Of a stretch of DNA of 64,000 bases, positions 1-64,000 are shown piece after piece (position 1 is the stretch's first letter; each line of letters starts with the position of its first letter). The stretch lies in assembly GCA_036480375.1 (NCBI GenBank), contig JAZGGI010000026.1, positions 1 through 64,000 of the forward strand, written 5' to 3'. This DNA comes from Candidatus Zixiibacteriota bacterium (GTDB lineage: Bacteria > Zixibacteria > MSB-5A5 > GN15 > JAAZOE01). The notes under the pieces are model-generated. The model worked only from the letters and a program-made list of their open reading frames with translations. It did not search any database and was not told where the DNA came from. Made by a program: the position numbers and the translations under genes.

Positions 1-338
1 CACTCGCGCTGTGATATCAACTGTAAAATCAGTATTACCAGAATAACTCCACAGCATCTCAGCGTCAGTATTATCTACATCTGTTACATAATCATCTAAA
101 TTGATAGTGGCAAAACTCAAACCCTCAGCTATCGTCTGATCAGGAATACCAGACACTACCGGAGCATCATTGACAGCCGTAACAGTAAAGATCGCATCGT
201 CACTGCCCGTCAACAAATCAGGATCTTCAGCAGTAAACGTAATCGTCTCAGTGCCATTCCAGTCGGCGGTTAACGGCGTTATTGTAGCCACTCGCGCTGT
301 GATATCAACTGTAAAATCAGTATTACCCGAATAACTCC
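1..338 (-). repeat. Tandem 288-bp repeat inside the partial surface-protein gene
   Basis: A block at 1-50 recurs almost unchanged 288 bp further right, from position 289. The period equals 96 codons, one Ig/cadherin-like module. One full unit and part of the next are visible, and the array continues past the left edge. High identity at DNA level points to recent duplication or gene conversion. Confidence 0.85.
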
Positions 339-534
339 AGCTTAATTGATCTACGGTATGGTCCGCATCGGTGACATAACTATCGAGGCTAATTGTCGTA
401 AAGGACGCACCTTCGGCGATCGTCTGATCCGGGATACCCGATACAACCGGAGCCGATTGGGCCATCGCCGAACCGGTTGTAACTATCAGACCAAGGGTTA
501 CAATTACCGCCAGAATTTTATATTTAGTAAACAT
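1..534 (-). CDS. Secreted Ig/cadherin-like tandem-repeat protein, N-terminal part only
   Basis: The gene reads leftward and runs off the left edge, so only the first 178 residues are visible. The ATG at 534 follows a GAGGGT ribosome site. Residues 1-25 form a signal peptide (MFTKYKILAVIV..., ending around AMAQ). After it come copies of a module that starts PVVSGIPDQTIAEG and ends TVTAVNDA, with a 96-residue period. Such modules are common in large adhesins and surface proteins of FCB bacteria, where they act as structural spacers. The function of the whole protein cannot be told because the C-terminus is missing. The next gene to the right lies only 22 bp away on the same strand and encodes another secreted modular protein. 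Confidence 0.85.
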   Translation of the reverse strand, partial: MFTKYKILAVIVTLGLIVTTGSAMAQSAPVVSGIPDQTIAEGASFTTISLDSYVTDADHTVDQLSWSYSGNTDFTVDITARVATITPLTADWNGTETITFTAEDPDLLTGSDDAIFTVTAVNDAPVVSGIPDQTIAEGLSFATINLDDYVTDVDNTDAEMLWSYSGNTDFTVDITARV

Positions 535-556
535 TATCTTTACCCTCACACCTGAA

Positions 557-3076
557 CTACTTCAACAGTACCATTTTCTTGGTTTGGTTATTATCTCCCA
601 CTCGTAGTCGGTAGAGATAGACACCGGAAGCCGACTTATCGCCGTCATTATCGGTGCCGTCCCAGACAACAGTATGCATACCGGGTGGAAGTGGTTCATT
701 TACCAGGGTCTTCACGGATTGACCGAGAATATTGAAGACTTCAAGTCTTACCGTCTCGGCTCCTCCTGAGGAACCATCTATATAAAAGTCTATATAAGTC
801 GTTGGATTAAACGGATTGGGTCGATTCTGATAAAGCGCGAATTTGTCGGGCAGAATCGGTTCAGGATCAATTCCCTCTACCTCGACGCCTTTGGCCGCTC
901 CGGTACTTATCACCGCATGAGTAATCCGTACCTGCGAATCATCATCGGCTCTAATCGGAGCTTTGGAAACAAACGGCAAAGTTAAAATATCAGACAATCC
1001 TTCGGAAATTAACTCATCATCATTCCAGGGGTGCCGACTATGGAGAAGAATCTTCATTTTGCCGGTGCCGTTATCTTTGGAATATATCTGAAATTCGTCG
1101 CTGGCGTCGGTCAACATCGGTTTGAGCATTTCAATTGTGTTGGGATTATAGGATAGATCCAACTCCACCCCGGCGATATCAGCCGGCAAATCCGCTTCAA
1201 GGGCCATTTCCGATTGCACTCCGGCGCTGGTAATCTCATCATGAAGCACCTGAAGCGACGCGAATTCTCCTGCAGGAACGATCGGCGCCAGATCCGGAGA
1301 TATAGGAAGAAGGAAAATTGCGTTGATGATACCGACCAAGTCAATCACGTTTACGGAGTCGTTTATCACAACATCCGCTGTGGCAAATTGCCTGCGAGTC
1401 AAATCATAATTTTCAATAATAAATGCGACGACACTGACAAGGTCAGCCACGTTTATATTTTTATCTAAGTTGACATCACCCCATCTATCAACGCACATCG
1501 AGCCGGAATCGGTCACCATCTCAAGCCCGGCCATATTGGGGTCGGGATCAATTGATTCCCAGGCATCGAAAATATTAATAGGATAACATCCGGCCGTAGC
1601 GAATTGATCAACTGAGAAAGCCAATTCAAGAACCGCGGATGATAATCCGGGAACCATTGCGTCATTAGCCAGTCCAAACGCTACGACTCTTAGATGGCCG
1701 GGCTCCTCGCCAATATTATTTTCGTAAATTATCCAATCAGGGATACGATCGGTGGCGATGATTGAGTCGAAGTCAAAATAGTTATAGTCGTAAGTGAGGT
1801 CGAATTGAACACCATAAATCGTTTTTTCGGTGATAACATTAATCGGGATCATGACCTCATTCAGTCCCGGTACACCGCCCTGCTGGAAAATATCTTCGGC
1901 TGAAGCTGTAAACAGAATATCCTCGTCGATACCCTCGACAAAGACCGAAACGAATTGTGCTCCGGAAAAAGCTCCGGAATCATCTTCAGCTTCAAATTTG
2001 AATGAGAAATTGCCAACCTGATCCAAATCAGGTTTAAAGGAGAATAATCCGGTCGCGACGCCGCCCGCGCCTGTAACAACACCGTTAATCCCGAAATTAG
2101 CATTAGGAGTCGTTAAACTACCGTCGTTGGCGCGAATAGTGACGACTCCGGATTCGGCATCGGTCGCGGTGACGTTGAAACTAACTTGCTGGCCTGCCAT
2201 AATGCTGTAATTATTGGGTGAAATTGTCGAGAGAACCGGAAGTTGATTTTCATCCGGAGGGGGTGGCGGGATAGTAGTATCAGCAGTATCAACAATAAAG
2301 ACCGAACTCAGCAAATTCTGAGGATACACCGATACCGTTTGCGCGTCGGGGATGCCGGGAGGATCGTGCCATTCCTCGGCAAATTCAGTACTCTTATATG
2401 TTTGAGGGATATTTCTCGTAGTATGCAAAAACGACTGATCCACTTCTATCACGGCATTAGGATCAACTCTAAATTGTATATATCCAATATTTACACCAAG
2501 AGTATCGATCGAATAAACCAAAAGGCCGGGAATATGCGGCCTGACATAGCCAGCAGTATTGTGTACATAGGCAGAATCCACCCAGTTCGGAGCCATCAGG
2601 AGACGAACGCTGTCGCGGGCATTGAGATTATAATAAACGGATTTGATAGCCCAGGTCGGATGACTGATACCCGTATATTCCGGCGGATTCACCCATCCAT
2701 AATCCTTAATTTCATCCGATATTATAATGGGCAATTCCCAGAGACCGGGATCATAAGCCGGCGTCGCCTGATATTCGGTCGAATCGGGCGGAATGTAGGT
2801 CGGATCAATATCAGCCGAATCTAAAAGTTTTTGATAATCGGCATTGAAAGCGATAATCGGATGGAGAATAGTATGGTCGAACTCGAACAGAAAGCTTATT
2901 CCGCTGACCGTCGAATCGTTCTGAATATAAATCGGTATCGAAACGATACTATCCGGCAATCCATATTCGACTTTCAAAAATCCGATACTCTCTTCTGTCA
3001 AAACCTGACCCCGGGCTTGCCCGGCGGATATTCCGATTAACAGACTTAATAACAGTGGTATGGCCAAACGCCTCAT
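557..3076 (-). CDS. Secreted protein with cohesin-like domains, dockerin and T9SS-type sorting domain
   Basis: The product has 839 residues and starts at an ATG behind AGAGGGAT. A signal peptide covers residues 1-23 (MRRLAIPLLLSLLIGISAGQ). Domains in rough order: cohesin-like beta-sandwich (30-240), Ig/cadherin-like module starting LPVLSTISP (270-385), second cohesin-like domain (385-530), type I dockerin (535-595, WGDVNLDKNINVADL and the partner repeat NDSVNVIDLVG), third cohesin-like region (605-735), and a FlgD-like C-terminal sorting domain (745-839) with YQNRPNPFNPTT, ILGQSVKTL and the terminal KKMVLLK. In FCB bacteria this C-terminal domain directs transfer across the outer membrane. 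No catalytic domain is visible, so a structural or surface-assembly role is likely; this is an inference. Confidence 0.9.
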   Translation of the reverse strand: MRRLAIPLLLSLLIGISAGQARGQVLTEESIGFLKVEYGLPDSIVSIPIYIQNDSTVSGISFLFEFDHTILHPIIAFNADYQKLLDSADIDPTYIPPDSTEYQATPAYDPGLWELPIIISDEIKDYGWVNPPEYTGISHPTWAIKSVYYNLNARDSVRLLMAPNWVDSAYVHNTAGYVRPHIPGLLVYSIDTLGVNIGYIQFRVDPNAVIEVDQSFLHTTRNIPQTYKSTEFAEEWHDPPGIPDAQTVSVYPQNLLSSVFIVDTADTTIPPPPPDENQLPVLSTISPNNYSIMAGQQVSFNVTATDAESGVVTIRANDGSLTTPNANFGINGVVTGAGGVATGLFSFKPDLDQVGNFSFKFEAEDDSGAFSGAQFVSVFVEGIDEDILFTASAEDIFQQGGVPGLNEVMIPINVITEKTIYGVQFDLTYDYNYFDFDSIIATDRIPDWIIYENNIGEEPGHLRVVAFGLANDAMVPGLSSAVLELAFSVDQFATAGCYPINIFDAWESIDPDPNMAGLEMVTDSGSMCVDRWGDVNLDKNINVADLVSVVAFIIENYDLTRRQFATADVVINDSVNVIDLVGIINAIFLLPISPDLAPIVPAGEFASLQVLHDEITSAGVQSEMALEADLPADIAGVELDLSYNPNTIEMLKPMLTDASDEFQIYSKDNGTGKMKILLHSRHPWNDDELISEGLSDILTLPFVSKAPIRADDDSQVRITHAVISTGAAKGVEVEGIDPEPILPDKFALYQNRPNPFNPTTYIDFYIDGSSGGAETVRLEVFNILGQSVKTLVNEPLPPGMHTVVWDGTDNDGDKSASGVYLYRLRVGDNNQTKKMVLLK

Positions 3077-3113
3077 GGCATCCCTCTATATGCTTCGCAA
3101 GTTTTTTTCATAA

Positions 3114-5513
3114 TTATTTCAACAGCACCATTTTTTTGGAGGCCGAATTATTGCCCGCTTTTATCCGGTAAAGATAGACTCCGGAAGCGACTGTGCGGCC
3201 CTGTTTATCTGTGCCGTCCCAAATGACCTCATGTTGCCCGGCCGGAAATTCTCCGTCGCTCAAGACTTTTACAGTTTGCCCCAGAATATTGAAAACTGTC
3301 AGCGTCACTCGTCCCGGCTCATATAAATTGAACCGAATGTTTGTTTCCGGATTAAACGGATTGGGAGCATTCTGGAATAACTCAAATTGCGACGGCATTA
3401 CGCCAGTTTCGGTCTTTTCTATTTGTAAAACTTCTCCGTTAACATTCGCTATCTCTATATTTTCAATCTGAAGATTCAAATCTCTTGAATCTGAAATTTT
3501 TATTACGGATTGTGAGCCCGGTTCAATCGTCTTACCGGTATAGCTCATTAATAATCCGTTCCACCCGCCCTGTTTCGTTCCGGACATTAAATCCATTTCC
3601 GTTAAGTTCACCGGAGCGAGATTATCAACATCTTCTCCGGTCAGGCGAATAGAGACACCGCCTATCTCGTCAGGAGAATCAATAGTCAGGTAAGTCCCCG
3701 TCTCTTCGCGCTTAATTTCCACGCTAACGGGATAAGAATACGTGGTCGGCTTGGCTGTCGGAGGATCGAACTCTCCGGTAATGACCATTACCAGCAAAAC
3801 CAGATCCGCCACTGAAGGAGCATAACCGTCACGATTGATGTCGGAATTGAGTATTTGCTGCTCATTCATCGGGTACTGGGTCGGGCTGATGAAGAAATTG
3901 GAAAAATACACCGCGTCACTGATTTCATAGGCGATATTATTGAGATTAATATCTCCCAGCATCTGCACGCCCGAGGCCGCAATCAGGACATAACCGTCAA
4001 AGAGATTAATATCCGAAGCATAAATAATACTGCCATCTTCCAGAACCAAGGCATTATCGGTTGAGAACATCTGAATAAATCGCACCGGAATCTGCTGGCC
4101 CACAAAAGTTAAATCGGAACTGATTTGCAATGTCATCGTAAAGATAGGGCCCTCGCCGCTTTCAATCGGACTGCCCATCCCGGCTTTACCCGAGACGCGG
4201 ACATTGCCGCTGATGCCGTTCTCGTTGATGCGGTAGTCAAATATATGCAGGTTTTCGCTGCGGGTCCCGGTACTGGAAATTCCTATTGGAATTAACACCG
4301 AAGGATCCATCCGGATCAGAAGATTATATTCGCGAACAACAAATTTATTTTTCAGGTAAACATTTAGGTCAACCGTGCGGCCCGAAAAACTCGTCACAGT
4401 ATCTATCCGAATACTATATAATGTTACCGGCAAAAGCTCGATCTCAATAACCGCGGTATCAGACAGGCTATAAGGATCATGGGCGATCAGGGTAATCTGA
4501 TAATGTCCCGAATCGGAAAAATCACTCGGCCAGCTTATCAGACCCGGATTTTCAAAGTCAAATGAAGCCCCGTCGGGCAAATCTGAAATTTCCCATTCGA
4601 TATTTTCAAAGTCGGGATCAAAAGCCGATACGTTTATTCCCAGAGAATCTCCGGCTTCGGCCACGATCAGGTCCGGAGCGCTGATTATCGGAGCTCGGTT
4701 GACGTTTATTACATTAACTTTGACGCGGATATAACTCGATGATTTTCCGTCGGAAGTCCAGAAGACAAAATAGAATGGGGACAGATCGGCCGAAAGCGGA
4801 CCGATGAAATCGGGACGCCAGGCAAAACGCGCGGTGCCGTCTCCGTTATCGACAAATTCGGAATTATAAGGATGAATCGGATTGACGATTAGAACGTCGT
4901 CGCCGTCGGAATCAATAACCTGCAGGTCAATATATAAAGAATCTCCCTCCGCTACATACACGTCGGGAACCGGCGTGAATATCGGCGGGCGATTTTGCTC
5001 TGCGATAAGTATTTCCCCAGGAATAAATGCGGGGGTGAAATTATTCAACCCACTGGCGTCGGAGAGCAACAATTGACCTGCAGGAGGTAAAAACGTGGTA
5101 TCAATAATTACTATTTCCCCAGGAATTAAATCATCTTTGGCTCTGAAATTTATCTTACAAATCGGGCCGGAACCGGGCTGGATATATTCTTCCATAACGA
5201 CCACGGCTCCGATCAAAATCGTGCCGTTAATATCGTCGGCCAATACCAGCGTCATAGAGAGGTACTCGATCCGACTACCGGCAAAATCAACTTCCTGAAA
5301 TTCGAGTTTATCTATGGGATAAATAAGCGGTAAAGTAATTGCCCCCAATTCTTCATCATTCCAGAGATTGACGGTAACACTGAAATTTTCCCCGGCCGGG
5401 ACTGAAAGCTGGCCGATTGATATCGTGTCGGTTTCGCCAATCGGATCATTCTGTGCTAAAACTGAAGCGCAGAGAAGAATCAAAATCATGTATGTCAGTG
5501 CAAAACTTTTCAT
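3114..5513 (-). CDS. Secreted cadherin/cohesin-like protein with dockerin and T9SS-type sorting domain
   Basis: I place the start at the ATG at 5513; a TTG directly before it (5516) is an in-frame alternative. The 799-residue product has a signal peptide (MKSFALTYMILILLCASVLA). Rough domain order: cohesin-like (25-170), two cadherin-like modules (175-365, beginning NRPPIFTPVPDVYVAEGDS and NRAPIISAPDLIVAEAGDS), cohesin-like (370-515), dockerin (520-590, GDINLNNIAYEISDAVYF and SDINRDGYAPSVADL), a small beta domain, and a sorting domain (705-799) with FQNAPNPFNPETN and the final KKMVLLK. Its architecture parallels that of the 557-3076 product, and the two genes lie 37 bp apart on the same strand, so they are probably co-transcribed. 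Confidence 0.9.
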   Translation of the reverse strand: MKSFALTYMILILLCASVLAQNDPIGETDTISIGQLSVPAGENFSVTVNLWNDEELGAITLPLIYPIDKLEFQEVDFAGSRIEYLSMTLVLADDINGTILIGAVVVMEEYIQPGSGPICKINFRAKDDLIPGEIVIIDTTFLPPAGQLLLSDASGLNNFTPAFIPGEILIAEQNRPPIFTPVPDVYVAEGDSLYIDLQVIDSDGDDVLIVNPIHPYNSEFVDNGDGTARFAWRPDFIGPLSADLSPFYFVFWTSDGKSSSYIRVKVNVINVNRAPIISAPDLIVAEAGDSLGINVSAFDPDFENIEWEISDLPDGASFDFENPGLISWPSDFSDSGHYQITLIAHDPYSLSDTAVIEIELLPVTLYSIRIDTVTSFSGRTVDLNVYLKNKFVVREYNLLIRMDPSVLIPIGISSTGTRSENLHIFDYRINENGISGNVRVSGKAGMGSPIESGEGPIFTMTLQISSDLTFVGQQIPVRFIQMFSTDNALVLEDGSIIYASDINLFDGYVLIAASGVQMLGDINLNNIAYEISDAVYFSNFFISPTQYPMNEQQILNSDINRDGYAPSVADLVLLVMVITGEFDPPTAKPTTYSYPVSVEIKREETGTYLTIDSPDEIGGVSIRLTGEDVDNLAPVNLTEMDLMSGTKQGGWNGLLMSYTGKTIEPGSQSVIKISDSRDLNLQIENIEIANVNGEVLQIEKTETGVMPSQFELFQNAPNPFNPETNIRFNLYEPGRVTLTVFNILGQTVKVLSDGEFPAGQHEVIWDGTDKQGRTVASGVYLYRIKAGNNSASKKMVLLK

Positions 5514-6067
5514 CAAATGCCCAAATTTATATGCTATACAACTCCAGTCTCCTTAAGAGCAAAAGGCTTACCAATCCCGGATAAGTCTTAATAACCCTTA
5601 ATAAATCCTATAAATTTCGCGATATGCTGCAAAGCTCAGGTAATCATTAAGTCTCGACTACCGCAAAAAAAACCCTAACCTTTTAATTCCCAGTTCGTTA
5701 TATCAAATAACCTAAAAACGCTTATCTCTCCCCAGACCTTGGAAACTGAGGCCTGAAATTGTAACTTTGTGAGGCATTAAATCTGTATGGCGAGTAATTG
5801 ACAATCTTTACAATATAACCTGCACAACTTTGCAGAATATTGAAGACAGATGACGAGTAAAACGTAATTTTTAAAAAACGAAAAGCCCGCAAGCTATTGT
5901 CGGTCAATATATTAAGCTCTTTGTCGGGCATATGGCTAATCCTTATTCTCGGTCATGTCAATCGTTCGTTATCTCGTACTCTATAATCCAACCTCCCTTA
6001 TTTTCCTCTTCTTTTTATTTAGTGATAGAGGCCGCGCGGGCCCCTATCACTAAATTATTCAAACTGA
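5514..6067. other. Gene-free stretch with one strong hairpin
   Basis: No convincing gene lies here. A 69-codon leftward frame at 5722-5931 has no ribosome site, signal peptide or recognisable motif. The stretch probably holds the promoter region of the leftward 3114-5513 gene and, at its right end, the hairpin at 6018-6054. Confidence 0.6.
6018..6054 (-). terminator. Stem-loop just after the 6068-8788 gene
   Basis: TTTAGTGATAG (6018-6028) pairs with CTATCACTAAA (6044-6054) around a GC-rich loop that also pairs in part. It starts 14 nt past the stop codon of the leftward gene. No T-tract follows on that strand, so it may act as a 3'-end-stabilising hairpin rather than a classical intrinsic terminator. 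Confidence 0.5.
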
Positions 6068-8788
6068 TTACTTCATCAGGACCATTTTCATGGTGGCTGA
6101 GTTAGCACCAGCAGTTACCTTGTAGAAATAGATACCGGAAGCAACGGACTTGCCACTGGCATCTTTAGAATCCCAAACAACCTTCTGGGTTCCAGCTTCG
6201 CTGTAACCACTGAAAGTATTCACCCGCTGACCAACAATGTTGTAAATTTCAATAGTCCAGTCTGAGGCAGCGCTCAGATTGAAGCTAATGTTGGTAGTCG
6301 GTTTGAACGGGTTCGGGTAGTTCTGATTGATGCTGAAGTTTGACGGAAGAGCATAGAAGCTGCTTTCCATCATGCTGCCGTTATAATCGGAAGCTTCAAC
6401 GCTAATCAATTCGGCGTTACCGTTGACCGGAATGGTCATCAGATCGCCGGAAGTGATCGCTTCAGAACCAATGTTATAAACCAGGACACGGAGTTCGCTG
6501 TTCTCAAAGCTTGAGACGACATCCATGTTGTTGTGCAGGACCGGAGTACCGGCATCGCCTGAAACGTCAAAGACGAACAGGGCGGCACCAGCGTCAACGC
6601 CGGTTTCCACACTAACATTCATGTTACCATTGACAAGCTGAGTCTTGACGTCGAACAGAGCGCCCGGAGCCGGCTTCGTGGCATACGGAAGCGCGTCACC
6701 AATGATGACACGAACCAGATACACGAGGTCAGCAATGGTCAGGGCAGTACCGTCGGCATTCGTGTCGGAAGCCGCGATAGAACCATCAACATGGTTACCA
6801 AAGGCCGAAAGGCCGGTGATGAAGTAGTTTGTGAACATAACCGCATCAGCGATTTCGTTCGGCAAACCATTCATGTTGATGTCGCCGCGATCATCGATAT
6901 CATCCTTATCAATAATATCAATGCCGCCGTTGAACAGGTCAATAAAGCGAATCGGCCGACCCTTATCAGTTCTGGTTTCGCAGGATACAGCAGCGCCGTA
7001 CATGCCCGGGAAACCCCAGGTATTATCCGTGACTTCGATGTAGCTATCCATTCCGTCCGAACCATAGTAGTTATAGACGAAACGGGAGATAGCCAGAGTG
7101 TCACCGGAAGCGACTGAGATTACGTTGTCACCGCAGTCCATCCAGAAGAAGCTGACTTGAGCGAATTGGCCGTTGGCGTTCACGTCAGTCGTGACAAAGA
7201 ATGTCAGATTAACGAGAATTTCGCCATCTTCATCAGCATTTTCAAGGCATACAGCATCAGGATGTACCGGGCCATTGTTGGTTTCGGCCATACCGACGAC
7301 GCGAATCTCGCCGGAAGGACAGCCGTTACCACAATTGCCATGTGAACCATAACGGTAGGTGAAGTATTCCCATCCGCAATTCTGGAAGAAAGTACCGAGA
7401 GAAGCTTCAGTGAATGTCAATACCGTCGGGTCATAAGCCAACAGGAGGTCAAAACCGCCCATTTCTTCTGAACCCTTGGTGATCCAAATCGGAAGATCGA
7501 CATAGTGACCCTGAATGACATCGTGCATCTTCTCGATGACGAGTTCATATGGTTCGGTCAACAGAACGTCAATCCTGAACGTACAGGTCACAGGATCAGC
7601 AATACCGTCGGTGATGGATACTGTGATGATATGCTCAGATGTCGCAATATCATCCATTGTGGTCGTCCAGGTAAATACACCTGTACTACCATCAATAGCC
7701 TGATCACCGGTTAATGGTGGAACCAGAGCATAAGCCAAGCCATCACAATCATCAGCATCGGAACCAACAATATCGTCCTTGACCATTATAGCGTCAAAGC
7801 CGATCGGATTGTAATCAAGACCACAATCGATAGTCGGGGCATTGTTGGTGACCGTCACGGTCAAAGGCCATGAATCGCAGTCCGGATTGAAAGCGTCTTC
7901 AACTATAACATCAATAGTTACAGGCGAACCAACATCCGCAGCAGTACCGGTATAAGATACGGTGCAGGTGCCATCGCCATGATCGGTCACGATCGCGGCG
8001 CCGGTGCCGGTTGTACCGCCCAGCTTAAATGAGATAGCGTTGCCTTCTTTGTCAGTAGCAGACAGACCAACGCTATTGCTGCCGCAATGGTCAACGGTCA
8101 TTGCCGTAGGAAGACCATCAGCAAATTCCGGACATAAATTCCGCACGTTGGTAACCGGGTAGCAAAGACCGCCTTCGGCCCATGCAACCAGCGGAACAAA
8201 AGTCGCTCCTGTCTCGTCCACGTAAACGAACGGAGCGGCATCAGCGATCTGCACACTATCGATACAGAGGGTTTTCACTTCGTCGGGATCCACTGTTCCG
8301 CCCGGGATGCCGAGTAATTCCACCATATCTTCCAACGGACCCACCGGCAGTCCTACATACATTGCAACGCCGCCGACCATTATGCTGTCCGGCGATACGT
8401 TGTCAACGTCCTTATAAGTGACCAGAAAACCGCCCATATCCCAAATGTCGTCATCACCATCGACAGACATACGGGTACCGGCGAGTTTTCTAACGTAAAA
8501 CTCAGTTGCTGTACTCGGAGGACCAGGCTTTGAATTACCCGTGTCATTCCAAGTCCAGGTTGCGCCGTCGTCCGACCAGATAACAAAGCCCAGGCCCATA
8601 CCGCCGAGCAATTGATCGTTTTCAAGCGCCACGACAAAACTCGAGGCAATTCCCGTACGAAGCGTGTCAAGAGGTTCAGTAATTTTGCCATCTTCACACG
8701 CTTTTAGGGATACCATATTCTGAGTTTGGCCGTAAGTAAGCCCAAAAGAAAGAAGCAATGTTGCGAGCAAAACGATTAGTCGTTTCAT
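6068..8788 (-). CDS. Secreted cadherin-like/cohesin-like protein with dockerin and T9SS-type sorting domain
   Basis: I choose the ATG at 8788, which follows AAGGAG by a normal spacing and begins the signal peptide MKRLIVLLATLLLSFGLTYG. A longer frame from 8809 would put seven polar residues ahead of it. The 906-residue product has an N-terminal domain of unknown type (25-215), two cadherin-like modules (about 225-420, each with an NNAPTIDCG-like start), a cohesin-like domain (425-600, QGHYVDLPIWI), a dockerin (about 635-700, RGDINMNGLPNEIADAVMF and SDTNADGTALTIADL), and a sorting domain (815-906) with INQNYPNPFKPTTN, YNIVGQRVNTF and the final MKMVLMK. It is transcribed alone and followed by a hairpin. 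Role inferred: surface-exposed structural or binding protein. Confidence 0.9.
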   Translation of the reverse strand: MKRLIVLLATLLLSFGLTYGQTQNMVSLKACEDGKITEPLDTLRTGIASSFVVALENDQLLGGMGLGFVIWSDDGATWTWNDTGNSKPGPPSTATEFYVRKLAGTRMSVDGDDDIWDMGGFLVTYKDVDNVSPDSIMVGGVAMYVGLPVGPLEDMVELLGIPGGTVDPDEVKTLCIDSVQIADAAPFVYVDETGATFVPLVAWAEGGLCYPVTNVRNLCPEFADGLPTAMTVDHCGSNSVGLSATDKEGNAISFKLGGTTGTGAAIVTDHGDGTCTVSYTGTAADVGSPVTIDVIVEDAFNPDCDSWPLTVTVTNNAPTIDCGLDYNPIGFDAIMVKDDIVGSDADDCDGLAYALVPPLTGDQAIDGSTGVFTWTTTMDDIATSEHIITVSITDGIADPVTCTFRIDVLLTEPYELVIEKMHDVIQGHYVDLPIWITKGSEEMGGFDLLLAYDPTVLTFTEASLGTFFQNCGWEYFTYRYGSHGNCGNGCPSGEIRVVGMAETNNGPVHPDAVCLENADEDGEILVNLTFFVTTDVNANGQFAQVSFFWMDCGDNVISVASGDTLAISRFVYNYYGSDGMDSYIEVTDNTWGFPGMYGAAVSCETRTDKGRPIRFIDLFNGGIDIIDKDDIDDRGDINMNGLPNEIADAVMFTNYFITGLSAFGNHVDGSIAASDTNADGTALTIADLVYLVRVIIGDALPYATKPAPGALFDVKTQLVNGNMNVSVETGVDAGAALFVFDVSGDAGTPVLHNNMDVVSSFENSELRVLVYNIGSEAITSGDLMTIPVNGNAELISVEASDYNGSMMESSFYALPSNFSINQNYPNPFKPTTNISFNLSAASDWTIEIYNIVGQRVNTFSGYSEAGTQKVVWDSKDASGKSVASGIYFYKVTAGANSATMKMVLMK

Positions 8789-9109
8789 TATGTGCTCCTT
8801 CATTACCAAAGTTCATGTTTCAGCAAAACGTAAAATTGCAAGTAACGAATTGCCATACAATCCCCCTCATACAAACCATCACAAATTCCGATGAGCCGTC
8901 CGGAAATTTTGTTCAGGTAAGTGAGTAGAAATGAGCTAAAAAGTCATTCCTTCTTTTGAGCGCGTGTCAAAAAAATCCTCTTATGCGCGTGTCACCTCCT
9001 TTCAAAATGTTCCACTTAAGGTTAGTAGTAATCTCTCGTTTTGAGAGAGTTTCTATTTTAATAAAACTTATTCTCAATCTATGCCCAGTCGTTAAAATAA
9101 GCGCCCTAA
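8789..9109. other. Intergenic region with a duplicated 10-mer
   Basis: No gene is visible. GCGCGTGTCA occurs twice in direct repeat (about 8959 and 8986), 27 bp apart, upstream of the leftward 6068-8788 gene. It could be an operator or a leader element; nothing else supports this. Confidence 0.35.
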
Positions 9110-10201
9110 TTAGTTGCAAATGGGTTGAGGCCCGCCTTTAAACACGGCAGCGATTCCGTAAACGGCATCGCCGACATTCAAATACGGATCGCCGTTGGTT
9201 TGGCCGCAACTAGTTACCGGCGGAGGTCCCTGCTTAAATATGTGACTGATCAAATAGACCGGATCTCCGACGTTAAAATAAGTATCCCCATTGGCGTCGC
9301 CGCAGGTACAATCGACAAAATCAACCGTCACGTCGCCGTCATCATAAAAACAGGTCGCTTCATTGCGAATCGTCCTGGGAATAGAATCAATTGATGTTGA
9401 ATCGGCGTATATGGCCGAATCGGGATTGGTCGTGTCGATCCAATCAAGGCAATCCGGCCCATCCCAATTCTGACAGATCCAGTAGCGATAAAAAGTATCA
9501 CACACCAAAACTTCCTCGATCCAGGTCGAATCACATATTGAATAACTCGTAATTACCCCAAACAAATCTCCATGCGGATCGGAGAACATCGTCTCACTCA
9601 AATTGTCGATTATCAGAAGTCCGACAACATTATCGGAGCTGTCGATCGTCTCTGGCTCGGCCCTCATCCGCAATCGAAACAAACATCCCGGATTCGTCCG
9701 CGGCGCGATCCCGGGAACGTATGGCTGACCAAGAGCATCGGCAATAGCCGTAATCTTGATATCCGTCCGATTTTCGGAAACCGATCTCGCGGTTACGTAT
9801 TCCCATCCCGAGATCAAAGTTCCAGCCGTATCGATCGCGCCTGACCTCACGATTGTATCGACGATTAAAGTATCCCTCCATTCAAGGCAAGTGCTCTGAT
9901 CCCACTCGACACAATATTGCGTCGTCGTTCGGTAGCTGGTATCAACCGCATCCGTCCTGAAGTCAAGCAGGTCCGGATTGTTCATAATTATCTTGATCGT
10001 AAATGCGGCCAATGTCTCCTGGTAATTAGTGAACCAAACGCTGACCCACCCGGTTGTATCGCCGGCGGTGACGGTGGTATCGCCTAACGCCAGATAAATC
10101 TCAGGTAACTGCGCCTGAGATGATTCAGTTGAAAAGACCATAACCGCCATCACGACGGCTAAGGCAAGTATTAAAAAACGCGACTGGCAAGTGAAGGACA
10201 T
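9110..10201 (-). CDS. Secreted cohesin-like protein with C-terminal type I dockerin
   Basis: The product has 363 residues with an N-terminal signal peptide (residues 1-30, hydrophobic LILALAVVMAVMVF, cleavage near SSQA). The start ATG follows AAGGAG. Residues 31-290 form an extracellular beta-sandwich resembling a cohesin (LALGDTTVTAGDTTGWVSV), rich in Cys and Trp between about 95 and 260. The C-terminal 65 residues hold two dockerin repeats: CGDANGDTYFNVGDPVYLI and TNGDPYLNVGDAVYGI. Unlike the three proteins to its left, it has no FlgD/T9SS-type sorting domain and ends at the dockerin, like the genes at 24748, 34284 and 53448. Confidence 0.85.
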   Translation of the reverse strand: MSFTCQSRFLILALAVVMAVMVFSTESSQAQLPEIYLALGDTTVTAGDTTGWVSVWFTNYQETLAAFTIKIIMNNPDLLDFRTDAVDTSYRTTTQYCVEWDQSTCLEWRDTLIVDTIVRSGAIDTAGTLISGWEYVTARSVSENRTDIKITAIADALGQPYVPGIAPRTNPGCLFRLRMRAEPETIDSSDNVVGLLIIDNLSETMFSDPHGDLFGVITSYSICDSTWIEEVLVCDTFYRYWICQNWDGPDCLDWIDTTNPDSAIYADSTSIDSIPRTIRNEATCFYDDGDVTVDFVDCTCGDANGDTYFNVGDPVYLISHIFKQGPPPVTSCGQTNGDPYLNVGDAVYGIAAVFKGGPQPICN

Positions 10202-10847
10202 GCTCTACTCCTTCCATACAGTTTTCCATATAGTTTCTGACAACTTCCGTTACCTATATCAGTCGCTCACCTCCGCGCTTGTTCTGTTCATTTTTCCGCT
10301 ACTATATTTTTTATAGTGCGGCTACGAACCAAGCCCTTGACTGGTAACTCGAATCAGGCTGTATATTTGACAAACCCAACATTGAGGTATCATGAAATTT
10401 GCTTTTTTAATTTCTCAGGCTCTTTATCAACTTTAGATAGGAGACTATCACCTGCTAATGTCTAAGATCAACGTGTAGAAAATGTCGTATCATCGTGTCT
10501 AATATAAACTACAACCGGAAAGTTGTCAACCTAATTCTTATCTTTTTAAACGGAAAAGCTTACGCCGTTTAGCCCTTACTAAGATGTCAAATCCTCCCAA
10601 AAAAGATTTTCTCTTGACCCTATCAAGCAAACACTATGCCTGCCTTTACCAGTCATTTCTATTAAACCTCAGCGGGTCTTGCCAGTATTGTAAAGATATG
10701 TATTTACGAAGCATTAGCGGCTTTTTAAATGTAAACCAAATAAACCGCGAATTTAATTATGCCCGCCTTTTAAGAAACAAGTTGCACAACCTGCACGGGA
10801 ATGCAGGCTGCGCAAACTGTAGTTGCTCAAATATTGAACAGTAAGTT
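10202..10847. other. AT-rich intergenic region, no supported gene
   Basis: I see no coding frame with a ribosome site or motif. An 86-codon rightward frame at 10584-10844 is Cys-rich and AT-biased but has no recognisable features. A short palindrome (CTATATTTTTTATAG, about 10301-10317) lies upstream of the leftward 9110-10201 gene and may be part of its promoter. Confidence 0.5.
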
Positions 10848-11072
10848 TTAGTTGCCGCCCTCAGTTGACTCTGTCGGAGTCTCTTCCGTTGCCGTGGTAT
10901 CATCCGGAACTTCCTCGCCTGTCGTATCAGGTGCGGCGGTCTCGGTAGTCTCAGTTGTCTCCGTCGTCGTCGGTTCATCCTGGGTTACCGTCTCCTCCTG
11001 CTGACCGCAGCCAGAATTCAAAAACAAACCCAGGACAAAAATAATGACTACAAAAATTCTCAAGAATCTCAT
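10848..11072 (-). CDS. Small Thr/Glu-rich lipoprotein
   Basis: The ATG at 11072 follows GGGAG and gives a 74-residue product. Residues 1-21 (MRFLRIFVVIIFVLGLFLNS) form a lipoprotein signal with the lipobox LNSGC, so Cys21 or the next residues should be lipidated after LspA cleavage. The mature part is a low-complexity tail rich in Thr, Glu and Pro (TTTETTETTETAA and similar) and probably unstructured. Such tails are typical of small FCB lipoproteins of unknown role. The longer frame to 11144 adds 24 residues that spoil the signal peptide, so I reject that start. Confidence 0.75.
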   Translation of the reverse strand: MRFLRIFVVIIFVLGLFLNSGCGQQEETVTQDEPTTTETTETTETAAPDTTGEEVPDDTTATEETPTESTEGGN

Positions 11073-11147
11073 GATATCTCCCTTCCCATGATTCCTTATT
11101 AAGGTTTGACTGATATACAAAGGTATGAGAATAATGTCAACCAAAAA

Positions 11148-12650
11148 TTAGCGGAAAATCCGTAACAACAGGCCTTTTATTTTGCCCCTCTCCTCGAATC
11201 TCAACCCCAACAGATACGCGGAGCATAAATAAATGATAAATACAATAGAACCCCAGACGATTAATCCACCAAAACTCGCCGTCATGTCTTTGGTTAAATA
11301 GATCAAAATCACCGGAGCCAACGACGAAAGTAAAGCGGGAATGACCGCCCGGCAGATAAACTCTGAGAATTTCCCCTCGATTAACCTTATGGCAGCAAAC
11401 GGCAGATAGCCGACTGAAATTATCGACAAAGGAATCGTCGTACCCCATGCCACGCCAATCAGTCCGAGCTTTTTAACCAGAATTATCGAGAGAACAATAT
11501 TCACAATCCCTGAAATCATCGAAATAATGGCAAATCTGTGATGCCTCCCGACTCCAATCAGCACTTCACCTCCAATCGCCTGGGTAAAAGCCAGAATATG
11601 TCCTACTAATAATACCTGCAAAATCGTTTTGGCATAAGAGAAATCGGGCCCGATCCAGACTTCAATCAAATTTCCACCCCAAAAAAATAACATGGCTGAT
11701 AACGGCATAGAAACCAACAGGTTAAGGCGACTGCCGTCATAGAAAATACGCCTCAGTGAGGCCTTATCGGTATCAGGATCGTATCTGGAAACGACTGGAG
11801 TAAATAATTTGGTCACAGTAAAGATAAGTTGGCGTAAGTACTCTGTCAATTTGACAGCAATCCCGAATATAGCGACTTCTTCGATGCCCTGAAAAATGCC
11901 TACTATGAAAGAATCGGAATAAAAAGCAATTCTTCCTGAGAGAACCAGTATAAACGAAAAGAACGAATAATTGCCGATTTTCCTCAAAACCGGGAAATTA
12001 ACGAGGCTCGGACTGATGGACAAATCAGGTAAGAGCTTATACAGCATACGCATACGCCAGATATAACCAATCGCCGAACCCAGCAGAACCGAAATCCCTA
12101 ATCCCGGCAAACCCATTCCGGCTTCAAGCAGGGTGATAGTCAGTACCGCTTGAAATAGTGAAATAGTCAGTGAAACCAGATTAAACAGGTCGAAGCGCCA
12201 CAATCCGCCCGAAAGAGCCTCGGAAAATACCCCCATCGGGAAGGCCGCGGCGATCGAAATTCCGACCAAAAGGATTACAATTTTGGATTGCCCGGCCAGT
12301 TCCGGGGGAATATCGAAAAATCCGGCGGCATTCCAGGCAATAAATACTGTCGCTGCGATAACTATTACCGAAAGCAATCCGGCGGTATAAAACGACGTGG
12401 CGATAATTTCATTTCGTTTATGAGGTTCGCCGGTTTTCTGATAGCGGGCCACGAAGCGGACGACGGCGTACCCGATTCCGAAATCAAAAATGCCCAGATA
12501 TCCCGAAAACGACCCGACCAGTATCCATACCCCGTAAGACGCCTGCCCCAGTTGTCCGATTATGTACGGCGTGAGAAAAAACGATATCAACGCCGAGGCA
12601 AAATAAACCGCCCAGTTGGACCCCAGATTTTTCGCAAACTGCCTTTTCAT
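11148..12650 (-). CDS. Polysaccharide biosynthesis flippase, Wzx/PST type
   Basis: The 500-residue protein is hydrophobic throughout with about 12-14 membrane helices. It begins KNLGSNWAVYFASALISFF and has YGVWILVGSFSGYLGIFDFG near residues 40-60, the signature region of polysaccharide transporter (PST/Wzx) and MATE-like lipid flippases. Family members move undecaprenyl-linked sugar units across the inner membrane for O-antigen, capsule or exopolysaccharide assembly. No glycosyltransferase or polymerase genes lie next to it, so its glycan cannot be named. It converges on no partner; a divergent gene starts 137 bp to the right. Confidence 0.88.
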   Translation of the reverse strand: MKRQFAKNLGSNWAVYFASALISFFLTPYIIGQLGQASYGVWILVGSFSGYLGIFDFGIGYAVVRFVARYQKTGEPHKRNEIIATSFYTAGLLSVIVIAATVFIAWNAAGFFDIPPELAGQSKIVILLVGISIAAAFPMGVFSEALSGGLWRFDLFNLVSLTISLFQAVLTITLLEAGMGLPGLGISVLLGSAIGYIWRMRMLYKLLPDLSISPSLVNFPVLRKIGNYSFFSFILVLSGRIAFYSDSFIVGIFQGIEEVAIFGIAVKLTEYLRQLIFTVTKLFTPVVSRYDPDTDKASLRRIFYDGSRLNLLVSMPLSAMLFFWGGNLIEVWIGPDFSYAKTILQVLLVGHILAFTQAIGGEVLIGVGRHHRFAIISMISGIVNIVLSIILVKKLGLIGVAWGTTIPLSIISVGYLPFAAIRLIEGKFSEFICRAVIPALLSSLAPVILIYLTKDMTASFGGLIVWGSIVFIIYLCSAYLLGLRFEERGKIKGLLLRIFR

Positions 12651-12787
12651 GGATGGAGGTAATATAGGGGTTTGACGGCATGATGTAAAATATGTATTGA
12701 CGTTTCTTGATAATAATCGCTTCCTTGACTTATGTAAACATTTGCGATAATTTAATGCTCAATCCAAAATTAAAGAGGATTTCACGA

Positions 12788-13468
12788 ATGGAGGATGTCA
12801 AAAAATCATTGGTTGTCCTGTTTGCTTCTCTTCACTTAGATGAAGGTACATCGCCAGACTTCATTAAAAGCTACCGTGATATCTTGCGCGAGATCGCTCC
12901 AAGCGTTATCTGTGCGGAACTATCGCCCGAGCAACTGGATGGTACGACGACATGCCATTCCAAACCCGAGTACGCCGCGGCAGTCTTGCCCATAGCTCAG
13001 GAGCTTGGCTCGCGAATTGTGCCAATACAGATGCCCACAGATGACGCGAGGGAATGGGAACGAAGGTTGAAGTCAGTTTATGCAAGCTTGGAAAAGGACC
13101 CGGAGATGAGGGTTTGCCTTGAATATATGAAAGAGCAGGGAAAAGCCGAACTTGAAGGGATGCTGCAAATTGTTGGAAATCCCAATGGAATCGAATACTT
13201 TCAAACGCGAGAGTACGATATTCTACAAGTTCAACCGTACTACTCGGCTCTGGAACGCATCTTTCCTGAACTGGCAACATTGTACGAAGAGTGGAATTAC
13301 AGTTTTCTCAAACGCATAGAAACAGCCCTGGCCGATTATCGTGGAGAAAAATTTATGATAATCGTGGGTGGCCATCACAAGTACTGGCTGTGGGATCAAT
13401 TAAAGAGGCGTGATGATATTGAATTGCATGATTTGGCATCTTATCGATTATTGCAGGTTATAGACTAA
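12788..13468 (+). CDS. Tiki/TraB-ChaN-like protein of unknown function
   Basis: I take the ATG at 12788, preceded by AAAGAGGAT; an upstream frame start at 12707 adds 27 residues of AT-rich sequence with no support. The 226-residue product begins LVVLFASLHLDEGTSP and ends with IIVGGHHKYWLWDQLKRR, then a short strand. The pattern of an early hydrophobic strand with His and Glu (AELSPEQLD) and a late GGHH strand resembles the Tiki/TraB/ChaN fold, which includes putative metalloproteases and haem-binding proteins. I cannot assign a catalytic role. No signal peptide is seen, so it is probably cytoplasmic. Confidence 0.55.
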   Translation: MEDVKKSLVVLFASLHLDEGTSPDFIKSYRDILREIAPSVICAELSPEQLDGTTTCHSKPEYAAAVLPIAQELGSRIVPIQMPTDDAREWERRLKSVYASLEKDPEMRVCLEYMKEQGKAELEGMLQIVGNPNGIEYFQTREYDILQVQPYYSALERIFPELATLYEEWNYSFLKRIETALADYRGEKFMIIVGGHHKYWLWDQLKRRDDIELHDLASYRLLQVID

Positions 13469-13623
13469 TTTCTAACCAAAGAGATAGTTTTCAGGGGGTG
13501 GAAGTTTTAAATAATAAGATTCATTTAGATTAAGAATAAGCTAATTCCCAAATCTTGACATCATTGGATCAAACGGATAGATTGATTAATCTTGAAGAAT
13601 CGAATTTCTATGGAGAAACGATA

Positions 13624-14394
13624 ATGTCAACCGTCAATGATAAAATTGTTTTCATAACCGGGGCGTCGTCAGGGATCGGTTACGCCACCGCCAAAGCCTT
13701 CGCTCGGGAAGGCGCCCGCCTCATCCTCTGCGCTCGCCGCGAAGAAAAACTCAAAGACCTGTCAATCGAGCTGAAAGAAAAGCATGCCACTGAATGCCAT
13801 TTCTTTGCCCTCGACGTGCGCAATCAAGCCGAGGTCGAAGAAAAAATAAATTCTCTTCCAAAAGAGTGGCGGGATATTGATATCCTCGTCAACAACGCCG
13901 GACTCTCACGCGGGCTTTCCAAATTGCACGAAGCCGAACTGCTCGACTGGGAAGAGATGATTGATACCAATATCAAAGGACTTTTGTATATCAGCCGGGC
14001 CGTCATTCCTGGAATGGTCAAACGCGAGTCGGGACATATTGTCAATATCGGTTCGATTGCCGGTCATGAGGTTTATCCCGGAGGCAATGTTTATTGCGCT
14101 ACCAAACACGCCGTCGATGCTATCACCAAGGGAATGCAAATCGACCTGGTCGATACGCCGGTTCGAGTCAGCACTGTCGATCCCGGCCTGGTCGAGACTG
14201 AATTCTCGGTTGTCCGTTTCCGAGGCGATGCCGAGAAGGCAAAATCGATTTATCAGGGAATTCAGGTTTTATCGGGTGAGGATGTCGCCGAAGCGGTTTT
14301 ATTTTGTGTCACCCGGCCAGCCCACGTCAATATTTATCAACTCCGAATAATGCCGACAGCTCAAGCCTCAGCCACCATCGCCCACCGGGAGTAG
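13624..14394 (+). CDS. SDR-family NAD(P)-dependent oxidoreductase (YdfG-like)
   Basis: The ATG at 13624 follows a GGAG site; the frame opens earlier (13555) but without one. The 256-residue product is a classical short-chain dehydrogenase: cofactor motif TGASSGIG (12-19), LDV with Asp64, NNAG (90-93), catalytic Ser144 in GSIAG, Tyr157 and Lys161 in the YxxxK motif, and PGLVETEF after strand 6. The closest known group is YdfG-like enzymes, which oxidise 3-hydroxy acids or serine/threonine with NADP. The substrate here is not known. It stands alone between the Tiki-like gene and the sigma-factor operon. Confidence 0.93.
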   Translation: MSTVNDKIVFITGASSGIGYATAKAFAREGARLILCARREEKLKDLSIELKEKHATECHFFALDVRNQAEVEEKINSLPKEWRDIDILVNNAGLSRGLSKLHEAELLDWEEMIDTNIKGLLYISRAVIPGMVKRESGHIVNIGSIAGHEVYPGGNVYCATKHAVDAITKGMQIDLVDTPVRVSTVDPGLVETEFSVVRFRGDAEKAKSIYQGIQVLSGEDVAEAVLFCVTRPAHVNIYQLRIMPTAQASATIAHRE

Positions 14395-14451
14395 ATTTTT
14401 GGGGGGCAGAAAAATCAATCCATAAAAATGGCGTTGTTTTATAAAAGTTAC

Positions 14452-14479
14452 GGCAACTTTTTACATCCCGGATAGTCTT
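14452..14479 (+). promoter_or_regulatory. ECF-type promoter for the sigma-factor operon
   Basis: GGCAACTT (14452-14459) and GTCTT (14475-14479) are separated by exactly 15 nt. This matches the AAC-type -35, GTC-type -10 and spacing of promoters read by sigma-E-like ECF factors. It lies about 42 bp upstream of the GTG start of the ECF sigma gene, so autoregulation is likely. Confidence 0.6.
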
Positions 14480-14520
14480 TATACTGAATGCAGGCAGGAA
14501 TTAAAGGCGGAGTTTTTTTG

Positions 14521-15036
14521 GTGAACAGCAAAACGACATCAATAGCCGAACGATTTGAAGAAGCCTTTATGGCTCACAAGGATAATATGTACGATTTTGC
14601 CATAAAATTGATGAATGACCAGGCCGAGACGGAAGATATTGTTCACGAAGCCTTTATCAGATTATATGACCAGTTCCATAAACGAGCCGAAATTCATGAT
14701 ATCAAAAACTGGCTGTTTATCGTGACGCGGAATTTATGTTATACCCGCCTCAAACGAATCCGGAAGCAGGCCGACTATTCTGAACAGATTATCGAAAACA
14801 GATACGAGGAAAATCCATCTGCGGAATTAACTTATTTTGTCGAAAGAGCCCTGGGGCAACTGGATGATAAATACCGCGAAGTCTTGATATTGCGAACATA
14901 TTTCGGCTATTCCTATGAAGAAATTGCCAGAATTTTACATAAATCGATTCCGGCCGTAAAATCGCTTTTATTCAAAGCCCGGAAAAAGCTGCAAAAGCAG
15001 GCTAAGAAATCAGAAAGATCAGAAAAAATGAGGTAA
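14521..15036 (+). CDS. ECF-type RNA polymerase sigma factor
   Basis: I prefer the GTG at 14521, which sits 8 nt after GGCGGAG; an ATG at 14488 has no ribosome site. The 171-residue product has sigma region 2 (about 25-85; DQAETEDIVHEAFIRLY and IKNWLFIVTRNL) and region 4 (about 115-165; LDDKYREVLILRTYFGYSYEEIA and the recognition helix with IPAVKSLLFKARKKL), joined by a short linker, as in ECF factors. The next gene, 5 bp away, encodes a zinc-finger anti-sigma factor, and a sigma-E-like promoter lies in front. This is a classic envelope- or stress-response unit. Confidence 0.93.
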   Translation: MNSKTTSIAERFEEAFMAHKDNMYDFAIKLMNDQAETEDIVHEAFIRLYDQFHKRAEIHDIKNWLFIVTRNLCYTRLKRIRKQADYSEQIIENRYEENPSAELTYFVERALGQLDDKYREVLILRTYFGYSYEEIARILHKSIPAVKSLLFKARKKLQKQAKKSERSEKMR

Positions 15037-15041
15037 TAGAT

Positions 15042-15509
15042 ATGCGGTGCGAAGATTATCAAAAATTGATTTCCCTCAAAATGGATAATCAATTAACGGA
15101 CGGGGAGAAAAAACGGTTAGACGAGCATCTCGAAACTTGCCGGGAATGCAGTGAGTTTGCCTCTTCTGCTTTGCAATTCGACAAAGCAATTAGCCAAATG
15201 CCTAAGGCATCTATGCCGGAAGAGCTGGAAAATCGTATCCATAAATCTATCTCAGAAAGGCCGGCTCAAAATGAAGACCGGGTAAGAAGTCTATTAAAAG
15301 GACATTTTCGCATTCCTCGCACCTTTGTTTGGGTTACCGCTGTCGTCTTTATTCTCCTTATTCACAAAGCCTTTTTCACTTCTCCCCCTACTGATATTGA
15401 AATGAGGGATTCAGGGACAACATCCCGAACGCCAAAAGTTCATACTATCGTATTATCTCAAGCCGATATCGTCCATCGCCAGACCATATCGGACCAGACT
15501 ACTAATTAA
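15042..15509 (+). CDS. Anti-sigma factor with zf-HC2 (ZAS) domain
   Basis: The 155-residue product begins MRCEDYQKLISLKMDNQLT and has HLETCREC (about residues 29-36), the HxxxCxxC motif of zinc-containing anti-sigma factors. Residues 87-107 (FVWVTAVVFILLIHKAFF) form one membrane helix, leaving about 45 residues in the periplasm. Proteins of this type hold the sigma factor at the inner membrane until released. It is translationally linked to the sigma gene (gap 5 bp) and followed 12 bp later by a secreted protein, so the three genes form one operon. Confidence 0.9.
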   Translation: MRCEDYQKLISLKMDNQLTDGEKKRLDEHLETCRECSEFASSALQFDKAISQMPKASMPEELENRIHKSISERPAQNEDRVRSLLKGHFRIPRTFVWVTAVVFILLIHKAFFTSPPTDIEMRDSGTTSRTPKVHTIVLSQADIVHRQTISDQTTN

Positions 15510-15521
15510 TGGAGGTGTATT

Positions 15522-16649
15522 ATGCAGCGTATTTGTGCCATAAAATTCTTGATCGCTTTATTAATTCTGTCAATCCCGGTAACATCTAATGCTCAAGAGG
15601 TATTGCTTGTCGATGAAGACAATAATACTAACCGAACCTATGACAAAGCCAAATCGATATATACACTGGTCCAAACTCTCCAGGACGGTTATCTCCATTC
15701 TTGGAGCATAAAAGAACAGGATCGTTTGACTATTGAATTGGTAGTTGTGCCCGAGGATGATGCTAAAACGGTTATCTCTTCGGGAAAGATAAATATCGGC
15801 ATGAATGAATTCGGTCGAATAAATATGAAGTTTTTCGGCGATGGGAAATCATTCACGATTTCGGCCACCCGACCGGATATATTTATTGACAATGAAACCG
15901 ATCCCCATGGAATGGTTATCATAACCGAAGAAATTCTTCTTGATGCAAATATTTTCCTTAAACCGTCGCAATCTCGAGACGGCGAATTGCAGTTATCCGG
16001 GTATATCGAAAAGATGGTCAATGCCGGCAATACTCAAAAACCTCGCTATGAATTTACTGAAAAGGTTATTCCCCGTAAAAAGCTGACAGATGGTTATCGT
16101 GAAATTGTTTTGGAATTGCCAAAAAAAGATATAACCTTGCGCGCTTATCTTGATAGGCCTGGCAAAAAAAACAGTAGTAAAACGCCAACAGGTAAGAAAC
16201 TCGATATTAAGATTGAATTCGACTCGGAATATTCCCTGCAAGACAACGAAACCGGAGAATATATAATCGAACCAACCGCCTGCACATTCTACGATACGCC
16301 CGATGACCGCACCCGAAAAGACAAATGCGCCGTTTATACGGTCTATCCGGCCAAAAATGATTCCATGCTGTACTATGTGTATTATAGGGTCGATGATGTT
16401 TATTATCACGATGATGGCAATATAACTTTCAGTCTGTATATTTCTCGAACCATCGCATCCAACTATGAGAACTTCGATCCTTACGCCAAGAAATTAAAAT
16501 TCAGCGAGGCTTATATGATGAGCCAAAGCCGGGCCATCACATCTCAACCCGGAGATATCTGGGAAATTATTCTGGATAAGGAACCGAACTTTGATCTTCC
16601 GTTCAGCACGAAGGAAATGATTAAATTGAGCTTTCGTTTGACGAACTAA
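15522..16649 (+). CDS. Secreted protein of unknown function in the sigma operon
   Basis: The ATG follows a strong GGAGGTG site. The 375-residue product has a signal peptide (residues 1-25, IKFLIALLILSIPVTSNAQ) and a mature part rich in beta strands and charged residues, with no lipobox, membrane helix or repeat. I do not recognise a family. Regions such as LTIELVVVPEDDAK and ITLRAYLDRPGKK suggest beta-sandwich folds. As the third gene of the sigma/anti-sigma operon, it may be a periplasmic partner that senses or buffers the signal, or the main target of the regulon; both are inferences. Confidence 0.8.
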   Translation: MQRICAIKFLIALLILSIPVTSNAQEVLLVDEDNNTNRTYDKAKSIYTLVQTLQDGYLHSWSIKEQDRLTIELVVVPEDDAKTVISSGKINIGMNEFGRINMKFFGDGKSFTISATRPDIFIDNETDPHGMVIITEEILLDANIFLKPSQSRDGELQLSGYIEKMVNAGNTQKPRYEFTEKVIPRKKLTDGYREIVLELPKKDITLRAYLDRPGKKNSSKTPTGKKLDIKIEFDSEYSLQDNETGEYIIEPTACTFYDTPDDRTRKDKCAVYTVYPAKNDSMLYYVYYRVDDVYYHDDGNITFSLYISRTIASNYENFDPYAKKLKFSEAYMMSQSRAITSQPGDIWEIILDKEPNFDLPFSTKEMIKLSFRLTN

Positions 16650-16691
16650 CTTCAATATTTTTCCAGTTATTATATCATATATTCATCTCCT

Positions 16692-16715
16692 GCCCGCGAT
16701 ATCAAATTCGCGGGC
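16692..16715 (+). terminator. Hairpin after the sigma operon
   Basis: GCCCGCGA (16692-16699) pairs perfectly with TCGCGGGC (16708-16715) across an 8-nt loop, followed by an AT-rich run (GATTTATATTT). It lies 43 bp past the stop of the third operon gene. The T-run is interrupted, so efficiency is uncertain. Confidence 0.6.
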
Positions 16716-16817
16716 GATTTATATTTGATTACAATCTCTTATCTATTGATTTCCGCGCGATGAAAATATATTATTGAGGCTTACGGTTAAAATTCATCTA
16801 CCGGGGAGTGTTTTTTC

Positions 16818-17021
16818 ATGGATTGTCAAAAAGAAAAAAATCTTGCTAAGTGTAACTGTACTTATGAACCCTGCCCACGCAAGGGCAACTGTTGCGAATG
16901 CCTCAGCTATCATCTGAACAGCCGGCAATTACCAGCCTGTTGTTTCCCTGATGATGCTGAACGGACATATGATCGTTCTTTCGATCATTTCGCCCGTCTG
17001 GTTACTGCCGGACAGGTATAA
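16818..17021 (+). CDS. Small Cys-rich protein, DUF6485-like
   Basis: The 67-residue product has nine Cys (3, 12, 14, 19, 25, 26, 28, 41, 42) and His32 in the first 45 residues, in the pattern CNCTYEPCPRKGNCCEC, then ACCFPDDAERTYDRS. I recognise this as resembling the DUF6485 family of small cytoplasmic proteins; the spacing suggests binding of one or two zinc ions or an iron-sulfur cluster. Function is unknown. No signal peptide. It is 42 bp upstream of the DUF418 gene on the same strand. Confidence 0.8.
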   Translation: MDCQKEKNLAKCNCTYEPCPRKGNCCECLSYHLNSRQLPACCFPDDAERTYDRSFDHFARLVTAGQV

Positions 17022-17063
17022 CAAATTTAAAATGAAGTTTTTCAAAATTACCTGGGGGTAACT

Positions 17064-18377
17064 ATGAATATCGAAAACAATATGCTTTCTCAGCCCGTAT
17101 TGGCACCGGTTGCCGCGCAGGAAAGAATCGCCACCATCGATGTTATCCGAGGCATGGCGGTTCTGGGAATTTTAATCATTAATATAGATTTCTTCGCTCT
17201 GCCCAGCATCATTATCTTTAATCCCTCGCTTGTCGGTAATTTTGACGGGATTAATCTGCTGACGTGGGAATTCGGGTATTTTTTCTTTTTTGAAAAGATG
17301 ATGGCCGTCTTTTCGATGCTTTTCGGCGGCGGTTTAATTCTAATGATGAACCGCTCAGAGAAGAACAATCTACAGTTTAAAAATATCTATTATCGCCGAT
17401 TAATGTGGCTGCTTATAATTGGCCTGATTCATGCCTATGTATTCTGGTATGGAGATATCCTCTTTCCTTATGCTATCTGCGGTATGATTATCTACTTATT
17501 TCGCCGCCGCTCCCCGAAATTCCTAATTATCCTTGGAATCCTGATGCTATTAATTGGCCTGATTATTTATTCCGGAAGCGGTTTTGGAATAGGGTATGTG
17601 CGTGATCAGGCAATACAGGCCCAGGCCGCGCTTGACGCCGGAAAAGAAATAGGCCCTGACCAACAAGGAATGCTGCAAGCCTGGAAACAGATGGGTGTAA
17701 TGTTTAGCCCCAGCTCTGAAACCTTGACCAAAGAAATCAACGCTTACCGTGGGAGTTTTTCCGACGCTTTTATGATTCGTTGGCCAATGTCGATAATGAT
17801 GCAAACTCAAGCCTTCTTATTTATGATGTTCTGGCGTATATTTGGAATTATGCTTATCGGCATGGGACTGATGAAATCGGGATTTCTGGCCGGTGATAAA
17901 TCCAATAAAACATATCTGGTGTGGATGATAAGCGGATATGTAATTGGTTTGCCGATAGTCGCCTATGGAATGACTACAGCCATCGCCCATGATTTTGACT
18001 TTATCCGGTTTATGATGTACGGAGCGCATTTTAACTATCTGGCCAGTATCCTCGTTGCCGTAGCTCACACCAGCCTGATAATTCTCCTGTATAAAAAAGG
18101 ACTATTCTCATGGTTGACCTCCCGGCTTCAGGCAGTCGGCCGCATGGCCCTGTCTAATTACCTGATACACACTCTTGTATTTACGACCATATTTTACGGC
18201 CACGGTTTTGGTTTGTTCGGCGGCATTGAGCGGTTTTGGTTATTGCTGATGGTCTTGGGGATGTGGATAATCCAATTACTATACAGCCCGCTTTGGTTAA
18301 GGCATTTCCGTTTCGGCCCCGCCGAATGGCTCTGGCGATCGTTGACCTATTGGAAAAAACAACCAATGCGGATGTAA
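17064..18377 (+). CDS. DUF418 (YeiB-like) membrane protein
   Basis: The ATG follows GGGGGT. The 437-residue product has the family opening RIATIDVIRGMAVLGILIIN (about 21-40), FFEKMMAVFSMLFGGG, HAYVFWYGDILFPYAICGM and about eight to ten membrane helices, ending with the DUF418 domain (LSNYLIHTLVFTTIFYGHGFGLFG). YeiB-like proteins resemble acyltransferase-3 enzymes in topology, but their reaction is not established. It sits between the Cys-rich small gene and a methyltransferase gene 12 bp downstream, so these may share a transcript. Confidence 0.92.
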   Translation: MNIENNMLSQPVLAPVAAQERIATIDVIRGMAVLGILIINIDFFALPSIIIFNPSLVGNFDGINLLTWEFGYFFFFEKMMAVFSMLFGGGLILMMNRSEKNNLQFKNIYYRRLMWLLIIGLIHAYVFWYGDILFPYAICGMIIYLFRRRSPKFLIILGILMLLIGLIIYSGSGFGIGYVRDQAIQAQAALDAGKEIGPDQQGMLQAWKQMGVMFSPSSETLTKEINAYRGSFSDAFMIRWPMSIMMQTQAFLFMMFWRIFGIMLIGMGLMKSGFLAGDKSNKTYLVWMISGYVIGLPIVAYGMTTAIAHDFDFIRFMMYGAHFNYLASILVAVAHTSLIILLYKKGLFSWLTSRLQAVGRMALSNYLIHTLVFTTIFYGHGFGLFGGIERFWLLLMVLGMWIIQLLYSPLWLRHFRFGPAEWLWRSLTYWKKQPMRM

Positions 18378-18389
18378 TAGGAAAATAAG

Positions 18390-19139
18390 TTGAAAATATC
18401 AAACAATTTGCATGATGCTTACGGGCAGGAAATTTATGATTACTTCAAAGGTAACAAAACCACTTATGAAATTGTCGAGCGTGAAGACGGATATATAGAC
18501 ATTAGCGTCGGCCCGTCTTATTATTTCGCAGAATATAAAAAGTGGCCCCCGTCCGAAAGAAAAGCGATTCGATTCGCCCGTGGCAAAGTCCTCGACATCG
18601 GCTGCGGAGCCGGGCGGGTGATGCTGTATCTCAAAGATAAAGGATGCGATGTTTATGGCATCGACAATTCTCCCCTGGCCGTAAAAGTATGCAAGGCGCG
18701 GGGCTTGAAAAAGATATCGGTAATGGCTTTCAATAAACTAACGGCAAAGTTCGGTACTTTCGATACGATAACTATGTTCGGGAATAATTTCGGACTTTTC
18801 GGAAGTTATAATTGCGCCAAACGGCGGCTCAAATTACTGTATCGCATGACCACCGAAAAAGGCCGCATCATCGCTACAACCTGCGATCCTTATGGAACGA
18901 AACTGCCGTATCATCTGGCTTATCATAAATACAATCGCCAACGCGGACGCATGTCCGGTCAGATAAAACTGCGCGTTCGATATCTTAATTATAGGACGCC
19001 CTGGTTTGACTATCTGCTGGTTTCACCCAAAGAGCTCAAAGATATTCTGAAAGATACCGGTTGGCATATCAAAAAGCTCCTTGATCCGATACCGCCCATT
19101 TACACCATGTGTATTGGAAAAAGATTAAAAATTTTATAA
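18390..19139 (+). CDS. Class I SAM-dependent methyltransferase
   Basis: The start is a TTG at 18390, 12 bp after the previous stop and preceded by TAGGAAAA. The 249-residue product contains the SAM-binding motif I LDIGCGAGRVMLYL (about 68-81), the acidic loop YGIDNSP (about 90-96) and TMFGNNFGLFG as motif II. The C-terminal half carries basic and aromatic residues that probably bind the substrate, which is not identifiable. Downstream sequence is non-coding until ileS. Confidence 0.88.
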   Translation: MKISNNLHDAYGQEIYDYFKGNKTTYEIVEREDGYIDISVGPSYYFAEYKKWPPSERKAIRFARGKVLDIGCGAGRVMLYLKDKGCDVYGIDNSPLAVKVCKARGLKKISVMAFNKLTAKFGTFDTITMFGNNFGLFGSYNCAKRRLKLLYRMTTEKGRIIATTCDPYGTKLPYHLAYHKYNRQRGRMSGQIKLRVRYLNYRTPWFDYLLVSPKELKDILKDTGWHIKKLLDPIPPIYTMCIGKRLKIL

Positions 19140-19570
19140 TGGGCCGCACCCGCTCGGTTGTAAAACCTGTGCCCAAAAAGCCGGCTCAAATGATCCGAAA
19201 ATCATATTGACCGCGCATCCCCCTCTTTGGGGCTTCTTCAGCGTCGGTACTGTCGCTTTCTGGTATTTACTAACCTAATCTGGCCTTCCCTGGCACAATT
19301 TTCTTACCAGTTTAGCCGGAGCGGGCATTGGCCCAATAAATTAAGATATTTTCCTTGCAGGCGTGCCCCCGGCGAATATTTATTATACGTTCCAGTCCCA
19401 ATTATGTTTAATATATTTTAATTCAAACCAAAATCAACCAAATTTGCCCGAAAAAATTATTTTTCTACCGATAAAGAAATCATTATTGGTAGACTATGCC
19501 CTCCAAAAAATACTTTACTTCAAATGCCAATTTGGATAAATTATAAGGCTAAAATAAAAAGGCCAGGATT
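19140..19570. other. Leader region before ileS, no gene seen
   Basis: No frame with support. I looked for a T-box leader (common ahead of aminoacyl-tRNA synthetase genes in Firmicutes) and saw neither its conserved core nor a terminator hairpin. The last 150 bp are AT-rich and probably contain the ileS promoter. Confidence 0.5.
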
Positions 19571-22500
19571 ATGAAATTTGATCAGCTAAAAGACAACTTC
19601 TCATGGGCTGGAATCGAGGACGAAATTCTTGGGTTCTGGGAGAAAAACAACATATTCTCCCGGTCGATGGAGCAAAACAAAGACAATGAGCCTTATGTAT
19701 TCTTTGAAGGTCCTCCAACGGCTAACGGCGAGCCGGGCATCCACCATGTCATTAGCCGAACGATAAAAGACCTGATATGCCGATATAAAACCATGCAAGG
19801 TTTTCGCGTCGACAGAAAAGCCGGATGGGATACGCACGGATTGCCGGTTGAGGTGGAAGTTGAAAAGAGACTTAACCTGAAGACCAAACAGGAAGTTAAA
19901 CAATACGGAATCGCAGAATTCAACAAACGCTGTAAAGAATCGGTTTTCACCTACAAAAAAGACTGGGACGAGCTAACGCGCCGCCTCGGTTACTGGTTGG
20001 ACCTTGATAAAGCTTACATCACTCTTGAAAATTATTATATCGAATCGGTCTGGTATATTCTGGCCAACTTTTTCAATCGCGATCTAATTTACCTGGGCTA
20101 TAAAACCGTCCCTTTTTGTCCGCGCTGCGAAACGGTGTTGTCATCGCATGAAGTCGGACAGGATTATAGAGATGTCAGCGATCCTTCGGTCTTCGTCCGA
20201 ATGAAAGCCGTGGACGACGATTATTCATTCCTGGTCTGGACGACAACCCCATGGACACTGCCGTCCAACGCCGCCATCTGCCTTCATCCCAACCAAAATT
20301 ATGTCTGCGTCAAATACAAAGACGAGCGGTTGGTTTTAGCTGAAGCCTTAGCAAACCGGGTTCTGGGAGATGATTTTGAAGTATTGGAAACGAAAAAAGG
20401 TTCGGAATATGTAAATATAAAATACCAGCCGCTATTTGACACTTTTGCCGATGAGGCCGATAAGGCTTTTTATGCCATCAATGCCGATTTTGTCAGCATG
20501 AAAGACGGCACCGGTATTGTCCATATTGCTCCCGGTTTTGGAGCCGATGACTATGAGATAGGCAAAAAATACGGGCTCCCGGTTCTGCAGGCAATCTACG
20601 AAAACGGCTATTTTAAGGAAGATACCGGATGGCTGGCCGGGAAATTTATCAAAGACGCCGATCCTGAAATTATCGCCGACCTCGACAAACGGGGACTTCT
20701 GTTCATGGCCGAAAAGTACACTCACAGCTACCCCTTTTGCTGGCGATGTCATTCACCTCTGATCTATATCGCCCGGGATTCATGGTATATCCGGACGACT
20801 CAGTTTAAAGACAAACTTCTGGAATACAATAAACGAATTAATTGGTATCCGCCCGAAATCGGCTCCGGCCGCTTCGGAGAATGGCTGGAAAATAATATTG
20901 ATTGGGCTATATCTCGTGAGCGATTCTGGGGTACGCCTCTTCCGATCTGGATATGCGATAAATGCGGCGAAAAGCGAGCTGTCGGTTCCGTCGAGCAATT
21001 AAAGAATGAGGGCATCGGCGTTCCTGATAATCTTGATCTGCACAAGCCTTACATTGATGAGATCAAACTGACCTGCTCCGCTTGTTCCGGTGAAATGACT
21101 CGCGTCTCCGAGGTTATTGACGTCTGGTTTGATTCCGGGGCGATGCCATTCGCGCAATGGCATTATCCGTTTGAGAATAAGGATCGCTTCGACAAAGAAC
21201 TTTTCCCAGCGGCATTCATTTCTGAAGCCGTCGATCAGACCCGGGGATGGTTTTATTCGCTTTTGGCCATCTCAACTATTTTTTACGATAAATCTTGTTT
21301 CGAAAATTGCCTGGTTATGGAATTTGTCGTTGACCAGGAGGGCAAAAAAATGTCGAAGCATATCGGCAACTATATTGAACCGTTTGATATGTTCAATACT
21401 TACGGCGCCGATGCAGTCCGCTGGTATATGATCTCAATCTCACATCCCTGGATCGCTCTCAAATTCGATCCCGAGGGTGTGAAGATTACACAACGAAAAT
21501 TTTTCGATACGCTGAAAAACAGTTACGCCTTTTGGGCCCTGTACGCCAACATAGATGATATTGCCGAAAGGGCCGATAAAGAAAATTTATCTATCAGCGA
21601 TTTCTTGCGCAAACGCGCCGGACGGGAAACGCTGATAGACAAATGGATTCGGTCACGATACAATTCGGTCGTCAAATCGGTATCCGAGGTTCTCGATGAT
21701 TATAACATCACTCGGGCAGCGAGATTGATTCAAGATTTTGTGATTGATGACATGTCTAACTGGTATATTCGCCTCAATCGCTCTCGCTTCTACAGTTCCG
21801 GTAACGATCCCGATAAAATGCTGGTTTATTCCATTCTCTATGACATCCTCGTCGGAGTTTGCGGACTGATGGCTCCGATTGCTCCCTTTTTCTGCGACTT
21901 TATTTACGGTCAACTGGTGGGAGAATCGCGACGAGCCAAAGGTGAATCGATTCATTTGACCTCGTATCCAAATTATAATGTCGAGGCTATTGATACTGGG
22001 TTGGAAGAGGAAATGGCATATGTACAAAAAGTCGTTTCTCTGGCTTTGTCGGCACGCAAACGCAAGAATCTCAAAGTCCGGCAACCGCTGTCGAGGATAA
22101 TCATAAACAACCAAAACGGCGATAAGCCTTCGGATAATATAAATGAAATTATTCTGCGGGAATTGAATATCAAGACGATTGAATATTCGGATAATCCGGC
22201 AGAATATGTATCATACTCGGCAAAACCGGTCTTTGCCAAACTGGGACCCAAGTTCGGAAAAGCCGTAAAACAGGCGGCTGAAAAAATATCTTCCCTGCCT
22301 TCTGATGAAATTAAAGATTTTGCGCGGACACAAAGTTTGAAACTGGAATTTGACGGCCGCCAGGTAGAGCTAACCACTGAAGAGGTTGAAATTATCCGCA
22401 ACGAGCGGGAAGGTTTTGCCGTAGAATCCGACGGACCTTATACGGTCGTGTTGGATACCAGCCTCAATGAAGAACTCCGGCAGGAAGGGTTCGCGCGCGA

Positions 22501-22765
22501 ACTGGTCAACAAGATTCAGAATAAACGAAAATCTTCCGGTTTCGAAGTTACCGACCGGATTCGAATAACGTTGTTTGCCGATGAACCGGTGGCGGCGGCG
22601 ATAAAGAACTTTGGCGATTATATCAGCGCCGAAACTCTGGCTGAGCCGTTTACGGCGAATCCGATTGAGGGAAATAAAGAGGCCGGAGCACAATTTGCAT
22701 TGGGCACAATTGAAGAGTTGAAAATCAACGGTGAAATTACGTATATTGCAATAGGACGTATTTAA
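19571..22765 (+). CDS. ileS: Isoleucine-tRNA ligase, type 2, with swapped GXHH signature
   Basis: The enzyme charges tRNA-Ile in the cytoplasm. At 1064 residues without a C-terminal zinc-finger extension it fits the eukaryote-like type 2 class (IleRS2). The Rossmann core has PPTANGEPGIHHVISR: the expected HXGH reads G56-I57-H58-H59, so the first and third positions are exchanged. The second signature is KMSKH (593-597), not KMSKS. WDTHGLPVE is intact. The CP1 editing domain is present (TTPWTLPSN about 227-235; GTGIVHIAPGFGADDYE), so proofreading should work. A GXHH motif in IleRS2 has been linked to extreme mupirocin resistance. The frame is open and well conserved to the end, so it is no pseudogene. 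A DksA-like gene follows 16 bp later, then lspA. Confidence 0.97.
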   Translation: MKFDQLKDNFSWAGIEDEILGFWEKNNIFSRSMEQNKDNEPYVFFEGPPTANGEPGIHHVISRTIKDLICRYKTMQGFRVDRKAGWDTHGLPVEVEVEKRLNLKTKQEVKQYGIAEFNKRCKESVFTYKKDWDELTRRLGYWLDLDKAYITLENYYIESVWYILANFFNRDLIYLGYKTVPFCPRCETVLSSHEVGQDYRDVSDPSVFVRMKAVDDDYSFLVWTTTPWTLPSNAAICLHPNQNYVCVKYKDERLVLAEALANRVLGDDFEVLETKKGSEYVNIKYQPLFDTFADEADKAFYAINADFVSMKDGTGIVHIAPGFGADDYEIGKKYGLPVLQAIYENGYFKEDTGWLAGKFIKDADPEIIADLDKRGLLFMAEKYTHSYPFCWRCHSPLIYIARDSWYIRTTQFKDKLLEYNKRINWYPPEIGSGRFGEWLENNIDWAISRERFWGTPLPIWICDKCGEKRAVGSVEQLKNEGIGVPDNLDLHKPYIDEIKLTCSACSGEMTRVSEVIDVWFDSGAMPFAQWHYPFENKDRFDKELFPAAFISEAVDQTRGWFYSLLAISTIFYDKSCFENCLVMEFVVDQEGKKMSKHIGNYIEPFDMFNTYGADAVRWYMISISHPWIALKFDPEGVKITQRKFFDTLKNSYAFWALYANIDDIAERADKENLSISDFLRKRAGRETLIDKWIRSRYNSVVKSVSEVLDDYNITRAARLIQDFVIDDMSNWYIRLNRSRFYSSGNDPDKMLVYSILYDILVGVCGLMAPIAPFFCDFIYGQLVGESRRAKGESIHLTSYPNYNVEAIDTGLEEEMAYVQKVVSLALSARKRKNLKVRQPLSRIIINNQNGDKPSDNINEIILRELNIKTIEYSDNPAEYVSYSAKPVFAKLGPKFGKAVKQAAEKISSLPSDEIKDFARTQSLKLEFDGRQVELTTEEVEIIRNEREGFAVESDGPYTVVLDTSLNEELRQEGFARELVNKIQNKRKSSGFEVTDRIRITLFADEPVAAAIKNFGDYISAETLAEPFTANPIEGNKEAGAQFALGTIEELKINGEITYIAIGRI

Positions 22766-22781
22766 AACCCGGGGGTGCGCT

Positions 22782-23165
22782 TTGAAAAAAGCGGACATGA
22801 AGAAATACGAAAAGCTCATTTTGGCCAAGCGCGAGACGTTGATGGAAAACATCCAGGGTCTGCGCAAAGACTCGACGGCGACGATCAAGGAATCAACGGG
22901 CGATCTGTCGTCGTATTCGTATCACATGGCCGATTTGGGCACCGACGCGCAGGAGCGGGAAAAAAAGTTTCTACTGGCATCGAAATCAGGCCGGTTGATT
23001 TATCATCTCGATGAAGCTTTGCGCCGCATCGAAGACGGCACTTATGGCAAATGCCACGAATGCGGCAAAAATATAACCAAACCTCGGCTGGAAGCTGTCC
23101 CACACGCGCGTTTCTGTATTGCATGTAAAGAAGCGGAAGAGAAAAAGAAAGTTCGACGCAAGTGA
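22782..23165 (+). CDS. DksA/TraR-family zinc-finger protein
   Basis: The start is a TTG at 22782 preceded by GGGGGTG. The 127-residue product has an N-terminal coiled coil (1-80), the tip segment YHMADLGTDAQERE (47-60), and a four-Cys zinc finger: C91, C94, C112, C115. DksA-like proteins insert the coiled coil into the RNA polymerase secondary channel and tune transcription, often with ppGpp. The tip sequence is of the shorter TraR/YteA-like type, so I do not call it DksA proper. It lies between ileS and lspA, overlapping the latter's start by 4 bp, which indicates a single operon. Confidence 0.92.
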   Translation: MKKADMKKYEKLILAKRETLMENIQGLRKDSTATIKESTGDLSSYSYHMADLGTDAQEREKKFLLASKSGRLIYHLDEALRRIEDGTYGKCHECGKNITKPRLEAVPHARFCIACKEAEEKKKVRRK

Positions 23166-23698
23166 TCGACAAAACCTCTTTCAAGCTTATAATCCTCTTC
23201 ATCGCGGTCCTGGTTTTAGACCAGGCGACCAAGTATATCGCTTTATCTTCACTCACCCTGGGTCAACCCGTACCGGTTCTGGGAGATTATCTCCGCTGGA
23301 CATTAGCCTATAATCCGGGCGGGGCTTTCGGCATGAGACTGGGCGGCCCCAATTATTATCTCATCACATCATTGATCGTGTTCGTTATCCTTTTATTTTA
23401 TGTCATCAAAAATCGCAAAGTGAGTTTCATCTCGATTCCCCTGGCGATAGTCTCGGGAGGCGCCGCCGGAAATATCATCGACCGTTTTCGTTTCGGTGAG
23501 GTAGTCGATTTTATAGACTGCGAATTCCCTGATATTTCCATCGCCTCCTATCACCTTGATCGCTGGCCGATCTTCAATATCGCCGACATGGCCGTATCAT
23601 GCGGTATTATCGTTACGATAATTCTTATGATGTACCATTCGAAAAAAGCGCCGGCTCAATCGGAAGACAATAGCCTCTCCACCCCCGAGACTATGTAA
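23162..23698 (+). CDS. lspA: Lipoprotein signal peptidase II
   Basis: The GTG start overlaps the stop of the DksA-like gene. The 178-residue inner-membrane aspartyl protease cleaves signal peptides of lipidated prolipoproteins. Four membrane helices are visible. Conserved blocks: NPGGAFGM (51-58), GGAAGNIIDR (99-108), VVDFID with catalytic Asp116, and FNIAD with catalytic Asp142. Several lipoprotein precursors in this window (10848, 38085, 39437, 59466) are predicted substrates. The last 15 residues (polar, PAQSEDN) are a dispensable tail. Confidence 0.97.
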   Translation: MIDKTSFKLIILFIAVLVLDQATKYIALSSLTLGQPVPVLGDYLRWTLAYNPGGAFGMRLGGPNYYLITSLIVFVILLFYVIKNRKVSFISIPLAIVSGGAAGNIIDRFRFGEVVDFIDCEFPDISIASYHLDRWPIFNIADMAVSCGIIVTIILMMYHSKKAPAQSEDNSLSTPETM

Positions 23699-23773
23699 CC
23701 TCGTATAATATTTTTTATCTATTGTCCACGCCACAGAGCAAATTATTTTTTTATTTCATCTCGGAGAGCGAAG

Positions 23774-23924
23774 GGGCTTGTTGAAAAAGTCTTGAAATGA
23801 TCTTCAGCCTAAGGAATGGGAAAACATTTCGAATCGTAAGTTCTTGATACACAGCAGATCACAATTTTGTTTTCACGAAATCAAGACCCACCTCAACTCT
23901 TGGCAGTGGTTTTTCAACACGCCC
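23774..23924 (+). mobile_element. MITE copy A: 151 bp with 15-bp terminal inverted repeats
   Basis: The element begins GGGCTTGTTGAAAAA and ends TTTTTCAACACGCCC, which are inverted repeats with one mismatch. It is flanked by GAAG on both sides (23770-23773 and 23925-23928), a 4-bp target duplication. It has no coding capacity. A second copy of exactly 151 bp lies inverted at 51910-52060, about 95% identical. Confidence 0.85.
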
Positions 23925-24747
23925 GAAGGCGGAAATCCAGAAGAATTATCCACATTTGCATTTTCAAAAATTCCTTTTAATAGTAAACAATAGTTAAGTT
24001 TACAGCGAATTGGGTTCGTTTTGTCCTTTTACAGGCAAAGGCCTGTTTTTGGCTGTTGCGTAGATGACCCGGATTTTTGGCCAAAGATTTGATGCCCGGC
24101 ATGTATCCACATTTGCCGGAAAAATGGGTTTGTTTCCTCAGATTAACGTTTTGGGTCATATCAACTCAATGGTGATTCCGACAGGCGGGGGCCTGTTTTT
24201 TTCCCGTAGGATTCGCTCGCGAGCGACCCGAAGATTCGTTGCGACATATATGGCGGGCTTGTCGCGACGAGCCCTCACTGATAATTGTGTATTTGCAATA
24301 TGTTTCATCTTACATATGAGGATGAATTCCGAAAACACGTTAGATTGGTTGAATAATTGTAAATGCTCTTTGTGGGACCCTACCCGAAAAAATGCGCTTC
24401 GCTTATTTTTCGGTTGGGCCACCGGTCTAAAAGAAATCCGGAACGGAGATATCATTCTTTGCCTCTCTTCGGCTGACCTATAAAAATGAATGAAATACCC
24501 CGGTTTTTCAACAAGCCCTAAAGGCGTTGGGCACCCGGCATTAATGGAGAGCCATTTAGGTATTTTTATTTGTTTTTATTTGGTTTTGTGTAGTTTTGTA
24601 TGTTTTGGCCATGCATAGTCCCAAGTTGGTCACAAAATAAAAAAAGGATCTCAAATGAGGTACTTTGATTCTTCCCATGAAGTAATCTCAATTGTCTGGC
24701 ATATTAACATTTACCGACCATAATTGTCCCCAATAAATCAAAATTCC
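23925..24747. repeat. Repeat-rich gap, family B copy 1 with hairpins
   Basis: No gene is supported. About 24100-24420 matches, in inverted orientation, 33092-33405; a 46-bp block (24120-24165 versus 33325-33370) is identical. Hairpins inside: ACAGGC/GCCTGT at 24031-24046 and again at 24181-24195 (followed by seven T), and a long stem at 24383-24417 with the conserved core GCGCTTCGCTTATTTTTCGG. TTTTTCAACAAGCCC at 24504-24518 is an isolated end of the MITE type, facing the left end of copy A. Confidence 0.75.
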
Positions 24748-27408
24748 CTACTCACACCCCGCACACGGCCCCGGGCCGCCTTTGAAGACGTGGTTTATCA
24801 TGTACACAGCATCGCCGACATTGCATTGACCATCGCAGTTGGAATCGCATGCATCAATCGGGTCTGGTACGGGGCCGCTTTTGAAAATGTGGTTGATGAT
24901 GAAGACGGCGTCCCCGACATTTGTTTCGGTGTCTCCATTGGCGTCGCCGCAGAAATAGGGCGCAAGAATATAAAAGGTTGCCACCTGGCTCCAACCACCG
25001 TACTCGAATCCATCATACGCCAGGGCGCGCCAGAAATAGTCGTTCTCATTCGGTATAGTATCGGGTAGTTCCCAGGTCGTCATTCCGTCGTCGCCCTCCG
25101 GAATACCTGAAGCCTGTACTATCAATTCAGTTAGCAGTTCGTCGTCGTAGACTTCATATGAATATGTCAGGCTATCGCCTTCGTTATCCTGAGAATTGGC
25201 GTGTGACAGGGTAGGCGGATTGTCCTCCAGTTCCTGCATATTATCCGGATCGAGGTTGGTCGGCGATGCAGGTATCGAATTCATCCTGAACTCACTATAG
25301 TACCAGTATGACCAAGTTATCCCATTCGATACTCTCACCCGGTAATAATATGTTGAGCCGTCGCTCAGCGCGGTGCCCGCATAGACTAAACTCGTTTCCG
25401 ATCCTGATATCGGACCGGAATCCCACATTTCCGGCATTGACCAGTCATCATCATTGCTGACCTGGACATGATATTCCTGCTGAACGAATTCTGCATCGGA
25501 ATGACTCCACGATAATTCCGGGGTGTGCTCTGTCATATGTATGGGATCACCCGGCGCGACAGCCAATGATATCGTACTCTGTGGCCGCTGATACGCGAAG
25601 AAATCGAGAATTTTGTCCATAATAATACCCCGCCCCGTCCAACGACTGTCACCGTTGATTATAGCTTCGAAACCAAATCCGAAAAAAATCACCTTATACG
25701 TCCCAAGGTACGATACGGCGCCCGGATTGTCTGCCACAAGATACCGATACTCGTCTACGCCACCATTGATCGCTGCCAGATGATCTGGAGCAACCTGGTT
25801 GGCTGCGCCGCCGGAACCCTGGATATAGATGGAGTCGGAAATATCAAAAACCTGACCTCCTGCAGATGCCAGGATCGGAACAAAGCTTGTTGCGACATAA
25901 CCGGCGTGTAGGTAATCATGCAAAAAAGACTGATCATCCGTGTCAAGCTGCGCGGCAATCCCCTGCCCCGTGAGGAAAAGCTGCCCGCCGGCATCGAGAA
26001 AGCCCTTCATCGCGCTGACTTCATCGTTATCCAGAGGACTGGTTTGGTAATCACCGACGAACCAGATCACAATGTCATAACCGTTCAGATCCTCTGATGA
26101 GGGAGAAGGTGGCGATGACCATATATCATAGGGTATATGGGCTGCCTGAAGACAGGAAATATAGTACCCATCGACACCGCTTCCGCCGTCATCATTTACC
26201 AATAATATCGAGGCAGCTCCGATATTTTTTGCGCCCGCCAAGGTATTAGTTACCGTGCCGGTGTCGCACTGCCAGATAGTTTCGAAATATAATGAATCGA
26301 AACGGGGGATATAATCATTGGGAATTTCAATTATAAAGGGATCGCCTTCATTATCCACTGTATGCCCCTCCAGAACATCACCGATAACTGTCGAGCCATC
26401 GATAATCCGCAAGGCGGCATCATTAGAGAACAGGTTTACTGAAAGATCGACTATTGTATCAACACCCCGATTTGATATTTGGCAAACCAATTCGACCGTT
26501 TCGCCGCCTTCCGGAATGCCATCACCGTCTCCATAGAGATCATCGGAAAATGTGTATCCGTTGAGATGCGTGTAGCCATAAATCGGCAGATAAATGACAT
26601 CATGGTCCCAGTAGATAACAGCAGCCAAAATATTGTTGTGACTGGTGAAATAAATGTCAGTATGACCGTCGAGCCCAGATATTATAAGTTGCGGTCGTTG
26701 ACTGAAAGTGCTGTCGAATCGATAGATCGAATTATTATTATTCGATCCTGGACTGTTACTCGCCATCGTAGAGATATAGTAATTGCCCATATGATCCCTG
26801 GCTATACCATCAAGAGGGGGAAGGGAGGGACTAATAAGAGCTGAAACCGTGGTGTCAGACAGATTAAGAGCCTGAATCGGAAAATTATTGGTCATTGAGG
26901 CCATTATCAAACGATTTCTGAATGGGTCAAAATGAATCCCCAGAGGCGAATTGACTCCTTTGCCTGCATTGGCAAAGACTGAATAGGAATTATCACTGAG
27001 ATCGACGCGATAGATTCTGCTGTTCCTCCAGTCTGTTGCGTAGACGTAGCCCGAAGTGTCTGCAGCCAAACCGTGGCATCCCCCGGCACCTGCGAAATTC
27101 ACGCTCATGAGAGTTGCTCCTGTTGCCAGATCAAGGCCAATCACACCATTGTTGTTCACGGCTACGTAGACAACATCTCCGTCGATAATTATACTGGCGC
27201 AATTGCCCAACCCCGTTTTAAAATAGCTTTGCTCGCCGGCGCTGTTTATTTCGACTACTGTTCCCGATCGCCAATTGGAGACCAGATAACGATTATTCAT
27301 GGAATCAAAAACGATACCTTCAGGTTCGTTAAGAAGACCAACCGAAAGGGTGGGGTTGGCGTAAAAAATTGCCATCAACACGATAATTGCCCGGTAAAAT
27401 GGTAACAT
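24748..27408 (-). CDS. Secreted beta-propeller protein with GATase-like domain and dockerin
   Basis: The ATG at 27408 follows AGGAGGAG. The 886-residue product has a signal peptide (1-23, FYRAIIVLMAIFYANPTLS), an NHL/SMP-30-like beta-propeller (25-275; repeated GIVFDSMNNRYLVSN, GLAADTSGYVYATDW, GIHFDPFRNRLIMAS), a beta-sandwich (280-395), a class I glutamine-amidotransferase-like fold (400-605; NDDGGSGVDGYY, YDIVIWFVGDYQ, GQLFLTGQGIA), fibronectin-III-like modules (610-810), and a C-terminal dockerin (820-886: CGDANGDTETNVGDAVFII and SNCDGQCNVGDAVYMI). No T9SS sorting domain. It probably binds sugars or proteins outside the cell; no enzyme activity can be assigned. Confidence 0.88.
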   Translation of the reverse strand: MLPFYRAIIVLMAIFYANPTLSVGLLNEPEGIVFDSMNNRYLVSNWRSGTVVEINSAGEQSYFKTGLGNCASIIIDGDVVYVAVNNNGVIGLDLATGATLMSVNFAGAGGCHGLAADTSGYVYATDWRNSRIYRVDLSDNSYSVFANAGKGVNSPLGIHFDPFRNRLIMASMTNNFPIQALNLSDTTVSALISPSLPPLDGIARDHMGNYYISTMASNSPGSNNNNSIYRFDSTFSQRPQLIISGLDGHTDIYFTSHNNILAAVIYWDHDVIYLPIYGYTHLNGYTFSDDLYGDGDGIPEGGETVELVCQISNRGVDTIVDLSVNLFSNDAALRIIDGSTVIGDVLEGHTVDNEGDPFIIEIPNDYIPRFDSLYFETIWQCDTGTVTNTLAGAKNIGAASILLVNDDGGSGVDGYYISCLQAAHIPYDIWSSPPSPSSEDLNGYDIVIWFVGDYQTSPLDNDEVSAMKGFLDAGGQLFLTGQGIAAQLDTDDQSFLHDYLHAGYVATSFVPILASAGGQVFDISDSIYIQGSGGAANQVAPDHLAAINGGVDEYRYLVADNPGAVSYLGTYKVIFFGFGFEAIINGDSRWTGRGIIMDKILDFFAYQRPQSTISLAVAPGDPIHMTEHTPELSWSHSDAEFVQQEYHVQVSNDDDWSMPEMWDSGPISGSETSLVYAGTALSDGSTYYYRVRVSNGITWSYWYYSEFRMNSIPASPTNLDPDNMQELEDNPPTLSHANSQDNEGDSLTYSYEVYDDELLTELIVQASGIPEGDDGMTTWELPDTIPNENDYFWRALAYDGFEYGGWSQVATFYILAPYFCGDANGDTETNVGDAVFIINHIFKSGPVPDPIDACDSNCDGQCNVGDAVYMINHVFKGGPGPCAGCE

Positions 27409-27666
27409 ATCTCCTCCTGTATGTTTATCTATTTAGCATAACACTCTTATGCCATCCATGGAAATGGTGTATAAATGCTCAATTTTTTACATTGTCTGGT
27501 CGTGAAAATACATCTTATGGGGTTTTCCGGGTTACTTTCAATAGTTCTACAGGAGAAGGTTTGGGGCGGCAAGTTGTCAAACCTGTCAGGAAAAGGAAAT
27601 TGGCACAAAATATTGTGACAACGCTTTAAAATTCATATATTTACACATTATCAAAAAGGCTGTACG

Positions 27667-28221
27667 GTGACCGAACCAGACATTAATTATCTATATAACC
27701 AGGTGCGCAGGGGCGATGCGACCAAAGAAAAGCATCTTTTTCAATTGCTTTCTGATAAATTTCTATATTTCGCACTCCATAGAATATGGGATAAAGCGGA
27801 TGCTGAGGAGATCGTTCAGAATGCCTTGATGACTATTCATAAGGAATACATAAAGATTGACTTCAAGGTGAGTTTTGCCGCTTGGGCTTATAAAGTGTTG
27901 AATAATAAGATATTGGATTATATCCAGACCAAGAGACGTCGGGGATCATTAATGAGGGACGCTATAAGGGATAATCGTCTTCCACGACCTGCTCCGCTGG
28001 TGGAAAATCCGGAATTGAAACGTCGATTGCTGTTTTGTCTGGAGAAAATCGGTCGAAGAAATATCCGTTATGCCCGGATATTAAATCTGCATTATCAGGG
28101 ATTTTCTACGACTGAGATCTGCGAAAAGATTAAATTGACTAAGAGAGTTTTCTATACAAGCCTTTTTCGGGCGAGAACATTGTTAGTATCCTGCCTGAAA
28201 AACGAGGACACGGATCAATGA
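27667..28221 (+). CDS. Sigma-70 family (ECF-like) RNA polymerase sigma factor
   Basis: The start is GTG at 27667. The 184-residue product has region 2 (ADAEEIVQNALMTIHKEY, VSFAAWAYKVLNNKILDYIQ, about 42-90) and region 4 (RYARILNLHYQGFSTTEICEKIKLTKRVFYTSLFRAR, about 140-175). The linker RRRGSLMRDAIRDNRLPRP is short, as in ECF factors. Its stop overlaps the ATG of the next gene by 4 bp, so the two proteins are translationally coupled, which is usual for a sigma factor and its inhibitor. Confidence 0.9.
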   Translation: MTEPDINYLYNQVRRGDATKEKHLFQLLSDKFLYFALHRIWDKADAEEIVQNALMTIHKEYIKIDFKVSFAAWAYKVLNNKILDYIQTKRRRGSLMRDAIRDNRLPRPAPLVENPELKRRLLFCLEKIGRRNIRYARILNLHYQGFSTTEICEKIKLTKRVFYTSLFRARTLLVSCLKNEDTDQ

Positions 28222-30521
28222 GTGAATGTACTGACAAACGATTTGAACAGATGCTTCACGCCTATGAACTGGGCCTGTTGAATGACAATCAAAGGCAGGA
28301 ATTCGAAATCCACCTTCTTGGTTGTAGCCATTGCTGGACGCTGGCCCGGCAGTTGAAAGACGCCGCGCCCATAATTAACCGGGACACCGATATTCAAATC
28401 CTGATGGACCGCATAGTGGATGAGTCACCGGAGGAGGCCGCGGTTGCGGCCGAAAAGCAATTCAGAGGTTTTCTCGCCAGAAGATTACGCCCGATTCTTA
28501 TCCCTGCCGTCATGATTGCGATTATAGTCATGGTCCTTATTCTGAAGCCGTGGCAGATCCAAATTAGTCCGACACAGGAGGCCGTCGCCGAAGAATTCCG
28601 CATCGCCATCATCTATTTTGACAATCTTGCTAACCCCGACGATCCCCTGAAATGGGGGGAAATAATCACCAACCTCCTCATTACCGATCTCGCCGAATCA
28701 CAATACCTGCAGGTTATATCCAGTCAACGTCTATACGATTTGATGCGCCAGTCAGGGCATGAAAAAATCAACGCCCTTAACCGGGATATCGCCACCGAGA
28801 TTGCCAGTAAAGGTCGAGCGAAATGGATGATCATGGGACATATCCTGCAGGAAGAACCATACATGGAAATCACCTCTCAGCTGGTCGAAGTCGCTTCCGG
28901 TCATGTTGTTGCCGCTCAGCACATTACTGGCGGCCCGGATGATGATCCCTTTTCGCTGGTAGATAGGCTCACGGCTGAATTGAAACAGGACCTGACCCTA
29001 CCTCTTGAGGCAGCTCAGGAACTCGACCGTCCAGTCGCCGAAGTGACGACGAATTCGGCTGAAGCGTATCGCCATTATCTCACCGGCGTTGACTCCTATT
29101 ATAAGCTTTACCGGGGCGAAGCAATTGAAAGCTTCGAGAAGGCCCTGACATATGACTCGACCTTTGCCATGGCATATTATTACCTGGCCTTGCTCAAGGA
29201 TGGTCGATTAACCGAGAAAGCAGTCAAATACAGTAACCGGGCAGGCAAAAAGGAACAACATTATATTCGTAGTCTGGAGGCTGTCTACCGAAGGGATATG
29301 TCCCGTGCCATTGAGGAATTGGAGGCTTTGGTGACGCGATATCCAGATGAGAAAAAGGCCTATTATGATATTGGCCGGTTTAAATATACCATCGGCGACT
29401 TTGACGAGAGTTTTGCGAATCTTGAAAAAGCTATTGATATTGATCCCTATTACAAACCGGCCTATAATCAGCTGGCCTATGCCTATGATAATGTCGGTAA
29501 TTTCGAAAAGGCATTATGGGCCATAAATAAATATATCGAACTGGCTCCAGATGAAGCCAATCCCTATGATACACGAGGAGATATTTATTCCAAGAACGGA
29601 AGACTTGATGCAGCGATCGAGTCTTTTCAAATGGCCTTACAGATAAAACCGGATTTTGTCACTTCCCTGGAATCCCTCGGCCGCATGTACATCTTCAAGC
29701 GTGAATATGCCAAGGCCAAAAGTTGTATCATGGCATTTGGCAAAACTGAAAATGAACGATACAAATCGAGTGCCGGGCGATACCTGGTGGAAATTTTTGT
29801 CTACAGCGGGCAATTCCGGAAGGCATTGGAAATTCTCGATAGCTGCATCGCCGCCGAGACATTAGAAATAACCGCGGGAGCGAATACACGCAAGCCGGAA
29901 TACAAGCTCTTGCAGAAGGCCCAGGTGTTGGAGGAACTGAAAGATTTCCAGGGCGCCGCCGAAACCTATGAGGAGTATCTTGCCTGCCCGCCGACCGGTT
30001 TTGGTAATACCGCCGCAGGATATCATGCCTTTTATATCCAGTTCCTGATTGGAATCGGCGAGATGAAAAAAGCTGAGGAGTTGGCCGATACTTTGAAGCA
30101 AATGCTTGAAGAATCCAACGAACCCCTGAATTCATACTGGTTCGTCCTGGGATTGATTAATCGGGCCAAGGGTAAGCCAGAGCAAGCGGTCACATATTTT
30201 GAAAAAGTGACGCCAGACATTACAGATTTTTATTCTCGTTTCTGGAAAGCGCGCGCCTACCTTGAGGCAGAACAGCTGGAGGAAGCTGTCGCCGAGTTTG
30301 AAAAACTGCTGTCCGTTTACAGTTCGCACCGGGTGTTCTTCGGGGTGTGGGGCGTCAGGACACACTATTACCTCGGACTGGCATATGAGCGATCCAAATG
30401 GTTCGGAAAGGCTGTTGAGCAGTACCAAGCCTTTCTCGATTATTGGCAAAACGCCGATACACCAATAGACGAGGTGGAGGATGCCAAGATACGGTTGCAG
30501 CGTTTAAGTATTAAGTCCTAG
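28218..30521 (+). CDS. Anti-sigma zinc finger fused to a TolB/FlgO-like domain and TPR array
   Basis: The 767-residue protein has a zf-HC2 domain at 1-50 (IHLLGCSHC, the HxxxCxxC motif), one membrane helix at about 92-112 (ILIPAVMIAIIVMVLIL), then outside: a FlgO/TolB-N-like domain (125-255; AIIYFDNLANPDDPLKWGE, ITNLLITDLAES, VISSQRLYDLMRQ) and about 12 TPR repeats (275-760; SAEAYRHYLTGVDSYYKLYRG, YNQLAYAYDNVGNFEKALW). It probably holds the sigma factor encoded just upstream at the membrane and senses a periplasmic protein or glycan by the TPR part; this is inferred. A decayed copy of its C-terminal end lies at 30851-31127 on the other strand. Confidence 0.88.
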   Translation: MSECTDKRFEQMLHAYELGLLNDNQRQEFEIHLLGCSHCWTLARQLKDAAPIINRDTDIQILMDRIVDESPEEAAVAAEKQFRGFLARRLRPILIPAVMIAIIVMVLILKPWQIQISPTQEAVAEEFRIAIIYFDNLANPDDPLKWGEIITNLLITDLAESQYLQVISSQRLYDLMRQSGHEKINALNRDIATEIASKGRAKWMIMGHILQEEPYMEITSQLVEVASGHVVAAQHITGGPDDDPFSLVDRLTAELKQDLTLPLEAAQELDRPVAEVTTNSAEAYRHYLTGVDSYYKLYRGEAIESFEKALTYDSTFAMAYYYLALLKDGRLTEKAVKYSNRAGKKEQHYIRSLEAVYRRDMSRAIEELEALVTRYPDEKKAYYDIGRFKYTIGDFDESFANLEKAIDIDPYYKPAYNQLAYAYDNVGNFEKALWAINKYIELAPDEANPYDTRGDIYSKNGRLDAAIESFQMALQIKPDFVTSLESLGRMYIFKREYAKAKSCIMAFGKTENERYKSSAGRYLVEIFVYSGQFRKALEILDSCIAAETLEITAGANTRKPEYKLLQKAQVLEELKDFQGAAETYEEYLACPPTGFGNTAAGYHAFYIQFLIGIGEMKKAEELADTLKQMLEESNEPLNSYWFVLGLINRAKGKPEQAVTYFEKVTPDITDFYSRFWKARAYLEAEQLEEAVAEFEKLLSVYSSHRVFFGVWGVRTHYYLGLAYERSKWFGKAVEQYQAFLDYWQNADTPIDEVEDAKIRLQRLSIKS

Positions 30522-30687
30522 TGATTCCGATTGTACACCGTTAGACAATTTGGACAGGTGTAGTTGAAATTTAAGATATAGTTTGTCTAATAGCAATTAC
30601 TTTTTTGTAGTCTCGTTTTCTCAGTTTGCTGGAATAGTTATGGAATCTTAAGAATCTTAAAAAACCCAATATATCGGGAAATATATA

Positions 30688-30810
30688 TATGCCCGCCACC
30701 GACCAAGATTGTTATCGGACAATGGTCCGTGTTATATCTCCGGTGAGCTAAAGAGCTATCTGGCCGATAATGACAATTACTACCCTCTCAGAATACAGGT
30801 ATCAACATAA
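30688..30810 (+). pseudogene. IS3-family OrfB (integrase core) fragment
   Basis: Reading rightward gives ARHRPRLLSDNGPCYIS, then GELKSYLAD, and a stop at 30808. SDNGP around the second catalytic Asp and the GELKSYL segment are typical of the rve domain in IS3-type transposases. Both ends are truncated. It lies on the strand opposite to the IS3 OrfA fragment at 31092-31241. Confidence 0.8.
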
Positions 30811-30850
30811 GTCCCCCTGCCGCAGGTTGGCGACTGATACTTTGGTTGAA

Positions 30851-31127
30851 TTAAAATTGATTTTGTAATCGAGTTAACCGCTTTCCGGCATCATCGATGG
30901 TTTTTAAGTCCGCATCAGCATCTTGCCAAGACTTAAGAAATTTCGAATACTCCCTAATAGCTGATTCATTCTGGTTGTCATTTTCGTAGGCAATTCCAAG
31001 ATAATAGTGCAATTTGACGCTCAAATGACTATTTAGAAATCTGCGATATGAAAAATCTTTCTTGATGCCTTCAAATCCATTAATTGCCGCCTTATAATTT
31101 CCGGATTTCAAATATGCTGACTTCGCC
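30851..31127 (-). pseudogene. Remnant of a TPR protein, C-terminal end
   Basis: This leftward fragment reads AYLKSGNYKAAINGFEGIK, HYYLGIAYENDNQNESAIRE, then KRLTRLQNQF and a stop. It matches the last 90 residues of the 28218-30521 product (HYYLGLAYERSKWFGKAVEQ, ending RLQRLSIKS), so it is the tail of a diverged paralogue. Upstream it is joined directly to an IS3 OrfA fragment; no start or zinc finger remains. Confidence 0.75.
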
Positions 31128-31241
31128 CTTAAGTCCTTCCAGCACAATGCGAATCTTCTCCTCGGTGGAATACTTGCGCCTCGTCTTACGACGAATCTCC
31201 CGGACTACCGATTCAGGACTCTGGCTTCTGTTGCCACTCAT
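31092..31241 (-). pseudogene. IS3-family OrfA fragment with left terminal repeat
   Basis: The ATG at 31241 follows GAGAGGAG and encodes MSGNRSQSPESVVREIRRKT, then RRKYSTEEKIRIVLEGLKGE, the start of an IS3-type OrfA with its helix-turn-helix. Similarity ends near 31128, after which the frame enters the TPR remnant and stops at 31092. The sequence TGTCGTTTCAGCCTAAAGTG (on the minus strand, near 31300-31327) is probably the IS terminal repeat. Confidence 0.8.
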
Positions 31242-31658
31242 AACTAACTCCTCTCTGATATGCCAAATCTACAAAACCACGTCTTAAATTCAAGCCATTC
31301 CTGTCCACTTTAGGCTGAAACGACACAGTAAAATCAAATGCGTACGAATGGCCGAAATAGCAGATATTGAGCGGGTTTGAGTTAGTTATTAAGCCGCATT
31401 ATCAATTACCCAGTTGATGAACTCGTCTCGTAGCCCCCGCTATTTTCTTATGTGATTACTTAACAACAAGTTACGATAATGCGTATTGTCACAATAGACA
31501 GAACTTCTTCGGTACAGAATTAGGCTTTTCACCGAATTTAGTTTCAATTCATTCGACTAAGCAGGATGGGGGGTTCGATTCCCCCCGGCTATTGTACCAC
31601 TTTCTAAGTCAGTTTTTTCACAGCGTTTGTCAAGTTCGCTGGGGATTGAAAACAGAAA
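31242..31658. other. Gene-free stretch between IS remnant and opine-dehydrogenase gene
   Basis: It holds the IS3 terminal repeat (31300-31327) and the T-arm-like element at 31560-31599. I found no coding frame with support. Confidence 0.5.
31560..31599 (+). other. tRNA/tmRNA 3'-end-like fragment (possible att remnant)
   Basis: GGGGG-TTCGATT-CCCCC at about 31568-31585 is a perfect T-arm, followed by CGGCTATTGTACCA ending in ACCA. No matching 5' acceptor strand, D-arm or anticodon arm was found upstream, and no tmRNA tag frame. It looks like the 3' piece of a tRNA or tmRNA gene left by an integration event. Confidence 0.5.
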
Positions 31659-32873
31659 TTAGTCCAGTATGGCATCGATGCTGTTGAGTCCATACACCGG
31701 AGGAATGCCGGACATGAATTCCGAGGTCAGGCTTTCGCTGTTCAATAACAATCTATTCCCCTCGATGATTTTCTCATTGCGCAATTGCTGGGCCCAGTCG
31801 ATGATGCTATCAATGGTGGGAACGTCCAGAGCTAGTTGGTCGGCAATCCATTTTGCGATGCACAGGCCATAATGAATGTCGTCTGTAAAGAAGCGGTGGT
31901 CCTTGTCAATGATCCATTCGCCGCTTTCTAATTGAATGGTGGGTGGTTTGATGGCTCCCAACGTCAGCGAAGTCGTGAATGACTCGCGAATGTCGGTGTT
32001 TTCCGACTGGTATGAGAGTCGCTCAAGACCCAAATAATCAAGCATGTATTGGAAATCCTGCTGAGGATATTTTGCCTTGATGGTATCTCGAATCTTAGAG
32101 AAATCCGCGTCTAATTCCTGTAGAAGGTCGGCGGATTTTTGGTCATAGTCGCGGTAAAAATAGGGGATATCTTCTTTGTTCGCCCATTTTCCATCGTATT
32201 TGAGAAACAAACCGTAGCAACGCGAAGGATGGATGATTTGGTTGTCGACAGACAGAGTCAGTGACAAAAAATTGGCGGCCTGTCGGAAAGGTCCTTTTTT
32301 CAGCCACCGCTCGCAAATATTCTTCAACAAAAGGTCATTGAGTTCAGAGAAACGATTCGGCGGTGACACCGCCACGACATTGAGCTCCTTACAACCATAG
32401 GTCACTCCCACCTTACCATACTCAATGACCCGGCAAATCCACGGAATCAAACCGATGGCAAAGGTGGTGATATTGTTCAAATCGAATTTCTTCTTGATCT
32501 CATCGACCATCCAGTTAAATCCTGCTTGACCATAGATGGTCCCGACAAACACCTCTTTATCTTTCGCAAGATGCGGCGCCAGGCCGTGAAGAGCGAAGCG
32601 ATATTTGCATACAGGCATGCACAAAATCACAAAACTTGCCTGTGGAATGACTTCAGCCGGATTGTCACTGATTTTCGTCAGGGAACCACTAAACTCCTCC
32701 TGGAGTTCCCCATGAATCGAGTGCAACTGAACATCGACCTTCCGGGACCATTCCTTCGGCTTTCGTGTGAGAATGTTGACGTCAAAACCCGCACCGGAAA
32801 GAAAAGGAATCAAAACATGCGTACTACTACCACCACCGACAATCGTCACATCTTGTCTTTCTTGTTCAACCAT
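31659..32873 (-). CDS. Octopine/opine-dehydrogenase-like NAD(P)-dependent oxidoreductase
   Basis: The 404-residue protein begins with a Rossmann fold: VTIVGGGSSTHVLIPFLSGAG (about 9-29, a GxGxxxH-like dinucleotide loop) and ILTRKPKEW. The C-terminal domain carries NQIIHPSRCYG (about 210), matching the NxxxHP motif whose His is catalytic in opine dehydrogenases. Such enzymes reductively join an amino acid to a keto acid; related ones act in metallophore (staphylopine-type) synthesis. No synthase or transporter gene adjoins it, so its product is unknown. It is isolated among IS remnants and repeats, which suggests transfer. Confidence 0.75.
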   Translation of the reverse strand: MVEQERQDVTIVGGGSSTHVLIPFLSGAGFDVNILTRKPKEWSRKVDVQLHSIHGELQEEFSGSLTKISDNPAEVIPQASFVILCMPVCKYRFALHGLAPHLAKDKEVFVGTIYGQAGFNWMVDEIKKKFDLNNITTFAIGLIPWICRVIEYGKVGVTYGCKELNVVAVSPPNRFSELNDLLLKNICERWLKKGPFRQAANFLSLTLSVDNQIIHPSRCYGLFLKYDGKWANKEDIPYFYRDYDQKSADLLQELDADFSKIRDTIKAKYPQQDFQYMLDYLGLERLSYQSENTDIRESFTTSLTLGAIKPPTIQLESGEWIIDKDHRFFTDDIHYGLCIAKWIADQLALDVPTIDSIIDWAQQLRNEKIIEGNRLLLNSESLTSEFMSGIPPVYGLNSIDAILD

Positions 32874-33708
32874 GTTGTCACCTTATCTGTTTGCAATTTT
32901 CAAAATGACAGGACTCTCCTCAACATTATCCGCTACGAGTAATCGCTTTCTTCATTCGTACAACTCACCCAGACACATTATAATATATTAAAACACAACA
33001 GTAATATGAACATTAAATTAGCCAGGGTGCCCCAAGTCTTCAGACTTGGGAAAGGATAACTTCTACAAATCATCTATCGGCACGATCTGCAGCCCATCCG
33101 AAAAATAAGCGAAGCGCATTTTTTTGGATGGGGTCCCACAAAGAGCATTTACAAATATCCAACCAATCTGATGTATTTTCAGAATTCATCCGCATTAGTA
33201 AGATGGAATATATTGCATATACACAATTGCCCGCAGGGGCTCATCGCGACGATCCCGCATTGTAGGCCAATATTTCCGTGAAAGGCGGAAACACCGAGCG
33301 ACAGCTGAAAACAGGCTTTCGCCTGTTGATATGACCCAAAACGTTAATCTGAGGAAACAAACCCATTTTTCTCATCAGATGTGGACATTTACCGCATACA
33401 GTAAGGAGAATGAAGGGAATACCGTATCAGCCCAAATAATGCAGAGACATCCCTGGGGTTGTCACTACAAAATAAATGACATTTAGGAGCGATGTGGATA
33501 TCGGCCTGTAACTATTCATTTCATGGTTATTTCGTACCCAGCATAACATATCGCTCGCATAACCGCAACACCCCACAACTTTTTGCCTGGCATGCACTTG
33601 AAGGCATGACTGTGGGCCTCAAACATCCGGCATAATAATTGCTAATTCCCAATTAGACAGAAAATTGGATAGTAGCTAACTATCCCGAACAAGAATGTGA
33701 GGCAAAAG
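32874..33708. repeat. Repeat-rich gap, family B copy 2 and a perfect palindrome
   Basis: No gene is supported. CCCAAGTCTTCAGACTTGGG at 33031-33050 is a hairpin with a 9-bp stem. From 33092 to 33405 lies an inverted copy of the 24100-24420 repeat, including the stem with core GCGCTTCGCTTATTTTTCGG (33093-33133, minus strand) and the ACAGGC/GCCTGT hairpin (33311-33326). Confidence 0.75.
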
Positions 33709-34242
33709 ATGTTATCAAAAAAAACACGTAGATTAATCCTTATGGCTATTATAACGATTTGCGTAACGGTAAATCCTTTACGTGCCAGAAGCCTGGATTT
33801 TGGATTTGGAGTTGGGACCAGTACAGTCGGAATTGGGATTAATTTGAACGCGACCTATCAGATTAAGACATTATCCTATTCTTTCCGTGTCATAAGGCAC
33901 GAAGAAATGCAGATCATTGGCACAACTTCGCCTTCCGAATCCGCGACCGATGTTTCGTTTTTAATTGGATTGAGATCAAGAAAAGAAGGGAATTTATCGT
34001 CTTCGCTTGAGCTGGGAGTGGGCTGGCTCAATATGGTCACTCGAGGAGATCTCATCAGCCGTGGGTTTTTTCATACGAGCCATGAAAAGATTCATGTAAA
34101 GACATTTGGTATGGCGTTTCAAACTCAACTTTATTATAAACATGTCGGGTTAAATATTTTCGCCAATTTCTCCAATTTAGCCAAACTAAGCCAGGATAAA
34201 CCCTTCGGCGGCGTGGCGTTGTGCGTCAGATTCGGGGGGTGA
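33709..34242 (+). CDS. Probable outer-membrane beta-barrel-like exported protein
   Basis: I choose the ATG at 33709, seven bases after GAGG; a GTG at 33697 is in frame. The 177-residue product has a basic N-terminus and hydrophobic stretch (LILMAIITICVTVNPL), then alternating strands such as LDFGFGVGTSTVGIGINLNATY, SSLELGVGWLNMV and FGGVALCVRFGG at the C-terminus ending near an aromatic residue. This is compatible with an 8-stranded outer-membrane barrel. I recognise no family. It is a single gene between repeats and the giant leftward gene. Confidence 0.6.
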   Translation: MLSKKTRRLILMAIITICVTVNPLRARSLDFGFGVGTSTVGIGINLNATYQIKTLSYSFRVIRHEEMQIIGTTSPSESATDVSFLIGLRSRKEGNLSSSLELGVGWLNMVTRGDLISRGFFHTSHEKIHVKTFGMAFQTQLYYKHVGLNIFANFSNLAKLSQDKPFGGVALCVRFGG

Positions 34243-34283
34243 TAATTCATATCTATTCGATAGAATACTTTTATGCTCTAAGA

Positions 34284-37200
34284 TTACGGGCAGTTGGCGC
34301 AGGGTTCCGGGCCGTTATTCTGCAAATATTGAATAAGATATAAGGCGTCTCCCACATTAACCGATCCATCACAATTAGCATCGGCTGCTTCCATTGGATC
34401 TGGGGGCGGGCCGCTATTGAATATGAAGTCAATTATATATTGCGGGTCATCACCGTCAACAACACCATCACCGTTGGCATCGCCGCAAATAAAAGTAAGC
34501 TCTTCGATTGTTACTAATCCATCAATCAAAGTCGGGAATATAGATGCACCCGTGGTATCGCCCAATTCGTTTTTATCATAGGCGTCTTCGGCAAACGCTA
34601 TGTTGGTTTCTCCCAAAGGAGCATCGTTTTTCACATCAAGAAATAAACGAATAATCGGTTCCGAATCAGATGAGATTTTGGCGTTCAGGTCCATATCCGG
34701 TAAAAATCTGATTAATATTTCACCTGGTTCGCGGCGCTGAGTTTCTACCACGCCGCCGCTTGAAATATAATTCTGGCAACGATTCAGTAGTTCGTATGCC
34801 AGAGTAATGGTATCACTTTGAGGATCCAAAAATACCGGATTAAATATGGCGGTATCATATATTAATCGAGCCTGCAAACCGCTCACTGTTTCCAAATTAG
34901 AAAATTCAATATTTAGCGGGATATTTTCAGCTCCAGTTGTTGCCGTAAAAGGTGAAATTCTTATCGTATCGTTAATTGATATACTCTCCGGGCCAATGAT
35001 TTCAGAATATATTGTTGATTCCCGGAAACCCTGTTCATAGCAGGGGTCGCAATTCCGATAACTCTCTTCATCTATAATCAGTCTTATCAAATATACAAAG
35101 TCGGCAACAGTCAAAGCGGCATTATCACAATTAACATTTGAATTTATTATGCTTTCCTGTTCATGCCCCTGAAATGCGGAAGTTCCCCACCTAAAATAAT
35201 TAACGAACATGACTGCGTCAGACACTTCGCAATTCAATCCATTAAAATTAATATCGCCGGTATATTCGTTTCCGGTTGAATTAAGGCCATGTTCAAACCA
35301 TATATCGCTCATCTCGAAAAAAAGGCCATTGCTGTAAACATCACAAAACCATACATGCCAAAACTCCTCTATTGTTTCCGGCCTGAGCAAATCATGCGTC
35401 TTGTGAAGAACCACATCCATAATTTCATTCATGCTGATATTCAGGTTATCTTTTACATTATCAGGATGGTGTGGTCTGTCAAGAATTCCCCAATCGATTT
35501 CACCGCTGTAATCATCGACATTGTCGTCATAAATATCCCACAGTATTCCGGCGACAGATGCTTCGCAGCTATCACCCATAGCATTTGCTGAACCCTCCGT
35601 TAGATTATGCGTGACACCTTGCCGTCCCCATTCTCCATTTTCTGAATTAACCCATAACGTATCCTTGAAATTATTGTAGCTGTCATACCATACTTCGCGG
35701 TTTTCACTAAACGAAGCCCAAAAATGGGCGAAACCTTCAAGCGATGCCAGGCCAGGAGGAACTATGAAGTTCCAATAATGTGATTGACTAATATTTAGGT
35801 CAAAAAATCGGTCAAGCAGTTCATATTTGTGAGCCAATTCATGATATATAACGCCGGCGTCATAAGAGTCCGGGTAGGCTAAAGCGGGATCATTAGCAGT
35901 AGATATTCTAAGTGACTGAGCACTTGCACCCGTTTCAACGCTGTCATTTAGGATAGCGGTATGTTTTCCGGGGTACAGACCGGTAACGGAATTCCAAAGC
36001 TTGAAATTATTACGGGCGATATCGGCCACGTAGAAATAATCACTTTTCGAGGTATCTATGCCAATATTGTATAAATTTAAGATACCACATCCCACATTTT
36101 CATTTACGTCAGAATCGTAATAATAAGTTATTTGTCCCGCCAGATCGCTTTTGACCTCAATTGTATCATTATCAGCGAATATCCGAACGGCAATATCCAA
36201 TTCGGTTCCGTCATTATCGGCATACATGTTAAGTACCGGATCGAATTGAAAATATCCCAAATTATTGGTAAATGTCAGCCCATCATCGACCCTGATTCGG
36301 GGCGTGTTGGTCGATAAGTCATAATCCCATAGTTCAACGCGAAAGTACGATAAACTATGATACTGTAAATATGGTTGTCCCAATTCCCAATAATTTATCC
36401 GGCCGCTGACAGTTACTGTGGGACTGTCTTCACCCCAGACCCAGACGTTGTCGAGAAAAACCCCATTCTCGGAAGTGACAATATTATGAGAAACGAATTT
36501 GAAACAAAAATCCAGCGAATCCTCACCCTGGGGATTATCAATTTGAAAAGTGTAGATCTTCCATCCATAATCATTATCAGGGAAACGCCATGAGTCACCA
36601 AAATGTACAGCCGCGCTTGTCCATTCCTCTCCCAATTTATACCAGAAGAAACAATTGTCGTATTCATAAGGAAGATTTGATGCCAGTTCATGATTAATGC
36701 AATATGAAATGTAAACGCGCAATTGTTCGCCGACATAAATTTGTTCGGCGAGCAAAAGCGGCGATTCAATATTGTGCGTGTATTGACTGCATTGATTGTA
36801 TCCGGCGGCCCAGGCATATCTATATCCACCGTCGCAGGGATTTTCATTGGGGCACTCTTCAATTTTCCATATATGTATGCCGTTTAATGGATTTAAATCA
36901 TCCGTAATCCATGAATTTCCCAATGATGAACGTTCAAAATTATCATAAAGCAGATCGCCGCCCGATGACGATTCCTGATTTTCAGGCGGTTCTTCGTCAG
37001 GATCGGAGTATGGCAGTATTTTGATTCCGTTTTCAAGAAGAGTATCCAGTTGTTCGGGAGTCAGAAAAACTTTATAGTGATGTTCTTTGGTAGTTGAGAT
37101 AAGAGAATCAACCTTGCCTTTAGCAAAATCGTAATCTTTGGTAGCGGACAAGTCGAGAATGAATACATCTTTCCGCATCCACTCCCAGTATTCTATCATT

Positions 37201-37874
37201 CGTTCATCGTCTTTGGCATCTTTTGGATCGGCAAAAGTAGGTGCAAGGCGAAATTTATATTCACCTTTCCTGCGAATATATGTTTTGTTGCCAACTACCA
37301 GCGTTTGAGCGGAATATTCGGTCAAAGGCGTCTTTTCCATCTCTTTCATTTTTCGGTATTGTTGCTCTTCCTTCGTAATTATTCTTGGCTTTCGTTTAGT
37401 AGGGTCAGAACCTCTATTTTTCTTAGGATTGCCGTGAAAAAAACCTTTGCTTTCTGTCGTTACCCAAAAATAGTTTATAAGCATGCCAATACTATCTCTT
37501 GACCGAATCGTAATTTCAAATCCTGATGTGTCATTTTCAGGAATATTGAACTTCAGTTCGAAGACTGCAGGATTTTCTTTGCTGGCTATGCCGGTCATGA
37601 TCATCGGACCCTTGTATTGCAGATTGTCGATAGTGTCGATATTGAAAGTAATCTCACATTCCTTACATTTCCATAAGGCGGGACTTCCCTCAAAATTAGG
37701 CGTGACAAATGAGGTGAGAATTACTTCTCCGCTGGACAGCGAATCAGGTGAAATCGTATATTCTATATTGAATAGGTGTATTATTGAAGGTTTAGTTGCA
37801 TTAGCCCCGGTTTTCATAATGACAACTGCCAGAGCAATTATCATCACGATAACGAAATATCTCGATATTTTCAT
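34284..37874 (-). CDS. Giant secreted protein with HExxH motif, internal and C-terminal dockerins
   Basis: The ATG follows GGGAGGT. The 1196-residue product has a signal peptide (1-26). Residues 30-160 form a beta-sandwich with a CKEC pair; 310-460 a lectin/MAM-like sandwich (LLYDNFERSSLGNSW, then a FLDNVWVWGE end); 460-600 another sandwich. Residues 670-690 carry YHELAHKYE with H678, E679 and H682, and FAHFWASFSE follows about 40 residues later: a gluzincin-like metallopeptidase site is likely. Then come a dockerin-like pair (about 885-955: GDINFNGLNCEVSDAVMF, SNVNCDNAALTVADF), a cohesin-like domain (970-1120), and a final dockerin (1130-1196: CGDANGDGVVDGDDPQYII, DANCDGSVNVGDALYLI). Confidence 0.85.
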   Translation of the reverse strand: MKISRYFVIVMIIALAVVIMKTGANATKPSIIHLFNIEYTISPDSLSSGEVILTSFVTPNFEGSPALWKCKECEITFNIDTIDNLQYKGPMIMTGIASKENPAVFELKFNIPENDTSGFEITIRSRDSIGMLINYFWVTTESKGFFHGNPKKNRGSDPTKRKPRIITKEEQQYRKMKEMEKTPLTEYSAQTLVVGNKTYIRRKGEYKFRLAPTFADPKDAKDDERMIEYWEWMRKDVFILDLSATKDYDFAKGKVDSLISTTKEHHYKVFLTPEQLDTLLENGIKILPYSDPDEEPPENQESSSGGDLLYDNFERSSLGNSWITDDLNPLNGIHIWKIEECPNENPCDGGYRYAWAAGYNQCSQYTHNIESPLLLAEQIYVGEQLRVYISYCINHELASNLPYEYDNCFFWYKLGEEWTSAAVHFGDSWRFPDNDYGWKIYTFQIDNPQGEDSLDFCFKFVSHNIVTSENGVFLDNVWVWGEDSPTVTVSGRINYWELGQPYLQYHSLSYFRVELWDYDLSTNTPRIRVDDGLTFTNNLGYFQFDPVLNMYADNDGTELDIAVRIFADNDTIEVKSDLAGQITYYYDSDVNENVGCGILNLYNIGIDTSKSDYFYVADIARNNFKLWNSVTGLYPGKHTAILNDSVETGASAQSLRISTANDPALAYPDSYDAGVIYHELAHKYELLDRFFDLNISQSHYWNFIVPPGLASLEGFAHFWASFSENREVWYDSYNNFKDTLWVNSENGEWGRQGVTHNLTEGSANAMGDSCEASVAGILWDIYDDNVDDYSGEIDWGILDRPHHPDNVKDNLNISMNEIMDVVLHKTHDLLRPETIEEFWHVWFCDVYSNGLFFEMSDIWFEHGLNSTGNEYTGDINFNGLNCEVSDAVMFVNYFRWGTSAFQGHEQESIINSNVNCDNAALTVADFVYLIRLIIDEESYRNCDPCYEQGFRESTIYSEIIGPESISINDTIRISPFTATTGAENIPLNIEFSNLETVSGLQARLIYDTAIFNPVFLDPQSDTITLAYELLNRCQNYISSGGVVETQRREPGEILIRFLPDMDLNAKISSDSEPIIRLFLDVKNDAPLGETNIAFAEDAYDKNELGDTTGASIFPTLIDGLVTIEELTFICGDANGDGVVDGDDPQYIIDFIFNSGPPPDPMEAADANCDGSVNVGDALYLIQYLQNNGPEPCANCP

Positions 37875-38020
37875 AAAATTACCTCCCGAGTGATTGGGTT
37901 GACTATACCTTATACCAAATATCGCTCTGTCCGGATTAATATCTAATCCCCTGAACGAGCATAAACATAATTAAGAATAATTATATTATTGTGTCAATAC
38001 ATTTTTTTGCGGATGGAGCC

Positions 38021-38054
38021 CCTCGAAAAAGCGCTTCACCTATTTTTCGGAGGT
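38021..38054. repeat. Family B hairpin, third divergent copy
   Basis: CCTCGAAAAAGCGCTTCACC followed by TATTTTTCGGAGG matches the core of the repeats at 24383-24417 and 33093-33133 (18 of 20 bases in the loop/stem core), but the outer stem bases differ and still pair (CCTC with GAGG). It lies 30 bp beyond the stop of the leftward lipoprotein gene. Confidence 0.55.
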
Positions 38055-38084
38055 CGTCGCCGAATCAAGACCTGGCGCAACGTT

Positions 38085-39413
38085 TTACAATGCTGCTGCC
38101 GCCTCGGTCGTGAAAGTCCAGACCGTATCGGATGGAATTGGTTGATTGGTGATGTCGCGTACGCCCATCGTTAAAATGACTTTATAGGTATGATTTGGCA
38201 AAAACGGCTGCGCCGGAACAAACGTCGCGGTTTTATTACTATACGTCCTGATACCTGATACAAGATTTTCATCCTCATCCAAAACCGCAAAGGAACTGCT
38301 GTTGATTGTCGATAAATCCATGTCGTTGGTAAACGTCACCCACACGGTCGTATCGATCGGGACTCCTATCGTTCCCGGTTGGGGATAAACCGAAACAATC
38401 TCAGGGCCGCCGCCGGTGGTGAATGACCAGCTATAATTGAGGTACAGAGTGTTGCCTGATTTATCAGCCACCTGGCCGCTGAAAGTTACCGTATATTCCT
38501 GATTATTCAATAGATATTGATTGGGCGAAAAGATAACGATGCTATCTTCCGTGCGGATAACTCCTTCGATTCCAAAACTGACAAATACCTGAAGATTTAC
38601 CGACTCGGGATCGATTTCTTCGTTAAATATCAATGAAAGCGGTATATTGGCCGGAACATTTATTTCACCCTCAGCCGGAGAAACTCTAACCAACGCAGGC
38701 GGTATCGAATCGGAAAAGATCGTCGAAAAACTCCAGATATAATCGCTCCCCAATGACATTCCCGTATTGTCCGTGATATCGGAAGTGAGCGTCACCGTGT
38801 AGGTCGTATCGGCCGGCAAATTGGCACTCGGAGTAAACCGGGCGATTCGATTTGAATACGTCACCGTTCCCGTGACGTTATTATCCAGGTAAAAAGTGCT
38901 GTTATTAATCGTAGCGAGATTCAATTCGCTGGCAAAAGTAACCGTAATGACGGCGTCCAAAGGTATCTGAGTTTGTCCGTTGACGGGATAGGTCGATTCG
39001 AGAAATGAAATTCCCAATCCGGTCGTAAACGACCATTCGTAATCGGTGTCCATGACGTTGCCGATCGAATCGGCGATCCCGGCCTCAATTGTGACGGTGT
39101 ACTCGGTGTTATATTCTAGATCATTGTAGGGGTAGATAGTCGCCTGAGTTTTATTTCGTGAAAACGCATAACCGGCATCGCCGCTCAAATCGAATCGATC
39201 ACCAATAAGCGTTGCCGTATCCATGACGCGCAGAAAAGTAATGATAATGGGATAATTGACCGCGACTGATGTGGCTCCATCGGCCGGGGAAACCGAATCA
39301 ATAAAGTAAATTGGTTCTTCGGGAATCGTTCCCAAATCCACGTTTTCTTCAGTACAGCCAAACCATAAAACAAGCGCCAATAACGCTGAACATATCGGAA
39401 ATATTTTTCGCAT
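38085..39413 (-). CDS. Lipoprotein with four SbsA-type Ig-like (Big_5) domains
   Basis: The ATG at 39413 follows GGGGAG; the frame opens at 39440 but would overlap the next gene. The 442-residue product has a lipoprotein signal (MRKIFPICSALLALVLWFGC) with lipobox WFGC. Four repeats of about 100 residues follow, each opening with a PADGATSVAVNYPIIITF-like strand and ending YTWSFTT-like (YEWSFTTG, YIWSFST, YSWSFTTG, VWTFTTE). These SbsA/Big_5 Ig-like domains are typical cell-surface spacers. The gene is 24 bp downstream of another lipoprotein gene on the same strand, so they are co-transcribed. Confidence 0.9.
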   Translation of the reverse strand: MRKIFPICSALLALVLWFGCTEENVDLGTIPEEPIYFIDSVSPADGATSVAVNYPIIITFLRVMDTATLIGDRFDLSGDAGYAFSRNKTQATIYPYNDLEYNTEYTVTIEAGIADSIGNVMDTDYEWSFTTGLGISFLESTYPVNGQTQIPLDAVITVTFASELNLATINNSTFYLDNNVTGTVTYSNRIARFTPSANLPADTTYTVTLTSDITDNTGMSLGSDYIWSFSTIFSDSIPPALVRVSPAEGEINVPANIPLSLIFNEEIDPESVNLQVFVSFGIEGVIRTEDSIVIFSPNQYLLNNQEYTVTFSGQVADKSGNTLYLNYSWSFTTGGGPEIVSVYPQPGTIGVPIDTTVWVTFTNDMDLSTINSSSFAVLDEDENLVSGIRTYSNKTATFVPAQPFLPNHTYKVILTMGVRDITNQPIPSDTVWTFTTEAAAAL

Positions 39414-39436
39414 AATTCTCCCCGCCGATAAAATTA

Positions 39437-40093
39437 TCACTGGGCCGCGTAATCAATCAAGCGACCTACCATAATGGGTTTGCCGGTCGGACTGCCCAGA
39501 GTCTCCATTTTGACCAGGCCCAGGCCCGGGGCGAAATAATTGTAAGTCGTCCGCCGCATCGGTCCCATAACCTGCGAATATTTATAGCAATAAAATTTCC
39601 CAGCCGGAACTTCAATTTCAAGACCCGCCTTATCCAGCCGATTGGTAATCACGCTCGGTCCCACGGTCATTGAAAAATCTTCGCCGTCCACCCCAGGAAA
39701 TTTGGCCAGCATGATTGGTTGGCCCATGGGACCCATAATCCAGAACCCATCATCACGATTGGTCGCCAAGGTCCCGCGCAGTCCCATCCCTGATATGAAA
39801 TAAAAGGTCTCGCCGTCGATGACGGTATCGCGCTCAACCCGAAAAGTATCTATTTTATTTACAGTCAATTCACCCGTCAGCGTATCCATCGCAGCCAGCT
39901 CATACACCCAGCTATTTCCAACCTCCAGAGGCATCAGATCAACGCCGGCCAGAGGCGGCGCGGTTTCCTGCTCAGTATCCGTTTGCGCTTCTGTATTTGT
40001 CTTCGGGATGGTTTCTTCCTGGCGATTAGCCTGTTCTTCTCCGCCGCAGCCGATTAAAATGAAAATCATTACTACAAATAATAACCGATACAT
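39437..40093 (-). CDS. Lipoprotein of unknown function
   Basis: The ATG follows AAAGGT. The 218-residue product has the signal MYRLLFVVMIFILIGC with lipobox LIGC, then a Gln/Glu/Thr-rich linker (16-50). The mature domain (50-215) starts LMPLEVGNSWVYEL and ends NYFAPGLGLVKMETLG, a pattern often seen in FCB and myxobacterial lipoproteins of unknown role and predicted to be a beta-rich domain. It forms an operon with the Big_5 lipoprotein gene. Confidence 0.82.
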   Translation of the reverse strand: MYRLLFVVMIFILIGCGGEEQANRQEETIPKTNTEAQTDTEQETAPPLAGVDLMPLEVGNSWVYELAAMDTLTGELTVNKIDTFRVERDTVIDGETFYFISGMGLRGTLATNRDDGFWIMGPMGQPIMLAKFPGVDGEDFSMTVGPSVITNRLDKAGLEIEVPAGKFYCYKYSQVMGPMRRTTYNYFAPGLGLVKMETLGSPTGKPIMVGRLIDYAAQ

Positions 40094-40200
40094 AGTGACC
40101 TTTCTCTCTATTCGATATTATTTTTCATAATATAGCCATATTTATTATTTGGTCAACCCGCATGAGTAACTTCTCAAGGCCAAAAAGCATTATTACCTGA

Positions 40201-40229
40201 TTGCCTTACCTCCAAAAAATTGCTTATAT
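40201..40229 (+). promoter_or_regulatory. Possible sigma-70-type promoter of lysS
   Basis: TTGCCT (40201-40206) and TTATAT (40224-40229) are 17 bp apart, about 78 bp ahead of the lysS start. Both boxes differ from consensus at one or two positions. Confidence 0.35.
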
Positions 40230-40306
40230 TACTTGGCTATACTGGGTGTATATGCCCTGTATAAATTTGACGAACGGAAATTTACTCTGTTTAATAAGGA
40301 ATAAGC

Positions 40307-41827
40307 ATGTCAGATAATACCGAACAGCAAGCCCCGCAACAGCCCTTAAATAAAATAATCGCCGGGCGGATCGAAAAGGTTGAAAAAATCCGTGAAATGG
40401 GTATTAATCCCTTTCCCTATAAATTCGATTTTTCGCATACGACCATCCAGGCTCTTGAAACCTTTGATGAGTTATCCGAAAATGAGACCGAAATTAAGAT
40501 GGTCGGGCGAATCATGTCCGTCAGAAAAATGGGTAAAGCCCTGTTTATGCATTTTCAGGATGAGTTCGGACGGCTTCAGGCATATATCAAAAAGAATATC
40601 GTCGGCGATGAGCAATGGGATTTGTTCCAACTGATTGATATCGGCGACATAATTGGTATGACCGGAACCCTGTTTACCACCAAGACCGGCGAAAAAACGC
40701 TGAAAATTTCCTCCTTCGAGCTCTTAACAAAATCACTCCATCCTCTCCCGGAAAAATTCCACGGCCTGACCGACAAAGAAACCCGCTATCGCCAGCGATA
40801 TGTCGATTTAATTGCCAACCCGGAAGTGCGCGATACATTCAATAAACGCTCTCAGATTATCGCCGCCCTCCGTGAGTTTTTAAATGGCGAAGGATTCCTT
40901 GAAGTCGAAACGCCGATTCTGCAGCCTCTCTATGGAGGCGGAATAGCCGTTCCGTTCGTAACCCATCACCGCAAACTCGATATTGACCTGTATCTTAGAA
41001 TCGCCGATGAGCTTTATCTGAAACGATTAATCGTCGGAGGATATCATAAAGTCTGGGAGTTCTGCAAAGATTTCCGCAATGAAGGCATGGATCGCAAACA
41101 TAACCCGGAATTTTCCATGATCGAACTTTACTGGGCCTACGCCGACTATCACGATATGATGGACCTGCATGAAAACCTGATGCGTTTCACGGCCAGGAGA
41201 GTTTTCGGGAAAACGGAATTTGAATACGGGGAAAACAAAATCGATTTTGGGCCGCCGTTTAGACGTTTGACGATGATCGATGCCGTCAAAGAATACGGTG
41301 GTCCCGACCTGTCCGATTTCGATTTTGACCGTGCCAAAAAACTGGCCAGAGAAGCCGGGATGGATATGGACAAGCTGATCAATCACGGCAAGATTGTCGA
41401 GGCTTTCTTTGATGAACTGGCCGAACCGCATTTGATTTCGCCGACGTTCATCATGGATCACCCCCGCGATATTTCGCCGCTGGCTAAGAAACATCGCGAT
41501 AATCCGAATCTGGCCGAACGATACGAATTGTTCGGATGCGGCATGGAACTGGGGAACGCATTTAGCGAGCTGAACGATCCCATAGACCAGAGAGAGCGGT
41601 TTATCCAGCAGGGCAAAGCCGCCGAAGCAGGAGACAAGGCAGCTCATCAACTGGATCATGATTTTATCACCGCCCTGATGTATGGTATGCCGCCGACGGC
41701 CGGGCTGGGAATAGGCGTGGATCGCATCGTCATGATTATGACCAACCAGCATTCGATTCAGGATGTGATACTTTTCCCCCAGATGCGGCCTAAAGTTCAA
41801 CTATCAAAACCGGAATCGGATGAATAA
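40307..41827 (+). CDS. lysS: Lysine-tRNA ligase, class II
   Basis: The 506-residue enzyme charges tRNA-Lys. An N-terminal OB-fold anticodon domain (about 60-150; VGRIMSVRKMGKALFMHFQD) is followed by class II motif 1 (FLEVETPILQPLYGG), motif 2 (FRNEGMDRKHNPEFSMIELY) and motif 3 (GLGIGVDRIVMIMT). ELGNAFSELNDPIDQRERF is diagnostic for LysRS. Length is standard. Start ATG follows AAGGAATAAGC. The lolC/lolD genes follow, a gene order also seen in other diderm bacteria. Confidence 0.98.
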   Translation: MSDNTEQQAPQQPLNKIIAGRIEKVEKIREMGINPFPYKFDFSHTTIQALETFDELSENETEIKMVGRIMSVRKMGKALFMHFQDEFGRLQAYIKKNIVGDEQWDLFQLIDIGDIIGMTGTLFTTKTGEKTLKISSFELLTKSLHPLPEKFHGLTDKETRYRQRYVDLIANPEVRDTFNKRSQIIAALREFLNGEGFLEVETPILQPLYGGGIAVPFVTHHRKLDIDLYLRIADELYLKRLIVGGYHKVWEFCKDFRNEGMDRKHNPEFSMIELYWAYADYHDMMDLHENLMRFTARRVFGKTEFEYGENKIDFGPPFRRLTMIDAVKEYGGPDLSDFDFDRAKKLAREAGMDMDKLINHGKIVEAFFDELAEPHLISPTFIMDHPRDISPLAKKHRDNPNLAERYELFGCGMELGNAFSELNDPIDQRERFIQQGKAAEAGDKAAHQLDHDFITALMYGMPPTAGLGIGVDRIVMIMTNQHSIQDVILFPQMRPKVQLSKPESDE

Positions 41828-41916
41828 ACGGAAGAATAAAAAGGAATGCAATCGGCTGCCATAACCGCATATTCATGGAATTGATTTGAAGGCGGCATTA
41901 GCAGGGACGGAATAAT

Positions 41917-43137
41917 TTGAGATATGAATGGTTCATCGCCCGTCGATATTTGATGACGCGCAGGAAAGGCGGATTTATCTCGCTTAACAGCGTTTTTTCT
42001 ATCGGCGGAGTCGTCGTCGGAGTCGCCGCGCTCATCTTCGTCATGTCGATGATGAACGGGTTTGAGACCGAACTCCGCACCCGAATTCTGGGTGTCACTT
42101 CGCATATTTCCGTTTTCCCTCGATTTGAGGATCATATCGCCGATCCCGATTCGGCTATGGCCGAATTACTTCAGGTCGATGGCGTCATCGCCGCCGCTCC
42201 CTTTATCTATTACAAAGCCGCCATCGCGTCCGAATCCGCCGGAGACGGAATCGTTATCCGCGGCGTTGAACCCGAACTCGAAAACACCGTCACCGGATTA
42301 GGCGAAACTGTTTTTTCAGGGTACTTCGACGTCGGCCCCAATGAAGAAGGCATGGGCGGCATCATCGTCGGCAAAAACCTGGCCCAGAGTCTTGATGTCC
42401 TGCCGGGGGATATTATAAGACTATATTCTCTGCGTGTAAAAGATCTGCGCCCCGGTTCTCAGCCAAAAATTAAATTGGTTGAAGTTCGGGGAATCTATGA
42501 AATCGGCATGTATGAATACGACGCCTCGATGGCATATATTTCAATTCCCGACGCCAGGAGTTTGTTTAAAACCAATGGCGTTACCGGCATCCATTTGAAA
42601 ACGACCGACATTTTCACCGCCGGGATAATTGCCGATTCAATCAACGAACAATTTGGAGGAAAGTACAGCGCCGTTGACTGGAGCCGCATGAATGAAAACC
42701 TGTTTTCGTGGATGTGGTTGGAAAAGGTCGGGATGTTTATCGCGCTATCGTTAATTATAGCCGTCGCCGCCTTTAATATCATATCCACCCTGGTCATGAT
42801 TGTGATGGAAAAGCGCCATGAAATAGGTATTTTGAAAACTATGGGATCGGTTCCGGGAGCCATCAGGCGAATATTCATGAGAATCGGAGTCGTTATTGGC
42901 GTTGTCGGGTGCCTTTTAGGCTGGCTGCTCGGGTATTTATTATGCTGGATTCAGATCAGATTCGAGGTTATTACATTGCCCCCGGATATTTATTTTATTA
43001 GCAGTCTCCCGGTTGATATCAGATTACTGGACTTCCTGTTAGTTGGATTCGCGGCTATCGCTCTTTGTTTTTTAGCCACGCTCTATCCGGCGGGGCGAGC
43101 GGCCCGCTTATCGGTGGTAAAAGTATTGCGAAGATAA
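41917..43137 (+). CDS. lolC: Lipoprotein-releasing ABC transporter permease, LolC/LolE type
   Basis: The start is TTG at 41917 giving MRYEWFIARRYLMTRRKGG, the typical opening of LolC/E proteins. The 406-residue protein has one N-terminal helix (21-45, SIGGVVVGVAALIFVM), a large periplasmic MacB-like domain (46-265), and three helices in the FtsX-like C-terminal half. With LolD it extracts mature lipoproteins from the inner membrane and passes them to LolA. Only one permease gene is present, so the complex probably has two identical subunits (LolF/LolCE-type). Lipoprotein genes nearby suggest plenty of substrate. Confidence 0.93.
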   Translation: MRYEWFIARRYLMTRRKGGFISLNSVFSIGGVVVGVAALIFVMSMMNGFETELRTRILGVTSHISVFPRFEDHIADPDSAMAELLQVDGVIAAAPFIYYKAAIASESAGDGIVIRGVEPELENTVTGLGETVFSGYFDVGPNEEGMGGIIVGKNLAQSLDVLPGDIIRLYSLRVKDLRPGSQPKIKLVEVRGIYEIGMYEYDASMAYISIPDARSLFKTNGVTGIHLKTTDIFTAGIIADSINEQFGGKYSAVDWSRMNENLFSWMWLEKVGMFIALSLIIAVAAFNIISTLVMIVMEKRHEIGILKTMGSVPGAIRRIFMRIGVVIGVVGCLLGWLLGYLLCWIQIRFEVITLPPDIYFISSLPVDIRLLDFLLVGFAAIALCFLATLYPAGRAARLSVVKVLRR

Positions 43138-43234
43138 TTATGAAAATAGCCAAAAATATTTGTCACTTAATGGTTTACAAGGTTAACATTTTGGCGAAAA
43201 TGGCGAAAATATATATAAGCACGGTGTATAGGAT

Positions 43235-43948
43235 ATGAACAATAGGCAACCGGGAAGTGACCTTATTCTGCGAGCAGATCAAATTTACCGTGGATTTGAT
43301 ACACCGCAGGGGAGAATTGAGGTTTTACGGGGAGTTAGTCTAAATCTATCCCGAGGTGAAATGGTGTCTGTCTTAGGTGCATCAGGTGTCGGCAAAACCA
43401 CACTGCTTCAAATACTCGGCGGACTTGACCGTCCCGACAGCGGTGATGTCTATTTTGGGGATTTATCATTTTCGACCATGTCGGAAAGCAAACTGGCCTC
43501 GTTTCGCAATCGCCATATCGGTTTCGTTTTTCAGTTTCACTACCTTATGGCTGAGTTTTCCGCCCTCGAAAATGTCATGATGCCAGTCCTAATTGCCGGA
43601 ACGTCTCACAAGGAAGCTGTCAAACGGGCGGAACTATTACTTGAGGATGTGGGTTTAAAGGATAGAATGACGCATTTGCCAAATGAGCTATCGGGAGGCG
43701 AACAACAACGGGTTGCCGTTGCCCGGGCTTTGACGATGGGACCGGATTTGGTTCTGGCCGATGAGCCGTCGGGAAACCTTGACGTTGATACGGGGCAAAA
43801 ATTACACGAATTATTGCTGAACCTGAACAGAACCAAAAAGACTTCGTTTATAATCGCCACCCATAATCAGCATTTGGCCGCGATCACCGACCGCATGGTC
43901 AAGGTGGAAAATGGAATGAATCAGGCGGAAAGACCGCCTGTTAATTGA
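43235..43948 (+). CDS. lolD: Lipoprotein-releasing ABC transporter ATPase
   Basis: The 237-residue ATPase has Walker A GASGVGKT (48-55), Q-loop FVFQFHYLMAEFSALENV (about 97-114), signature LSGGEQQ (152-158), Walker B LVLADEP (172-178) and the H-loop THNQHL near the C-terminus. It powers release of lipoproteins with LolC. The start ATG at 43235 follows AGGATAT. A 97-bp gap separates it from lolC, so they may be transcribed from separate starts. Confidence 0.96.
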   Translation: MNNRQPGSDLILRADQIYRGFDTPQGRIEVLRGVSLNLSRGEMVSVLGASGVGKTTLLQILGGLDRPDSGDVYFGDLSFSTMSESKLASFRNRHIGFVFQFHYLMAEFSALENVMMPVLIAGTSHKEAVKRAELLLEDVGLKDRMTHLPNELSGGEQQRVAVARALTMGPDLVLADEPSGNLDVDTGQKLHELLLNLNRTKKTSFIIATHNQHLAAITDRMVKVENGMNQAERPPVN

Positions 43949-43975
43949 AATAAATTCTGAAAGCGCGGGTAAAAA

Positions 43976-44518
43976 ATGAAATGTCAGGATTGTAATAATA
44001 GCGAAGCGACGGTCAGCCTGACTCAGATTATCAACAATGAGAAAGTCGTTTTGAGTTTATGCAAGGAATGCGCCGCCAAACGCGGTTTTCATTCTCCGCT
44101 CGATAATATTCCCTTTCCGCTGGCCAATTTCTTAGCCGAAATGATGGGCAAAGATAAAATCGAAAAAGGTTCCAAGGCCATCAAATCGCCCGATTTATCA
44201 TGCCCCTCCTGCGGCCTGTCTTTTGAGGAATTTTCCCGCCTGGGGCGGTTCGGCTGCGGAGAATGTTATAAAACCTTCCGCGATAAGCTCCAGGGACTTT
44301 TAAGAAAAATTCACGGCTCTTCCCTTCATAAAGGAAAACTTCCGCCGATGCTTTCCGAAGAAGCGTCTAATATTAAAGAACAGGAAAGACTGGAGCAGGA
44401 ATTGCAGCGTGCGATTGAGCTTGAGGATTTTGAACGGGCTGCTGATTTACGCGACAAACTAAAATCGCTCCGGCAATCGGAATCCGAAGAAGAAAGCAAG
44501 GAAAAAGAAAATGTTTGA
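43976..44518 (+). CDS. mcsA: McsA: zinc-binding activator of the protein-arginine kinase
   Basis: The 180-residue protein has two pairs of CxxC motifs: CQDC (3-6) with CKEC, and CPSC with CGEC, each expected to bind zinc, and a C-terminal UVR domain (LEQELQRAIELEDFERAADLRDKLK, about 140-165). McsA binds and activates McsB. The stop overlaps the start of mcsB by 8 bp, indicating coupled translation. In Firmicutes this gene lies behind ctsR; here it follows lolD and no ctsR is visible. Confidence 0.93.
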   Translation: MKCQDCNNSEATVSLTQIINNEKVVLSLCKECAAKRGFHSPLDNIPFPLANFLAEMMGKDKIEKGSKAIKSPDLSCPSCGLSFEEFSRLGRFGCGECYKTFRDKLQGLLRKIHGSSLHKGKLPPMLSEEASNIKEQERLEQELQRAIELEDFERAADLRDKLKSLRQSESEEESKEKENV

Positions 44519-45554
44519 GGACATGTCCAAAAAACCGGCGGGGTGGTTGACCGGCGATGGCGAAGAAGCAACGGTAGTTTTGTCATCAAGAATCAGGCTG
44601 GCCCGCAATATTCACGATATCCGCTTTCCGACTTCGGCCGATAAGGAAACCCGTGAGAAAGTTATTGAGTATTTCAACTCGGCCGTTTCCAAATCCGAGT
44701 TTCTTCAACGGGGAAGTTTTCACAACACTGAAAATATTGAAAAAATCGACAGCAATTTCCTTGTCGAGCGCCACCTGATTTCGCCGACCATGCTCGACCG
44801 GCTTGAAGGCGCCGGCGTTTACATCGGACCCAACGAACAGGTTTCGATAATGATTAACGAGGAAGACCATCTTCGAATTCAATCCCTGACCGCGGGCCTG
44901 GAAATGGATCGGACAATGGAACTGGCCGCCCAATACGATAACGAAATCGGCCGCCTGCTCGAATACGATTATGATAGTGACTTTGGTTTCCTGACCGCCT
45001 GCCCGACAAATGTTGGAACCGGATTGCGCGCTTCGGTGTTAATCCATTTACCCGGTTTGGTATTGACGCGGGATATCGACAAGGTAATCCAGAAGATTAC
45101 CAAGATGGGATTGGCGGTGCGCGGATTTTACGGTGAAGGCACCGACGTTTTGGGTAATTTATTCCAGATTTCCAACCAATCCACGCTGGGGAAATCGGAA
45201 GCCGATATTCTTGAGGATATTGAGCGAGTTACACGAGTTATAATAAATGACGAAGCGACGGCGAGAATTCGCCTCCGCGAGGAAGCCTTCGATCAGATTT
45301 GCGATAAAATCTGGAGGGCTTACGGAATACTGAAATACGCGCGGGTGTTATCGTCGGAAGAAGTCATGAATCTTCTTTCCGCCGTGCGCTTGGGCGTGGC
45401 CATCGACATCATTGAGGATCTGGATCTGGCCATGATTAACGAAATCCTGCTCTTATCGCAACCGGCGCACCTGATTAAATACTGCGACCGGGATATGGAC
45501 AGCGAAGAGCGCGATATCGCTCGCGCCAATATGGTCAGGGAAAGACTAAAATAA
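44511..45554 (+). CDS. mcsB: McsB protein-arginine kinase
   Basis: The 347-residue enzyme phosphorylates arginine side chains and thus marks proteins for ClpC/ClpP. It has the ATP:guanido phosphotransferase fold: VVLSSRIRLARNI (about 22-34), MINEEDHLRIQ (about 118-128), TACPTNVGTGLRASV (about 163-177) and the loop near RGFYGEGTDVLGN. It starts inside the end of mcsA and is followed 36 bp later by clpC. An ATG at 44523 is an alternative start. Confidence 0.96.
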   Translation: MFEDMSKKPAGWLTGDGEEATVVLSSRIRLARNIHDIRFPTSADKETREKVIEYFNSAVSKSEFLQRGSFHNTENIEKIDSNFLVERHLISPTMLDRLEGAGVYIGPNEQVSIMINEEDHLRIQSLTAGLEMDRTMELAAQYDNEIGRLLEYDYDSDFGFLTACPTNVGTGLRASVLIHLPGLVLTRDIDKVIQKITKMGLAVRGFYGEGTDVLGNLFQISNQSTLGKSEADILEDIERVTRVIINDEATARIRLREEAFDQICDKIWRAYGILKYARVLSSEEVMNLLSAVRLGVAIDIIEDLDLAMINEILLLSQPAHLIKYCDRDMDSEERDIARANMVRERLK

Positions 45555-45590
45555 ATTGGAATGAGAACTCAAGGGAGGTTGCAATAAATC

Positions 45591-48068
45591 ATGAATGAAA
45601 TGTTCACCGAATTGGCTCGCAAAGCGATTGAATACTCACGGGATGAAGCGGCGCGCTTGCGCCATGATTACATCGGGACGGAACATTTGCTTCTGGGACT
45701 CATCCGTCTTGCCGAAGGTCGAGCAATCGAGGTCATTTCCAATCTCGGCCTCGATTTGAATGACCTCAAAGCCGCCGTGGAAGAAGTCGTTCAGCCGTCG
45801 GGCGGAACGATGACCATGGGTCAATTGCCTTTGACGGCCCGAGCCAAAAAAACATTGGAAGTTTCGGGACAGGAAGCCCGAGCCCTGAAATCAAAAGATA
45901 TCGATACCGAACATATTCTGCTGGCTTTACTCAAAGACGAAGAAGGGGTTGCTGCCCAGGTCATGGCGATGTTCGAAATCGACTACAAAGAAGCCTATGA
46001 TGAATTGAAAAATATTGAAGGCGGGAAACCGTCATCATTCAAAAAGAAAAGGCGCAAATCAAAAACTCCGGCCCTCGACCATTTTGGACGCGAACTGACC
46101 GAAATGGCCCGCCGGGGAAGACTCGATCCGATTATCGGACGCCAGATGGAAATCGAACGCGTCACCCAGATTCTGTCCCGCCGCAAAAAGAACAATCCGG
46201 TTCTGATAGGCGAACCCGGGGTCGGGAAAACCGCTATCGTTGAGGGTCTGGCTCAGCGCATCGTCGAAGGCAAGGTTCCCCAGACGCTCGAAAACAAGCG
46301 CGTCGTTACGTTAGATATGGCCTCGCTGGTCGCCGGTACCAAATATCGCGGTCAGTTCGAGGAACGCCTCAAATCGGTCATGACCGAAATTATGAACTCC
46401 CGCGACGTTATCATCTTTATTGATGAGCTCCATACCATCGTCGGCGCCGGTGGCGCCGAAGGCTCTCTCGATGCCTCCAATATTTTCAAACCGGCGCTGT
46501 CTCGGGGCGAATTGCAGTGCATCGGCGCTACTACACTTAACGAATACCGCAAATATATTGAAAAAGACGGTGCTCTTGAACGCCGCTTCCAGATGGTGAT
46601 GGTCGAACAACCATCCCCCGAAGATACGATTAAGATATTAAAAGGCTTGCGCGACAAATACGCCGAACATCATAAAATTGAAATCTCCGATGACGCTCTT
46701 GATGCCTCCGTCAAACTTTCCAGTCGCTACATCTCCGGCAAGTTCCAGCCCGATAAAGCGATTGATGTTCTTGACGAAGCCGGTTCGCGAGCTCATCTTG
46801 CTTCTTATACCCGGCCTAAGGAATTCGCCGAAATCGAACATGAAATCACCGAACTGGGTTTGAAAAAGGAAGAAGCGGTCAAGAATCAGGAATTTGAAAC
46901 AGCCGCCCAATTCCGCGACGAGCTCAAATTTAAGAAAGCCAAGCTGGAAGAAATGCAGAAAGAATGGGAAACCAAGCGCGACGAGGAGCGGATAGTTCTC
47001 AACGGCGAAGATATTGCTCAGGTTGTCTCCAGCATGACCGGTATTCCGCTTTTCCGCCTCGAAGAAAAAGAATCCAAGCGCCTCCTGCGCATGGGAGAAA
47101 GCCTCAAAGAGAGAATCGTTGGACAGGACGAAGCCATCTCTTCTTTGACCAAAGCAATCCGTCGAGCTCGTGCCGGACTGAGTGACCCCAACAAACCGAT
47201 CGGCTCATTCCTCTTTTTGGGCCCGACCGGTGTCGGCAAAACCGAGCTGGCGCGGCAATTGGCCGAGTTCTTATTCGAGGATATCGAATCGCTTATCCGG
47301 ATCGATATGTCGGAATATATGGAAAAATTCGCCGTCTCCCGGCTGATTGGAGCTCCTCCCGGATATGTCGGCTACGAAGAGGGCGGGCAGTTGACCGAAC
47401 GCGTCCGGCGCAAACCTTATTCCGTGGTTTTGCTTGACGAAATCGAAAAGGCTCATCCCGAAGTCTTCAATATTTTGCTCCAGTTAATGGACGACGGACA
47501 GCTTACCGACAGCTTTGGGCGAAAAGTCGATTTCCGCAATACCGTTGTCATTTTGACATCGAATGTCGGCACTCGAGCTATCGGCGAAGATAAAACCGTC
47601 GGATTCGCCAAAAAAGAACTCGCCGACGATTATGAAAATATGAAAAGCCGGATTCAGGAAGAACTGAGAAAAATGTTCAATCCGGAACTGCTCAACCGCA
47701 TTGATGAATCGATAGTTTTCCGCTCCTTGACGATTGAGCATATCGAGGAAATTATCGACATTCTCCTGGTTGACCTGGCTAACCGTCTGGCTGAAAAAGG
47801 TATCTCCTTCATACTGACCGCCAATGCTAAACATTGGCTCGCCGAAAAAGGATTTGAGCCGCAGTATGGCGCCCGGCCGCTCAAACGAGCCCTCCAGAAA
47901 TACCTGGAAGACCCGCTGGCTGAAGAAATCCTGCGCGGCCAATACGCCGGAGATACCGAACTGGAGATCGTTGTCGCCGATGATGAGGAATCGCTGATAT
48001 TTGAATTTCAATCCGGAGGAAAACCGAGCGAAGAGGACAAGCAACCCGATTCGGTCAATTTAAACTAA
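45591..48068 (+). CDS. clpC: ClpC: Hsp100 unfoldase of the ClpP protease
   Basis: The 825-residue protein has two Clp-N repeats (1-145), AAA1 with Walker A GEPGVGKT (207-214), Walker B-like [10 protein letters not shown], a middle domain with UVR motif (about 420-460; [14 protein letters not shown]) that defines ClpC, AAA2 with GPTGVGKT (544-551), [13 protein letters not shown] and a D2-small domain. It unfolds substrates, including arginine-phosphorylated ones, into ClpP; no clpP gene is in the window. The start follows AAGGGAGG at a long spacing. The mcsA-mcsB-clpC order is conserved with Firmicutes. Confidence 0.97.
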
Positions 48069-48155
48069 GCAAAAACTGAAAATTAGCAGTAGGGAAGCGG
48101 TTCTGAGCGCCTGCCGGTGCTCGCGGGACATCCTTAATTAGCGTTAAATTTCGGC

Positions 48156-48183
48156 TTGCTTTTTTGAAAAGAATCTATATATT
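48156..48183 (+). promoter_or_regulatory. Probable sigma-70-type promoter of rpmA
   Basis: TTGCTT (48156-48161) and TATATT (48178-48183) with 16 bp between them lie about 55 bp before the rpmA start. A terminator follows the gene, so rpmA appears to be a single-gene unit. Confidence 0.45.
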
Positions 48184-48238
48184 CAGAGGCTCGAATAACC
48201 GGAGCTAAAGAAAACGGATAAGACAGAGGTTTATAGTT

Positions 48239-48490
48239 ATGGCACATAAAAAAGGCGTAGGCTCTTCCAAAAACGGACGGGACTCAAACGGCCAGCGACG
48301 CGGTGTAAAAGTATATTCCGGCCAGGCGATCCCGGCGGGCTCGATTATTGTCCGTCAGTGCGGTTCCAGAATTCTACCCGGCGATAACGTCGGCGTCGGA
48401 AAAGACTGGACGCTTTTCGCCAAAATCACCGGCGTCGTCCAGTTTGAACGGGTCGGCAAAGACCGCAAAAAAGTAAGCGTTGTCGAATAA
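48239..48490 (+). CDS. rpmA: 50S ribosomal protein L27
   Basis: The 83-residue protein opens [20 protein letters not shown] and has the conserved core [19 protein letters not shown] and [13 protein letters not shown]. The N-terminal tail reaches the peptidyl-transferase centre. It starts with MAHKKG, so no cleaved N-terminal extension of the Firmicutes type is present. Usually rpmA follows rplU (L21); here the preceding gene is clpC and no rplU is in the window. It carries its own promoter and terminator. Confidence 0.97.
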
Positions 48491-48521
48491 GACGCTAAGA
48501 GTTCATATTGAAAAATCAATA

Positions 48522-48546
48522 AGCCCCGTTTCGCGGGGCTTTTTTT
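48522..48546 (+). terminator. Intrinsic terminator after rpmA
   Basis: AGCCCCG pairs with CGGGGCT across a 5-nt loop (TTTCG), followed by six or seven T. It is a textbook Rho-independent terminator 32 bp past the rpmA stop. Confidence 0.92.
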
Positions 48547-48806
48547 ATTGGATTGATTTTTTATGTGAAATTTGAGAGGCGTTTTCCCGTCGAAAGTTGT
48601 TGTGCACCCGGCGCCAAATAAATTGAAAGAGAAAAAGATATACATCATAAATGAACCTAATCAAAAAATGTTTTACCTATGTAATCTTTCTAATGTGTGA
48701 CTTATGTAACAGGTCATTCAGGTTACTAATATGAAACATGTGAATTAAATTTACGTCTATAAATAGAACCAGATAAAATAATAATCTTTGATAAAGGATA
48801 AAGACT

Positions 48807-50993
48807 ATGACGTATTCTGATTATCGAGACGGAGATATTCTCCGGGCAGGGCTGATATTACTATTAAATATAGTTTTATTATTCACACCATTGATAGTTT
48901 CTGCCAAAGTTGTCAGGCTGGATATTAGCAGCAGAGAAATAATACAGAACTCGGAAGAACAAAGTATGTCTGGTCCCTATGAAATGATAAAAGGAATTAT
49001 ATATCTTGAAGTGGATCCGAATGATCCTGCAAATGAACTAATCGTTGATTTAAAATTGGCTCAAAGAAATAGTAGGGGCAATGTTGAATTTTCAACAGAA
49101 TTTGAATTATGCAAGCCTGTGAATTCCGATCGTGGTAACCATAGATTGCTATACTTTGTGAATAATCGAGGAAATAAAATGGGTAAATGGCACTTTAACT
49201 ATCACACCGATAAAAATTGGCTATGGGCCAATGGTTGGTCCTATTTGTGGTGCGGCTGGAATTGTGATGTGGAAGAAAGTGATGGCAAGCTTAATATCAA
49301 TTTACCTGTAATTAATGACAATGGTAATACAATTACCGGAGAGATTTATACCGAGATAATATCCTACTCAGATGAAGTAGTTTATAGCATGCCTCTTGTC
49401 TGGGGAGGATCGATATCATATGCCCCGGTTACATTGGAAAACACCAATGCTGTATTATCGAAAAGGCGGTATCGGTGGGAAGAACCTATTGAAATACCGC
49501 ATGATAGTTGGTCTTTTGCCCGCTGGGAGGACGGTAATGTGACACCTGATTCTGGTTTTCTATATGTTGTGGACGGTATAGAACCTGGATGGCTTTATGA
49601 TTTGGTTTATATTGGTAAAAATCCTAAGGTAACTGGCCTAGGTTTGGCTGCCATACGCGACGTGGTTTCTTTTTTCAAATATGAAAATATAAGTAATGAC
49701 GGTGTTATTAATCCTTTGGCCGATGCGATTGACTATGCATATTCTTGGGGTCATTCCCAATCGGGTCGATTGCTTAACCATTTTGTGTACCAAGATTTCA
49801 ACGGCGACGAAAGAAAGAGAATAGTATTTGATGGTATTATGGCCAACTGTCCCGGTGCCGGTAAAGGACAGTTCAATTCTCGTTTTGCGCAGACAACTCG
49901 CCACGGTAGTCATCACGAAGATAATCTCTTCCCGATCGATTTTTTTCCATTTACGACGGTTGAGCAGTACGACCCCATTACTGGAGAAAAAGGCGATGGG
50001 GTAGAACGGGCGCGCAAGTCAGGTTTTCTTCCCAAAATATTTTTTATAAATTCATCAACAGACTACTGGACTCGAGCCGCTTCGATGTTGCATACTGATG
50101 TCGAGGGACAAGTGGACTCAAAAATTGATCCCAGTGTGCGCATTTATTCTGTTGCGGGATTAGCTCATACGGATGACCGTATAGGTATTGTCAGCAGAGC
50201 ATTATTGACCGCTCTGGATCAATGGATTAGTTATGGCGTAGAGCCACCGGCATCTCAAATTCCTAAAATATCCAATGGTACTTTAGTGGATTTTGAAACT
50301 TGGAAAGGAGCTTTTCCCGATATTCCAGGAGCTATAATGCCACCGTCATTCTACCATCCTTACCGATTGAATATGGGGCCTCGTTGGGATACTGAAGGTA
50401 TTGCGGATTATGTCCCTCCGAAAGTCGGACCCCGTTATGTGTGTCTTGTTCCCCAGGTTGATAAGGACGGAAACGAGATAGCAGGAATACGGCTACCCGA
50501 TATTGATGCACCACTGACTACATATACTGGCTGGGGTATGCGTTCTCCTACTTACTCACAAACCCTGGGTAGAAATAGGGGTAGAGTCTGGCCATTGCCC
50601 ATTACGAGTGAGGAATGCAAAGAAAAGATTGATCCCAGAATAGCAATACTTGAAAGATATCCTACAAGGGCTGATTATCTTTTTGAAGTAACAAAGTCAA
50701 TACTGAATTTAAAATATCAGGGCTTATTACTTGATGAGGATGTTACTAGGCTGTTAATAGAAGCCACACAGGTAGAATATTGGCCGTGTGCATCTCAGAT
50801 TGGCATAAAAGAAGTTGCAGCCACTCCTGCAGAAGTAAAATCTGGTAGTAAATTGTTGCTCTTGGTGATATTCGATGAACGGGGGAATGACATATTAAGT
50901 GTAAAAGCCAAATTGGTGGAAGCGAATAATTATTTTTATGTGCTTAATAATGACGGCAAAGAGGGTGATGATAAAGCTGGTGATAACATATGA
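48807..50993 (+). CDS. Exported alpha/beta-hydrolase-domain protein, cut by an in-frame TGA
   Basis: The 728-residue frame begins behind AAAGGATAAAG and has an N-terminal hydrophobic signal (GLILLLNIVLLFTPLIVSA). It belongs to the large 'alpha/beta hydrolase domain' group: nucleophile elbow GHSQSGR (about 315-321), FDGIMANCPGAGKGQFN, TSTDYW-like NSSTDYWTRAASML and late SVAGLAHTDDR giving the His. Substrates of this group are mostly unknown esters. The frame stops at TGA 50991-50993 (GDNI-stop-SVEVTIPEN), although coding sense continues in the same frame to 51161. The gene is more AT-rich than its neighbours and is probably acquired. Confidence 0.85.
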   Translation: MTYSDYRDGDILRAGLILLLNIVLLFTPLIVSAKVVRLDISSREIIQNSEEQSMSGPYEMIKGIIYLEVDPNDPANELIVDLKLAQRNSRGNVEFSTEFELCKPVNSDRGNHRLLYFVNNRGNKMGKWHFNYHTDKNWLWANGWSYLWCGWNCDVEESDGKLNINLPVINDNGNTITGEIYTEIISYSDEVVYSMPLVWGGSISYAPVTLENTNAVLSKRRYRWEEPIEIPHDSWSFARWEDGNVTPDSGFLYVVDGIEPGWLYDLVYIGKNPKVTGLGLAAIRDVVSFFKYENISNDGVINPLADAIDYAYSWGHSQSGRLLNHFVYQDFNGDERKRIVFDGIMANCPGAGKGQFNSRFAQTTRHGSHHEDNLFPIDFFPFTTVEQYDPITGEKGDGVERARKSGFLPKIFFINSSTDYWTRAASMLHTDVEGQVDSKIDPSVRIYSVAGLAHTDDRIGIVSRALLTALDQWISYGVEPPASQIPKISNGTLVDFETWKGAFPDIPGAIMPPSFYHPYRLNMGPRWDTEGIADYVPPKVGPRYVCLVPQVDKDGNEIAGIRLPDIDAPLTTYTGWGMRSPTYSQTLGRNRGRVWPLPITSEECKEKIDPRIAILERYPTRADYLFEVTKSILNLKYQGLLLDEDVTRLLIEATQVEYWPCASQIGIKEVAATPAEVKSGSKLLLLVIFDERGNDILSVKAKLVEANNYFYVLNNDGKEGDDKAGDNI

Positions 50994-51161
50994 TCCGTCG
51001 AAGTGACGATTCCAGAAAACGCACCCGCGATGCAATTTCATATAGAAATTCAAGCCATTGATAAAGATTTTAATAATATATATCTCAAGGGAACGGTGAA
51101 TGAAGGAATTGGTAATCAGGGATCCCTGACTTTTACCGTAAAAAATGCGGATTCCAATTGA
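50994..51161 (+). pseudogene. C-terminal continuation of the hydrolase beyond TGA
   Basis: In the same frame as the 48807 gene, 55 further codons read SVEVTIPENAPAMQFHIEIQ, AIDKDFNNIYLKG and GSLTFTVKNADSN, then TGA at 51159. This is an ordinary beta-sandwich tail. The position of the first TGA fits a Trp (TGG) in the sequence GDNIW-SVEV, so a single G-to-A change explains the break. Confidence 0.75.
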
Positions 51162-51192
51162 TTGAGAGGGGGATTCCCGATAATTTGAACCA

Positions 51193-52163
51193 TTGCCGGA
51201 TGCGCAACAACAAGCTTTGGTGCACCTGTCTGTGATGAAACTAAACATATATTTTCGCGTATTCGTCTATTATAAGTTGACTGGTGTGGCAAGTGAAATC
51301 AGGGAGAATCCGGAAGCGGGGATGGCCTCCGATCTGGACGCCATTGCTCGTGAAGGCGCCCGGCGGATGCTGATTTCAACCCTTGAGGCGGAGGTGATGC
51401 GTAATCTGAAAGCCAGGGGATTGACTGATCCGAAGTTGTTTGTCGGCGACAGCGCCTTGGGTTTGTGGGGAGCCATTGAGACGGTCTATCCGGAAGCGGA
51501 TCATCAGCGCTGCTGGGTCCACAAGATGCGCAATGTGATGGTACACTTTCCGAAGCGATTGCATGCTGAAGTCAAGCGATTGCTCAGGCAGATGTATGAT
51601 GCCACCACCCGGAAACAGGCTGAGACATTCATGCAGCAGTTCCCGGAACTGTATGGCCGCATGTATCCCCGGGCGGTGGAGTGCTCGCTGAAAGATAAGG
51701 ATGCTTTGCTGACCTACTTCGACTATCCGCAGGAACGCTGACTGAGTTTGAAGACGACCAATCCGATCGAGTCGATCTTTGCTACCGTCAAATTGCGAAC
51801 CAATGCCGCTCGACGGATTAAATCACCCCGCTCAGCCTTGTATCTGATCTTTCAGTTAATCATCAGGGCGCAGAAACGATGGCGACGGCTCAATGCCCCC
51901 CACCTGGTGGGGCTTGTTGAAAAACCACCGCCAAGAGTTGCGGCGGGTCTTGATTTCGTGAAAACAAAATTGTGATCTGCTGTGTATCAAGAACTTACGA
52001 TTCGAAATGTTTCCCCATTCCTTAGGCTGAAGATCATTTCAGGACTTTTTCAACATGCCCGGTGACGAAGGTTCTGGAGGGTGTGAAGTTTGAAGATGGT
52101 ATCAAGGATGGTATCGAGGTCAGGAAAATGAAGAACAATCAGACCGAAAAACGCGCTGCTTGA
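51193..52163 (+). pseudogene. IS256 (mutator)-type transposase, degraded
   Basis: Recognisable pieces: DAIAREGARRMLISTLEAEV (N-terminal), LKARGLTDPKLFVGDSALG, then WVHKMRNVMVHFPKRLHAEV and TTNPIESIFATVKLRT, all diagnostic of IS256 transposases. About 200 residues between the first two pieces, including part of the catalytic DDE core, are missing. A TGA at 51739-51741 replaces the conserved Trp before the TTNPIES motif. The 151-bp MITE at 51910-52060 interrupts the gene after LNAPHLV; past it the C-terminus resumes (VTKVLEGVKFEDG, ending KRAA, stop 52161). TTTACACAACTTTTGACAG near 52170-52190 is probably the right end of the IS. Confidence 0.88.
51910..52060 (-). mobile_element. MITE copy B: 151 bp, nested in the IS256 remnant
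   Basis: On the plus strand it begins GGGCTTGTTGAAAAA and ends TTTTTCAACATGCCC. It is flanked by GGTG on both sides (51906-51909 and 52061-52064), a 4-bp target duplication; removing the element and one GGTG restores the transposase reading CTG GTG ACG (Leu-Val-Thr). It is the inverted, about 95% identical partner of the copy at 23774-23924. Confidence 0.9.
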
Positions 52164-52240
52164 AAAATCAATTTACACAACTTTTGACAGGAACTCCTTC
52201 AAACTATGTACTAACCGACGGAAACCTTTGTCCCTCATAT

Positions 52241-52270
52241 AGAAAACCCTTCGACTTAATAGCCGAAGGG
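52241..52270 (-). terminator. Terminator of the tRNA-Asn gene
   Basis: On the minus strand a CCCTTCG/CGAAGGG stem (arms at 52264-52270 and 52247-52253) is followed by TTTT. It lies 20 bp past the tRNA 3' end. Confidence 0.75.
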
Positions 52271-52289
52271 ATTAAAAAAACAATTTAAG

Positions 52290-52362
52290 CTCCCCCGGCT
52301 GGACTCGAACCAGCGGCCCGCTGATTAACAGTCAGCTGCTCTACCGACTGAGCTACAGGGGA
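52290..52362 (-). tRNA. tRNA-Asn (anticodon GTT)
   Basis: Read on the minus strand, 73 nt fold into a complete cloverleaf: acceptor TCCCCTG with CGGGGGA, D-stem GCTC/GAGC, anticodon loop CTGTTAA, 5-nt variable loop, T-arm GCTGG-TTCGAGT-CCAGC, discriminator G. CCA is not encoded. The 3' end faces the IS256 remnant and the AT-rich hydrolase gene. Confidence 0.97.
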
Positions 52363-52579
52363 GTGTCGAAAACCTTCTTCAATTCTCCGAAACTTTGCGT
52401 TTCAGGAAACCCTAATATACTATCGGCGTTGAATTTGTCAAGCACAAGCTTTTTAAAATTATTAAACCCCAAAATATTGATATTCAAATCGATAATTGAT
52501 TCCACTCGAACAAATTGGCATGGCACGAGTGTAATCAATCCCTTGTTTTACATTCATCAATTCCGCATATTATCAGTCT

Positions 52580-53401
52580 ATGAAAAAAGATTATAAACTC
52601 AGGATGACTGACGGCGAATATCTAACCGTCACAACTTATGGCAAACCCGATTCCAAAAAACCTTGCCTTATCTACATTCACGGATTCAAGGGATTCAAGG
52701 ATTGGGGATTTGTGCCGTATATCGGCGAGTTTCTATCCCGGAGAGGATTCTTGGCGGTTACGTTTAATTTCTCGCATAACGGTATCGGCGAGAATATGAC
52801 CGAATTCACCGAGCTGGATAAATTCGCCAATAACACTTATAGCCGCGAAATTCGTGAATTAAACGAACTTGTCGCGGCCTGCAAATCAGGTGAGTTTGGG
52901 CCGTGCGATAAAGTCGGAATACTGGGGCATAGCCGCGGCGGCGGGACCAGCCTTCTAACGGCCGCTCAGAACAAAGATATCGGCGCGGTCGCAACTTGGT
53001 CGGCTGTCTCGTCGTTTAATCGATATTCCGAGAATCTAAAGGAAAAATGGCGCCAACAGGGTTTTTTTGAAGTCGTTAATCAACGAACCGGGCAAGTAAT
53101 GCAACTTAACACCGTATTGCTCGATGATATCGAGGAAAATGGCGCAGAAGGCCTGAATATTGAAAAAGCGGTGAAGAATCTAAATAAACCTCTTCTTGTC
53201 ATACACGGGGAAGAAGATGAAGCCGTTCCCGAAAAAGAAGCGGATATTATTCATAACTGGGCTGATCCGAAGCTGAGTGAAATTCTTAAGATTCCGGGAG
53301 CCGGACATACGTTCGGAGCCGCTCATCCCTTTAAGGGGAGTAATGAAAAACTCGATCAGGCATTAGCGGCTTCCGCGGATTTCTTCGGAAAATATCTTTA
53401 A
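52580..53401 (+). CDS. Alpha/beta hydrolase (dienelactone-hydrolase/esterase-like)
   Basis: The 273-residue cytoplasmic protein has the oxyanion region YIHGFKGFKDWG (about 32-43), the nucleophile elbow GHSRGGG (about 114-120), an acidic residue in HGEEDEAVPE (about 213-222) and the catalytic His in GAGHTFGAAHP (about 241-251). It resembles small acyl esterases used in general ester hydrolysis; the substrate is unknown. No ribosome site is evident at the ATG. It converges on the M6 protease gene with a shared terminator in between. Confidence 0.85.
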   Translation: MKKDYKLRMTDGEYLTVTTYGKPDSKKPCLIYIHGFKGFKDWGFVPYIGEFLSRRGFLAVTFNFSHNGIGENMTEFTELDKFANNTYSREIRELNELVAACKSGEFGPCDKVGILGHSRGGGTSLLTAAQNKDIGAVATWSAVSSFNRYSENLKEKWRQQGFFEVVNQRTGQVMQLNTVLLDDIEENGAEGLNIEKAVKNLNKPLLVIHGEEDEAVPEKEADIIHNWADPKLSEILKIPGAGHTFGAAHPFKGSNEKLDQALAASADFFGKYL

Positions 53402-53402
53402 T

Positions 53403-53437
53403 AAAAAAAAGGCCCGTCGATATCGAGGCCTTTTTTG
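53403..53437. terminator. Bidirectional terminator between convergent genes
   Basis: AAAAAAAAGGCC (plus strand) pairs with GGCCTTTTTT around a loop of GTCGATATCGA-like sequence. A- and T-tracts on both sides allow it to stop transcription from the hydrolase (rightward) and from the M6 protease gene (leftward). Confidence 0.85.
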
Positions 53438-53447
53438 TAATTATTTA

Positions 53448-56400
53448 TTACTTGCATTCGGCGCATGGGGCAGGGCCGGACTTAAATACATGATTAATTA
53501 AATAGACGGCATCACCAACATTACAAGCCAAATCGCAATTAGCATCCCCGGCTTCTATCGGATCGGGAGCCGGGCCACCTTTGAAAATATGATTTATAAT
53601 AAAGACCGCGTCGCCTACATTAATTTGATCGTCCGAATTGGCATCGCCGCAGATAAAATCACACCCATCCGGGATTCCATTCTCATCTATGTCAATATTA
53701 TCATCAAATCCCTCGCACAGATCGCAATCGTCAGGCACACCATCCTCGTCGGTATCAATATTGTCATCATATCCCGGACAAACGTCACAGGAATCACCAA
53801 CCATATCAGAATCCGTGTCGGTTTGATTCGAGTTGTAAACCTCAGGACAATTATCGTCAAGACAATCATTTTCGGGATGTCCCGGGTTCCCATAACCGTC
53901 GCCGTCGGAATCAAAGCAGGTCTGGTTCAAGAGAACCGAGACATTATCTCCGTAACCGTTACTCACCGCGATATCGATATCACCATCATTATCAAGATCG
54001 GCTGCAGCAAGGCGGCGGGGATAAGTGCCGGCCGAATAGGTCACCTGAGGATCGAATGTGCCGGTTCCCGTGTTCAGGAGCACTGAAACATCCCAGGAAT
54101 TCCAATTTTCGCCGGCCAGATCGAGATCACCATCATCATCAAAATCTGCCGCAACTACCTTTTGCACTCCGTCGCCTGCCGGATAGACCGATTGCATTCC
54201 AAAAGTCCCGTTGCCGTTGTTCATAAGCACAGAAATGTTATCGTCATAATGATTTGCAGTAGCAAGATCGAGGTAACCATCGCCATTTAAATCGGCAACG
54301 GTCGCATAATAAGGCCAATCACCCACCGAGTAGGTCACGTGAGCAGCAAATGAGGCATCCCCATTGTTCATGAGAACTGAGACATCGTCAGTGTCTCGGT
54401 TGGCCGTAACCAGATCAAGGTCACCATCGGCATCAAAATCCCCGGCAAAAACGGATGCTACGCCTGGATTCACGGAATAACTTAAATAAGGGCTAAAGGT
54501 ACCATCTCCTTTATTTTTCAGAATTGAGACCTTGTTAGACCAGCAAGCCACCGCTAAATCGAGGTCGCCGTCGGCATCAAGGTCTGCGGCAAAAACTGAT
54601 TCTGGATAACCGTAAACCGGGTATGCCACTTGCGGTGCAAACGTGCCCACCCCATTGTTTAACAGAACAGACACATCAGAGGATGTCATATTTGCCGAAA
54701 CCAAGTCAAGGTCACCGTCGCCATCGAGATCACCGGCAGTGATCGAAGTCGGGTTAACACCGATTGGGTATGCAGATTGGGGGCCAAAGCTGCCCGTCCC
54801 ATCGTTCAGAATGACCGAAACATCGAAGGAGAAGTAATTGGCAGTGGCCAGATCGATATCACCATCACCATCAAGGTCGGCGGCAACGGTTTCAAAGGGG
54901 CCAGAGCCAACGGGGTAAACTATTTGAGGATTGAAACTGCCCAAACCGTTATCGACTGCGGTCGTAAAAGACCAAATATAGCTGCTATTAAGTGATATTC
55001 CCACGGATGATCGTATGTCGGTTGTCAGAACGACCGTTACAACTTCGCCTTCATCAAAATCATGCGTAGGATATAGAGTTGCTGATTTCGTCGCACCATC
55101 ATAGCTGATCACGCCTTGATGCAATCCTGTGTATTCGGCATTCACTACTAATGTGGAGCTATTGATGGTCGTCTCATCCATATCATTGTCAAAAGTAACC
55201 GATATATTGGAAGAGCACGTAACATTCAGCTCATGTTGCGGTGGAGAGTTGGAAACGAGACCGGGTGCATCAAAGTTGGCATCGCCAACATTTTGCTCAA
55301 TGCCAAGAATCGAGACATCGGCTCCACCGTTAGATGATATCTCGACAAAAAAGGAATCAACCCTCGGAATAAATCCAATCGGGATGTCGAAGGTAAAGGG
55401 GTCGGCTGAATTATTAGCTGATCCCCCCGTAGAAATCGTACCCAAGGATGATGAGAAATCGATTAGGATCAGATTGACATCGTTTACTGTCAGCGATGCC
55501 ATTGCCCCTGTCGCCTCTTTCCAATCATTTTGGATATTAAGGATTAGTTCAATCCTCTCCTCTTCTTCCAAAATACCGTCCCCATCGCCATAGGTGGCAT
55601 CGTTAAAAGTGTAATCGGTTAGTATTAGATATGGACGCGACCAGGTCACATCGAAATCCGCAGTCATTACTGAATCGGAAGCGGATATATTCCATGCGGC
55701 CACCTGGGTTGACTGATCAAGATAATCTCGAGAGTTGGGGATTGTCTTGTCATGAAAATGCGGTGATGCACCCCCATTGGGGTAAGGATCGTTTTCGTCT
55801 CCATAATTGTTAGAATTCTGAAGGTCAAACCGGCCGTCAGCCTGTTCCAGAAATACCTGTGGATGCCAATCGTCATTATTACCTGACACATTATCATCGA
55901 TATGCCAGATAATAAGACCCGCTCCGGGTTTCAAGGTGTCGAATCCCATCAATTGCCGATTTTCGACAAGAAAATATTCGTTGCCACCAGTGCCATTATA
56001 CCATAGTCGATATCCTACCGGATTCCATTCAATGGCGGGAATGCTCACATCGGTCTGATTGGCTAAAATATTGATTGGACTAAGCCAGCCCAATTTATAT
56101 TTACTCCAAATGCAAAACTGAGACGGTTTTCTTCCATAATCGTGCCAAATCCCGCCAGACATTGCTGCCCAACAACTGGCACCAAATGATGAACCATCGT
56201 AGTCGTAAAGATCAGGCAACCCAAGAATATGTGCAAACTCATGACAATAAATCCCTATGGATATAAGCCCCTCAACACCATGCGATTCCTCGGGTTGCAC
56301 AGAATACAAATTGATCCAAACCCCATCCTTATATCGCGGGTTTATACCCCACTTATGCGACCAGATTTCACACATATCACCCGTTTCTTCAAATCCTGTT

Positions 56401-57011
56401 CCCGCGTGGACAACGAAAATGCCATCCATGTAGCCATCGTTGTCATTATCATAGAGCGAAAAATCAACATCGCCATCAGCCGCATCTACTACCTCTTCCA
56501 CCAATTTCTGAGCGTTATTGGGATAAGAACCAACACCATGAGAGCCATCGCAATAGTTGGTGTAATACTCGTAACCATTATCGGCAGTGTACCAGCCATA
56601 AATATCACCTGAGATAGTGAAATTTCCATACGAGTTTTGGTAGTAGTATTCTTTCATGGAACCAGTTGGATTTAGACCGTCAGAAAGAAGTAACGAATCA
56701 AAATCGCCAGGCATTCCCGCAGCCCAGCCCTCAGTGTATGATTTGTCGGGAAAATCTATCAGGAGAATCAAAACCCGATATGTTTGATTGGGGGCTAAAG
56801 TTAGATTTTGCAGGCCTTTAGCGTCCGGAAGGGGTACTGAATTGACTCCCTTGGCTCTGGCCTGCATCATCCTCTCGACAAAACGGTCGAACCGACCCTC
56901 ATCTTTGAGTTTTTGAATAACCTCTTCTGTCGGTGGCACGGCGCAGACAATCGCTGAGATGTGGAGAAGTAATACCGCGGAGAAGATGATCGACATTATT
57001 ATGCGTGACAT
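53448..57011 (-). CDS. Secreted M6-family metalloprotease with VCBS, TSP3 and dockerin modules
   Basis: The ATG follows CCGGAGG. The 1187-residue product has a signal peptide (1-24). The M6 (immune inhibitor A-like) peptidase domain spans about 70-450; the zinc site is HEFAH (257-261) followed by ILGLPDLYD, the family signature. Next come a beta-sandwich (455-600), an SbsA/Big_5 Ig-like domain (605-700), about eight FG-GAP/VCBS repeats (705-1035; DLDGDGDIDLATANY and similar, Ca-binding), thrombospondin type 3 Ca-binding repeats (1035-1115; DSDGDGYGNPG, DTDEDGVPDDCD), and a C-terminal dockerin (1118-1187: CGDANSDDQINVGDAVFII, DANCDLACNVGDAVYLI). Likely an extracellular protease that degrades protein for nutrition; the role is inferred. 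Confidence 0.92.
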   Translation of the reverse strand: MSRIIMSIIFSAVLLLHISAIVCAVPPTEEVIQKLKDEGRFDRFVERMMQARAKGVNSVPLPDAKGLQNLTLAPNQTYRVLILLIDFPDKSYTEGWAAGMPGDFDSLLLSDGLNPTGSMKEYYYQNSYGNFTISGDIYGWYTADNGYEYYTNYCDGSHGVGSYPNNAQKLVEEVVDAADGDVDFSLYDNDNDGYMDGIFVVHAGTGFEETGDMCEIWSHKWGINPRYKDGVWINLYSVQPEESHGVEGLISIGIYCHEFAHILGLPDLYDYDGSSFGASCWAAMSGGIWHDYGRKPSQFCIWSKYKLGWLSPINILANQTDVSIPAIEWNPVGYRLWYNGTGGNEYFLVENRQLMGFDTLKPGAGLIIWHIDDNVSGNNDDWHPQVFLEQADGRFDLQNSNNYGDENDPYPNGGASPHFHDKTIPNSRDYLDQSTQVAAWNISASDSVMTADFDVTWSRPYLILTDYTFNDATYGDGDGILEEEERIELILNIQNDWKEATGAMASLTVNDVNLILIDFSSSLGTISTGGSANNSADPFTFDIPIGFIPRVDSFFVEISSNGGADVSILGIEQNVGDANFDAPGLVSNSPPQHELNVTCSSNISVTFDNDMDETTINSSTLVVNAEYTGLHQGVISYDGATKSATLYPTHDFDEGEVVTVVLTTDIRSSVGISLNSSYIWSFTTAVDNGLGSFNPQIVYPVGSGPFETVAADLDGDGDIDLATANYFSFDVSVILNDGTGSFGPQSAYPIGVNPTSITAGDLDGDGDLDLVSANMTSSDVSVLLNNGVGTFAPQVAYPVYGYPESVFAADLDADGDLDLAVACWSNKVSILKNKGDGTFSPYLSYSVNPGVASVFAGDFDADGDLDLVTANRDTDDVSVLMNNGDASFAAHVTYSVGDWPYYATVADLNGDGYLDLATANHYDDNISVLMNNGNGTFGMQSVYPAGDGVQKVVAADFDDDGDLDLAGENWNSWDVSVLLNTGTGTFDPQVTYSAGTYPRRLAAADLDNDGDIDIAVSNGYGDNVSVLLNQTCFDSDGDGYGNPGHPENDCLDDNCPEVYNSNQTDTDSDMVGDSCDVCPGYDDNIDTDEDGVPDDCDLCEGFDDNIDIDENGIPDGCDFICGDANSDDQINVGDAVFIINHIFKGGPAPDPIEAGDANCDLACNVGDAVYLINHVFKSGPAPCAECK

Positions 57012-57395
57012 AATTGCCTCCGGGATGATAATGAATTTTTTGTAGGGCGTAATTTGATGAAATTAATTGCCCAGCAGTAAGATAACGCTTAACGCAACCT
57101 TGTCAAGGGCTTATTGGTTTGATGAATTGTCGCTTGGTGCTGTGTTAATATTGATTCTGGGCAAAACCAATCCGATAATTGAAAGCACCAGCCACTATCT
57201 TGACACCAATAATGTCGCTGACATTCTTCAACCCGGCCATAGATATTGACCCCGATGATCGCTGGCGTTTTCTCTTGCCCTCCGCAAACACCGCTGTTAT
57301 ATTCTATCACCGGAGTGCGGCTTTGGTCAGATATTAGAACAAAAATAGCCCCACCATGACCGGCGTAGGTCAATTTTAAACACGGAGAAAAAGAC
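57012..57395. other. Intergenic region upstream of the M6 protease gene
   Basis: No supported gene. A 112-codon leftward frame (57089-57427) is Cys-rich but overlaps the small gene at 57396 and has no ribosome site or motif. The stretch probably contains the promoter of the M6 protease gene. Confidence 0.5.
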
Positions 57396-57506
57396 ATGGG
57401 TGACAAAGGAAGTAAAGATAAAGGCAAAAGGGAAAAACAGAAAAAGGCACAGCGTACTCCAAAAGAAAAACGAAAATTGAAAGAAGAGAAGAAGAAGAAG
57501 AAATAA
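57396..57506 (+). CDS. 36-residue Lys-rich protein
   Basis: The ATG at 57396 follows GGAG by 8 bp. The product reads MGDKGSKDKGKREKQKKAQR and then a Lys/Glu-rich tail, stop at 57504. Small proteins opening GDKGSKDKGK occur in many bacteria as uncharacterised conserved proteins. Strong basic charge suggests binding to RNA, ribosome or membrane; this is not shown. It is too short to be found by ordinary ORF cut-offs. Confidence 0.7.
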   Translation: MGDKGSKDKGKREKQKKAQRTPKEKRKLKEEKKKKK

Positions 57507-57698
57507 ATGTCCAGTGCTATCCCGGGTGCCGCATCTTTTTAGGGATGGGGATAGATATATAACAGGAGATTTAATAGACCGGACAATCCGGATCAGGCTA
57601 TGGCAATACCGTTTTGCCAGACGGGAGATTTCTGTTTTTCAATTCGACCCGGGCTAAACCTGCCGGGGTGCACACAGCTTTGCTGTGGATTAGCCCCA

Positions 57699-58112
57699 TT
57701 ATCCAGCGTATCCCGCCTGGGACGGCTTTTTCTTCTTTGCGAGCAAATAGAAGACGATCACAAGAATGGCAACCACAAGACTTACCGATCCTCCGCAATA
57801 CAATTTTCCATCTTCACCCAACCAGAATATGAGGACAGCGACAATTCCCAAAATTATCGGGAGCAAGAAGCCCAGCGAAAAAGCCGTCCAATAGCCCCGA
57901 TGCTTCTTTCTCGCCAGAACGCCCGCTGCAACGCCGGACAATCCCATAACACCCAAGGCACCCAGGTGAGCGAAGAGATAGAATATCCACACGTCGCGAC
58001 TCAATAAGAAATACCCGACAGAGCCGACAAGTAGACAGCTTAGAGAAATTAAGAATGTCCTTTTTTCGCACGACTCACATTCGCTGTATGTCTTGTCTTT
58101 GGAATCTTGCAT
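57699..58112 (-). CDS. Small four-helix membrane protein of unknown function
   Basis: I choose the ATG at 58112, preceded by GGTGGA; the frame opens at 58214 but the extra 34 residues have no support. The 137-residue product has a polar Cys-bearing N-terminus (ECESCEK, a CxxC pair), four membrane helices (LISLSCLLVGSVGYFLL, IFYLFAHLGALGVMGLSGVAAG, AFSLGFLLPIILGIVAVLIFWL, SVSLVVAILVIVFYLL) and a basic tail KKKKPSQ. I do not recognise the family. A hydrolase gene lies 112 bp to the right on the same strand. Confidence 0.7.
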   Translation of the reverse strand: MQDSKDKTYSECESCEKRTFLISLSCLLVGSVGYFLLSRDVWIFYLFAHLGALGVMGLSGVAAGVLARKKHRGYWTAFSLGFLLPIILGIVAVLIFWLGEDGKLYCGGSVSLVVAILVIVFYLLAKKKKPSQAGYAG

Positions 58113-58224
58113 CTTTTCCACCTTCCATTCAACCGTTAACTGCCCCGCCGATATGTGCATGGCGCTGCAAACCCCGGACAATGGGAGGTTTAAGCTGTGA
58201 GTGGTCACCGACAAACGCGTTAGT

Positions 58225-59175
58225 TTATTTGCTCTCTACCTTAGCCAGGAATTCCCGAATTATCCGGATATCGGCAATCGGATCATCATGCATCGTCAAA
58301 TGGGCGCAATTTTTCAGTAGTGCAAACTCCGCCCCGGGAATCAAACTTTGATAATACTCGACCGTTGCAGGTGCGGCTTCGTCGAATTGGCCCGCTGTGA
58401 GTAGAGTCGGTATCGTGATCTCGCCGAGACGATCGGTACGATCATAATCGCTGAGTGTCCCTGTAGTAGTGAACTCGCTTGGCCCCCACATATAGCTGTA
58501 CATCGCCTGGTTCATCTGTTCGAGAGCACTGTTTAGATCATCAGACCAAGGCTGCCTGCGCGCAAGGAATTGCTCGTAGTAGACCATTACGGCAGATTGA
58601 TATTCGGTTGTGTCTGTTGTATTTTCCCGTTCGTGATGTCTGACTACTTCCTGCAAGGAATCAGGCAGAGTACCCAGCAGGCTGTCGGCATCGTGAATCC
58701 AACGGGGAACACTAAGACAGGGACTCGCCAGGACAAGACTTCTTATACCGGCGGGTTTAGTAAGCATATAGTCCACAGCTATCATTGTACCCCAGGAGTG
58801 TCCGTAGAGATGGATCTCTTTCAAGCCCAACGCCTCGCGCACCTGAGCTATTTCTTCCACAAAACGCTCGATCGTCCATAAGGTAGTGTCGGTGGGACTG
58901 GGGGAGTTCCCGGAACCAAGTTGATCGTAGAAAATCACCGGACGATCATCGGCGAGCGCCTCCAGCGGTTTCAAATAAACACTCGGTACGCCCGGCCCTC
59001 CGTGCAATACCAGAAGCGGTGTACGCGATCCGCTTCCTACAATCCGATACCACACCTTTCCACCGGTAACCTCAACGAAACCTTCGCTCGGTACCAGACC
59101 GGTAGACCGATCAGCACCCCATGCCATTACTGCCATGAAGCAAATGGCCGCAAAAACAATAATCAGTCTGTTCAT
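58225..59175 (-). CDS. Exported proline-iminopeptidase-like hydrolase (S33 family)
   Basis: I choose the ATG at 59175 after AAAGGAGAT. The 316-residue product has a signal peptide (MNRLIIVFAAICFMAVMAWG). It shows the S33 pattern: oxyanion motif HGGPGVPS (about 58-65), YDQLGSGNS, nucleophile GHSWGT (about 125-130), SLVLASP, an Asp in GQFDEAAP and a late His (NCAHLTMH). Such enzymes remove N-terminal Pro or hydrolyse related amides. Being exported, it probably acts in the periplasm on peptides, perhaps with the M6 protease upstream on the map; that link is speculative. Confidence 0.9.
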   Translation of the reverse strand: MNRLIIVFAAICFMAVMAWGADRSTGLVPSEGFVEVTGGKVWYRIVGSGSRTPLLVLHGGPGVPSVYLKPLEALADDRPVIFYDQLGSGNSPSPTDTTLWTIERFVEEIAQVREALGLKEIHLYGHSWGTMIAVDYMLTKPAGIRSLVLASPCLSVPRWIHDADSLLGTLPDSLQEVVRHHERENTTDTTEYQSAVMVYYEQFLARRQPWSDDLNSALEQMNQAMYSYMWGPSEFTTTGTLSDYDRTDRLGEITIPTLLTAGQFDEAAPATVEYYQSLIPGAEFALLKNCAHLTMHDDPIADIRIIREFLAKVESK

Positions 59176-59465
59176 AATATCTCCTTTGACAAAGATTACA
59201 AAACTCTGAAAGCGACATGTCTTACGCATTTATGATAGGTTTCCTCTGCCTATAATGCAACCCAAAGATTATCGAAATGGGCATCGCGAAAGGCCAGAAA
59301 CTGGAGAGCGAGGGCAATACTGATAAACAAAATACCATTCAATCCAAAATATCAACTTGACTATTAAGACGGTATCTACATCTATTTTACACACAAAGTA
59401 GTACTTAAAAAAATCAACAACGCCAGCTATGAGCGGGATATTTGCTCCCGAAATGATAACTTTGC

Positions 59466-60002
59466 TTACTTATCTACCTCAACAGCTTCCTGCTCATCTG
59501 ATTCATTTTTAGCGTCGGAGGCAAAGGAAAAGTGCATTTGTACTATAAGCCATTTCCCCTCTCTTTTTTCAAGGACGCCGGTCCAGCGGGTGTTTAACCA
59601 TTTATAAGGATTTCCGGCCCACTCCCCGGTATCATCAAGTATACAGGAATACCAGGCCACGTCGCCGGATTCCGACAGGTTGATTCTTAATTCTCTGATA
59701 GAGGACCCGGTCGCTTTTAATTCATCCTTCAGAAAAACATTATCAATCATATGCTGGAAAGCATCATAACCTATTATTGTGGACGCCGAATCGGGATGAA
59801 AGATTAAAAAATCGGCATCCTTGGCCACGGAACTATAAAGTCTGTCAATATTCTTCTCGGGGTAAGGCCACATTATGCAATCATTGATAGTCTGCTCAAC
59901 TTTGGCCTTTTCTCCCGAAAACTTACTGCTTTCGGACATAATACATCCTCCTCCCATGATGATTAATGCAATAAGCGCGAATGATAATTTCCTGTTTGAC
60001 AT
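59466..60002 (-). CDS. NTF2/SnoaL-like (DUF4440-type) lipoprotein
   Basis: I choose the ATG at 60002, eight bases after AGGAGG. The 178-residue product has a lipoprotein signal (MSNRKLSFALIALIIMGGGC, lipobox GGGC) and a small alpha+beta domain of NTF2/SnoaL type: helix KVEQTINDCIMWPYPEKNIDRL, GYDAFQHMIDNVF, then strands WYSCILDDTGEW, TRWTGVLEKREGKWLIVQMHFS. These folds bind small ligands or catalyse isomerisations; many DUF4440 members have no known activity. The C-terminal 20 residues are acidic. Confidence 0.8.
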   Translation of the reverse strand: MSNRKLSFALIALIIMGGGCIMSESSKFSGEKAKVEQTINDCIMWPYPEKNIDRLYSSVAKDADFLIFHPDSASTIIGYDAFQHMIDNVFLKDELKATGSSIRELRINLSESGDVAWYSCILDDTGEWAGNPYKWLNTRWTGVLEKREGKWLIVQMHFSFASDAKNESDEQEAVEVDK

Positions 60003-60046
60003 GAATTGATCCTCCTGCCTCCACCGCATAGTGGGTTTGTATATTT

Positions 60047-60310
60047 TCATTCCTTTTGGAGTTCGTAACCAAACCTATACTTTTCTTTCAATAATTTATA
60101 GATTAAACGAATTGCACTGCTGTTGCGTTTAATCTCAAATTGATATTTAACACAAAAGTTTTCGAGGATTTCAGTGATTATTAGGAGGAAGACGTCCAAA
60201 ATTAGTATTCCATCCATTGGATGGAGATTTGGGTCATATTGACCGGTTTCACTTAATACGACAATATTTTTTGGCTGGAGCGCTTTGGTCACTATCCCTG
60301 GGTTAACCAA
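60047..60310 (-). CDS. Doubtful small protein or remnant
   Basis: An 87-residue leftward frame starts at a TTG (60310). The end IRLIYKLLKEKYRFGYELQKE looks protein-like, but there is no ribosome site, no recognised family, and the frame only just misses the upstream extension of the NTF2-like lipoprotein gene. It may be the remnant of a broken gene. Confidence 0.3.
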   Translation of the reverse strand: MVNPGIVTKALQPKNIVVLSETGQYDPNLHPMDGILILDVFLLIITEILENFCVKYQFEIKRNSSAIRLIYKLLKEKYRFGYELQKE

Positions 60311-60396
60311 TAATTATTTAATGGAACATTTTATCTACGCTGTCTGTTTTAGTCATAACGTCATTGAAGCGCTTCTGAGAAAGGACACCTTTTCAA

Positions 60397-61032
60397 ATGT
60401 TTGACTTAACTGCACTTCTTCTTTTTGCCACAGCCAACTTTTTAGTATTGATAACTCCGGGCCCGGCTGTAATGTATACAATAACCCGGAGTCTGGATCA
60501 GGGAAAAAGAGCCGGACTTTTGTCGGTTTACGGACTCGCCCTGGGAACTTTTCCTCATGCCCTGGCTGTTGCCTTTGGCGTCGCCAGCCTTCTGGCGTCG
60601 TCGGTCTCAGCTTTCAATATCATGAGGTATATCGGAGCCGGTTACCTTATATATTTAGGTATTTGTCGGCTGCGGGAAGGAAAAATGACCTGGAAGGTTG
60701 ATGTAAAAAAATCAAGGACTGGTATGGCGGCTTTTTTGGAGAGCTTTGTGGTGGGAGTACTAAATCCAAAATCGGTATTATTCTTTCTGGCCTTTCTTCC
60801 ACAATTTATCGATCCTTCGCGTGGTAATCCGATGATTCAGACTTTAGTATTATGGGTGATATCCCAGATTATGGCTGTGGCCGTGGGCAGCGCCTATGCT
60901 CTTTTGGCTGCCAGGTTTCGACAGTGGCTTTCAAGGCGCAAAACATTTTCAACCGCGGGGAATTATATTTCCGGAAGCATATATATCGGCTTGGGGCTGG
61001 CGGCAGCATTGACCGGTTCCAAAAATAAATAA
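60397..61032 (+). CDS. LysE/RhtB-family amino-acid exporter
   Basis: The 211-residue protein has five to six membrane helices and the family pattern: FLVLITPGPAVMYTITRSLDQGKRAGL (about 14-40; GPAxxxxxxxxxxxGxxxG), GLALGTFPHALAVAFGVASLL, YIGAGYLIYLGICRLREG, FVVGVLNPKSVLFFLAFLPQFI (NPK motif). Family members export lysine, threonine, homoserine or related compounds; the substrate is not determinable. The ATG follows GAGAAAGGA. It stands alone. Confidence 0.95.
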   Translation: MFDLTALLLFATANFLVLITPGPAVMYTITRSLDQGKRAGLLSVYGLALGTFPHALAVAFGVASLLASSVSAFNIMRYIGAGYLIYLGICRLREGKMTWKVDVKKSRTGMAAFLESFVVGVLNPKSVLFFLAFLPQFIDPSRGNPMIQTLVLWVISQIMAVAVGSAYALLAARFRQWLSRRKTFSTAGNYISGSIYIGLGLAAALTGSKNK

Positions 61033-61227
61033 TAATAGGATTTTGCGGGCGACATATGTCCCCATCTGCCTCCATAAAAATTATGAAGGCTTTTACTTTT
61101 TAATAAAAAGTTTTGGGAACATAATTGTCTTCGGGCGTATTGTAAATTGACAGTATTTATCAAAAGGGCTATTTTTTTCTATTCTAATAGTTTTAACCGA
61201 TTGGGGATTTGTTCCGGAGGATAGTTC

Positions 61228-62610
61228 ATGGAATCGTATGATATGATTGTTATCGGGTCGGGGCCGGCCGGTGAAAAAGCGGCGATTCAGGCGTCGAAAC
61301 TTCGCAAAAAAGTGGCCATCATCGAATCGCGCGGCGTCGTCGGGGGCGTCTGCGTTCATACCGGAACCCTGCCCTCAAAAACCCTCCGCGAAACGGTCTT
61401 ATACCTTGCCGGTATCCGGCAGAGATCGGTTTACGGCGTGGTTTGTTCGCTCAAATCGAACGTGACCGTGGGCGAACTGATGTACCGGACCGAGCAGGTG
61501 ATTCAAAAAGAACTGGAAGTCATCCAGGATAAATTGATGCGCAACGGTATCACCGTGATTCCCGGACGGGGGAAATTAATCTCGCCGACGGAAGTGATGG
61601 TCGACGAAGAAAACGGCCACGGGCGACTTATGAAAGCGTCAGTGATTGTCATCGCGACCGGATCGCGGCCGCATCGGGATCCCAATATTCATTTTGACGA
61701 TACTTATGTATTTGACGGCGAGACGATTTTGAACCTGGATCGGATTCCCAAATCGATGATTGTCGTCGGAGGCGGCGTCATCGGCTGCGAATACGCCTGC
61801 ATCTTCGGTCATCTGGGCGTTAAAGTGACGATGGTTGAAAGCAAAGATCGGTTGATGCCGCATCTGGATCATGAAATATCGGATACGCTGGCCTACCTGA
61901 TGCACAAACACGGGATAAAAGTTATCCTCGGCGATAAATTCGATAAAATCACAATCAGCGACAGCAGGGTAAACATGACTACCGGGGCGGGTCGGAAAAT
62001 TGCCGCCGATAAAATCCTGTTTACCATGGGTCGGACGGGCAATACCCCCGGTATGGGGCTGGAAGAGCTGGGGATAAAACTCGATAAGCGAAACCTGATA
62101 AAAGTCAATGAGAATTTTCAAACCGGGATCGGCAAAATATACGCCGTCGGTGATGTTATCGGATTTCCTTCGCTGGCTTCGGTGTCGATGGACCAGGGAC
62201 GGCTGGCGGCGCGTCACGCCTTCGGCAAATCGGAAACCAAACTCAATACATTGTTGCCCTACGGCATTTATACCATCCCGGAAGTTTCGATTGTCGGCGA
62301 GACCGAGGAAAGTCTCAGCGCCAAAGGCATCCCGTACGAAACGGGTACGGCCCGGTTTTATGAACTGGCACGGGGTCAGATTTCGGGCGATCATGACGGC
62401 ATTCTCAAGTTGATATTTTGTCCCGATACAAAAAAATTATACGGGGTGCATATTATCGGCGAAAGCGCCGCCGATTTGATTCATGTCGGGCAGGCGGTGA
62501 TCACTTTCGGGGGGACGATTGAATATTTCATCGATACCGTCTTTAATTTTCCGACCATGTCGGAAGCCTACAAAGTCGCGGCCTTGAACGGGTTGAATAG
62601 TATTCAGTAG
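61228..62610 (+). CDS. sthA: Si-specific NAD(P)+ transhydrogenase, SthA-like flavoprotein
   Basis: The 460-residue enzyme is a FAD flavoprotein of the dihydrolipoamide-dehydrogenase family: FAD-binding GSGPAG (10-15), second dinucleotide motif GGGVIGCEYA (about 180-189), GDVIG (about 303-307) and the C-terminal interface with NFPTMSEAYKVAAL. The redox loop is C42VHTGT47: only the first Cys is present and the second is Thr, as in SthA-type transhydrogenases, and unlike the dithiol enzymes. It probably moves hydride between NADPH and NAD. The ATG follows CGGAGG. Confidence 0.88.
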   Translation: MESYDMIVIGSGPAGEKAAIQASKLRKKVAIIESRGVVGGVCVHTGTLPSKTLRETVLYLAGIRQRSVYGVVCSLKSNVTVGELMYRTEQVIQKELEVIQDKLMRNGITVIPGRGKLISPTEVMVDEENGHGRLMKASVIVIATGSRPHRDPNIHFDDTYVFDGETILNLDRIPKSMIVVGGGVIGCEYACIFGHLGVKVTMVESKDRLMPHLDHEISDTLAYLMHKHGIKVILGDKFDKITISDSRVNMTTGAGRKIAADKILFTMGRTGNTPGMGLEELGIKLDKRNLIKVNENFQTGIGKIYAVGDVIGFPSLASVSMDQGRLAARHAFGKSETKLNTLLPYGIYTIPEVSIVGETEESLSAKGIPYETGTARFYELARGQISGDHDGILKLIFCPDTKKLYGVHIIGESAADLIHVGQAVITFGGTIEYFIDTVFNFPTMSEAYKVAALNGLNSIQ

Positions 62611-62749
62611 CATCCGGCGTTGGCCCGTATCATCAGTTATTAATTTATATTCATACAATTTTAAGAAACTGTATTGACTTTTTGATAAAATAATTTATTG
62701 TTGAATGTTTAGCGTTCTTGATTCGGTATGGAAATGCAGGGGAGATATC

Positions 62750-64000
62750 ATGGCGGCGACCAAACGAAAAATTGAAGATGCACCCTCGCCGAGACGCAAG
62801 AAAATATTTGTCGGGCGAAAAAAAGAGATAAAAATATTTCAGGATGCCCTGACTGAGAAATTCGGGACGACGGTGGTCGGCGACGAGAGCGGCGATTCGA
62901 AAGTGCTGGTATTTCACGGCGTGTCCGGAATCGGCAAAACGGCTTTGAAGGGTGAACTTATAAAGGAGTTGGAAAATGTCTACCCGGATGCCGTTTGGGC
63001 AGATGTTGATTTTCAGAATCCATCGTATCAGCATATTGAAACGGCCCTGTCGGTTATTCGACGAAATTTATCGAAAAAACACAAAGTTGATTGTCTGGCT
63101 CTCGAAATCGGCGTCGCGACTTATTTGAAAAAAGCAAATCCTGATGTCGCATTGAATAAGAATGATTTTCCGTTTCTGGAAAAATCCGAAATAATGGCCG
63201 ATATTAGCTTGATGGCAGGAGAATTTCCGATTATTGGTCTCCTGCCCAAAATAGCGAAATTCGTCGGTAAAGGATACCAGGATTTAAAGAAATTGGGAAA
63301 AGAGCGAAGTATAATTTTGTTGCAATCGTTTCAACATAAACAACCTTTTGAAATCCTGAATGATTTACCGCTTCTTCTCGGTGAAGATTTGCGCCTGCAT
63401 TTTGAAAAAACCGGTTTGCCGTCGGTAATATTTCTGGATACTTACGAGATGCTGACAGGCACAAAACGCCCCGATTCTGCGACGGTTGATATTGACGAAT
63501 GGGTGCAAACTCTTGCCAAAAATCTACCTCGGACGATGCTGGTCATCACCGGACGGCAAAAAATGACCTGGACGAACAAAGATAAATTCTGGATTGACGA
63601 GCGGCTGGAACAGCATGACTTGAAAGATCTGGAAAAGAAATACGCGGTTGAATATTTTCTATCGCAGGGAATTGACGACAAGGAAATACAAGAAAAGATA
63701 TACGATGCTTCCAAAGGCGTTCCGTTTTATATAGAACTTGAGGCCCGTAGGTTTCACAATATTAAGAAAAACGAAGGTCGTGAGCCGACTCCGAAAGATT
63801 TTGGAGGAACTCATAAGAAGATATTAACTCAGTTTACGCGCGGTATGGATTCCAATCATCTTAAGGCATTTAAGATTTTGTCCTCGGCCAGGAAATGGGA
63901 TAGCAAGATATTCGAATATCTGAGCGGAAAATTCCCACAAAGATTCCACGGGGTCGAGATATTTGATTTACCGCACTATTCATTTATAACGCATCACGAA
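62750..64000 (+). CDS. STAND-type P-loop ATPase, N-terminal part
   Basis: The ATG at 62750 follows GGGGAG; the frame stays open to the right edge (417 codons). The product has an N-terminal basic segment, VGRKKEIKIF (21-30) as start of the NACHT/STAND module, Walker A GVSGIGKT (57-64) and Walker B VIFLDTYE (226-233), then an R-rich sensor region (VITGRQKMTW) and winged-helix-like part (YAVEYFLSQGIDDKEIQEKI). The missing C-terminus probably carries TPR or WD repeats. STAND ATPases act as signal switches, some in antiphage defence; the effector domain would have to lie in the missing part, so the role stays open. Confidence 0.8.
   Translation, partial: MAATKRKIEDAPSPRRKKIFVGRKKEIKIFQDALTEKFGTTVVGDESGDSKVLVFHGVSGIGKTALKGELIKELENVYPDAVWADVDFQNPSYQHIETALSVIRRNLSKKHKVDCLALEIGVATYLKKANPDVALNKNDFPFLEKSEIMADISLMAGEFPIIGLLPKIAKFVGKGYQDLKKLGKERSIILLQSFQHKQPFEILNDLPLLLGEDLRLHFEKTGLPSVIFLDTYEMLTGTKRPDSATVDIDEWVQTLAKNLPRTMLVITGRQKMTWTNKDKFWIDERLEQHDLKDLEKKYAVEYFLSQGIDDKEIQEKIYDASKGVPFYIELEARRFHNIKKNEGREPTPKDFGGTHKKILTQFTRGMDSNHLKAFKILSSARKWDSKIFEYLSGKFPQRFHGVEIFDLPHYSFITHHE

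Follow-up and report, generated by a model that had tools for sequence, protein, structure and literature searches.

The swapped class I signature of a predicted type 2 isoleucyl-tRNA synthetase from Candidatus Zixiibacteriota and its probable immunity to mupirocin

The question raised by this locus is whether an isoleucyl-tRNA synthetase whose class I signature reads GXHH instead of HXGH serves as the ordinary housekeeping enzyme of its host while being, by the same exchange, insensitive to mupirocin. The window, i.e. the whole stretch of DNA that was analysed, comprises 64,000 nucleotides (positions 1 to 64,000 of contig JAZGGI010000026.1 of Candidatus Zixiibacteriota bacterium). The gene under study occupies an open frame at 19571-22765 of the forward strand, from an ATG to a stop codon. 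Its features, and those of the two genes that follow it, are given below.

19571..22765, + strand: ileS, encoding a predicted type 2 isoleucyl-tRNA synthetase (IleRS2) of 1064 amino acids; open frame, TIGR00392 score of 951.5 bits, best solved relative P. megaterium IleRS2.
19625..21442, + strand: catalytic and editing region, PF00133, residues 19-624 (domain search).
19718..19720, + strand: Thr50, at the place of Tyr59 of E. coli IleRS (alignment; rule from PMC4861432).
19736..19747, + strand: swapped class I signature G56-I57-H58-H59 (GXHH instead of HXGH), read from the DNA and aligned with the HVGH and the laboratory GVHH of P. megaterium IleRS2.
20549..20551, + strand: Asp327, in the editing-domain stretch GTGIVHIAPGFGADD; column invariant in a 12-row alignment.
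21347..21361, + strand: KMSKS motif, present as KMSKH, residues 593-597 (from the sequence; both motif classes vary at the fifth position).
21638..22099, + strand: anticodon-binding domain, PF08264, residues 690-843 (domain search).
22145..22666, + strand: DUF5915, C-terminal part of the IleRS2 type, residues 859-1032 (domain search); no Cys within.
22782..23165, + strand: dksA/traR-like C4 zinc-finger gene, following ileS in the operon (PF01258, TIGR02890; conserved neighbour).
23162..23698, + strand: lspA, lipoprotein signal peptidase, sharing 4 bases with the end of the dksA-like gene (TIGR00077, 91.6 bits, over the cut-off; conserved neighbour).

No T-box or other leader RNA was detected upstream of ileS, a Rfam scan of 18900-23900 giving no match at E <= 1, and the promoter and terminator scans stayed close to the level of shuffled sequence. 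Elsewhere in the window, a gene for a sigma-70-like factor is followed by a gene with a zf-HC2 zinc-finger domain typical of anti-sigma factors (14488-15509), with a second ECF-like sigma gene further on (27667-28221). On the reverse strand (24748-27408), the list of open reading frames gives a large predicted secreted protein of 886 amino acids that ends with the dockerin-type-like repeats GDANGDTETNVGDAVFIINHIFK and CNVGDAVYMINHVFK.

Several properties place the ileS product among the type 2 enzymes. Its TIGR00392 score passes the cut-off of 621.4 bits, DUF5915 forms the type 2 C-terminus, and no Cys is found after residue 850, so that the enzyme lacks the C-terminal Cys4 zinc cluster of IleRS1. 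Thr50 belongs to a PPTANG motif, and Phe or Thr at the place of E. coli Tyr59 characterizes eukaryote-like IleRS (PMC4861432). The best matches in the PDB are the entries of Priestia megaterium IleRS2 (8c8u, 8c8v, 8c8w and 8c9d; 968-981 bits), which are the closest solved structures and align over residues 16-1023; the top match, 8c8w, with 981 bits, bears a GVHH motif. The S. aureus IleRS1 reaches 362 bits. Bacterial IleRS1 (E. coli, S. aureus) share the reaction and the overall domain order with the window enzyme, but they have HXGH only, a Tyr in PPYANG and a sensitivity to mupirocin in the nM range, and their activity is abolished by GXHH (PMC10485003). By its sequence, the product of the window gene is an IleRS2, as the original prediction had proposed. 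The claim that its catalytic core and editing domain are intact also agrees with the profile score and with the presence of PF00133, PF08264 and DUF5915. In the editing domain, Asp327 is taken, by motif rather than by alignment to the S. griseus enzyme, as the counterpart of the editing residue D334 of S. griseus IleRS, in which the D334A substitution yields an editing-deficient enzyme (PMC4861432).

At the signature itself, bases 19736-19747 read GGCATCCACCAT (GGC ATC CAC CAT), i.e. Gly56-Ile57-His58-His59, in the context expected for this family (FFEGPPTANGEP-GIHH-VISRTIKD, with EGPPTANGEP preceding GIHH), and the motif is of the G/A-X-H-H kind. The same arrangement is known from natural enzymes. 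The IleRS2 of Streptomyces griseus and Deinococcus radiodurans are likewise type 2 enzymes in which positions one and three of HXGH have changed places, and the same mechanism and resistance are expected of the window enzyme by analogy. The S. griseus IleRS offers a natural precedent with a Ki of 10 mM for mupirocin (PMC4861432). The D. radiodurans IleRS2 (ALHH) has a Ki of 6.6 mM, which becomes 823-fold lower on conversion to HVGH (PMC10485003); unlike it, the window enzyme has Gly in place of Ala and comes from another lineage. Conversely, introducing GVHH into the IleRS2 of P. megaterium or T. thermophilus raises the Ki about 200-430-fold (PMC10485003). The original prediction had relied on the P. 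megaterium enzyme, and this precedent stands only in part: the exchange does confer high resistance there, but the native motif is HVGH, in an enzyme that works beside an IleRS1, and the swap is laboratory-made at a cost of up to 10-fold in kcat and KM.

The explanation preferred here, and considered highly probable, is that of a sole, vertically inherited housekeeping IleRS2 with a natural GXHH motif, which would charge tRNA-Ile normally and be inhibited only by millimolar mupirocin. It joins what is observed (sequence, family, motif, sole copy, operon and tree position) to a mechanism drawn from the published enzymes. Gly56 would replace the usual first His, His58 at the third position would take over the role of that His in the transition state, and the collision of His58 with mupirocin would produce the resistance. 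Homology predicts an active window enzyme that withstands mupirocin up to millimolar concentrations, and the swapped motif very probably makes it immune to this antibiotic. The predicted hyper-resistance is in line with both the sequence and the characterized GXHH enzymes (PMC10485003), and the window represents one more lineage in which natural immunity to mupirocin is expected. Residue 585 was counted against this explanation: it is a Phe in the window IleRS as in E. coli IleRS1, with His582 in P. megaterium IleRS2, and this position stacks on mupirocin in IleRS1. The exact level of Ki is not predictable, because IleRS2 enzymes vary widely in this respect. The literature on mupirocin with bifidobacteria, anaerobes or Bacteroides yielded nothing directly useful.

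The second motif, KMSKH, had also been pointed out as altered. The alteration is real but uninformative: among 172 aligned IleRS, GXHH is combined with KMSKS in 55 sequences and with KMSKH in 51, while HXGH occurs with KMSKS in 37 and with KMSKH in 8. KMSKH was consequently rejected as a second meaningful change. Only positions 56 and 58 separate the GXHH and HXGH classes completely. The next-best co-varying positions are 95 (Leu with HXGH), 339, 406, 452, 12 and 135, none of which can reach significance since there are four independent contrasts; in the published work, the tolerance of the swap could not be traced to single neighbouring residues (PMC10485003). A change at the third position of the second motif, KMHKS, was observed in GXHH enzymes of at least two separate groups, L080 and L082 (genomes G106 and G107, family f13) and L168 and L174 (Bacilli).

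The swapped motif was described by Brkic et al. in 2023, with G/AXHH in 86/163 bacterial IleRS2 (PMC10485003). The phenomenon is therefore already published and widespread, and the window adds another member. Its frequency was surveyed here with a DNA pattern, the motif being read and counted in the matches listed; this pattern demands GPPxANGxP as the IleRS2 context together with fixed codon families, and hence misses some enzymes. In the phylum of the window, 104 of 112 readable genomes have GXHH and 8 have HXGH, with a pattern allowing only some residues at the two sites. Among the matches listed for samples of three other phyla, that of a Chloroflexi locus gave 55 GXHH, 4 AXHH and 3 HXGH, that of a Clostridia locus 11 GXHH and 15 HXGH, and that of a Flavobacterium locus GXHH at all 85 of 85 sites. 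No half-swapped HXHH or GXGH was seen among the 285 sites read in the four surveys. In whole phyla, ileS normally carries the swapped motif, whose presence alone says nothing about recent antibiotic selection.

These counts bear on a reading that is judged rather probable, in which this IleRS2 branch has the swapped motif by default, as a matter of inheritance and not of current contact with mupirocin, the resistance being a by-product. It involves the same biochemistry as the preferred explanation and the two are not mutually exclusive; "selected resistance" would then be the wrong way to read the motif. The near-uniform GXHH of the window's phylum and of the Flavobacterium-locus sample speaks for it, as does a context that consists of a housekeeping operon only, devoid of any resistance cassette or mobile element. 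Repeated motif changes inside one clade, described further on, suggest on the contrary some selection on the motif.

The search for a second ileS, left to be done by the original prediction, found none over the ileS cut-off elsewhere in the 97%-complete genome. The remaining matches to the profile, on contigs C15 and C16, are far below the cut-off and look like ValRS and LeuRS, to judge from an inferred naming; a second ileS within the gap of the genome is possible though unlikely. Where the flanks are long enough to tell, the relatives and most Bacteroidota loci keep the order ileS-dksA-lspA, as do four Ignavibacteria loci; E. coli has ileS-lspA with the middle gene absent. Since no other ileS was found and its ileS-dksA/traR-lspA operon is conserved, the window gene is a housekeeping ileS rather than an accessory resistance copy, which is the role that had been suggested for it.

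A dedicated resistance copy beside a sensitive IleRS1, like MupA in staphylococci, is on the same evidence very unlikely. IleRS2-like genes on staphylococcal plasmids are indeed annotated in this way, with many mupA records, and MupA and MupB resemble the window protein in being IleRS2-like, with an annotation as mupirocin-resistant. They are nevertheless accessory plasmid genes, whereas the window protein is encoded in a conserved chromosomal housekeeping operon of a genome with one ileS, the number also found in 18/18 named genomes with an IleRS2 of either motif. The window protein has ~43% identity to MupA and scores 950.8 and 941.1 bits for MupA and MupB, against a curated cut-off of 1900 bits, of which 950.8 is half.

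That the gene encodes a decayed or re-purposed class I synthetase devoid of activation activity could be imagined from the departure of the signature from the class consensus. This is very improbable, given that the catalytic, editing and anticodon domains are complete, that no other ileS was found in the genome, that the motif is conserved across the lineage and that published GXHH enzymes are active (PMC10485003). A sequencing or assembly error at the motif has a negligible probability and is regarded as excluded, because GIHH or GTHH, in support of the GXHH read from the DNA, is found in 6/6 other genomes of the family and GXHH in about a hundred of the phylum. Nor is chance an issue, since a whole clade shares the exchange at two positions of a motif that is otherwise invariant. 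In one ileS of the same family (L010, G068:C444:15626-18703), an in-frame TAG separates two open frames and may be a sequencing error or a real nonsense codon.

The history of the motif was followed on two trees, both made with the motif columns left out. On a FastTree (172 sequences), 8 changes of motif state are required, and on an IQ-TREE quick tree of 47 sequences (LG+C20) 4, of which 3 fall within one eleven-member clade of the window's class; these counts do not fix the direction of switching. The window sequence groups with the rest of its family and order, in which every readable motif is GXHH. In the eleven-member clade, G007 has HIGH; family f17 combines HIGH in G120 with GIHH in G122 and G123; family f15 combines HAGH in G113 with GIHH in G112 and G114; and family f16 is HXGH in 4/4. 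The relevant forks have SH-aLRT values of 94 to 100, in a quick tree built without bootstraps. The order ileS-dksA-lspA is kept in all six HXGH members checked (G007, G113, G115, G117, G118 and G120), which excludes for them a replacement by a gene located elsewhere: the motif changed in place, through either substitution or homologous exchange.

At least two gains and one reversion of the motif overall had been published (PMC10485003); the repeated switching within one class extends this modestly. It is tentatively proposed, at a confidence slightly short of even, that the hyper-resistance motif switches at one and the same locus within short spans of evolution, with at least three changes among eleven related ileS and probably both ways, and that either the two sites change nearly at once or a half-swapped form is hardly viable. 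If true, this clade would serve as a natural experiment on the passage through a two-residue catalytic swap. Matched HXGH and GXHH enzymes for testing the tolerance of the swap are available from sister groups of the window's class (families f15, f16, f17 and f6). Related ileS of this class, L084, L092, L097, L098, L100, L076 and L089 versus L083, L086, L095 and L096, have opposite states (HXGH/GXHH) at the same operon position where checked.

Two further loci come from the window's order. L101/L106 (G052:C21:358332-361469) groups with an Oceanococcus and Bacteroidota sequences instead of those of its order and yet lies in ileS-dksA-lspA, which makes it a candidate for transfer or in-place exchange. 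L108 (G079:C1:1901792-1904299, reverse strand) encodes a very different IleRS2 with EMHKS and GXHH, at a different locus with neither dksA nor lspA adjoining; no other ileS was found in its genome, which is ~83% complete, and it is apparently a non-orthologous replacement that also carries GXHH.

Follow-up and report, generated by a model that had tools for sequence, protein, structure and literature searches.

The 151-bp repeat found twice in the window, the 64,000-nt stretch of DNA analysed here, is very probably an IS1182 MITE that prefers hairpins as insertion targets and carries a REP-like hairpin as cargo. At the sequence level, support comes from the ends, duplications, copies and empty sites of the element, from IS1182 parents in relatives, from the hairpin preference of the insertions, and from covariation and RAYT-side occurrences of the internal hairpin.

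The 151-bp element and its copies

The element is short and non-coding, with 15-bp terminal inverted repeats and no gene. Its two window copies lie in mutually inverted orientation (Table 1) and were described accurately in the initial annotation. The coordinates and lengths are exact, the sequences mismatch at 7/151 positions (95% over 151 nt), and the flanking duplications are GAAG for the 23774 copy and GGTG for the 51910 copy. The end pattern GGGC(T/A) holds as a pattern but is too narrow at its fifth base, which may be T, A or G, the last occurring at one end of the 23774 copy (GGGCGTGTTGAAAAA). The single end reported at 24504-24518 matches the 15-bp ends exactly and adjoins half of a REP-like palindrome (TAAAGGCGTTGGGCACC), as expected of an insertion. 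Inward of it the sequence differs from the MITE, and a partner end was sought and none found.

Table 1. Features of the element and its surroundings in the window. R1 is a covariance model built from related hairpins, near-identical copies among them.
Feature	Coordinates	Strand	Basis or remark
MITE copy 1	51910..52060	+	151 bp; reference copy for genome search
Left terminal inverted repeat, copy 1 (GGGCTTGTTGAAAAA)	51910..51924	+	sequence, end-pattern search
Right terminal inverted repeat, copy 1 (GGGCATGTTGAAAAA)	52046..52060	-	sequence, end-pattern search
Target duplication GGTG, left of copy 1	51906..51909	.	single GGTG in empty sites
Target duplication GGTG, right of copy 1	52061..52064	.	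sequence
Internal REP-like hairpin, copy 1	51937..51983	+	R1, 52.7 bits, E 2.6e-10
MITE copy 2	23774..23924	-	151 bp; genome search
Target duplication GAAG, left of copy 2	23770..23773	.	sequence
Target duplication GAAG, right of copy 2	23925..23928	.	sequence
Internal REP-like hairpin, copy 2	23853..23897	-	R1, 40.0 bits
Solitary 15-bp end of truncated element	24504..24518	-	exact match
Half of REP-like palindrome, outside solitary end	24519..24539	+	sequence
Decayed IS256-type transposase (PF00872), interrupted by copy 1	51193..51909	+	in-frame stop already present; frame resumes 52065
3' part of interrupted IS256-type transposase	52065..52154	+	frame reading
Intact palindrome TCCCAAGTC-TGAA-GACTTGGGG	33030..33051	-	paralogous empty target

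The proposal of a non-autonomous element is borne out by a search of the whole genome. The 151-mer gives 24 matches, ten of which are full length with both ends: the two in the window, two on contig C8, and one each on C3, C36, C28, C49, C38 and C22. The rest includes fragments, and several further copies are interrupted by contig ends. The end pattern, with at most one mismatch allowed, occurs 33 times in the genome against twice for a reversed control and, together with the 24 matches, this shows that the repeat is not a product of chance. All eight full copies outside the window were inspected and a 4-bp duplication flanks each of them except the C28 copy. Two copies are truncated where contigs C35 and C27 end; their flanks would jointly make one interrupted palindrome with the duplication CTTG, and we infer that they belong to a single interrupted site.

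Other repeats are present in the window. A second dispersed repeat of ~250-300 bp has inverted copies at 24119-24419 and 33092-33371 (167 nt at 85% and 47 nt at 100%), and similar sequence (GGTGGCCC...AATAAGCGAAGCG...) occurs in further contigs of the genome (L032, L040). Several large predicted proteins carry dockerin-like repeats at their ends (9138-9305, 24802-24952, 34417-34488 and 53482-53652); the one protein checked, encoded at 24751-27408, matches Dockerin_1.

Insertion into an IS256 gene and empty sites

Copy 1 interrupts an IS256-type transposase gene that was already decayed when it was hit. In silico excision of the copy together with one GGTG reopens the frame. The empty-site comparison suggested in the initial annotation finds the 51910 site uninterrupted within the same genome, in an IS256 transposase on C42 with 94% identity in the 101 bp that span the junction. 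It is likewise uninterrupted in relatives, at 7 loci with IS256 copies, and the empty sites have a single GGTG. The outcome named there as refuting a MITE, an element with neither further copies nor empty sites, is thus the opposite of what is seen. Elsewhere in the window, the intact palindrome listed in Table 1 is of the same type as one filled by a MITE at G000:C22:506, where the target duplication is TGAA.

An IS1182-family parent

A search for the parent with the PF13751 profile covered 98 genomes. Relatives do contain what the initial annotation had proposed to look for, a full-length IS that shares the 15-bp ends, and it belongs to the IS1182 family. L102, L105, L106, L109 and others are full elements of 1410-1437 bp (~1.41 kb) with the ends of the MITE, exactly GGGCTTGTTGAAAAA in L106 and L109. 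Intact parent-type ISs carry duplications of 4 bp as the MITEs do: CAAG in L102, TTTA in L105 and GTTC in L106. Six parent-type transposases score 358-391 bits with NF033551 (IS1182), for which the cut-off is 270, and such transposases also match PF13751, PF05598 and PF01609. They have 415-456 aa and are 56-63% identical to the first one. Of the relatives with this transposase, those that have a name belong mostly to Candidatus Zixiibacteriota or candidate division GN15.

The parent transposase does lie outside the window, as had been stated. The genome's own assembly holds no full-length parent IS and no matching transposase body, only the 3' end of the IS at two contig breaks, where C12 and C16 terminate in an identical 127 bp starting with the 15-bp end. 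A homologue of these 127 bp in G078 (70% identical) codes for the C-terminal end of an IS1182 transposase, and the intact relative of this remnant is L107. The simplest reading of the C12 and C16 ends is a multicopy IS that probably collapsed in assembly.

Several other candidates were rejected. IS1182 fragments on C50, C23 and C35 are only distantly related (28-30% identity), forming another subgroup without these ends, the PF01609 match in the genome is only a fragment of another transposase, and no ORF near the G078 end (L084) is a transposase except the C-terminal remnant. The sequence common to the MITE and the full ISs is limited to the terminal ~15-16 bp, so descent from the IS by internal deletion is unsupported. 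The ends and duplications point to a MITE that would be moved in trans, with an IS1182-family DDE transposase acting on its 15-bp ends.

Hairpins as insertion targets

Judged from their flanks, elements with these ends have a preference for hairpins, and the preference is partial. Flanks were joined with one duplication kept, and eight arm pairs centred on the 4-bp duplication were scored at 29 sites with an exact 4-bp duplication; positions at most 300 bp from the same insertions served as controls. The mean is 4.8/8 arm pairs at the 29 sites versus 2.0 at the controls, and at least 6/8 pairs form at 12/29 sites versus 0.73% of nearby control positions. P values for this preference are only rough, as the binomial assumes independent sites and related copies or shared REP families may violate this. 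Pairing has a sharp maximum with the duplication at the centre and is lower after a one-base shift. A free-offset hairpin score gives a signal weaker than the centred test, yet significant, and folding the targets as DNA agrees with hairpins. Examples are CCCCGGC-TAAA-GCCGGGG on C3, ATCCCCGC-GAAA-GCGGGGAT in G071 and, for the full IS L102, CCCACAG-CAAG-CTGTGGG. At most four arm pairs form at 13/29 sites, both window copies included (2/8 and 4/8), and most insertion sites in G007 and G010 are without a hairpin.

It is quite improbable that this pattern reflects survivorship, with intergenic terminators and REPs serving as harmless sites and the transposase having no preference. The copies are mostly intergenic, where palindromes are common, and part of the insertions fall outside hairpins, both of which suit such an explanation. 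However, the controls come from the immediate neighbourhood of the same insertions, and survivorship fails to explain the exact centring of the pairing on the loop.

The transposase probably prefers an extruded hairpin or cruciform as its target; the ends of the element would be joined across the 4-nt loop and repair would then duplicate the loop, with the stem arms coming to flank the inserted element on either side. At L109, L123 and L006 each flank is one half of a palindrome, but not of the same palindrome as the other flank, and matching duplications are lacking, which suggests recombination between copies.

Many targets are REP-like palindromes of the host, and several are similar to the REPs found on either side of RAYT genes, so that elements and RAYT genes have palindromes in common. 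RAYT genes in G010 (L204) and G007 (L212) are flanked by inverted palindromes of the CCCACAGC-TTG-CTGTGGG type, and one on C39 of the window's genome (L223) by TCCCAAGTC-TAAA-GACTTGGGG; all three genes match NCBIfam REP_Tyr_transpos. Targets at L076 and L292 are similar to repeats with a CGTC tag described in PMC3733652. Individual targets are putative REPs by resemblance unless a RAYT gene adjoins them. At L223 (G000:C39:33500-36629), the RAYT lies between a truncated MITE and the intact palindrome, and another MITE is present at the contig end.

The internal REP-like hairpin

A hairpin makes up the left half of the MITE and consists of a GTT foot, a 10-bp stem, a TTG/TGT internal loop and an inner stem. 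It is an imperfect palindrome, as REPs are, and its stem is conserved with compensatory changes. In the outer stem, 98.1% of cells are paired and 45 cells are changed on both sides (36 distinct versions), a level of covariation reached by 0/500 shuffles. The motif used to collect copies contained the TTG/TGT loop, so that the invariance of this loop is no evidence, whereas the foot and outer pairs were not part of it. The genome contains 44 copies of the hairpin and relatives contain up to 58, within and outside elements with IS1182 ends. Elements of relatives (~160-183 bp) often have two hairpins in inverted orientation and are REPIN-like; the window copies, with a single hairpin each and no inverted pair, are not REPINs. 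A weak R1 match (19.4 bits, E 0.016) also occurs at 38047-38081 of the window, outside any MITE.

The hairpins share several features with the REPs, REPINs and RAYT (TnpA_REP) systems described previously (PMC8266576, PMC3733652, PMC3116915): they are short and dispersed, their 5' foot and a mismatch in the stem are conserved, and they occur singly or as inverted pairs near genes matching NCBIfam REP_Tyr_transpos. In E. coli REPs, too, the foot is conserved, and so is a mismatch that the enzyme needs (PMC8266576). The differences are that the GTAG 5' tetranucleotide is absent, the foot here being GTT followed by G or C with the fourth base pairing with the stem end, and that many copies are enclosed by IS1182-type ends. 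The hairpin is named REP-like rather than REP as it lacks the GTAG tag. It is found beside RAYT genes in two cases only. In G003 (L260), several copies lie on both sides of a RAYT gene matching REP_Tyr_transpos, and in G008 (L201) the hairpin is beside a RAYT 53% identical to that of G003.

These REP features, and the occurrence of the hairpin free of IS1182 ends as well as around or next to RAYT genes, would fit an element moved by a RAYT system through its internal hairpin, with the IS1182-like ends as passengers. Such a reading is highly improbable. Every full copy is bounded by IS1182-type ends, with 4-bp duplications, and ends and duplications of the same kind are seen in full-length IS1182 copies that have no hairpin. 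To our knowledge, no target duplications arise from Y1 transposition of the IS200/IS605 type, and the boundaries and duplications of the element speak against the RAYT as mover. It is scarcely credible that the repeat is not a transposable element but a structured non-coding RNA or a recombining regulatory repeat: the element folds as RNA (z -1.7) and its hairpin covaries, but it has clean 4-bp duplications, an insertion within a transposase gene, ends in common with IS1182 elements and no Rfam match at its position in the window, and the empty sites refute this as a full explanation, although a transcribed hairpin may still function. An integron attC-like sequence or an Rfam-known RNA was considered and set aside, again with no Rfam match at the element.

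Other interiors are found between ends of the same type. L156:337-487 has IS1182-type ends and an AAAA duplication around two inverted GTAG-type hairpins (GTAGGTCCGGC...; GTAGGTGCGGC...), and L122:566-717 has the same ends and the target duplication CTTG around a different widespread palindrome (GCGAGGAGCGAAGCGACG...). The recurrence of the ends with hairpin cargo of the GTT type and of the types at L156 and L122 could be a sign, on balance a doubtful one, that IS1182 MITEs have taken up hairpins more than once, perhaps through recognition of folded DNA by the transposase.

Comparison with known systems

IS1272, a member of the IS1182 family, performs 'IR-replacing' or stem-loop-replacing transposition, in which the target stem-loop is deleted and no duplication arises (PMC5678879). 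The elements described here resemble IS1272 in having an IS1182-family transposase and in targeting inverted repeats of varied sequence that are able to form stem-loops, in this case as a preference (the 12/29 sites with at least 6/8 pairs). They differ in that the stem-loop is not deleted: both arms are kept and the 4-bp loop is duplicated. Loop duplication with retention of the arms appears in PMC5678879 as a hypothetical alternative only (pathway c of Fig. 13). For IS1182 members that target palindromes, the same paper cites Siguier et al. and gives no detail.

ISs that insert into REPs include IS1397, ISKpn1 and ISPsy8 (IS3), ISPpu9/10, ISPa11 and IS621 (IS110), and ISRm22 (called IS4), of which ISPsy8 and ISRm22 enter REPs on the axis of symmetry and duplicate 3 and 6 bp there (PMC1525189). 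REPs as landing sites and recombined copies without matching duplications are common to these ISs and the present elements. However, IS1182 is absent from the five families of PMC1525189, and the targets here vary widely, comprise many REP-like types and are preferred only in part.

Significance

The 151-bp element is a new member among MITEs. The library of papers searched, which does not extend to ISfinder or most subscription journals, contained neither IS1182 MITEs in REPs nor an element in which IS1182 ends go together with REP-loop targets and a REP-like or REPIN-like cargo, and no paper joining the phylum name with insertion sequences and transposases.

The internal hairpin may have been, or may still be, the substrate of a RAYT enzyme. 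A further possibility, tentative and on balance doubtful, is that these are hybrid elements in which a RAYT-type REP or REPIN is locked between IS1182 (DDE) ends, processable in principle by both enzymes and inserting in the loops of other REPs.

The insertions provide many sequence-level examples of loop insertion in which the loop is duplicated and the stem kept, previously only hypothetical for the IS1182 family. Whether these DDE transposases recognise DNA by structure or by sequence thereby becomes directly testable. IS-derived MITEs and RAYT-associated REPs and REPINs, usually studied apart, are here united in one element.
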